From a virus, in IMG/VR virus record IMGVR_UViG_3300025138_000250, positions 1-28,503 of that record: 28,503 nt of DNA. One strand, 5' to 3'. The notes beneath the pieces are model-generated. The model searched no databases. It was not told where the DNA came from and saw only the letters and a list, made by a program, of their open reading frames with translations. Positions 1 through 28,503 of the stretch are shown here, in pieces. How positions within the stretch are numbered: the stretch's first letter is position 1; each line of letters opens with the position of its first letter. The position numbers were made by a program, and so were the translations under genes.

Positions 1-102
1 ATGTACCAGCTTGAAGAAGAAAAAAAGTCGGGCCTCTTAACGCGTGAAGAATTTTGGCTTCGTGCAAAAGAAGCAATGCAAACAATAGAAGAGGACATGT
101 AA
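1..102 (+). CDS. small ORF or 3' end of an upstream gene (edge)
   Basis: A frame with an ATG at the first base encodes 33 residues and ends with TAA at 100-102. The last base of that stop is the first base of the next gene's ATG (TAATG), a typical coupled phage junction. The product is charged and helical (runs of Glu/Lys, then EEFWLRAKEAMQTIEEDM). The frame cannot be read further upstream, so this may be the C-terminus of a longer protein. In phages a CobT-like gene is often preceded by a CobS/MoxR AAA+ ATPase, but nothing here shows an AAA+ motif. Function unknown. Confidence 0.5.
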   Translation: MYQLEEEKKSGLLTREEFWLRAKEAMQTIEEDM

Positions 103-2099
103 TGTTTAGTAACGAAAACCCCTTGGCGTTAGGGGAAGAACTACGCCGCATCTGCCGCATCATGGGGCGCAAAGATATAAAAACCGTTTTCACAGGTGAC
201 GGTGCGTCAACAAATGGCAGAACAATCAAACTGCCAGCGCTACCCCTAGATGCAAAGATGACACTTGAAGAGCAGTCAGTGTATCGCGGCTACCAAATAC
301 ATGAGGTAGCCCACGTACGATACACGAACATGGACTTGTGGAACACAACCGTAGTTACCGCAGACCAACGTCTGATTGCTACGTGGAACTGCTTGGAAGA
401 TGGCTTAATAGAACGCAGAAGCGTGGAGCGTAAAGACTACAGCAGTTTCGTTCGCCACATGTCTACACTCATGGACATTGTGATCGGTCGCAACAACCAA
501 GAGATAGCGGTTTTCGGTAGGGGTCAGGAGCTTTGGCAAACAGAACTACCTTACGCAACTCTTCAAATATCACGCATGCATTACGGCAACAGGTCAGAAG
601 AGCTACGCAAGTATGTGTTCGGTCTGCCCGAAGAGTTGGGACGAACTGCTGAGAGATGGGAAAGGCGTTTGCGTAAGTGCGTCAGTACGGAAGAAACACT
701 AGAGCTTGCGAAGAAGATGGTCGAGTTCATCAACCAAGCAGAGGACGACAAGAAAACACAAGACGCGCAAGATAAAAATTCACAGGAGAGCAAAGATCAT
801 GCCGATCAAAACCAAAATAATGATGGAGGACAACCTCACAGCGGAGCAGAAGACAGAAGCTCTGGATCAGGGGAAGCAAACGCTGATGCAAGTGATGGGA
901 ACGATACTGGAAGCGATGATAGAGATGACAGAGCTAAACAGGATGAGCAAGTCGGGCAACGTGGAACATGTTCAAGCGATGGTGTCAACGATGGCGGAAA
1001 TGTTCCCGACATTCGAGCTGGAAATGATGGCGGACGTGACGAAAAAAGCGGAGACAGAAGCGGAGCTGCTGAACAAAATGATCAGGTCAGCAATCAAGGT
1101 CAAGCCCATAGTGGACGGGATGAGCCAGGCGGAAAAAGCGACGATGCATTAGGCGGTTGGCAACCCAATGTTGACGAACTACGCGATGCAGTAAATGGCA
1201 TAGCGAAGGGCAAACCAAGCGACCATCAGCTACGCACGATTGACACAGACGACAGCGCGTTTGAACTAAGCCCCTTGTATCAGTGCTTGCAGGACTTCTT
1301 GGACAAGTCGACCCATAAGCATTGGAGACAATACAAGTATAAGCCAAGGCTCGCAAAGGAAGTATCAGAAGAGCTAGCCAGAACTACTACTCTGAATGTT
1401 AAACACATATCCAAGTGTATGCGTATATCTAGGTTGCTTCTCGCAAGAGAGGACAAGCGCAAGACATCAGGTATGCTCCAAGGTCGAGTGGACAGAAGAC
1501 GCCTAGCATCTTTGATTGCTGGACGCAAAGACGTATTCAGCAAGACAACCACAATGCGTACACGAAAAACGCTTGTCAGCGTTGTGATGGATGCATCCTC
1601 TTCAATGCATTCAGCGCCCACGATGAAGCTGGGATTTGCTCTCAATGAGATCTTGTCTCGCAGTGGTATAGACTATGAGTTCAGTGCATGGAGTAGCAAC
1701 GGAAACGTGATACTCAAGCACCCCAACGAGAGGATGGGTGACGTTCGCAAGAAGATTGCACAATACGGAATATTTAGACGTGGCAACACGCCCATGTCTT
1801 CCGCGATGAACACATCAGGTCTTCGTATATCGCAGCAAAACTATGAGCGTAAGATCATGCTCTTCATCACGGACATGCAGCCTAACTCTGGACACAGGGA
1901 TCACATGCCCTTGGCTTGCAGGTCACTTGAAGCGCAAGGCGTGGAAGTGGTTGGCATCGGCATAGGTTCCAAGGCAAATCTGTCGGACGACATGTTTACC
2001 CACGTCATCGTATCGTTGGACATGAACGAAGCATGCGATGTCATCCTCGACAAGCTAGAACAGCTCCTCATGTCAAGGGAGTTTATGGATGTTGCCTAG
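102..2099 (+). CDS. CobT-like protein: HExxH metallopeptidase-like N-terminus, acidic linker, VWA domain
   Basis: 665 aa. ATG 102 is chosen because GAGG at 91-94 lies 7 nt upstream and it overlaps the previous stop; an in-frame TTG at 54 has no such support. Residues about 60-105 carry HEVAH (His67-Glu68-His71) followed by NCLEDGLIERR, where Glu99 could be a third ligand, as in zincin-like CobT relatives. Residues about 230-370 are an Asp/Gly/Ser/Gln-rich disordered linker. The C-terminal VWA domain has the MIDAS DASSS (Asp497, Ser499, Ser501), then NTPM and FITDMQP. In bacteria CobT pairs with the AAA+ ATPase CobS in cobalt chelation, and related MoxR/VWA pairs act as remodelling chaperones. 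Phage copies probably remodel or process a protein rather than make cobalamin; that is inference. No CobS partner lies inside the window. The linker holds a second reading frame (799-1152). Confidence 0.85.
   Translation: MFSNENPLALGEELRRICRIMGRKDIKTVFTGDGASTNGRTIKLPALPLDAKMTLEEQSVYRGYQIHEVAHVRYTNMDLWNTTVVTADQRLIATWNCLEDGLIERRSVERKDYSSFVRHMSTLMDIVIGRNNQEIAVFGRGQELWQTELPYATLQISRMHYGNRSEELRKYVFGLPEELGRTAERWERRLRKCVSTEETLELAKKMVEFINQAEDDKKTQDAQDKNSQESKDHADQNQNNDGGQPHSGAEDRSSGSGEANADASDGNDTGSDDRDDRAKQDEQVGQRGTCSSDGVNDGGNVPDIRAGNDGGRDEKSGDRSGAAEQNDQVSNQGQAHSGRDEPGGKSDDALGGWQPNVDELRDAVNGIAKGKPSDHQLRTIDTDDSAFELSPLYQCLQDFLDKSTHKHWRQYKYKPRLAKEVSEELARTTTLNVKHISKCMRISRLLLAREDKRKTSGMLQGRVDRRRLASLIAGRKDVFSKTTTMRTRKTLVSVVMDASSSMHSAPTMKLGFALNEILSRSGIDYEFSAWSSNGNVILKHPNERMGDVRKKIAQYGIFRRGNTPMSSAMNTSGLRISQQNYERKIMLFITDMQPNSGHRDHMPLACRSLEAQGVEVVGIGIGSKANLSDDMFTHVIVSLDMNEACDVILDKLEQLLMSREFMDVA
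799..1152 (+). CDS. putative overlapping gene nested in the VWA gene linker (+1 frame), 117 aa
   Basis: A complete second frame runs inside the CobT-like gene, one base out of register. ATG 799 is preceded by AGGAG at 784-788 with a 10-nt spacer, a good ribosome site in the middle of a coding region; the stop is TAG at 1150-1152. The predicted protein is Met-rich and looks like a folded helical protein: heptad-like stretches such as ILEAMIEMTELNRM, AMVSTMAEMFPTFELEMM and AELLNKMIRSAIKV, with balanced Lys/Glu and no low complexity. The host frame over the same bases (residues about 233-350) is by contrast a monotonous Asp/Gly/Ser/Gln linker, the pattern expected where an unconstrained linker tolerates overprinting. 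Function unknown; expression is unproven. Confidence 0.55.
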   Translation: MPIKTKIMMEDNLTAEQKTEALDQGKQTLMQVMGTILEAMIEMTELNRMSKSGNVEHVQAMVSTMAEMFPTFELEMMADVTKKAETEAELLNKMIRSAIKVKPIVDGMSQAEKATMH

Positions 2100-2511
2100 C
2101 TTTAAATACGGAGTGCAGCCAACAACGAGAAAGGAATGGTTGCCCCTGTGGGAACAGCGTTCTCTCTCGTTCTGGTGGCATGTGAGTTACGTGGTTCGTC
2201 ACAGGCATGTGCGCCACACCGATCATCAAAAAATAAAAGAGATTTGCGCGGAGATAGACGCAGCATTTCCACGCATGAAGGAGCAGAAAGATGTCATTCG
2301 TAAGCCTAAGCGCAGGTACGCCCCTAGTTTGTCTAGCCTTGAACTTGTATCACGAAGCACGTTCGGAAGGAGTGAAAGGCCAGCTCGCCGTAGCAGAAGT
2401 TACGTTAAACAGAGTGCAATCTACGAACTACCCGAACACAGTCTGCGAAGTCGTGAAACAGACGAGCAAGAACGGCTGTCAATTCAGTTGGTATTGCGAT
2501 GGCAAAAGTGA
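2089..2511 (+). CDS. hypothetical 140-aa protein, 3' half overlapping the SleB gene
   Basis: ATG 2089 overlaps the end of the VWA gene by 11 nt and has an AAGGGAG ribosome site at 2075-2081. The first 67 residues or so (2089-2290) occupy DNA that no other gene uses. They look protein-like: aromatic-rich (WLPLWEQRSLSFWWHVSYVV), then His/Arg-rich and a helix ending in CAEIDAAFPRMKE. After 2291 the frame runs out of register with the SleB-like hydrolase for 221 nt, where the product turns Arg/Ser-rich and low in hydrophobics, as if it were a passive shadow extension. I do not recognise the family. The N-terminal part is probably a real gene; the long C-terminal tail may be tolerated read-through. 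Confidence 0.5.
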   Translation: MLPSFKYGVQPTTRKEWLPLWEQRSLSFWWHVSYVVRHRHVRHTDHQKIKEICAEIDAAFPRMKEQKDVIRKPKRRYAPSLSSLELVSRSTFGRSERPARRSRSYVKQSAIYELPEHSLRSRETDEQERLSIQLVLRWQK

Positions 2512-2704
2512 CCGGCCCAAAGATGTTACGTCTTGGGATCAAGCAATACATGTTGCGCGGTACGCGCTCATGGATGGAGTAACGCTGCGCTCCACGAAAG
2601 GCAGCACTCACTATCACGCTGACTATGTTCGTCCGTACTGGGCGGCAAGCTATCGCAAGGTTGCGAAGATTGGTCGGCACATTTTTTATAGGAGCAAGAC
2701 ATGA
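2291..2704 (+). CDS. SleB/CwlJ-type cell wall hydrolase (Hydrolase_2)
   Basis: 137 aa; ATG 2291 has AAGGAG at 2278-2283 with a 7-nt spacer. The sequence follows the SleB/CwlJ catalytic fold throughout: LALNLYHEARSEG (candidate catalytic Glu22), then GQLAVAEVTLNRV, YPNTVCEVV, CQFSWYCDG and, near the end, THYHADYVRPYWA. Members cut peptidoglycan, in many phages as the endolysin or a virion-associated lysin. There is no obvious signal peptide, only a mildly hydrophobic N-terminus, so export would need a holin or another route. It ends in an ATGA overlap with the next gene. A second, unrelated peptidoglycan enzyme (amidase) lies at 7353-8021, so this one could serve entry or host-wall turnover rather than final lysis; that is inference. 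Confidence 0.85.
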   Translation: MSFVSLSAGTPLVCLALNLYHEARSEGVKGQLAVAEVTLNRVQSTNYPNTVCEVVKQTSKNGCQFSWYCDGKSDRPKDVTSWDQAIHVARYALMDGVTLRSTKGSTHYHADYVRPYWAASYRKVAKIGRHIFYRSKT

Positions 2705-3015
2705 GTAAGGAAGAAAACCAGTTCGATACAGTAGACAAATTCGTTTCAGACAAACAGTGCGATTGCCCACAGGAGCAGGCATTCATTTCCTTTGGCGAAG
2801 ACTTAACCAAAGATGAAATAATCAACGCATGTCAAACAGTAATGAGCTTTGAAACCCTCAATGATGTGGACAGGTTCGTGTTCGACATGAACGTGCGCTT
2901 TTCGAAACGAAACAACATGGGCGGCAGAGAAATCGTCATCACCGTGGGAGATGATACAAACTATTTAGCAATTCCCGAAGGGTGGACGCCTTCGCAAAGC
3001 AAGGAGGACGCGTGA
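2701..3015 (+). CDS. hypothetical protein, 104 aa
   Basis: Starts in an ATGA overlap with the SleB gene and stops in a TGATG overlap with the next, so it is translationally coupled on both sides. The product is acidic and soluble, with no membrane segment. It has an N-terminal CDCPQEQ patch containing two cysteines, a central helix (DEIINACQTVMSFETLNDVDRF), and a beta-like stretch REIVITVGDDTNYLAIPEGW that suggests a small alpha/beta fold. I do not recognise the family. Its place in the chain of small genes after the CobT-like gene is the main reason to believe it. Confidence 0.7.
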   Translation: MSKEENQFDTVDKFVSDKQCDCPQEQAFISFGEDLTKDEIINACQTVMSFETLNDVDRFVFDMNVRFSKRNNMGGREIVITVGDDTNYLAIPEGWTPSQSKEDA

Positions 3016-3161
3016 TGGAGATTTTGGGAGAACTGGACATAGTTTGGGATGCGCTTCACGCATATCGTGAAGATTTAATTCCCGAAGGTGACGAGCAGTA
3101 CGACGAAATATGGGACGACATATGCACAGCGATGGCGTGGATAGAGGAGAGATTAGCATGA
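3015..3161 (+). CDS. hypothetical acidic protein, 48 aa
   Basis: A short gene found by its signals. A near-perfect ribosome site AAGGAGG (3001-3007) sits 7 nt before ATG 3015, which overlaps the previous stop (TGATG); its own TGA (3159-3161) overlaps the following ATG (3158) as ATGA. The product is very acidic and aromatic, and helical: ELDIVWDALHAYREDLIPEG, then a second helix ending TAMAWIEERLA. Two amphipathic helices separated by an acidic loop would suit a small protein-binding or inhibitory factor, but no function is recognised. Confidence 0.7.
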   Translation: MEILGELDIVWDALHAYREDLIPEGDEQYDEIWDDICTAMAWIEERLA

Positions 3162-3571
3162 ACGAGCAGAGATTAGGAGAGCTGATGCTTGAGATCGAAA
3201 GAACTTACGCACGGACACCGAACCCAAGTGGATCGGGGATGCTTCGGCCTCCCCTTCCCTGCGATGTCGTTAGAAAGCGGAAAGATGATGCGGCAGATTA
3301 TGAACGCAGTCAACGGTACATCCGTAGAAAAAACGTGTTCGATCAGATCATCAGGCATTACGATGATGATGAAGTGTTCGACTGTTTGGATGTAAGTCAT
3401 GCTATTTACCTGCACCAAAACGCAGCAGCCAACTATCTCAATCGCATGGTGCTGGAAGGATACCTAATCAAACAGCCCAAGCCTGACCCAAAGCAATCCA
3501 GTCTGTACAAAAAGACTGGCAAGCAACTATCGTCGTTTGACCTTATCGGGAACAGTAAATCATGGACGTGA
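3158..3571 (+). CDS. putative winged-helix DNA-binding protein, 137 aa
   Basis: ATG 3158 is preferred over an upstream in-frame start because AGGAGA at 3145-3150 is 7 nt away and the start overlaps the preceding stop (ATGA). The N-terminal third is basic and proline-bearing. Residues about 60-125 look like a winged helix: a helix (NVFDQIIRHYDDDEVFDCLDV), then SHAIYLHQNAAANYLNRMVLEGYLIKQ, where ALYLHQ-like helix plus NAAANYLNRMV would be the recognition helix and EGYLIKQPKP...SLYKKT the wing. Such folds usually control transcription; the target is unknown. It lies late in the first plus-strand operon. The assignment is from pattern only. Confidence 0.6.
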   Translation: MNEQRLGELMLEIERTYARTPNPSGSGMLRPPLPCDVVRKRKDDAADYERSQRYIRRKNVFDQIIRHYDDDEVFDCLDVSHAIYLHQNAAANYLNRMVLEGYLIKQPKPDPKQSSLYKKTGKQLSSFDLIGNSKSWT

Positions 3572-3831
3572 TTGAGTACGTCAGGCGTGACCTTTGCGTT
3601 GCGTCTGATGTTCCCTGCATAGCTGTCGAAGAGGACGGTTATGTTAGGGCAGCAATGAGTGCGAAGCTTAGTGACGCAGACCTATTGGTTTGCGGCATGC
3701 TTCTTGCGCTTCGTAATGAGGAGTGGAAAGCGAAAGTAATTGAACGCGCTCGTAGTCACTTCGATGGTATTGAAGATAACATTGAGCGCGTTCGCAAGAT
3801 CATGGAACTCTCGCAGCGTGAGAAGGCTTGA
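3562..3831 (+). CDS. hypothetical protein, 89 aa
   Basis: Starts 10 nt inside the winged-helix gene and is the last gene of the plus-strand operon; its TGA (3829-3831) lies in the loop of the terminator hairpin. The product is mixed alpha/beta at the start (MDVIEYVRRDLCVASDVPCIAVEEDGYVR) and helical later, with a hydrophobic helix (DADLLVCGMLLALRNEEW) and a Lys/Arg/Glu-rich C-terminus. There is no signal peptide or recognisable motif. Function unknown. Confidence 0.65.
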   Translation: MDVIEYVRRDLCVASDVPCIAVEEDGYVRAAMSAKLSDADLLVCGMLLALRNEEWKAKVIERARSHFDGIEDNIERVRKIMELSQREKA

Positions 3832-3850
3832 CCTTCTCGCGCTTTCTCTT
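3816..3850 (+). terminator. rho-independent terminator of the first operon
   Basis: An 11-bp stem (3816-3826 with 3832-3842, one G-U pair) encloses a 5-nt loop, CTTGA, and is followed by TTTCTCTT. The loop contains the stop codon of the preceding gene. The opposite strand has no T run after the stem, so it acts on the plus strand. Confidence 0.85.
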
Positions 3851-3932
3851 GGCTATGCTTCGCATTGCCATAGCATTTTGTCTTCTTTGATTTGGATTTA
3901 CTGGCTTAATTTTTAATCCAAATTCTTTTTTA
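3851..3932 (+). other. further hairpins in the convergent gap, possible back-up terminator
   Basis: Two more inverted repeats follow the main terminator. GCTATG (3852-3857) pairs with CATAGC (3869-3874). A 9-bp perfect repeat, ATTTGGATT (3890-3898) with AATCCAAAT (3915-3923), is followed by TCTTTTTT. The second resembles a weak AU-rich plus-strand terminator. I see no protein gene between 3832 and 3964. Confidence 0.45.
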
Positions 3933-3964
3933 CAGTCCAAAGGTTGTCTCGTCATACCAGCCGA

Positions 3965-4369
3965 CTATCCGAGAGTTGCGTGTAAGAGTTGATGAGGCGA
4001 GTAGCCGTATATAATGCGAGTGAAGGGTACTCCAGAGATGTCTCCTTTTATAAAAGACGCGGCTATGATGTTCTCCGCGAACATGTCTGTGAGTTCGTCT
4101 TCTAGCCTGCACATGAACATTGCTTCTTCCTTGCTGCCCACAGTAGTTGTGCCAGCCATGTCGGAATAGCACATCAGGACAGTGGCAGGGTTGTCCTCAA
4201 GTATAGCAAGTATCACTTCACGCAATTCGGGTTTATCTAAAGACTTGTAGTCTACGTACTCGTAGTGCTGCGAAGGATTTGCAATCATAACTTTTAGTTG
4301 CTCGACTGACGAAGCACTGGTTGTCGGTTCGTTGTTCTGTTCATTGTTGTTATCGTGTGTGTTTTCCAT
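3965..4369 (-). CDS. hypothetical acidic protein, 134 aa
   Basis: ATG 4369 is chosen because AAGG lies 8 nt upstream on the minus strand; a start further up would fall within the inverted repeat at 4387-4403. The N-terminus is an Asn/Glu/Thr-rich disordered tail (ENTHDNNNEQNNEPTT). It is followed by a helix (SVEQLKVMIANPSQ), a segment DKPELREVILAILEDNPATVLMCYSD and a C-terminal alpha/beta part (IIAASFIKGDISGVPFTRIIYG). No membrane segment or known motif. It lies downstream of the integrase in the same direction, separated by about 210 bp that may hold the attachment site. Function unknown. Confidence 0.65.
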   Translation of the reverse strand: MENTHDNNNEQNNEPTTSASSVEQLKVMIANPSQHYEYVDYKSLDKPELREVILAILEDNPATVLMCYSDMAGTTTVGSKEEAMFMCRLEDELTDMFAENIIAASFIKGDISGVPFTRIIYGYSPHQLLHATLG

Positions 4370-4386
4370 AAGTCTTACCTTAGTTG

Positions 4387-4403
4387 TTTGCCAAGGTGGC
4401 AAA
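4387..4403. promoter_or_regulatory. perfect inverted repeat upstream of the 134-aa gene, operator-like
   Basis: TTTGCCA and TGGCAAA flank a 3-nt centre, 18 nt upstream of the ATG at 4369. It could be an operator or an RNA hairpin in the leader. A second weaker dyad, GAC-GTAT-ATAC-GTC, lies at 4409-4425. Confidence 0.4.
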
Positions 4404-4456
4404 TCAAAGACGGTATAGATACGTCTATGACCTGCCCCTTGGGTATTTAAGTAAAA

Positions 4457-4587
4457 CTTTAGACCAATAAATTTGCTAACTTTAGCTAATCCAATTCCAA
4501 AGAGGAACTCGACATGGCTGCGTGGGTTAGCTAAGTCTTTGTTTCTAAGTGTAAAACGAAAGACGTATAAAGATACTTTGTCTAAAG
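4457..4587. other. candidate attP / integrase arm-site region
   Basis: Directly 3' of the integrase gene lies a cluster of symmetric elements. The palindrome TTAGCTAA occurs twice (4482-4489 and 4527-4534). GCTAA-CT-TTAGC occupies 4475-4486. A hairpin with one bulge runs 4535-4564 (GTCTTT/AAAGAC outside, GTTT/AAAC inside). An exact inverted 8-mer, CTTTAGAC (4457-4464) and GTCTAAAG (4580-4587), brackets the region. Phage attP sites commonly sit beside int with repeated arm-type sites. No tRNA-like core was recognised, so this is inference. Confidence 0.35.
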
Positions 4588-5565
4588 CTTGCCAATCGCC
4601 AGTTGGTGATCAGCCAGTTGAGTTGACACGTATCTCATAGTCATGTCAAGCGATGCGTGTCCCATGAGATCCTTGATAACGACGACTGGTACGCCCTCTC
4701 TACCAAGTTTTGTGCCGAACCTGTGTCGTATTGAGTACAGTGTGTTGGTAAAGTTTCCTTCAACTGCGTTAGCTTTTTTTCGAGCTTCCTTCCAACAATA
4801 TTGTAGCCCAGCTAGGCTAACGTCATTGAAAACAAGATCACTCTTTCTCTTGTTAGTAGTAGGTGAAAGAAGTTTAAAAACATTTTCGTGGATTGGTAGC
4901 GTCCGAGGTCGAACTCCACCGTTTCCCTTGATGCTAATAAGTTTGACCAGTTTATTATCGTAGTCGATCTGACCGTAGGTTAGCTTGAATGCTTCCGAAG
5001 GTCTGCACCCTGTGTACTTCATAAAAGTTAGTACGGGGATAAAACGACTGTCGATTTTTTCCATGATGTCTTCAAGTGCGCTGTCCTCAATAGCGCATGC
5101 ATTGCTTTCCTCTTCACTGGGTCTACTGATCTTTGGTTTCTTGCAGTACTCAGCAGCGTGTGCATAATTCAGTATCGCAGTTAAAACTGCTAGATAAGCA
5201 CGAACTGAATTGTTAGTTAGGTTTGCACAACGCTCGTTTATGTAGCGGTCTACGGTTGCATCAGTTATTTCCTTCACTGGCATGTGTCGGAAGTAGCTTC
5301 TTAAATTCTCCACCTTTAAGATATGGCTACGACTGTTTCCAGTGCGACGAGACAACATGTACTCGTCGGCTACATCACAAAAGGCTATCGTATTTTTACC
5401 GTTAGACTTCCATTCGTAAGTGCCATTGATAATGGCAAGCTCGACTTCGGATTTCTTTAGATTGGCAAGCTGCTTGTCGGATGTGTGGGTACTCTCACGT
5501 ATCCTGCGACCTGCCATTGTTCCTTCCAGTTGGAAGTTCTTTCCTTTCTTAGTTAATGTAAGCAT
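4582..5565 (-). CDS. int: tyrosine recombinase / phage integrase
   Basis: 327 aa, normal for the family. N-terminal residues about 1-50 are a short arm-binding-like region. Residues about 60-145 form the SAM-like core-binding domain (TNNSVRAYLAVLTAILNYAHAA). The catalytic domain carries Arg188 (YTGCRPSEAF), Lys213 (ISIKGNGG), YSIRHRFGT with Arg280 (Tyr277 in place of the usual first His), GH at 302-303 and the nucleophile Tyr312 (MRYVS). The full R-K-R-H-Y set suggests an active enzyme for integration/excision. ATG 5565 has a purine-rich upstream region (AGAGAGAAAAGGAC). It is third in a minus-strand unit headed by a LuxR-type regulator. The candidate attP lies at its 3' end. Confidence 0.93.
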   Translation of the reverse strand: MLTLTKKGKNFQLEGTMAGRRIRESTHTSDKQLANLKKSEVELAIINGTYEWKSNGKNTIAFCDVADEYMLSRRTGNSRSHILKVENLRSYFRHMPVKEITDATVDRYINERCANLTNNSVRAYLAVLTAILNYAHAAEYCKKPKISRPSEEESNACAIEDSALEDIMEKIDSRFIPVLTFMKYTGCRPSEAFKLTYGQIDYDNKLVKLISIKGNGGVRPRTLPIHENVFKLLSPTTNKRKSDLVFNDVSLAGLQYCWKEARKKANAVEGNFTNTLYSIRHRFGTKLGREGVPVVVIKDLMGHASLDMTMRYVSTQLADHQLAIGKL

Positions 5566-5593
5566 GTCCTTTTCTCTCTGTTAAAGTTGAAGT

Positions 5594-5779
5594 TTATGTT
5601 GAATGGGGCGGGGCAATCGGGGAGAAGGCTGGAACCCAGCCCCCTGCTACCCAATCGGATTGAATTTTTCCGAGGCGTTTCTTCGTGCTAAAAATCATGG
5701 CTCTAAGTAGGGTTGAATTAGCAAGATATGCGTAGTTGTAGCCTAATGCTCCACCCTGTCTGTGTTTGTTATAATCCAT
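5594..5779 (-). CDS. hypothetical small protein, 61 aa, upstream of int
   Basis: ATG 5779 is preceded on the minus strand by AGGA with an 8-nt spacer; the gene ends 28 nt before the integrase start. The product has a short Tyr/Asn/Gly-rich start (DYNKHRQGGALGYNYAYLA), a basic helix (LLRAMIFSTKKRLGKIQ) and a Trp/Pro-rich tail. Its position suggests an excisionase or directionality factor, but no HTH or other known motif confirms this. The 3' end contains a GC-rich hairpin (GGCTGG/CCAGCC). It may be a real gene of unknown function. Confidence 0.45.
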   Translation of the reverse strand: MDYNKHRQGGALGYNYAYLANSTLLRAMIFSTKKRLGKIQSDWVAGGWVPAFSPIAPPHST

Positions 5780-5828
5780 TTTTCGCTTCCTCTCAGATTA
5801 TCGTTACTGAGTTTCGTTATTGTTTTGG

Positions 5829-6383
5829 TTAAACTCTTTTAGGCTTGTACAGTTGATAGTAAGCATCATCTTGGCTGTCTGTGGATGACAGCGATGCTCC
5901 CCAGTCGGGGGGGAAACCACCAGAATAACGAGTGTAGTCTTCTTTAGGCATCAGGTTCATTATTTCCTGACCAAGCATTGCGGCTTGTCCTCTCGTCTTT
6001 ACTCCGAAGCGGTCACATACTTTTTTAACGTGCATCTTTACTGTGCTTTCTGTGACCGCCATTAAATCTGACATGTCTTTGTTCTGCCACCCTTGGATCA
6101 GCAGTTGTAATGCTGCGTGTTGGCGTGGCGACATGTCTCTCATTACCCCTACTTGGCTAGCATTAAGTTGGAGTGGTTGCTCCACTTTTGCTGGCTGCGC
6201 AGTGGGGTTTGTTGCTGTAATGTTTGTCACTAAGTTAATTAGGACATCCACCTTCGCTTCCAGCCTCGCAATTTCTAGGGCCAAATTTATATTACTCATA
6301 AAAGTTGTTTCCTCGTTGTTAAGATTCTTACCTTCTTGTCGGTTAGTATTACTAAAGTTGCTTATTCGCATTCTATTTGTCAA
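5829..6383 (-). CDS. LuxR-type HTH transcription regulator
   Basis: 184 aa from a TTG at 6383, chosen because GGAGG sits 6 nt upstream; the nearby ATG (6371) is too far from it. An internal ATG at 6299 with GAGGA 10 nt upstream could give a 156-aa form. Residues about 29-58 look like a coiled coil (ALEIARLEAKVDVLINLV). Residues about 84-137 form a GerE/LuxR helix-turn-helix: MSPRQHAALQLLIQGWQNKD, then VTESTVKMHVKKVCDRFGV. The C-terminus is polar. There is no receiver or autoinducer domain, so it probably dimerises through the coiled coil. It heads the integrase operon and has a good promoter, suggesting control of integration or autoregulation (inference). Confidence 0.8.
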   Translation of the reverse strand: MTNRMRISNFSNTNRQEGKNLNNEETTFMSNINLALEIARLEAKVDVLINLVTNITATNPTAQPAKVEQPLQLNASQVGVMRDMSPRQHAALQLLIQGWQNKDMSDLMAVTESTVKMHVKKVCDRFGVKTRGQAAMLGQEIMNLMPKEDYTRYSGGFPPDWGASLSSTDSQDDAYYQLYKPKRV

Positions 6384-6415
6384 GGTAGTCCTCCAAAGTT
6401 TTTTATAAGTTGCTA

Positions 6416-6443
6416 TTTATACTAACTTTTTATAGTCTTTCAA
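6416..6443 (-). promoter_or_regulatory. sigma70-like promoter for the LuxR-type/integrase operon
   Basis: On the minus strand, TTGAAA (6443-6438) and TATAAA (6421-6416) are separated by 16 nt, each matching consensus in five of six positions. The predicted start is near 6409, giving a leader of about 26 nt that contains the GGAGG for the TTG start. The spacer ends in GTTAG, shared with other minus-strand promoters here. Confidence 0.6.
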
Positions 6444-6507
6444 AACGCCTTTTAGCTTTTTCACCGACAAGTTTTGGTGACATATATTTTATTAGAGGTT
6501 CATAAAA

Positions 6508-6786
6508 GTGGTCAAGAAAAAAATGACAAATGTAAAACAATACCATAACGTCATAGACGAAGTGACGGATCAGTACATAGATGTAGTAGAAAACGGTCTT
6601 GTTAGGGGCAAGAAGGTGGACATGATACTCACAGCCGAGATGGTCAAGCCGATACTCATGGCAGTCGTCCAGTTAAGAAACGATAATATAAAGTTGTGTG
6701 AAGTTGGTTTGGAGTTGGCTGAAATAATAGCAACTTTGGAAGAAGAGAAGAAAAAAGCTGACCTTACGTCAATGAGCTTTGTCTAA
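6508..6786 (+). CDS. hypothetical helical protein, 92 aa
   Basis: GTG 6508 is used because AGAGG (6494-6498) is 9 nt away; an internal ATG at 6523 lacks a comparable site. This is the only plus-strand gene between two minus-strand blocks, and its stop overlaps the end of the convergent small gene by 4 nt. The product is basic at the start and helical throughout: VIDEVTDQYIDVVENGLVRGKK, MVKPILMAVVQLRNDNIKL and a C-terminal coiled coil (LELAEIIATLEEEKKKA). A weak promoter (TTCACC, 17 nt, TATATT at 6460-6488) would give almost no leader. Function unknown. Confidence 0.6.
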   Translation: MVKKKMTNVKQYHNVIDEVTDQYIDVVENGLVRGKKVDMILTAEMVKPILMAVVQLRNDNIKLCEVGLELAEIIATLEEEKKKADLTSMSFV

Positions 6787-6980
6787 GTAGTATCTTGTTC
6801 AGAAACGTCTGTGCATGTGGACATGATTACGGCGTTGAGATTGGGCTTGCTTCGTTCTAAAAGTGCGTGGAGCTGTACTCGTGATCCGTTGCAGAGATCC
6901 CAACTTGCATAAAGCATTTGGTCGCTGGCTACTTTAAAGGCTCCAAGCCCATCGAACATCACAAGTACTATTACCCACAT
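6783..6980 (-). CDS. small protein coupled to the spanin genes, 65 aa
   Basis: ATG 6980 overlaps the o-spanin stop (TGATG), so it is translationally coupled. The N-terminus is short and hydrophobic (MWVIVLVMFDGLGAF). It is followed by DQMLYASWDLCNGSRVQLHALLER and a tail with MSTCTDVSEQD. It may be exported or membrane-associated, with two cysteines (CNG, TCTD). Its position directly after the spanins suggests a late or lysis role, but I do not recognise a family. A TTG at 6983 is an alternative start. Confidence 0.55.
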   Translation of the reverse strand: MWVIVLVMFDGLGAFKVASDQMLYASWDLCNGSRVQLHALLERSKPNLNAVIMSTCTDVSEQDTT

Positions 6981-7192
6981 CAATCAACTCCGCAAATTCT
7001 CTCATGTGTTTCGTTGTGTATCATCACATCAACGAGAAGTTCTTTGTCTTCGCGCATCAAGAGGTCGATGCTATCAGAGCCAGTGAAGTATATTGGTGAG
7101 GCGACATCGCAGTAGGTGTCAGCCGTTATCTTTGCGCAACCACTTGTTAGCACGGTCAGCAAGGCTAGTGTCATTAAGCTCAGAAATTTCAT
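6980..7192 (-). CDS. o-spanin-like outer-membrane lipoprotein (Rz1 analogue)
   Basis: 70 aa. It has a lipoprotein signal with lipobox (MKFLSLMTLALLTVLTSGC, Cys19) and a short periplasmic part, DTYCDVASPIYFTGSDSIDLL...IHNETHERICG, with a Cys pair and PIYF/HN words typical of small phage Rz1-like lipoproteins. ATG 7192 lies inside the i-spanin gene in another frame, with AAGGA 8 nt upstream; the overlap is 74 nt. Together with the i-spanin it would span the periplasm and fuse inner and outer membranes at lysis. This implies a Gram-negative host. Confidence 0.8.
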   Translation of the reverse strand: MKFLSLMTLALLTVLTSGCAKITADTYCDVASPIYFTGSDSIDLLMREDKELLVDVMIHNETHERICGVD

Positions 7193-7349
7193 CGTCTACA
7201 TCCTTTGCTGTTCGCATGTTGTCGATCAGCTTCTTGTCTAGTTTACGTTTAATTTTATCTTGGCCGCGTGCGATACCAGAGGAATAAATTCCAAGAACGC
7301 CGAGTACGAAGGCCGCGCAGATAAGCGCGTAAAGTTGTATCCGTACCAT
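7119..7349 (-). CDS. i-spanin-like inner-membrane protein (Rz analogue)
   Basis: 76 aa. One N-terminal membrane anchor (YALICAAFVLGVLGIYSSGIA) is followed by a charged helical periplasmic part (DKIKRKLDKKLIDNMRTAKDVDDEISELNDTSLADRANKWLRKDNG); the MRTAKDVDDEI...LADRANKWL pattern is common in phage Rz-like proteins. ATG 7349 has GGAG 7 nt upstream and starts 3 nt after the amidase gene ends. The o-spanin begins within its 3' third, the classic nested arrangement. Its role is in disrupting the outer membrane in the last step of lysis. Confidence 0.8.
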   Translation of the reverse strand: MVRIQLYALICAAFVLGVLGIYSSGIARGQDKIKRKLDKKLIDNMRTAKDVDDEISELNDTSLADRANKWLRKDNG

Positions 7350-7352
7350 GTA

Positions 7353-8021
7353 CTATCTCCAACCCTCTGCCCAAGACTTAACGCGCTCGCGCATAATGTA
7401 GATGCCGAGCAAGATAGTTAGTCCGCAGAAGCCAAGTATTAAGTATTGTGCGTACTGATCCATGCCGCCGAGTACGGATGCTGCCGAACCAGCCGATGCG
7501 GCTACGGATACGGCGGATGCCTTTACGGTTTTGGATTGCACAGGATTTTTACGGACGGGTTTGTTAGCGTTTGTTTCGGTGATTGTTTGACCGGCCATCC
7601 ATCGTGCTACGTTGAATGAGGGGCAGGCTTTATTCGAAAACTCGTTATGTCCGTGTACGGTTGTGCTTCTTCCGTAATCTTTTTTTAGTTCGCCTATCAG
7701 TTGCCATAGTGATGCGAGTTGGTCAGCAGTATAATGTTCAAGGGCGCGGTCTGTTGCATCGCCACCGAACCCACCGAGAAGGCAGATGCCAATGCTATCA
7801 GCGTTATTTCCTTTGGAGTGAGCGCCAGCAATTTCGACAGGACGACCGTCTGCAACCATACCAGTTTGGGAGATGATAAAATGATACCCGATGTCGTTGA
7901 AATTTCTTTCTTCTGTATGCCACCGTTTAATTTCTTTGACGCGCTCATCTATGCTATCGTTTTCCATCCAATCAGGGCGCGTTGCCGAGCAGTGGATGAT
8001 AATGCGTTTGATCTTTCTCAT
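7353..8021 (-). CDS. N-acetylmuramoyl-L-alanine amidase (T7 lysozyme-like) with C-terminal membrane segment
   Basis: 222 aa. Residues 1-145 are an Amidase_2 domain: IIIHCSATR (His10), GYHFII (Tyr46), AGAHSKGNN (His68), VHGHNEF (His123/125) and KACPSF (Lys131, Cys133). These match the zinc-binding and catalytic residues of T7 lysozyme. Residues about 150-185 are a Lys/Ala/Ser linker. Residues about 191-210 (YLILGFCGLTILLGIYIM) are a membrane span followed by RERVKSWAEGWR. T7 lysozyme itself has no such tail. The segment could tether the enzyme to the inner membrane or be a fused holin-like element. It is in the lysis cluster directly before the spanins, with an ATGA overlap to the upstream nuclease-like gene. 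Confidence 0.9.
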   Translation of the reverse strand: MRKIKRIIIHCSATRPDWMENDSIDERVKEIKRWHTEERNFNDIGYHFIISQTGMVADGRPVEIAGAHSKGNNADSIGICLLGGFGGDATDRALEHYTADQLASLWQLIGELKKDYGRSTTVHGHNEFSNKACPSFNVARWMAGQTITETNANKPVRKNPVQSKTVKASAVSVAASAGSAASVLGGMDQYAQYLILGFCGLTILLGIYIMRERVKSWAEGWR

Positions 8022-8401
8022 AGTTGGAACACCTCGCGTACCGTTTGATCTTGAGCTTGCTGCGTAAAGTCGCTTGGTTTTACTTTAAGGGTCTTGGTAG
8101 ATACGGTCGTCCCTTCGCGTGCTAAAATCATATTGATGTCGAGTGCTACGAATATGAATACTCCTGTGTAGTTCTGCATCGAATGCAGGGCGAAGTTATA
8201 TTTCTTAATCGTATGGTGTGCGCTGTGAAGAAGTGGGTACGAAGCGGTCTTAACTTGCACTGCAAAGAATTGATCTGATGGTGTCTTAACCCAGAGGTCA
8301 TCGCTCTTTATGTCTACGTGTGATGTTCGTATGTCATAGCTTTCTAGTACGCTTGCGGCAAACAGTTCTCCTTGTCTACCTATGTATATATTTCGGTTCA
8401 C
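8018..8401 (-). CDS. PD-(D/E)XK nuclease-like protein, 127 aa
   Basis: The start is GTG 8401, which overlaps the previous stop (GTGA). The layout is that of small PD-(D/E)XK endonucleases: a first helix GRQGELFAASVLESYDI (Glu12), then VDIKSDDLWVKT (Asp34/Asp35), then FFAVQVKTAS (Gln49-Val-Lys51, the variant of ExK seen in group I intron endonuclease-like and resolvase-like members). The C-terminus is alpha/beta. Its substrate is unknown. It is odd that it sits between a membrane protein and the amidase of the lysis cluster, overlapping both by 4 nt. It could be a homing-type or host-DNA nuclease, or an accessory gene carried as a passenger. Confidence 0.65.
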   Translation of the reverse strand: MNRNIYIGRQGELFAASVLESYDIRTSHVDIKSDDLWVKTPSDQFFAVQVKTASYPLLHSAHHTIKKYNFALHSMQNYTGVFIFVALDINMILAREGTTVSTKTLKVKPSDFTQQAQDQTVREVFQL

Positions 8402-8625
8402 TTGCGCAGGGATTGTTCAATGCTGTCGAGCTTGGCGAAGATGGCTCTTACAGTTTCGCGCATCTCCTTTATCTCCCTGTCGTTTGACATTCGGTAGGAT
8501 GATAGCTCGCTCTTGATTACGGCAATGTCCGTATTGTGTTTCTGTTGGCGCATGTAGATGTACCAAACGAATGCTGAGATAGGGGCTACTACCCAGCGCA
8601 TGATCTCGTTAATGTGGTCAAGCAT
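8398..8625 (-). CDS. small membrane protein with coiled coil, possible holin-like, 75 aa
   Basis: ATG 8625 is used because it overlaps the preceding stop (TAATG); longer frames would lie inside the neighbour. One membrane span (about residues 9-25, MRWVVAPISAFVWYIYMR) is followed by a charged coiled coil (VIKSELSSYRMSNDREIKEMRETVRAIFAKLDSIEQSLRK). Single-span plus coiled-coil proteins near phage lysins include XhlA-like accessory proteins and some holins, and its place just upstream of the amidase fits this, but topology alone does not settle it. The start lies next to a palindrome (8627-8640) that may cover its ribosome site. Confidence 0.65.
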   Translation of the reverse strand: MLDHINEIMRWVVAPISAFVWYIYMRQQKHNTDIAVIKSELSSYRMSNDREIKEMRETVRAIFAKLDSIEQSLRK

Positions 8626-9101
8626 TAGGAAAATATTCCTTTGTTTTCTATCGACCATCGGATCAGGAAGTACATCAGTCCGACGAACAAAAAACCTGTT
8701 ACCGTCCAACTCAGACCGTTGATGATTGCCATCCGAGCCGCTTCCTTTTCTTCTGCTTCGTGCTTCTTACGGACGCGTTCCTTACCTTGCCAGTTTACCC
8801 AATCAGCGTAGAGGCCAGGTCTTCCGTACAACTGCATGATCGACTTTATTTCTTTTTTTTGCTGTTCGATTTTTTCTAGCTGCATGAACTCGTCGATACC
8901 GTCTGCGGATTTGCCGAAGGCTTTGCGCCAGATGCTTTTTTCTTTTGACTTTCCTTGTGCTTTTAGTGCTTCTTCGGCGTTCATAATCTTTCCGAGTGCG
9001 CCTGCCATGTCGGCAATTTCTTTGCCGTTCTCCGTAAACTTTTTTACGGTTGCAAACGCAGCGTTAGCCGCGCTGACTAGAGCGAGTGTCTCAGCTAACA
9101 A
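8625..9101 (-). CDS. putative virion/membrane-associated protein, 158 aa
   Basis: The start is TTG 9101, supported by GGGAG 7 nt upstream; no ATG fits as well. The N-terminus is Ala-rich and helical (ETLALVSAANAAFATVKKF), the middle is a long charged helix (FMQLEKIEQQKKEIKSIMQLYG, then DWVNWQGKERVRKKHEAEEKEAARM), and one membrane span lies near the C-terminus (about residues 129-148, LSWTVTGFLFVGLMYFLIRW). Similar Ala-rich helical proteins with a terminal span occur near lysis and ejection genes of marine phages. The role may be in the virion or in membrane passage; function not established. Confidence 0.65.
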   Translation of the reverse strand: MLAETLALVSAANAAFATVKKFTENGKEIADMAGALGKIMNAEEALKAQGKSKEKSIWRKAFGKSADGIDEFMQLEKIEQQKKEIKSIMQLYGRPGLYADWVNWQGKERVRKKHEAEEKEAARMAIINGLSWTVTGFLFVGLMYFLIRWSIENKGIFS

Positions 9102-9195
9102 GATTATTCTCCCATAGAGTATTATTAGTATGAGAGTGAAATTAAGGTTACTGTTGCAGTCTAATCATCGGTCATTCGTTAGTCGTCCTTCTCGG

Positions 9196-9216
9196 TCATC
9201 CCCCCAAAGGGGATGA
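9196..9216. other. hairpin over the 3' end of the resolvase-like gene
   Basis: A perfect 8-bp repeat, TCATCCCC (9196-9203) with GGGGATGA (9209-9216), has a 5-nt loop and includes the stop codon of the minus-strand gene. No T run follows on either strand, so it is an RNA stability or weak attenuation element rather than a full terminator. The 94-bp gap to the next gene holds no other feature I can support. Confidence 0.45.
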
Positions 9217-9582
9217 TCCGTTACTCGTCAGCCATGCCCGATAGAATTCTATGAAGTCTTTAAGTCTAAGGACGCACAGACTATTCTCCATAGTCTCACG
9301 ATTACGGCGCGTGATTACGATGGGAGTTTCCTTGAGCTTTCTCTTGCCCATATTGCGTTCCGACTGTGCGACTGCATCACGGAAGTTGAGGCGTTCGACG
9401 CGCTTGGCCTCTACGAACAAACCTTCGGTGTTGATTAGGTCTGCACCGCCGCTTTGACCAATAGTTCCGCCGCCCGATAAAGGCGCTCTCGCACAGATGT
9501 CTTGCCCATACACTGTGTCGTTGAGGTACTTTGCGAGTTCGCGTTCGTAGTTGTCGCCTTTGTTTTTTTGAGGAGTAGTCAT
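9196..9582 (-). CDS. PD-(D/E)XK resolvase-like nuclease, 128 aa
   Basis: ATG 9582 has AAGG 6 nt upstream and overlaps the preceding stop (ATGA). The fold follows Holliday-junction-resolvase-like nucleases: KGDNYERELAKYLND (Glu13/Glu15), RAPLSGGG..SGGADLIN (Asp48), LFVEAKRVERLN (Glu58-x-Lys60), then DAVAQSERN and a beta strand TPIVITRRNRE. This D-ExK core with the AQSERN helix is typical of phage resolvase-like proteins that trim branched DNA before packaging. It is the second small PD-(D/E)XK protein in this operon. It is a cytoplasmic DNA enzyme lying just upstream of membrane and lysis genes. Confidence 0.75.
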   Translation of the reverse strand: MTTPQKNKGDNYERELAKYLNDTVYGQDICARAPLSGGGTIGQSGGADLINTEGLFVEAKRVERLNFRDAVAQSERNMGKRKLKETPIVITRRNRETMENSLCVLRLKDFIEFYRAWLTSNGSSPLGG

Positions 9583-9920
9583 ACGATACCTTCTAAGTTT
9601 GGGAGTGAGATTGGCTTCGGCTCGTCGGTACGGACGCGGCATTGACTGTCACGCGATGTACATCTACCGCACTTGTACTGAAATTTTGGACGAGACTTCT
9701 TGCAGCCGCAGCTTATGCATGCTCGGCTCCAAGTTTTTTCTTGTATTTTGAACTGGTATTTTGCGCCCTCAAAATACTGCAAATCGTATCTCATAAGTAT
9801 GCGCTTGATTGTATCTACGCAGCAGTCGTACTTGCTTGCTAGTGAGCGTAGAGAAAATGTCTGGTGATTATCTGTTAGCCAGTTTATGTCTTCTTGTGAC
9901 AAACTTAGCTTTCTGCCCAT
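9579..9920 (-). CDS. HTH plus zinc-ribbon DNA-binding protein, 113 aa
   Basis: ATG 9920 is preferred over an upstream in-frame start because AGGGG is 5 nt away. Residues about 6-48 form an HTH (LSQEDINWLTDNHQTFSLRSLASKYDCCVDTIKRILMRY). Residues about 68-87 hold CISCGC..KCGRC (Cys68, Cys71, Cys84, Cys87), a four-cysteine zinc ribbon. The tail is Arg- and Pro-containing. Such fusions in phages are usually DNA- or RNA-binding regulators, sometimes late-gene activators. It is the first gene of the minus-strand operon leading to the resolvase-like protein and lysis genes, so a regulatory role there is plausible. Gene partner unknown. Confidence 0.7.
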   Translation of the reverse strand: MGRKLSLSQEDINWLTDNHQTFSLRSLASKYDCCVDTIKRILMRYDLQYFEGAKYQFKIQEKTWSRACISCGCKKSRPKFQYKCGRCTSRDSQCRVRTDEPKPISLPNLEGIV

Positions 9921-9953
9921 AGGAACCCCTAGATGTTGTGTCAAGATGGCAGT

Positions 9954-9982
9954 TACATACAACTAACATAAATAATAAGCAA
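9954..9982 (-). promoter_or_regulatory. candidate promoter for the 9920 operon
   Basis: On the minus strand, TTGCTT (9982-9977) and TATGTA (9959-9954) are 17 nt apart, with GTTAGTT in the spacer. The same TTGCTT-17 layout and GTTAGT word occur upstream of 12385. Confidence 0.4.
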
Positions 9983-10002
9983 ACTATTATTAGTCTTGGG
10001 GG

Positions 10003-10031
10003 TTTACTTTCCTGACAAACAGGCCTAAAAT
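10003..10031 (+). promoter_or_regulatory. candidate promoter for the structured RNA
   Basis: TTTACT (10003-10008) and TAAAAT (10026-10031) are exactly 17 nt apart on the plus strand. A start near 10038 would leave out the left half of the outer stem (10028-10036), so either this promoter or that stem is not used as drawn. Confidence 0.3.
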
Positions 10032-10232
10032 CGCGGTGCGATTAAGCGAATTTAGAGCTTAACCGAAAACCCTTATGGGTTTACGGTCGATGATCGGATA
10101 ACGATTAGAGATAAGCCGCGATTTCGTGAGGTTGCATTGTTGTTTCCTTACCTCCCAAGCCGCATCTCAATCGTGCGGCTACTGGCCGACTACGCAGGTT
10201 TTTGTTTCCTCCCCACGTAGTCGGCTTTTTTT
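10028..10232 (+). ncRNA. candidate structured phage RNA with cloverleaf-like junction
   Basis: This 310-nt gap has no protein gene but dense, nested pairing ending in a terminator. The outer stem has 9 perfect pairs (10028-10036 with 10116-10124). Inside are three hairpins: TTAAGC/GCTTAA (10042-10047 with 10057-10062, 9-nt loop); CCG and AAACCC pairing with GGGTTT and CGG around one A-A mismatch (10063-10086, TTAT loop); and TGATCG/CGATTA (10091-10096 with 10102-10107, GATAA loop). Two more hairpins follow (10128-10154 and AGCCGCA/TGCGGCT 10158-10180), then the terminator. Arm and loop sizes do not fit a tRNA. Plus-strand polarity is inferred from the terminator. A replication origin or an antisense leader are alternatives. 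Confidence 0.5.
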
Positions 10233-10233
10233 A
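10185..10233 (+). terminator. strong rho-independent terminator, plus strand
   Basis: A 10-bp perfect stem, GCCGACTACG (10185-10194) with CGTAGTCGGC (10216-10225), with a 21-nt loop, is followed by seven T (10226-10232). The T run overlaps the stop codon of the convergent primase gene. No T run follows on the minus strand, and no plus-strand protein gene lies nearby upstream, so it implies a plus-strand RNA here. Confidence 0.8.
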
Positions 10234-12183
10234 TTTGGAAGCCAGTAATCCTTGAACATGCTTGAGAGAACGTATCGGCATAGTCCATTTTCTTATTACG
10301 CTGAGAGGTTTGACCCCACCAATTCTGTTTTGGATCTCAGCATCAGTAAGCGCAGGGCGCATGTTTCCTTGCGCGTCTTCCCAATCGTCAGCCCAGCTAG
10401 TAACCCGTTGCTTCGTTGACTTCTGGGCTACTACTCGCATGTCCTCTGTATCGTTTGACGCAAATCCGATTTGATGCACAGGCTCATGCACGTCTGTCCA
10501 CTCTCTTGTTTTTCCGTACCGCGCTTCGATTACCATCTGTAATCTCTCGCCTGTCTCAAGACCTCTTCCAAGATTTTCCCAGATGTCAGGGCTGTGGATA
10601 GCGGCACGGACTTGCGCTGTCTCTTCGTCAGCGAACACTTGCGTAATCTTGATCTGGGTTTCGAGCGCGGATAACTGGTTAGATGATCCAGCTTCACGCC
10701 CAGATACAGAACCTTCTTGTGGCTTGTTGCTGTGGTGCAGCATCACTACGCTGATACGATTGTTACGCAGTTGCATAGCCATCGAATTTATAAGCGACCA
10801 CTCTTCCGAATTGTTCTCAGAAAGTCCAAGATAGGCCGAACGTATGGTGTCGATCACGACTACATCTGGCTTGCATGCGTTAATCCAAGTCTGCATCTTA
10901 TCGACGCCAGCCTTCGTCTTGAGGTTCATGTCTTCGGTGTCATCGAACGGACACCAGAGCATAAAGTTTTCCCCTGCGTCACCATACATTTTTTTGGCTT
11001 GAGACAGAAAAGAGATCACGTTGCTACGAGAGTTTTCGTGGTCGAGATAAAGAACTCTTGGACGAGCGTTGATGTCCCAAGGCCCAAACTTGCGCTGGCC
11101 TGCGGCTGCTGCGTACAAAGCGTGTCTAGTTATCATCGACTTGCCATGTCCAGAAAATCCGTGGACTTGTACGATTGTTCCTGACTTGACCAGCCAAGGT
11201 TCGATGAAGAATTCTTTCTGTCCATCCTCTGCCGAAAGTCTGTCGATGTCTCCTGTCGTGATAGGCTTGATGCTTTTCGTGGTCGGCACATCATCCTTCT
11301 GAACTGCTGGCTCTAAGTCTGGATGATTACGATCATCCGTTGCACTGACACGCTCGCACATCTGCCAAACTTTTTGGTGGTCAATGTTGTTTTGAAAAAA
11401 CGTATCCATAAACAGACAGGCGTTGTCGAATAGTTCGTCACCCCTCAGACCTTTCACACCTTCCTTCTGCGCGGCGGCTTCCGAGATGCACAGCCACAGG
11501 CGGTGATCCCTACCGTTCTCTCCACCATCGGGCAACTTATGTCCTAGATCGTTTATCTTTTCCTGCGTTTCTTCCCAGATTGTTTTGACCTTATACATAG
11601 AGAGGTCAGTACCTTCGAACACGAAGGGTTTGTTCGGATCAATGCTCACGACATTTGAGTGCGTGAATTTTTGCGGAAGCCACGCTGGCATGTCGTCTAC
11701 GTCTGCACCTGAGCCAATCTTCCATTCGTAGTTGTTTGAAGGCGGTGCTATGACGTAGCCCTTGCTTCCACGAAAGTCTAATCCGTCAACCTTGGGCCAG
11801 TCTACACCGTTTGCGCTACTGCCCACTGCATTTTTATGCCAGTCGAAATCACCGTGTTCGAAATAGAAGTGGTGGCCTCGCTTAGTTTTGACTGCTATCG
11901 GCGTGTGAGTGATGCCCAGATCGGCGGCTTGCTTCATTGCCTCTGGGCTATCACAGTCCACGACTACTAAGTTGGTTAGTCTTGATGTAACCAATGCTAT
12001 CTTTGCATCGGGCCATTGCGTCCACCAGTTAATCACTTCTTCTTCTGTTGGCAGAACAGAGTTATCGACGTAGTGGCCCCATTTTACAGACGGTGCTTTC
12101 TCCCCCTCTCTTATAGGTATCGGTAGCCAGCCTCGGTCTAAGTATTCAAGTGCTGCGTTTAACAGCAAATCCTTTTTGTCCAT
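10231..12183 (-). CDS. bifunctional primase-polymerase / RecA-fold replicative helicase
   Basis: 650 aa. Residues about 5-175 are a prim-pol (AEP) domain: ALEYLDRGWLPIPIREGEKAP, ALVTSRLTNLVVVDCDSP (Asp76, Asp78), KTKRGHHFYFEH (His104/105) and GLDFRGSKGYVIAPPS. Residues about 330-560 are a RepA/DnaB-like ATPase: Walker A GFSGHGKS (342-349), LYLDHENS with Glu383, Walker B DVVVIDT (440-446) and VVMLHHSNKP (479-488). It would prime and unwind DNA at the phage fork. ATG 12183 lies 38 nt inside the Cro-like gene, with GAGGA 11 nt upstream, so the pair is coupled. No separate DNA polymerase is in the window. Confidence 0.88.
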   Translation of the reverse strand: MDKKDLLLNAALEYLDRGWLPIPIREGEKAPSVKWGHYVDNSVLPTEEEVINWWTQWPDAKIALVTSRLTNLVVVDCDSPEAMKQAADLGITHTPIAVKTKRGHHFYFEHGDFDWHKNAVGSSANGVDWPKVDGLDFRGSKGYVIAPPSNNYEWKIGSGADVDDMPAWLPQKFTHSNVVSIDPNKPFVFEGTDLSMYKVKTIWEETQEKINDLGHKLPDGGENGRDHRLWLCISEAAAQKEGVKGLRGDELFDNACLFMDTFFQNNIDHQKVWQMCERVSATDDRNHPDLEPAVQKDDVPTTKSIKPITTGDIDRLSAEDGQKEFFIEPWLVKSGTIVQVHGFSGHGKSMITRHALYAAAAGQRKFGPWDINARPRVLYLDHENSRSNVISFLSQAKKMYGDAGENFMLWCPFDDTEDMNLKTKAGVDKMQTWINACKPDVVVIDTIRSAYLGLSENNSEEWSLINSMAMQLRNNRISVVMLHHSNKPQEGSVSGREAGSSNQLSALETQIKITQVFADEETAQVRAAIHSPDIWENLGRGLETGERLQMVIEARYGKTREWTDVHEPVHQIGFASNDTEDMRVVAQKSTKQRVTSWADDWEDAQGNMRPALTDAEIQNRIGGVKPLSVIRKWTMPIRSLKHVQGLLASK

Positions 12184-12385
12184 GTTTTTTTATTTCCTCT
12201 TTTTTTGTAAAGTAGTTGTCGATTTTTATTTGGGGGTACGCCTTCTTGATGAGGCTTATGTAATCTGAACTTAGGAAGTCCCGTCTCAGCCATCCATAAG
12301 GTATTGATTTCTCTATGCTTAGTTTGTTGCTGATCTCTCGGCATCCTCCCAAATCTTCGACCAGTTGCTCAATATTTAACTTCAT
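12146..12385 (-). CDS. Cro-like HTH protein, 79 aa
   Basis: First gene of the minus-strand replication unit, starting at ATG 12385 with only a weak GAAAG ribosome site. It overlaps the primase gene by 38 nt. The sequence VEDLGGCREISNKLSIEKSIPYGWLRRDFLSSDYISLIKKAYPQIKIDNYF has the spacing of short Cro/YdaS-like phage repressors: a helix, a turn at KSIPYGW, a recognition helix ending RRDFLSS, and the final IKIDNYF strand. The C-terminal 15 residues are basic. Together with the XRE gene at 15231 on the other arm, it may form the lysis/lysogeny or early switch (inference). Confidence 0.65.
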   Translation of the reverse strand: MKLNIEQLVEDLGGCREISNKLSIEKSIPYGWLRRDFLSSDYISLIKKAYPQIKIDNYFTKKEEIKKHGQKGFAVKRST

Positions 12386-12426
12386 TTAACTTTCTTTCGT
12401 TTTGCTCTTGACTGTCTTACGTTTGC

Positions 12427-12455
12427 GTATTAACTAACTTACACAACTAAAGCAA
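12427..12455 (-). promoter_or_regulatory. candidate promoter of the Cro-like/primase unit within the divergent control region
   Basis: On the minus strand, TTGCTT (12455-12450) and TAATAC (12432-12427) are 17 nt apart, with GTTAGT at the spacer end. Facing right, a TTGACT (12408-12413) may serve the plus-strand operon, though its -10 is poor. A dyad, AGCG/CGCT, lies at 12464-12478. The whole 12386-12493 gap is the likely operator region. Confidence 0.4.
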
Positions 12456-12493
12456 CAGTTAAAAGCGACTTTGACGCTGCAAATGGAGGAAAA

Positions 12494-12922
12494 ATGAATA
12501 TAAATACTGGTCACGCAAGCAACTACCGCATCAACTTAAATAAAGAGTCCAGGCTCTCTGATAACGCTGAAAGACTAGCGGATCTTATGAAAAGGTCTGA
12601 CGTACTAAAAGAAGAGATCGTCGATCTAAAAGAGATTGTACTCTCTGATCTCCCAGAGGATTTTGAGGAGCATATAATATCCATCGCGGTTGATACTGAT
12701 TTGGTTGTTAAGACCCCCCAAAAATACGACTGGGATAAAGAGCGACTTGCAGAAATCGTCGGAGCCTCTGAGATAGACGAATACAAAGATGTCGTCACCA
12801 ACGCCTTATCCATAGCGAAGCGCGATTTCGACAGAGCGACAGCAGAAGTAAGAGCAGTCCTGTCAGAAGCCCTCACAATTAAACGAGGCACTACAACATT
12901 TAAGGTAACTAGCAATGGTTAA
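12494..12922 (+). CDS. hypothetical protein heading the recombination operon, 142 aa
   Basis: ATG 12494 follows GGAGG (12485-12489) with a short 4-nt spacer; its 3' end overlaps the Sak4-like gene by 8 nt. The product is acidic and helical. A coiled coil covers about residues 18-52 (LSDNAERLADLMKRSDVLKEEIVDLKEIVLSDL). A middle part holds DLVVKTPQKYDWDKERLAEIVG, and another helix leads to the C-terminus, ending in a strand TTTFKVTSNG. Genes of this kind often accompany phage annealase modules, but I do not recognise the family and infer no activity. Confidence 0.75.
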   Translation: MNINTGHASNYRINLNKESRLSDNAERLADLMKRSDVLKEEIVDLKEIVLSDLPEDFEEHIISIAVDTDLVVKTPQKYDWDKERLAEIVGASEIDEYKDVVTNALSIAKRDFDRATAEVRAVLSEALTIKRGTTTFKVTSNG

Positions 12923-13694
12923 ACTACCGGAACCCTTTTCGACAAGGGACACAATGGCGAGCATGCGAGCATTGCTCGTAGGACACAGTGGGGTTGGCAA
13001 GTCAACCAACCTCGCTAACATGGAAAAGGCATACGGCAAGGGTCTGATCCTATCAGGCGAGAAGGGGTTAAGCTCCATCGCTGATATGGACATTGATGCG
13101 TATGAGTTTACCGCCTACGAAACAGAAACGTATGATGTGGTTGATGACGAAGGCAATAAGTCTCGTCGCCGCCACATCCGCTTCCGTGATCTAATGAATT
13201 ACTGCAACTCGGCTGACTTTAAATCTAAGTACAAGTGGATCGGTATTGACAGCATGACTGCGCTTTCCAGTTTGATTATGGAAGAGTGCAAGGCTCAGTT
13301 TACAGGATGGGATGTATTTTCTCAGTATCAGTCGCGTCTGCACAATTATGAAGATTGGGTAAGGAGCTTAGATGTTCCGTCCCTTACCATCTGCCTTGCG
13401 GCAGAGGAAACTAACGACAATGGGTCAACCGAATATTGGCCCATGCTAGATCAGAAAAAAGTTCAGAAAAACTTCGGAGCCAACTTTGATTTTGTATTCT
13501 GCTTAGTTCGTAAAACGTCTGAGCAAGACAACAAGATGGTAGTGAGCCGGTATCTAATCACAGACAACGTGAAAGGCTGGCACGGAAAGGTTCGTGATCC
13601 AAAGCGTGTACTTCGTCCTGTCGAGAACGAGAGCGATGTAACATTATTAATGAAGCGAGTAACAGAAATGAAAGGACAGATGAATAATGAGTGA
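12915..13694 (+). CDS. Sak4-type RecA-like ATPase, putative single-strand annealing protein
   Basis: 259 aa of the AAA_24 type. Walker A is LLVGHSGVGKST (GHSGVGKS at 23-30). A small strand, GLILSGEKGLSSI, follows. Walker B is WIGIDSM (Asp112), then TICLAAEE and a C-terminal half with FDFVFCLVRK. This short RecA-like form is known in phages as the Sak4 class of recombinases, which promote annealing of single strands together with an SSB, and the next two genes (SSB-like, exonuclease) match that module. The start overlaps the previous gene by 8 nt and the next by 8 nt. Function from family and context. Confidence 0.82.
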   Translation: MVKLPEPFSTRDTMASMRALLVGHSGVGKSTNLANMEKAYGKGLILSGEKGLSSIADMDIDAYEFTAYETETYDVVDDEGNKSRRRHIRFRDLMNYCNSADFKSKYKWIGIDSMTALSSLIMEECKAQFTGWDVFSQYQSRLHNYEDWVRSLDVPSLTICLAAEETNDNGSTEYWPMLDQKKVQKNFGANFDFVFCLVRKTSEQDNKMVVSRYLITDNVKGWHGKVRDPKRVLRPVENESDVTLLMKRVTEMKGQMNNE

Positions 13695-14151
13695 GTTTAG
13701 ATTTGATGGACAAGCGTTACCAGAAATTGATGCGAGTGGAATGGCTCCTATCTTCAATGCAGGGCGACATGACGTAACAATCACCGAGAGCAAAGTGAAC
13801 GTAAAGTCTAACACGGACGTACAGATCGAATTGAAATACGCAAACTCTGATGGTCAAATCCGTCAGTGGATTACATGGGTATCTGACACGCCTGATTATC
13901 AGAAGTGGGGAAGAGAAAGATTTGCTAAGATTTTAAACTCTTTGGGTATGGACAGCAAAGTTACGCCGCCCATCGAAACAATCCGTGGAATTCCTTTGAC
14001 GATCAATGTCGTAAACAAGATCAGCAAGAAAGATGGTCAAGCGAGGGACGAAGTAAACTACACGATGCCGATAAAATCTACGGAGTTGAAAGCCGCAGAC
14101 AGCCAAGCACCAGATGCAGGTAAGCCACTTGATGACGAGATACCTTTTTGA
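13687..14151 (+). CDS. single-stranded DNA-binding protein (DUF669/SSB-like)
   Basis: 154 aa. The body is a beta-rich, OB-like stretch (DVTITESKVNVKSNTDVQIELKYAN, IRQWITWVSDTP, IRGIPLTINVVNKISK). A flexible tail ends in DDEIPF, the acidic tip that bacterial SSBs use to recruit partners (DDDIPF in E. coli), which is strong support for an SSB role. It lies between the Sak4-like ATPase and the exonuclease, as in phage recombination modules, and would coat single strands and bind those partners. ATG 13687 overlaps the ATPase stop. Confidence 0.82.
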   Translation: MSEFRFDGQALPEIDASGMAPIFNAGRHDVTITESKVNVKSNTDVQIELKYANSDGQIRQWITWVSDTPDYQKWGRERFAKILNSLGMDSKVTPPIETIRGIPLTINVVNKISKKDGQARDEVNYTMPIKSTELKAADSQAPDAGKPLDDEIPF

Positions 14152-14954
14152 ACCAAGCTGACGAAATCGTTAGAAAGATTAATGAGGGCTTCGCTGCGGA
14201 ACACCGTGGCGAGGCCCGAAGTTATATTGGGGCTTCAATGGCTGGCACGGACTGTACCGCAAAGATGCAGTTGTCCCTTCGGGGCTTTCCCGAAGACACA
14301 ATAGACCCACAGCTTCTCAGAATATTTCGTGACGGACACCGCATCGAAACGATGGTGGTCAAAGACCTCAAACAAAAAGCTGATCTACTTGTCTACGAAA
14401 AGGACGAGTGGACTGGCAAGCAGTTTCGGTACGAATGGTTGGGCGGTCATGTCGTCTGTAATACGGACGGAATGGTAGATTTTGAGGATGGGTCGGATCG
14501 GCTGATACTCGAAATTAAATCTATGAATGATGCCAACTTCAAAAAGTTCAAGCGTCATGGAGTAAAGGCTTCACATCGCCACTACTATCGTCAGATGACA
14601 ATGATGATGTCTATGTCTGGAATAAAGCGTAGCTTCTTTGTTTCTTATTGTAAAAATAATTCCGAGTACCACGCTGAGATTGTCGATTACGATGAAGAAG
14701 AATGGTTGGGCATGTTCTCGTTAATCCAAGCCGCGCTGGACGGTAGGGCTGACAGGATTGCGAGTACCGATAACGACTACAGATGTAAGGGATGCTTCAA
14801 GAGAAGCGCGTGTTGGAACGTACCGAAGGTAGACCCAAAGTGCAGATTTTGCGAACATGCCTCACCGTCAAAGGATGGAGATTGGCTCTGTAATTTAGAT
14901 GGAAGTAAGGCTGTAACGCCTTGCGATAAATATAAATTATTGAGGCCGACATGA
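14148..14954 (+). CDS. Cas4/RecB-like PD-(D/E)XK exonuclease with cysteine clusters
   Basis: 268 aa from a TTG at 14148 that overlaps the SSB stop (TTGA); no nearby ATG keeps the conserved N-terminus. Catalytic core: His64, DGMVDFE (Asp107), ILEIKSMN (Glu122-x-Lys124) and HYYRQMTMMM (Gln149), the RecB-nuclease order. Cys36, Cys213, Cys216 and Cys222 fit the iron-sulfur arrangement of Cas4/AddB nucleases (one N-terminal and three C-terminal cysteines). A further set, Cys232, Cys235, Cys248 and Cys259, could bind a second metal. It would resect DNA ends to feed the annealase. Activity is inferred from motifs. Confidence 0.82.
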   Translation: MNQADEIVRKINEGFAAEHRGEARSYIGASMAGTDCTAKMQLSLRGFPEDTIDPQLLRIFRDGHRIETMVVKDLKQKADLLVYEKDEWTGKQFRYEWLGGHVVCNTDGMVDFEDGSDRLILEIKSMNDANFKKFKRHGVKASHRHYYRQMTMMMSMSGIKRSFFVSYCKNNSEYHAEIVDYDEEEWLGMFSLIQAALDGRADRIASTDNDYRCKGCFKRSACWNVPKVDPKCRFCEHASPSKDGDWLCNLDGSKAVTPCDKYKLLRPT

Positions 14955-15220
14955 TTACATTACTTAACCAAAAATCAGAACTCTCACAGGAAATCGTGCG
15001 CAAGGAAGGTGACATAGATAGTCTCATAACTCGCATAGAAGAGATCAAAGAACGGATAGATAGTCAGATAGATATGCCTGAGTATTTGGAGCAATTTCAC
15101 AACGACTTGCACAAAGCAAAAATGAAATTACGGTTCGAAAAAAATAGGGTAACAAGCCTGCGTTGCGAACTGATCGAAGTAGAAAACGAGATAACAAAAT
15201 TAGATTACGTTCAAAGATAA
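14951..15220 (+). CDS. coiled-coil protein, 89 aa
   Basis: Starts in an ATGA overlap with the exonuclease gene. Nearly the whole product is one or two long coiled-coil helices: LNQKSELSQEIVRKEGDI, then ITRIEEIKERIDSQ, a break at DMPEYLEQF, then HNDLHKAKMKLRFEKNRVTSL and IEVENEITKLD. This is a helical hairpin of heptads with many Glu/Lys/Arg. There is no catalytic motif. It may be an adaptor for the recombination proteins; function unknown. Confidence 0.7.
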   Translation: MITLLNQKSELSQEIVRKEGDIDSLITRIEEIKERIDSQIDMPEYLEQFHNDLHKAKMKLRFEKNRVTSLRCELIEVENEITKLDYVQR

Positions 15221-15230
15221 AGGATAAAAA

Positions 15231-15533
15231 ATGACGACTTTTAACCATGAAGCGCTTAAAAAAACACGCAGACTTTTAAGACTAAAGCAATGCGAAGTAG
15301 CAGAACGCTTAAAGATGACACAATCTCTACTGTCGAAGTGGGAGAGTGGAGTGATCCCTAACCCAAGCTCAAAAAAATTATCGGAGATAGCGGAATTATA
15401 CGGCTGTGATGTCGGTGATTTTTTCATTCCTTCAAAAAGATCTAAAAAACCGTTGGTTGAGAAACCAAAAGAAGTTAATAAGGCACTTCAAATAGACATT
15501 AATATCTATCATCATATAGTAGCTTCAGAATGA
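15231..15533 (+). CDS. XRE-family (Cro/CI-type) transcription regulator, 100 aa
   Basis: ATG 15231 has AAAGGA about 6 nt upstream. Residues about 6-65 are a standard HTH_3: LKKTRRLLRLKQCEVAERLKMTQSLLSKWESGVIPNPSSKKLSEIAELYGCDVGDFF, with the Q-C-E-V-A and T-Q-S-L-L-S-K-W-E-S recognition pattern. The C-terminal 35 residues are basic and lack a peptidase or RecA-cleavage domain, so this is not a full CI repressor. It sits near the end of the recombination operon and probably regulates early phage genes. Confidence 0.85.
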   Translation: MTTFNHEALKKTRRLLRLKQCEVAERLKMTQSLLSKWESGVIPNPSSKKLSEIAELYGCDVGDFFIPSKRSKKPLVEKPKEVNKALQIDINIYHHIVASE

Positions 15534-15751
15534 GTGCGTACGAAACGCAAGTCGATGGAGATCACTACCGCAAGTATGTGATACAGCCGACAGAGTTTAT
15601 CATTCGTAACCAAATACCGTTTGCCGAAGCTAACGTAATTAAATACGTTGTGCGCTGGCGTGATAAAGGTGGGCTATCCGACTTGCGAAAAGCCCAACAC
15701 TATCTTGACATGCTCATAGAGCTAGAGACTAAAGATCAAGATCAAGGTTAA
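15530..15751 (+). CDS. DUF3310-family small protein, 73 aa
   Basis: Starts in an ATGA overlap with the XRE gene. The sequence matches the short phage family DUF3310: VDGDHYRKYVIQPTEFIIRN, then PFAEANVIKYVVRWRDKGGLSDLRKAQHYLDMLIELE. These proteins are common in tailed phages and are sometimes called nucleotide-kinase-like, but their biochemical role is not firmly known. The last gene of the plus-strand operon; its 3' end overlaps the convergent giant gene by 23 nt with no terminator between them. Confidence 0.88.
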   Translation: MSAYETQVDGDHYRKYVIQPTEFIIRNQIPFAEANVIKYVVRWRDKGGLSDLRKAQHYLDMLIELETKDQDQG

Positions 15752-18700
15752 GCCCAAGGCCAGAGCTACCGCCGCTTTTCCTAGAGCTTGGCCCAACGAC
15801 AGCGTTCTTTAGTGGTTCTTTTATAGATGGCATCTGACCTGCAAACGGAACCAACCCAAACGCTGCTTCAAACATATCACGCTCTTTGTAGTTTGTACTT
15901 TCTCCGTTTAATACGATGTCCGTAAATCTGTCTTGAATGCCACCTAGTACACGAACTCCTCTAAATCCTAACGATGGGGATGGCCCTGCTATCGCACTGA
16001 GTGAGCGTATTTGTCCGTAAGCTCCGTTGTCTGCGTTATGAGATATGTCAATCAAAGTCTCTCCTATAAATCCAAGACCGCCAGAAAGCATAATACCATC
16101 GTGATAAATACCAAGTAATTTATCTGCGTCCATGCCAAGACTATTGGAAAGTTTTTCCATTTGCCTTTCCATGCTTGGGTAAGAGGCTGTGAGCCTTCTA
16201 TCTCTTATCTTATGCTCGTCGTTATCTTCACCGCCGCGACCTTGCACAACATCTTTTACGGAAGCTGATCCAGCGCCGAACGCTGGCATTACCGTAGCCA
16301 TATAAACAAGAGGCTTCCAGTTACCGTCCTTGGCCTTACGGATGTTACGTCCACCAAGACGGGCCATCATCATCGGGAATGATTTAAGCTGGTAGAAAAT
16401 TGCACCGATGGGTGTCTGACCCCACAAATGAAGGTCGTTGGGGTTTGGAGTAAAGATAGCTTGGTTAGTAAACTTGATTACGGATGAAGCAACTCTGTCA
16501 TACATCTCATCAGTCTGACCAGTGCTGTTAGACTTCATTACTTTTTCAATCATTTTAGATTTAGGATCTGCAAAATCTGATAGTCCGTAGTCAGCGAGTA
16601 TTTGTTTTGCAATTCTACCCTTACGTTCCGTAGGATAATTCTGCGCTATTTTCTGCTGCGCTTTAAAGTGTTCGAAGCCCGTAGCCGCAGCCATGTCACG
16701 CATTGTATCTGTCCACGGAGTAAGCAAAGACATGTTAAAGAAACCGGAACTAAACTGAGTAGCATCAACACCGAACGCAGTTGTCATACGTTGGTGAACA
16801 ATATTCTCTACCGCAGCTCCGATACCTCGTACCATTTCTTTGTACTCGGGGGTTCCGCTAACCATACTTGCGATACCCTTCATGCTGCTTTTAAAGTCAC
16901 CGCTATTAACCAGAGGTAACACCAAATCGCCCAGAGAAGTAAGCGTTGTAAAAGACAAGAGGGTTACGCCGTTTATTGCACGGAGCCACTTCGATGTAAC
17001 TTTTCCGTCATACAACCTACCGCCACCGTTTATGGGCTGGCGTTGCATAGCATCAAATGATCCTTGCGCATGACGCAAATTGTCTACGGAAGGAAGTTCC
17101 GTAAATCCTTTTGTGTCTACGAGAGCATTGGCTATCGCATCTGCACGATAACCAAAGTTCTTTTTCATCATCTTTGCGTTCTGGCTACTGTCTTTTGTGA
17201 GATCAAGAGACTTCATAATCTCATCTCGTATCTCTTTTGCAGTAGAACCACTACGGGCCATGCCCACTAATTGCTGCGCACGTTGATCCGCAATGATCTT
17301 ACCGTCTATGCCCGTCTTTTGAATAGGAGCTTTAAAGTGATCTGATTTAAATACACCAATCAATCCATCGTCATCTAGGTCTTTGTCAGGATCAAGCTGA
17401 CCGTTGTAGAACGTCTGGTAGTTGCGCTTGAGAACTTTGTTGGAGCGCAGCAAACGGGATACCGCATCAGCCTTACCGCTAATCGCTGCAAGATAGTCGT
17501 GTTGCCCATGACCGCCTACTCCGTATTCGGAAATCATATCTAATCTATGCTCTACGTTATCAGCGTATTTAGTCATTACGATTAGAAGATCGTTCTCTAA
17601 GAACTTAGATAAGTTATGTGGGCTTTTAGGATTAACGAAATCTGTGTACTTGTCTAAACGTAGAAGGCGCTGGAAGTCAGCATTGTCCGCAGTCTTACGA
17701 GAGTAAACTTGCATAGGGTCGCCCGTAAGCACCCCGTCCTCTGCAACTAATTTAGTAAACACAGAGTTAGCTTTTGCTAGTGCTTTCTTGGGAGCTAAGG
17801 CTACGCCTTCACGATCCAAGTGTTCAGCCATAAAGTACTGAGACAAGCTACGCTTAAAGCCTTCCTCGTCTGCTTCCATCAAATCTCTTCGCCATATCTG
17901 AGGGAAGTAATTTTCTCTGATGTCACCGATTTGTACGCCAGCTTCCGTCAGACGGCTATGAGCTTGTTCGAAGTATGATTTTACATCGTTAAAAACTTCT
18001 CGTTCTTTTGGTCTTAACTTAGATACCAAGTCATTCTCACGTAACGCATCTGTTATACGTCTGTGTGAATTAGGTTGATTGATACGTGTCTGGGGCTTGA
18101 AGCCCATAGCACCACCAACAAACTTTTGGGTGGCATCCGCCATCTGCACTGGGCCTTGCTGAACATACCTTTCAATCATCGAAGCAGTTCTGCCATTTTT
18201 ATCTGGCAACCTGTGGAGCTTGCGTGTCAAGGGTACAAGAAAGCTACCCATCTTTGCGTTGACGCGCTCAAAGTGACCACCCGAACCGTCCTCTGGCTCC
18301 GCAAACTTTGCTAAGAAATTCATCCCAGCAGTTCGCATAATGCCTGAGTTTGTCCGCATTGTCATAATGTGTCCAACCTTGTTCAGCTTTACTACGTCAT
18401 CGTCCGTAATCTTCTGCCCTTTGCCCATCTTAACTATAGTGTTTAGAGCAGCACTTGGTATGCCATTATCTTCAAGGCGGCGAGCTGCGCGTAGTCTAGC
18501 TTTCCAAGCGTCTGCTCCACCATCTTTCTGCAATGCTTCTACGTATGAAACCGATGGAGCGTCCGCAGCCATAAATGACTTTGGTGAAGGTAGGTTCATG
18601 TTGTCAAACATAGGGTCGTTAATTTTCTTTACACGATCTGAGTTCAATACAATCGTGGAATTTACCCCTCTGCTGACCGCAGCCATGTATTCATCGCTGA

Positions 18701-21700
18701 TTTCGTACATAAAGCCATCACCGATCCGCGCACCCTGCATAGGCTCGTATCTTTTTCCCAAAGGATTGTTGGCTTTCTGCCACTGCTGAGTACCGTAAAG
18801 CTGAAAATCAATACCTTCTATTCTACCCTTGTCTAATTCTTTTTGCCGTATATTTTCTACGTTGCTTATTTTTCCACCACGCTTTATGGGAACAGCTATT
18901 GTAGAGAAACCACTGCCGTATTCTCTAGTCGGAGTTCCCAGAAGTTCATTAGTACCCGTAAAGAACGCCATTGTTCTGTCGTATTCTGTATTTGGTCTGC
19001 GTCCCATAGACGTACCTTCGGCGTAATAATATCTTGCTTGCCCAGAAGGATTTTTAACAGTGAACGTAGAAAACCCAGCCTGTTTTAGTTTACGGAATAA
19101 CTCTCTCTCTACGTTCTGCGCTTTGTGAGGCATAGCTTGGGCGACCATACGGTACATACCGTTTAGAATTTCAATTCCTCTTACGGAGGTAACAGCTTCG
19201 GTGTCCTGGCTTCCGTATTCGTTCCTAATCCTATTTCTAGGCAAGAAGTCTAATAGCCTTACGCTACCATCATTCTTTAGCACCGTATTAAGTCTGTCGC
19301 TTACTTCGTCTAAGAACCGTATCCCGTCACTTCCTTTCTCTATATTTACTCGGTCTGGTATAAACAAAGGGTCATCGTCGCGGATAAACACAGGCTTAAC
19401 AAAGTCTTGCTTGTTGTAACCCGTAGTCTCTCTTAGTTCTTTTTGTAGGCCGTGGATATATACGTTCATCTCACTAAGATATTCGGGAGTTGTTGTCCCA
19501 TTTTTGCGAGCCGTTTTTAGCTGTTCGTAGGCTTCACTAAGTCCAATTACGTTATGAATACTGTCTTCTAAAATATCTCCAATTTCTGAGTATTCCATAT
19601 TTGCAGCGTCATCTATTTCTATACGCTCAAGAATAGCATCCATGTTGTAACGTATGCGGCTCGGATCACCTATGGCTGTGCTGAAACCACCGTTGGTCTG
19701 CATCACGTACATAGGAGTTGGATTTTTTTGCTTAGTCCAATTACGGATGGCGCGTTTTTTGTGGTCTGCCATAGATGACATTACGTCATCCGAGTAGTCT
19801 TTTGCTAAGAAGCTGGGTACTTCGCCATCAATGTACTCCATCGCTGGGGAACCACGCATTTTCTGAGCGTACTCTGTTCCAATATCAAACTGAGATAAAG
19901 GATAGAAACGTAAGTTCGCATCGCGGCTTGTTATCATACCACTTAATACGTGGCCTAGACTTTGAATAATTTGATCGACTTGTTCCACAGCATCATTGGA
20001 TTGTTTAAGATATGCTTCTCCTGCGGTTCGTACAGCTTCCTTTCGAAGATTGGTTTCTTCCTTCCACAACGCAACCTTACCAGTTGTCAGGAAGTCTTGG
20101 TTGCTACCAAAGTCCAGTCGATCCATGACCATAGGAATTATAATTTCTTCCATCTGGTAAACGTACTCAGGAATAGAACTAATATCATCTCCGTCAAAAT
20201 CAGTTAGTTCATTATCCCTTTGTGCAGTTTCTCGACGCACATTTTTCATTGCATCGGCAAGCTCCATTTTAAATGAAGGCTGTATCTGATCCATGACGCC
20301 GAATGGATTTTCTTCAAAGCTCGGATTAGACGTAAATCTGTTTTGCCCTCTGTTCATCCGCATCATTACGGATACGAGAGTTTCTATTCCCATACGGACT
20401 TTATCGGATGCTGCATCATCGCCCTTGCTGTCGAGCATAGAAGAAACGTATCTAAGTTGCTTCCGTAAATCCTCTATGAGAACTCCGTCATCGCCTACTT
20501 CCTTGAGGCTGTTAATGTGCAAGCCCTCTTCAATAAGACGAGTTGTTATAGTTCTAAGTACGTATGTTTTACGATCTTTACGGTGGCTCATGTCCTTGAG
20601 GACTTCGGTAGTTATCATATCCAAGTCTGGGTCAATACCTAGATTTTCTTGGTTCGGTAATTTTACCGCCCTCATTTCAGACTTTGTATTTGGAAGGTCT
20701 GGTTTTACATTTGGTTTGTAGTTTACAAAACCTCTGCGTGTCGCAAGCTCGGCTAAAGCTAAGAAGTACGCTGGTTTATTGTTGTCAACCGTCAGCATCT
20801 TTGTCATCAGAGCAGCTAGATCTGCTGTCTCTACCCCTGAGTATGGGCGGTTGGACGCATCAATGGGTGGCACGAAGTTCTTGTTTGTGAAGTCAGCAAG
20901 AGCTTGCTTGGCAGCTTTAAACTTCTTTGTTCCTTTAGCGCGAGCATAGGTCTGCACCAATTCCGCACCCGTTGCCTCTGCGTGACTTAGCCCAGCATCG
21001 TTAAAGTCGAACACTCCGTTTTCGTTTACGTCTTTATCCAAGTCCGCCAATGCTCTTGTAGCTCTAGCGGCATTTTGTTTTTGTACGCTGTTTACTTTAG
21101 CTTTCGTTTTCTTGAAAGCACGCGCACGGTTGATAGTTTCCATACCGATGACTGCACGTAAACCAAGGAAGTCTGGTGTCGGCATGTACGACATCATGTC
21201 TCCGTACTCGACATCTTGGAACTGGTTATTAAGACGTTCTTTAACTTCCGTCAGAAGATCTTTTAATTCTTCTTCGTAGAATACTTTTACGTTTTCGACA
21301 GTGTTTCCACCAATTACTTGCCTTACTTCTTGACCGCCTGCCAACGCTTTCGATACGTCAGCTTTACCCATATCTTCGCGGTCTATCATAGACGATAATT
21401 TTCTAGCAGCTTGTACCATTTTACTCGGAAGTTTTTTACCAAGCACCTTGAAAGACCCAGAAGTTCTTACTGCCTCACCTTGCCTACGTGCTATTGGCTC
21501 TGCTTGCGGCTTGGTAATGCCCATAGAAAACAATACTTCTTGAAGTTCCTTAACTTCGGCGGCTACTAATTCTGGGCTACCCGTATTTATTGCATCCTTG
21601 AGGGCTAACTCATTGTTGTGAACTTGGCGGTATCTGTTTTCAATTATCCTGCCTTTTCTTGATTTTGCTTCGACTGGATTGAGGTAGTGACGGTAAACGT

Positions 21701-24700
21701 AGTCCTGCTTATCCTGCGTCAACTGGTTAAATAAACCCTCCAAGTCTTCGTCAAAAATATCTTTACCCCGTATCTTTGCGTATAGCTTTTTAATGAGGCC
21801 ATACATTTTGTCCATAAATCCTTTGTGACGTTCAAAGAACTCAGTTTCACCAACGTCTATTCCCTTGCGGTGAATTGCAAACATTGCGAATTGATTGGCC
21901 CAAAGCTCTTGTGGTGTCTGGTCTTGAAGGACGTGACCAATCAAATCACCATCGTCTTGACCGGCTCTTATCATTGGGGTCAATTCGTCTAAGGCTGTGC
22001 TGGCTCTTGCTTTTGTAGTTCCGCTATCGTTTGCATACTTCTGAGACATTATAGACCAGAACTCACGCTTCATCTCTGAGGTTGCTAGGTTGTCCCATGC
22101 CCAGTGGCCTAACTCATGCGCCAAGGATAGGTTAAAGGTTATTGTGCCTTCCCTGTCTGCTACGTGAACTTCGTTTGTTCGAGGGTCGTAGCTTCCGTAG
22201 GTTTGTTTATCTTGGTTGAACTTAAAGACTGGAGCTTTCTTGTTGGTAGATACAAGATCAAGTAGCTCGTCGGCTACGTCTTGTTCAGCCTTACTAATAT
22301 CTTTTGTAATATACCGTAGATCTTTTCTGGCTTGCTCTAATTTTACCGTTGGTTTTTCAAATCCGTTAGGAGCTAAACGGTATCTTAAAGCCTCCAAGTT
22401 AGCTAAAACCTGCAAGCGTTCTTGAATTGGGATTTGTTTACCAGTCACCTTAGATGAAAACGTAAATGGAGCGACTTCATACGTTCTCATAATTTCACTT
22501 AAAATAGGCAAAGAGTATTCTGTATTGTTTGTTTTGTTTCTGTCAAACCACTCATTATATCGTGCAGCTTGCTTTGTGTCTTTCCCCACGCCACTCGCTC
22601 CAACTTCGTCAAGAATTTTGAATAGGAAAGCAGCTTCGTTAAACTCTAGGTCATCCACCGTAAACTTAGTTGCCATTGCCTCGGACGGAGACAAAGCGAA
22701 CTTACGGGGTACGTAAGTTTCACCGTCACGGTCTACGCCCATTTCAACACGTTCGCCTAGATTATTATTTTCATCCAGTGGTCTGAATACGTCTTCAATT
22801 CTTTGCCTGTCAGACTTAAAGAAGCGAGCTTCATCTGGAAGGTATCCGATAACAAAATCTTTTATATCAGCAGTTCCACTGCCAGAAGCGCCACGCAGAA
22901 GTTCGTTTACGTTGTGGCCTTTTTCAAGCTGATTGTCCGTAAGTATTCGTGGAAGAACATTTCCAGCAGCTTCCGATGGCGTACCCAATACATTTCTAGG
23001 TATGAGAGCCAATACCATTTCTCTCGGATCGGCACTGGAATTACCACCGCTAGTCGGTGGTACGTCTGGAATGCGTGTTGGCTTTGATTTTTTCTTAGCT
23101 TTTGGTTTCGCAGTCGTGCTTTCGAGTTGATCTATAAGCGCGGCTTTTTCTTCTAGCGGTATATCCCTTCCCAAAATGTCATCAGTCATTTGGGTTAATT
23201 GGGCTGAGTTGCGCTCAATAGATTGAACGCCCTCTTTTTGTGTTGTTCTAAGTTTGTCGAGAGCTTCGTTTAAACCCTTGAGAGTACCAAAAGTGCTAAA
23301 CTTATCACCTTCATTTGTCCTAAAGATTACTAAGTAACCAGTTTCCAAACCAGCTTCTTTAAACGTAGGCTTTCCTTCTAAGTCAGGAACTCTAGCGTTT
23401 CTTGCTGGCTTGTATGTAACGAACTCATCCGTAGCAGGTCGCGCAACTTCTTTGGAAAGTCTTTCTTTAAGGTTATCAAGTCTAGCTTGACCTTCTTTCT
23501 TTAAGTTGCCGCTTTTGTTTTTAGCTTTTTGTTTCTCAAGTTTATCTATGGCTTTCTTGAGAGAGTTAATATTGGCTGCACGTTCGTTGAGTTGAAGCTC
23601 TGCAACAGCCTTGTCTTTAGAAAGAGTAGATATACGAGGCACATCGGAAGCGCTTATAAATCCTCTACCTTGATCGTCAGTGTAACCACCCTTTACGATA
23701 GCTTGGATTTTTCCGCGCCACTCCATCGCACCAGACTTACGATCTGGCTCTAATCGGTATGTGATCCCAGAATTTTTCTCCATCTTCATCGCTTCTTCGA
23801 TCTTGCCTGATGCAGAGCGAAGGTTGCGACCTTGTGTATTTGGGAGTGTTGGGTCTATTCCATCTCTTATCTTTGTGTCGATCATCTGCTTAACAATACG
23901 ACGAACATCCTGACCGTATCTTTCGTCGGTAGAGATAGCGTTTATGATACGCGCTAATTCTGCGTCTGGGTCACTGGCCCTAGATACCATTTGAACAGTT
24001 GCGTCATAAATAACGCGAGCGTTTTGTACAGCAGTTCCCCATTCGCCCTCATAATTCTCTTGAGCGACTGCGGCATCTCTAATCTTTTTACGTTCCGCAC
24101 CAGTTAATTCTGTTTCATCCTTAGCCCGAAGTGCAGCAAGCTCTTCGTCGGAATACACGGTATCTTCAAACGCTTCTTTGGCTGCATTACGAAACTTTTT
24201 CTTTGCGCCCCTACCCAAGAAACCTTCGTAGTTTACCGTCAACTCTTTGTTGTTGACCATTGTAGAAATCATAGCCTCACCCTGTTCTTGGGTAAGACCG
24301 AATTCTTTAAAAATACTTTCGTATTTCTCTTCTGTCTCGTCGTCTAAATAGTTCCAATCTATTTCTTCTTCGTTGCCATCGGCATCGCTTAGAATTTTAT
24401 TAGCTTCCGCTTTTGCTAACTCAGTTTCACGGTAGTCGTTAAATTCCTCAAGTTCTTCTGGCGTAATGTCTAGCTCACCAATACGAACAAGTAAGTCTAA
24501 GTCCTCTTTAGTTTTTGGAACCCTTAACTCCACGCCCTCTGGATTAGTTTCAGTCATTTTATCAAGACGTTTTTTGTCTGCTTTAGATAACTTCGCCTCG
24601 GCTTCTGGCTTGGCAACTGGTGTATCTTTGGAGCTAAGAGCGTCCTTCTTGGTAGCAGGCTTGAAGTCTTCTGGCTTTGCTCCTGCGGACTTTTTCATTT

Positions 24701-26303
24701 CCGTGTGTATGGCCCTGACTAAAGCCTGCGGCTTGCCAGCTAATTTTCCTGTCTCAGACAGTTTGAACTTACCTGCGTTTATAAGATCAAGAATATCTTG
24801 CTCAGTTATTACTGCGCCTTTTTCCTTGGTTCGATCCAAGACAGCTTTTTCTTGAGCGTCAGTGCTAAATATTTTTTTGTTGAGGCTATTAACCTTTCGC
24901 TTGGGCGTATCGCCTTCTGCTTCTATTGCAGCCTTTGTCTCTAAAGCAGAGGTTGGTTTCAGTGATGCTTGGGCAGAACTTTTTGCTTTAACTTTAGGCA
25001 GTTCTTTAGCGGTGGTTTTAGCTGCGCCTTCTTGAGCGTCTACCTTTGCTTTATTTTTCTTTTCAGTCGCTACCTTTTTGCGTGTCTGTCTCTTAGACAT
25101 CTGCTTTGGTGCTGGCTCTGGTGGTATATCCAAGTGACGCGCAGCTTGTAGCTCGGCAGCTAGAGCGCGGATCTCAGTTATCTCATCGTTAAGGACGTTG
25201 ATCTCAGAAGATACTTCTTGCTGCTTTGCTGTGTCTACATTGCCCTCTGCATCGTAAACGCTGTTGTAAAGTTTTTCGACTTTAGCTTGCTTTTCTACAA
25301 CTGATCTCTCAAAGCCAGTTACCTCGGCAGTCGATTGACGAATGTTAGATATTTCTTGCTCGGCTTCACGAAGAAGCTCTTTCGCAGTTTCAATATCTTC
25401 TGCTTCTGGATTTTCAATAATCTTTGCTTGCGCGTCTGCTTCTGCCTCAAGGTCTGTCAGACGTTTGCGCGTGTTAATCGCAAGCTGAGAATTACCATTT
25501 ATCCAGTCGGCATTTATCAGGGAAGAAAAATCTGCGTTTTCTGGATCGGCAACCATAGCTGCCATTGTGTTGTCAGCCGCAGCCGTATTCGCTGCCCTAC
25601 CGTAACGACCGATACCGCCGCCTATAGCGCCACCTAACGCACCACCAAGTGTTGTTCCAAGCGCACCAGCAGCAAGCACCTCACCGCCGCTTATATCGTC
25701 GCGCAGGCCCATTTCTTTCTGCACGCCTTGTTGCGCTGCGTTGAACCCAGCTTCTATTCCGCCAGAGGCAATACCTTCTGTTATCGCACCCTGCTTTGCA
25801 CCAGCCACAGTAGCCGCCTTGCGAACCTCAGAAGCAGACTTCCCAGCGCGTGACGCAAGCGTTGCTGCTTTTGCTGCTTTCGCCCCAGCACCATATCCGC
25901 CAAGAACATTAATTGGATCAAGGATAGCGGCAGCTCCGTAATCGAGCGCCTTTTCCATAAATGTTCCGCGAGAGGGAGCGTTTGTCCAGGCTCTTGCTAA
26001 TCTGGTAAGAAGTTCTTTGTCCGAACCTGCTCTGGAATACTCGTTGATATTCCCAAGCATGGAGATAGTGTTTGTATCACTCCACCGATTGTCTGAATAC
26101 CAATCGTCTAACATGTCTTCCGTCGAACCGAAGCTCTCGCCTCTGGTCGTATAGTAAGTATTTAAATCTCTAAGGAATTGACCGTTGTTTAAGAGACTGC
26201 TGCCGCTTAAACTTGAATAGTCTTCTATGTCTTGAAGTTGGTTATCATCTGCTGCTTGTAACGCGTCATACTCTGCATAAATATCAGATAAAGATCGTGC
26301 CAT
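15729..26303 (-). CDS. giant virion/ejection protein (3524 aa) with HExxH metallopeptidase domain
   Basis: A single 10.6-kb frame. ATG 26303 has GGAG 8 nt upstream. N-terminus: helical, then an Ala/Gly-rich, membrane-active-looking stretch at about 205-235 (LGTTLGGALGGAIGGGIG). Residues about 270-560 are coiled coil and Lys/Ala/Pro low complexity. A zincin centre lies at 1396-1400 (HELGH, preceded by LSLA and followed by WAWDN); Glu1466 in TPQELWANQF is the probable third ligand. Residues about 2420-2570 are a mixed alpha/beta region. The C-terminal 420 residues have hydrophobic segments (NGVTLLSFTTLTSLGDLVLPLV, VYMATVMPAFGAG). The size, layout and position next to another large helical protein suggest a polyvalent internal virion protein injected with the DNA; the protease may cut virion or host proteins. 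That role is inference. No T7/N4-type RNA polymerase motifs were found. Confidence 0.8.
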   Translation of the reverse strand: MARSLSDIYAEYDALQAADDNQLQDIEDYSSLSGSSLLNNGQFLRDLNTYYTTRGESFGSTEDMLDDWYSDNRWSDTNTISMLGNINEYSRAGSDKELLTRLARAWTNAPSRGTFMEKALDYGAAAILDPINVLGGYGAGAKAAKAATLASRAGKSASEVRKAATVAGAKQGAITEGIASGGIEAGFNAAQQGVQKEMGLRDDISGGEVLAAGALGTTLGGALGGAIGGGIGRYGRAANTAAADNTMAAMVADPENADFSSLINADWINGNSQLAINTRKRLTDLEAEADAQAKIIENPEAEDIETAKELLREAEQEISNIRQSTAEVTGFERSVVEKQAKVEKLYNSVYDAEGNVDTAKQQEVSSEINVLNDEITEIRALAAELQAARHLDIPPEPAPKQMSKRQTRKKVATEKKNKAKVDAQEGAAKTTAKELPKVKAKSSAQASLKPTSALETKAAIEAEGDTPKRKVNSLNKKIFSTDAQEKAVLDRTKEKGAVITEQDILDLINAGKFKLSETGKLAGKPQALVRAIHTEMKKSAGAKPEDFKPATKKDALSSKDTPVAKPEAEAKLSKADKKRLDKMTETNPEGVELRVPKTKEDLDLLVRIGELDITPEELEEFNDYRETELAKAEANKILSDADGNEEEIDWNYLDDETEEKYESIFKEFGLTQEQGEAMISTMVNNKELTVNYEGFLGRGAKKKFRNAAKEAFEDTVYSDEELAALRAKDETELTGAERKKIRDAAVAQENYEGEWGTAVQNARVIYDATVQMVSRASDPDAELARIINAISTDERYGQDVRRIVKQMIDTKIRDGIDPTLPNTQGRNLRSASGKIEEAMKMEKNSGITYRLEPDRKSGAMEWRGKIQAIVKGGYTDDQGRGFISASDVPRISTLSKDKAVAELQLNERAANINSLKKAIDKLEKQKAKNKSGNLKKEGQARLDNLKERLSKEVARPATDEFVTYKPARNARVPDLEGKPTFKEAGLETGYLVIFRTNEGDKFSTFGTLKGLNEALDKLRTTQKEGVQSIERNSAQLTQMTDDILGRDIPLEEKAALIDQLESTTAKPKAKKKSKPTRIPDVPPTSGGNSSADPREMVLALIPRNVLGTPSEAAGNVLPRILTDNQLEKGHNVNELLRGASGSGTADIKDFVIGYLPDEARFFKSDRQRIEDVFRPLDENNNLGERVEMGVDRDGETYVPRKFALSPSEAMATKFTVDDLEFNEAAFLFKILDEVGASGVGKDTKQAARYNEWFDRNKTNNTEYSLPILSEIMRTYEVAPFTFSSKVTGKQIPIQERLQVLANLEALRYRLAPNGFEKPTVKLEQARKDLRYITKDISKAEQDVADELLDLVSTNKKAPVFKFNQDKQTYGSYDPRTNEVHVADREGTITFNLSLAHELGHWAWDNLATSEMKREFWSIMSQKYANDSGTTKARASTALDELTPMIRAGQDDGDLIGHVLQDQTPQELWANQFAMFAIHRKGIDVGETEFFERHKGFMDKMYGLIKKLYAKIRGKDIFDEDLEGLFNQLTQDKQDYVYRHYLNPVEAKSRKGRIIENRYRQVHNNELALKDAINTGSPELVAAEVKELQEVLFSMGITKPQAEPIARRQGEAVRTSGSFKVLGKKLPSKMVQAARKLSSMIDREDMGKADVSKALAGGQEVRQVIGGNTVENVKVFYEEELKDLLTEVKERLNNQFQDVEYGDMMSYMPTPDFLGLRAVIGMETINRARAFKKTKAKVNSVQKQNAARATRALADLDKDVNENGVFDFNDAGLSHAEATGAELVQTYARAKGTKKFKAAKQALADFTNKNFVPPIDASNRPYSGVETADLAALMTKMLTVDNNKPAYFLALAELATRRGFVNYKPNVKPDLPNTKSEMRAVKLPNQENLGIDPDLDMITTEVLKDMSHRKDRKTYVLRTITTRLIEEGLHINSLKEVGDDGVLIEDLRKQLRYVSSMLDSKGDDAASDKVRMGIETLVSVMMRMNRGQNRFTSNPSFEENPFGVMDQIQPSFKMELADAMKNVRRETAQRDNELTDFDGDDISSIPEYVYQMEEIIIPMVMDRLDFGSNQDFLTTGKVALWKEETNLRKEAVRTAGEAYLKQSNDAVEQVDQIIQSLGHVLSGMITSRDANLRFYPLSQFDIGTEYAQKMRGSPAMEYIDGEVPSFLAKDYSDDVMSSMADHKKRAIRNWTKQKNPTPMYVMQTNGGFSTAIGDPSRIRYNMDAILERIEIDDAANMEYSEIGDILEDSIHNVIGLSEAYEQLKTARKNGTTTPEYLSEMNVYIHGLQKELRETTGYNKQDFVKPVFIRDDDPLFIPDRVNIEKGSDGIRFLDEVSDRLNTVLKNDGSVRLLDFLPRNRIRNEYGSQDTEAVTSVRGIEILNGMYRMVAQAMPHKAQNVERELFRKLKQAGFSTFTVKNPSGQARYYYAEGTSMGRRPNTEYDRTMAFFTGTNELLGTPTREYGSGFSTIAVPIKRGGKISNVENIRQKELDKGRIEGIDFQLYGTQQWQKANNPLGKRYEPMQGARIGDGFMYEISDEYMAAVSRGVNSTIVLNSDRVKKINDPMFDNMNLPSPKSFMAADAPSVSYVEALQKDGGADAWKARLRAARRLEDNGIPSAALNTIVKMGKGQKITDDDVVKLNKVGHIMTMRTNSGIMRTAGMNFLAKFAEPEDGSGGHFERVNAKMGSFLVPLTRKLHRLPDKNGRTASMIERYVQQGPVQMADATQKFVGGAMGFKPQTRINQPNSHRRITDALRENDLVSKLRPKEREVFNDVKSYFEQAHSRLTEAGVQIGDIRENYFPQIWRRDLMEADEEGFKRSLSQYFMAEHLDREGVALAPKKALAKANSVFTKLVAEDGVLTGDPMQVYSRKTADNADFQRLLRLDKYTDFVNPKSPHNLSKFLENDLLIVMTKYADNVEHRLDMISEYGVGGHGQHDYLAAISGKADAVSRLLRSNKVLKRNYQTFYNGQLDPDKDLDDDGLIGVFKSDHFKAPIQKTGIDGKIIADQRAQQLVGMARSGSTAKEIRDEIMKSLDLTKDSSQNAKMMKKNFGYRADAIANALVDTKGFTELPSVDNLRHAQGSFDAMQRQPINGGGRLYDGKVTSKWLRAINGVTLLSFTTLTSLGDLVLPLVNSGDFKSSMKGIASMVSGTPEYKEMVRGIGAAVENIVHQRMTTAFGVDATQFSSGFFNMSLLTPWTDTMRDMAAATGFEHFKAQQKIAQNYPTERKGRIAKQILADYGLSDFADPKSKMIEKVMKSNSTGQTDEMYDRVASSVIKFTNQAIFTPNPNDLHLWGQTPIGAIFYQLKSFPMMMARLGGRNIRKAKDGNWKPLVYMATVMPAFGAGSASVKDVVQGRGGEDNDEHKIRDRRLTASYPSMERQMEKLSNSLGMDADKLLGIYHDGIMLSGGLGFIGETLIDISHNADNGAYGQIRSLSAIAGPSPSLGFRGVRVLGGIQDRFTDIVLNGESTNYKERDMFEAAFGLVPFAGQMPSIKEPLKNAVVGPSSRKSGGSSGLGLNLDLDL

Positions 26304-26360
26304 GTCAGGTTCTCCAGTTTACCTAAGAGAACTTTAAAGTTTTGTGATTTCAGGATCGTC

Positions 26361-28503
26361 CTACCTGTTAGTCAGTGTATTTCTTAAAATTACATTCTGC
26401 TGATAAGGTAGCTGTTCCATAATTTCTGGGTTGCCCAGCGTTAGGCTTATAGCATCGTTAAAATATTGTTCGGCTTCGGCTCTGCTTATCCTACCATAAC
26501 CAGAAACGCCTGCCGTTCCGCTTCGACCACTATCGTCAAATCTTAAACCGTTCATGTAATCGGTTTTTGCATTTGCTATGTGTTCCTGCATGCCATTGCC
26601 AGTCTTGTTTACTTGTAGGAAGTCAGATACCCGCTCTGTTAAGTATGTAGTTATTGCGTTCAATTCAAACTTTGCTCCTTGGTCATTTCCGTAAGCGTTT
26701 AATATGTCAGATGCCGCTATACTTGGAAGCTCAGGGTTGGAGTTATTAAGCTCTGTCAGTGCGCCCGTTATCTCTCTATTTACGGGTATTAAATTTTGCA
26801 GTCTTTTTTCAAGTTCTATTTTCTTTTTGATAATATTATCAAACACGATCTGAGTACCAATTTGATTGCCATATTCGTCTACAGTAGAAGTGCGCTGCGC
26901 TGAATAAAAAGTTTTACTATTTAACTGAGCATCTAGTAATGCTAAATTCTCTCTCGTTTCCCTAATAACAGTATCAACGGCAAAATTTTTCTTCATTAAT
27001 TCGCCATGCAAGCCACTTTTCAGTTCCCCAAACTCTAAGTGAGCAGAGGTTAAATTCATATCCAATGGATTAAGCGAACTATCATACTGCTGTCCGCCAC
27101 GAGTTTGTGTCTTAATGCGGTCTGTTAATTTAAATACTTTATCTCTTATCCCAGCAGTATCGTTTACAACTTCGTCAATTTGAGCAATGCTCGCATCGGC
27201 TATCGCATTAAAATTCTTGGACAAAGAAGGAAGCGTACCAATTACCGAACCATCTTCATCTTCAGATATTAGGTTATTTATAGTACTGTAGTATTTTTTC
27301 TTGCCAGCATCTTGAGTAAGCCAAGCATTTCCAAAAATTTTATTTTTGCCATACATATTTTTCTTTAGGGGATCTGCAAAGTCTGCAAGACTTGCACCCC
27401 TGCCAAACGTATCAACAAGAGTTGTTACATACGTTTTCATACTTTGAGTATTTTCCGTTACAGTTGCGTTGATACTTTTTTCAATGGCTTTAAGGATTGT
27501 TGCGTCACTCACTTTAATAGCTTTATCAGGAGTGTCTTGATAAATGTTGGATAAAGCAGAGTTAATAAATGCTTTATTTATGGGTATTCCTAAATCAATA
27601 GACATGCTTTGTATTTTTCTTTGCGTGGAAAGCATCTCTCCCGTTAATTCACCAGTTCCTTGTAAGTCGTTTGCATCTAAATTTCTGGCAGCAATCGCTA
27701 CTTTTAAACTTTCTTCTAGGTCATCAGACGTAAATACAAAATCTATGCCAGCAGTAAATGCTGCGTTATCCGTTTTTACGTTAGTATCTGTTGTCTCTTC
27801 CTCTATTCTGTTAGCTTCTTGTGCTTGCAAAGTTCTATAACTGTCAAAGTTAGCTTCAACGAGTTCGCGTTTAGCTTTCAATTCTGCATCAGAATAAGTG
27901 TATTTTGCGTTGCCGCTTATTGAACTATTAAACGCTAGAACCATTTGTTCTGGCGTTATAAAGTCACCGCTATTCATTCTGCCGACTAATCCAGTTACAG
28001 TGCTGTCTAGGTTGGACGCTTTTTCTTTTACATATTGATCTATAATAGCCTGCACACGCTCTTCTCTAGGAATAAAAACATCTTTATCTAAGCGTCCTGT
28101 CGCATCTAACAAACCATACAAACCTGTTTTCATACCAGCTTTAATTTTTTCAACGTCTTCGGGACTTTTAGCTTGCAGAATTTGTCTTTCATAATCAGCT
28201 ATAGCTGCTGTAACGTCATCATTCCTCGCTCCCGTAGATGCATTATTCTTCAAATCCATCAAAATCATCTGAGCTTCGTTAGACATTTTTGCAGGATCAA
28301 GAATACCTTTTTCGTAATTTGCCCAAGCAGCAGGATCAGCGTTGTCATTCTTTACCCATGTGTCTATTGCCCGTACTGCATTTCTTTCTACTAGCACATC
28401 GTTGGCTCTAGCCGCAGCAGTTGCAGTTACTTGCAGCGCACGTAATTCGTCCGTTGGTATTTCTGATACCTTTCTGCCTGTGACCAATTCTATTAATTGT
28501 TCA
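26361..28503 (-). CDS. large helical virion/ejection protein, 5' end outside window
   Basis: At least 713 aa; the frame is open to the right edge, so the start lies beyond the window. It stops (TAG, 26361-26363) 57 nt before the giant gene begins. It is almost entirely alpha-helical and soluble, rich in Asn, Asp, Thr and Ala. It has several coiled-coil stretches (IADYERQILQAKSPEDVEKI, AELKAKRELVEANFDSY, IIKKKIELEKRLQNLIP) and no membrane span or catalytic motif. Such proteins in podovirus-like gene orders form the internal core or ejection apparatus next to giant virion proteins. I do not recognise a specific family; assignment is by position and composition. Confidence 0.7.
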   Translation of the reverse strand, partial: EQLIELVTGRKVSEIPTDELRALQVTATAAARANDVLVERNAVRAIDTWVKNDNADPAAWANYEKGILDPAKMSNEAQMILMDLKNNASTGARNDDVTAAIADYERQILQAKSPEDVEKIKAGMKTGLYGLLDATGRLDKDVFIPREERVQAIIDQYVKEKASNLDSTVTGLVGRMNSGDFITPEQMVLAFNSSISGNAKYTYSDAELKAKRELVEANFDSYRTLQAQEANRIEEETTDTNVKTDNAAFTAGIDFVFTSDDLEESLKVAIAARNLDANDLQGTGELTGEMLSTQRKIQSMSIDLGIPINKAFINSALSNIYQDTPDKAIKVSDATILKAIEKSINATVTENTQSMKTYVTTLVDTFGRGASLADFADPLKKNMYGKNKIFGNAWLTQDAGKKKYYSTINNLISEDEDGSVIGTLPSLSKNFNAIADASIAQIDEVVNDTAGIRDKVFKLTDRIKTQTRGGQQYDSSLNPLDMNLTSAHLEFGELKSGLHGELMKKNFAVDTVIRETRENLALLDAQLNSKTFYSAQRTSTVDEYGNQIGTQIVFDNIIKKKIELEKRLQNLIPVNREITGALTELNNSNPELPSIAASDILNAYGNDQGAKFELNAITTYLTERVSDFLQVNKTGNGMQEHIANAKTDYMNGLRFDDSGRSGTAGVSGYGRISRAEAEQYFNDAISLTLGNPEIMEQLPYQQNVILRNTLTNR

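Follow-up and report, generated by a model that had tools for sequence, protein, structure and literature searches.

A probable overprinted gene within the disordered linker of a phage CobT-like gene

The window, i.e., the whole stretch of DNA analysed here, is an entire virus record of 28.5 kb, and inside its CobT-like gene (hereafter the host gene) a second reading frame stays open for 117 codons, raising the question of whether it is a gene in its own right or a by-product of the protein sequence encoded over it. A sequence-only reading had reported an ATG at position 799, an AGGAG 10 nt upstream of it and a 117-aa frame one base out of register, and these coordinates were all right. The features referred to below are the following.

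102..2099, + strand: host gene for a phage CobT-like protein of 665 aa, with a profile match to CobT 9uka
300..314, + strand: HExxH motif (HEVAH) of the host protein, invariant in family alignments
784..788, + strand: Shine-Dalgarno-like AGGAG of the putative nested gene, 10 nt before ATG 799
799..1152, + strand: putative nested gene in the +1 frame relative to cobT; predicted product of 117 aa, 13.1 kDa, pI 5.05, helical
807..1253, + strand: disordered linker of the host protein, residues 236-384, AlphaFold pLDDT below 50
1590..1607, + strand: MIDAS motif DASSSM of the host VWA domain; D497, S499, S501 and M502 invariant in alignments

The CobT-like host gene and its linker

The host protein comprises an N-terminal helical domain with the HExxH motif, a disordered linker and a C-terminal VWA domain. 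Pfam alone yielded weak matches for it (VWA_2 and CobT, E about 0.04), and the profile built from 17 phage homologues matched the solved CobT structure 9uka with E of 8.5e-37. In the related IMG/VR contig L001 a CobS-like AAA+ gene is located directly upstream of cobT and ends 10 nt before it. By its sequence relationship, the VWA domain with MIDAS and the CobS neighbour in L001, the host gene is a member of the CobT family and belongs to the CobS/CobT pairs of phages (PMC8651126; CRP-810, PMC11288001); PMC11288001 regards the role of cobS in phages as uncertain. The window's own record, which begins just ahead of cobT, contains no visible CobS. At window positions 1-102 the end of an ORF overlaps the cobT start (TAA/ATG at 100-104); it is unlike the CobS C-terminus occupying the same place in L001 and in the second related contig, L002, so that the window's phage may lack cobS or carry it at another place. 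Besides MIDAS, the phage CobT-like proteins possess the invariant HExxH and a conserved downstream Glu (E99, E104), a metallopeptidase-like arrangement. PHROG 459 labels the CobT-like relatives as 'peptidase', and a peptidase annotation of phage CobT-like proteins is called mistaken in PMC8651126.

The disordered linker which had been claimed for the host segment was found in the AlphaFold model of the protein, where the N- and C-terminal parts are folded and residues 236-384 have pLDDT below 50. The nested ORF (ATG at 799-801, stop codon TAG at 1150-1152, +1 offset) spans host codons 233-350, almost exactly inside this stretch, being an intact ORF wholly contained within another gene, on the same strand and in a different frame.

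Composition, conservation and selection in the second frame

The openness of the +1 frame is weak evidence for a gene. Only host codons with TA or TG as their last two letters (in the main those for Leu, Ile, Val and Met) can give rise to a stop in this frame, and the linker has few of them, hence the openness is partly compositional. The whole ORF could be regarded as a by-product of a hydrophobic-poor D/G/S/N/Q linker, with few codons creating +1 stops and with Met arising where Asp or Asn codons precede G. Consistent with this, openness is common: synonymous codon shuffles of the window gene left the 799-1152 stretch stop-free in 26-28% of cases, and +1-open runs of at least 117 codons occur in 7 of the 24 host genes (some of them near-identical) outside the clade described below, where the +1 products of CobT linkers are usually low-complexity Thr/Ala/Arg/Met strings. 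The Met-richness and the open frame, given by the sequence-only reading as its reasons, are true features, but they originate partly from the linker composition and are insufficient alone.

The window and the contigs L001 and L002 form one clade with tree support of 100/100, so that the comparison includes three sequences, two of them close relatives: the CobT proteins of L001 and L002 are about 45% identical to that of the window and 79% identical to each other. Both contigs contain a homologue of the nested ORF.

L001, 4680-5015: conserved +1 ORF at the same place in cobT
L002, 4680-5024: conserved +1 ORF at the same place in cobT

Alignment of relatives had been proposed beforehand as the way to check the gene, with frequent stops in the second frame or a lost ATG/AGGAG as the outcomes speaking against it. 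All three members retain the stop-free frame, the ATG and the Shine-Dalgarno-like site (GGAG, 10 nt ahead of the ATG), and neither of the adverse outcomes was encountered within this clade. In alignments starting at the homologous ATG, identity between the nested proteins is 39, 50 and 58% in the three pairs, whereas the host frame over the same codons exhibits lower values of 35, 37 and 50%; outside the ORF the host frame reaches 51, 49 and 86% versus 28, 29 and 66% for the +1 frame. The blocks EAELLNK.I and VKP.VD are common to all three nested proteins, which also end alike, with MH followed by the stop. Further members of the clade were not found in IMG/VR, 84,980 species genomes and phage records by scans with short peptide patterns, which can miss relatives, and the +1 frames of other CobT genes (those of CRP-810, T5S1-k141_653015 and other clades) gave no significant match to the nested profile. 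The host family is widespread and the nested gene is confined to the single 100/100 clade, a restricted distribution that marks the host gene as probably the older of the two and that loss elsewhere could also produce.

Differences between host genes were counted at codon positions 1/2/3 inside and outside the ORF and compared by Fisher's test. Host position 3 corresponds to nested position 2, and host position 1 to nested position 3, therefore selection on the +1 frame predicts a flip in the pattern of variability. Between L001 and L002, 56/44/157 differences were found in 551 codons outside the ORF (157 of 257 at position 3), and 36/32/18 in 112 codons inside it (18 of 86 at position 3), i.e., host position 3 turns from the most to the least variable over the ORF (p = 7.6e-11). 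The shift was also observed for the window versus L001 (p = 3.4e-4) and L002 (p = 1.7e-5), and in these pairs the third position, clearly the most variable outside the ORF, does not exceed the second inside it. The flip was absent from eight control pairs taken from CobT genes that lack the nested gene (pooled counts of 162/155/334 inside the linker and 890/682/1603 outside). The comparison of synonymous sites in both frames, which had likewise been proposed, gave the result expected for a gene: variation at host third positions is suppressed within the ORF and in no other part of cobT. Substitutions changing the nested protein and silent in the host one were at 0.41-0.75 of the neutral expectation, and those changing the host protein and silent in the nested one at 1.26-1.46. 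When synonymous codons were shuffled with the host proteins held fixed, the observed +1 similarity corresponded to z of 8.4, 12.0 and 13.1, which reveals purifying selection on the second frame beyond the constraint imposed by the host protein. A by-product of composition would have most changes at host position 3, and the opposite is seen, only in this clade; with the +1 similarity 8-13 sd above the level imposed by the host proteins, we consider the compositional origin of the ORF highly unlikely.

With 12-15 stops in the +2 frame and two or more in every antisense frame, no second frame except +1 is open throughout, and the signal belongs to the +1 frame; an antisense gene as its source is ruled out by the same stops. 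Conservation of nucleotides at host third positions would also be expected of an RNA or DNA element (a regulatory structure, packaging or recombination site) situated in the linker. However, the pattern is three-periodic, nested third positions are free and gaps come in whole codons; moreover, no Rfam match was obtained and folding of the start region (61 nt covered) was no better than that of shuffled sequences, which makes such an element scarcely credible. Judging from these sequence comparisons, the overlapping gene is more constrained than its segment of host CobT, and this asymmetry is unusually clear. In the comparisons of the window with L001 and L002, the final third of the ORF gives a weaker position-3 signal; in L001 and L002 the suppression of third positions may already set in a little before the ATG, which leaves the exact N-terminus uncertain.

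As a separate observation, the loci L020, L022, L024 and L027 possess +1-open runs of 172-211 codons over the CobT linkers of other phages, apparently compositional; the codon-position flip was absent from pairs involving L020, L022 and L027.

Translation, properties and possible role of the product

Considering the comparative evidence, which supports the earlier proposal of an overprinted gene in the disordered linker, the 799-1152 ORF is very probably a real overprinted gene, for which we infer translation, internal initiation and de novo birth. The conserved start codon and Shine-Dalgarno site suggest internal initiation on the cobT mRNA: ribosomes would start there the synthesis of a second protein of approximately 13 kDa. 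Such a gene would have been born once, de novo, in the common ancestor of the phages represented by the window, L001 and L002, in a hydrophobic-poor linker which had presumably kept the +1 frame nearly stop-free before the gene arose. At present the nested gene is under purifying selection, and the CobT linker over it drifts, keeping mainly its disordered and hydrophilic character.

Alternatively, ribosomes translating CobT could enter the +1 frame before the linker by programmed frameshifting, giving a CobT N-domain with a helical tail and no VWA domain. In every member of the clade the +1 frame is indeed open ahead of the ATG as well, and recoding is known in chlD, the gene of the chelatase medium subunit, from which frameshifting yields two chelatase subunits (PMC9227772). 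Nevertheless, frameshifting would not need the conserved Shine-Dalgarno site and ATG, and it would require here a +1 (or -2) shift, whereas chlD shifts more often by -1 (PMC9227772). By eye, neither a shared slippery site nor an in-frame stop was noticed in the upstream stretch, and folds of the start region are unremarkable. We therefore regard frameshifting as unlikely and internal initiation as the preferred explanation.

The predicted products of the three clade members are similar in size (111-117 aa), pI (5.0-5.5) and Met content (11-17 residues), that of the window being acidic (pI 5.05) with 16 Met. None of them has a membrane-like segment (maximum 19-residue hydropathy about 1.0). Of the Met-rich helical product proposed earlier, the 16 Met residues stand, and helices are indeed predicted (three main ones), albeit in a model of low confidence (pLDDT 66.6). 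The nested product is thus probably an acidic, helical, soluble protein of about 13 kDa.

No homologues of the product were detected by profile, PDB sequence or fold-library search (the last with a model that is weak for this purpose), and no stand-alone homologues were found in IMG/VR, phage records and six phage records searched whole. Matches to Pfam, PHROG, NCBIfam and PADLOC were weak (E of 0.002-0.3) and, since they differ between the three homologues, were treated as chance. An identity as terminase small subunit, suggested by what we take to be a resemblance to T4 gp16, was rejected: no profile match was obtained, and TerL of L001 lies elsewhere, adjoined by a 112-aa ORF.

As for the function, the product of the nested gene might be a small, soluble accessory protein, made alongside CobT in the course of infection. 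Our first choice, held tentatively, is a role in the CobS/CobT AAA+/VWA complex, as its partner or regulator; the product could instead be an unrelated host-takeover or anti-defence protein. A wider proposal, which as a whole appears rather doubtful, is that the CobT linker gave birth de novo, in its +1 frame, to a new family of proteins having a new fold, which became a dedicated CobS/CobT partner or regulator, and that hydrophobic-poor disordered linkers, naturally poor in +1 stops, are more generally the cradles in which tailed phages acquire overprinted genes.

Comparison with known overlapping genes and other features of the record

Rz1, located within Rz of phage lambda, is a fully nested overprinted gene. 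Another one is E within D of phiX174 (PMC8227390). The gene in cobT is similar to both in that a second protein is encoded in another frame entirely inside the host gene, from its own internal start (here predicted). Unlike these two, which are lysis genes, it lies in a cobT linker, its predicted product is soluble and helical, and it has no detectable relatives. Outside very compact viruses, same-strand genes that are both long and fully nested, and for which purifying selection has been demonstrated, are to our knowledge rare, and gene finders discard genes of this kind.

Among viral overprints the +1 offset is the commonest for internal overlaps, phylogenetic spread is narrow, and disorder in one of the two proteins is considered to ease the twofold constraint (PMC8227390). 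The nested gene in cobT shares the +1 offset, the disordered partner and the narrow spread with the surveyed cases; however, that survey concerns mainly small eukaryotic viruses, whereas here the gene belongs to a tailed dsDNA phage and the host segment is apparently the less constrained one. As in chlD (PMC9227772), two products would come from one gene of the chelatase VWA-subunit family, but the second product of chlD shares the N-terminal part and arises by frameshifting, whereas the nested product would have its own start and no residue shared with the host protein. The sequence-only reading had considered a nested gene in phage cobT to be undescribed, and none was found described in the literature searched; for the phage CobS/CobT pairs, the consulted passages of PMC8651126 and PMC11288001 do not mention one. 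Overprinted genes as such, their +1 bias and their preference for disordered regions were already known (PMC8227390), and what is new is a well-supported case in phage cobT.

The locus appears to offer a clean before-and-after comparison: related CobT linkers are for the most part +1-open already, with a low-complexity by-product, and one clade seems to have made a conserved protein of that frame, the selective burden having moved there from the old (CobT) frame to the new (+1) one. Third-position suppression in disordered linkers of phage genes suggests itself as a simple screen.

Elsewhere in the record, a conserved small gene (window 2089-2511) shares 221 nt, read in another frame, with a cell-wall hydrolase gene (2291-2704), and the overlap is present in all three phages; the third-position pattern of the hydrolase is normal and thus gives no hint of selection on the overlapping tail. 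Positions 15729-26303 contain, with a weak spanin-like PHROG match as its only one, an ORF of 3524 aa that occupies over a third of the record.
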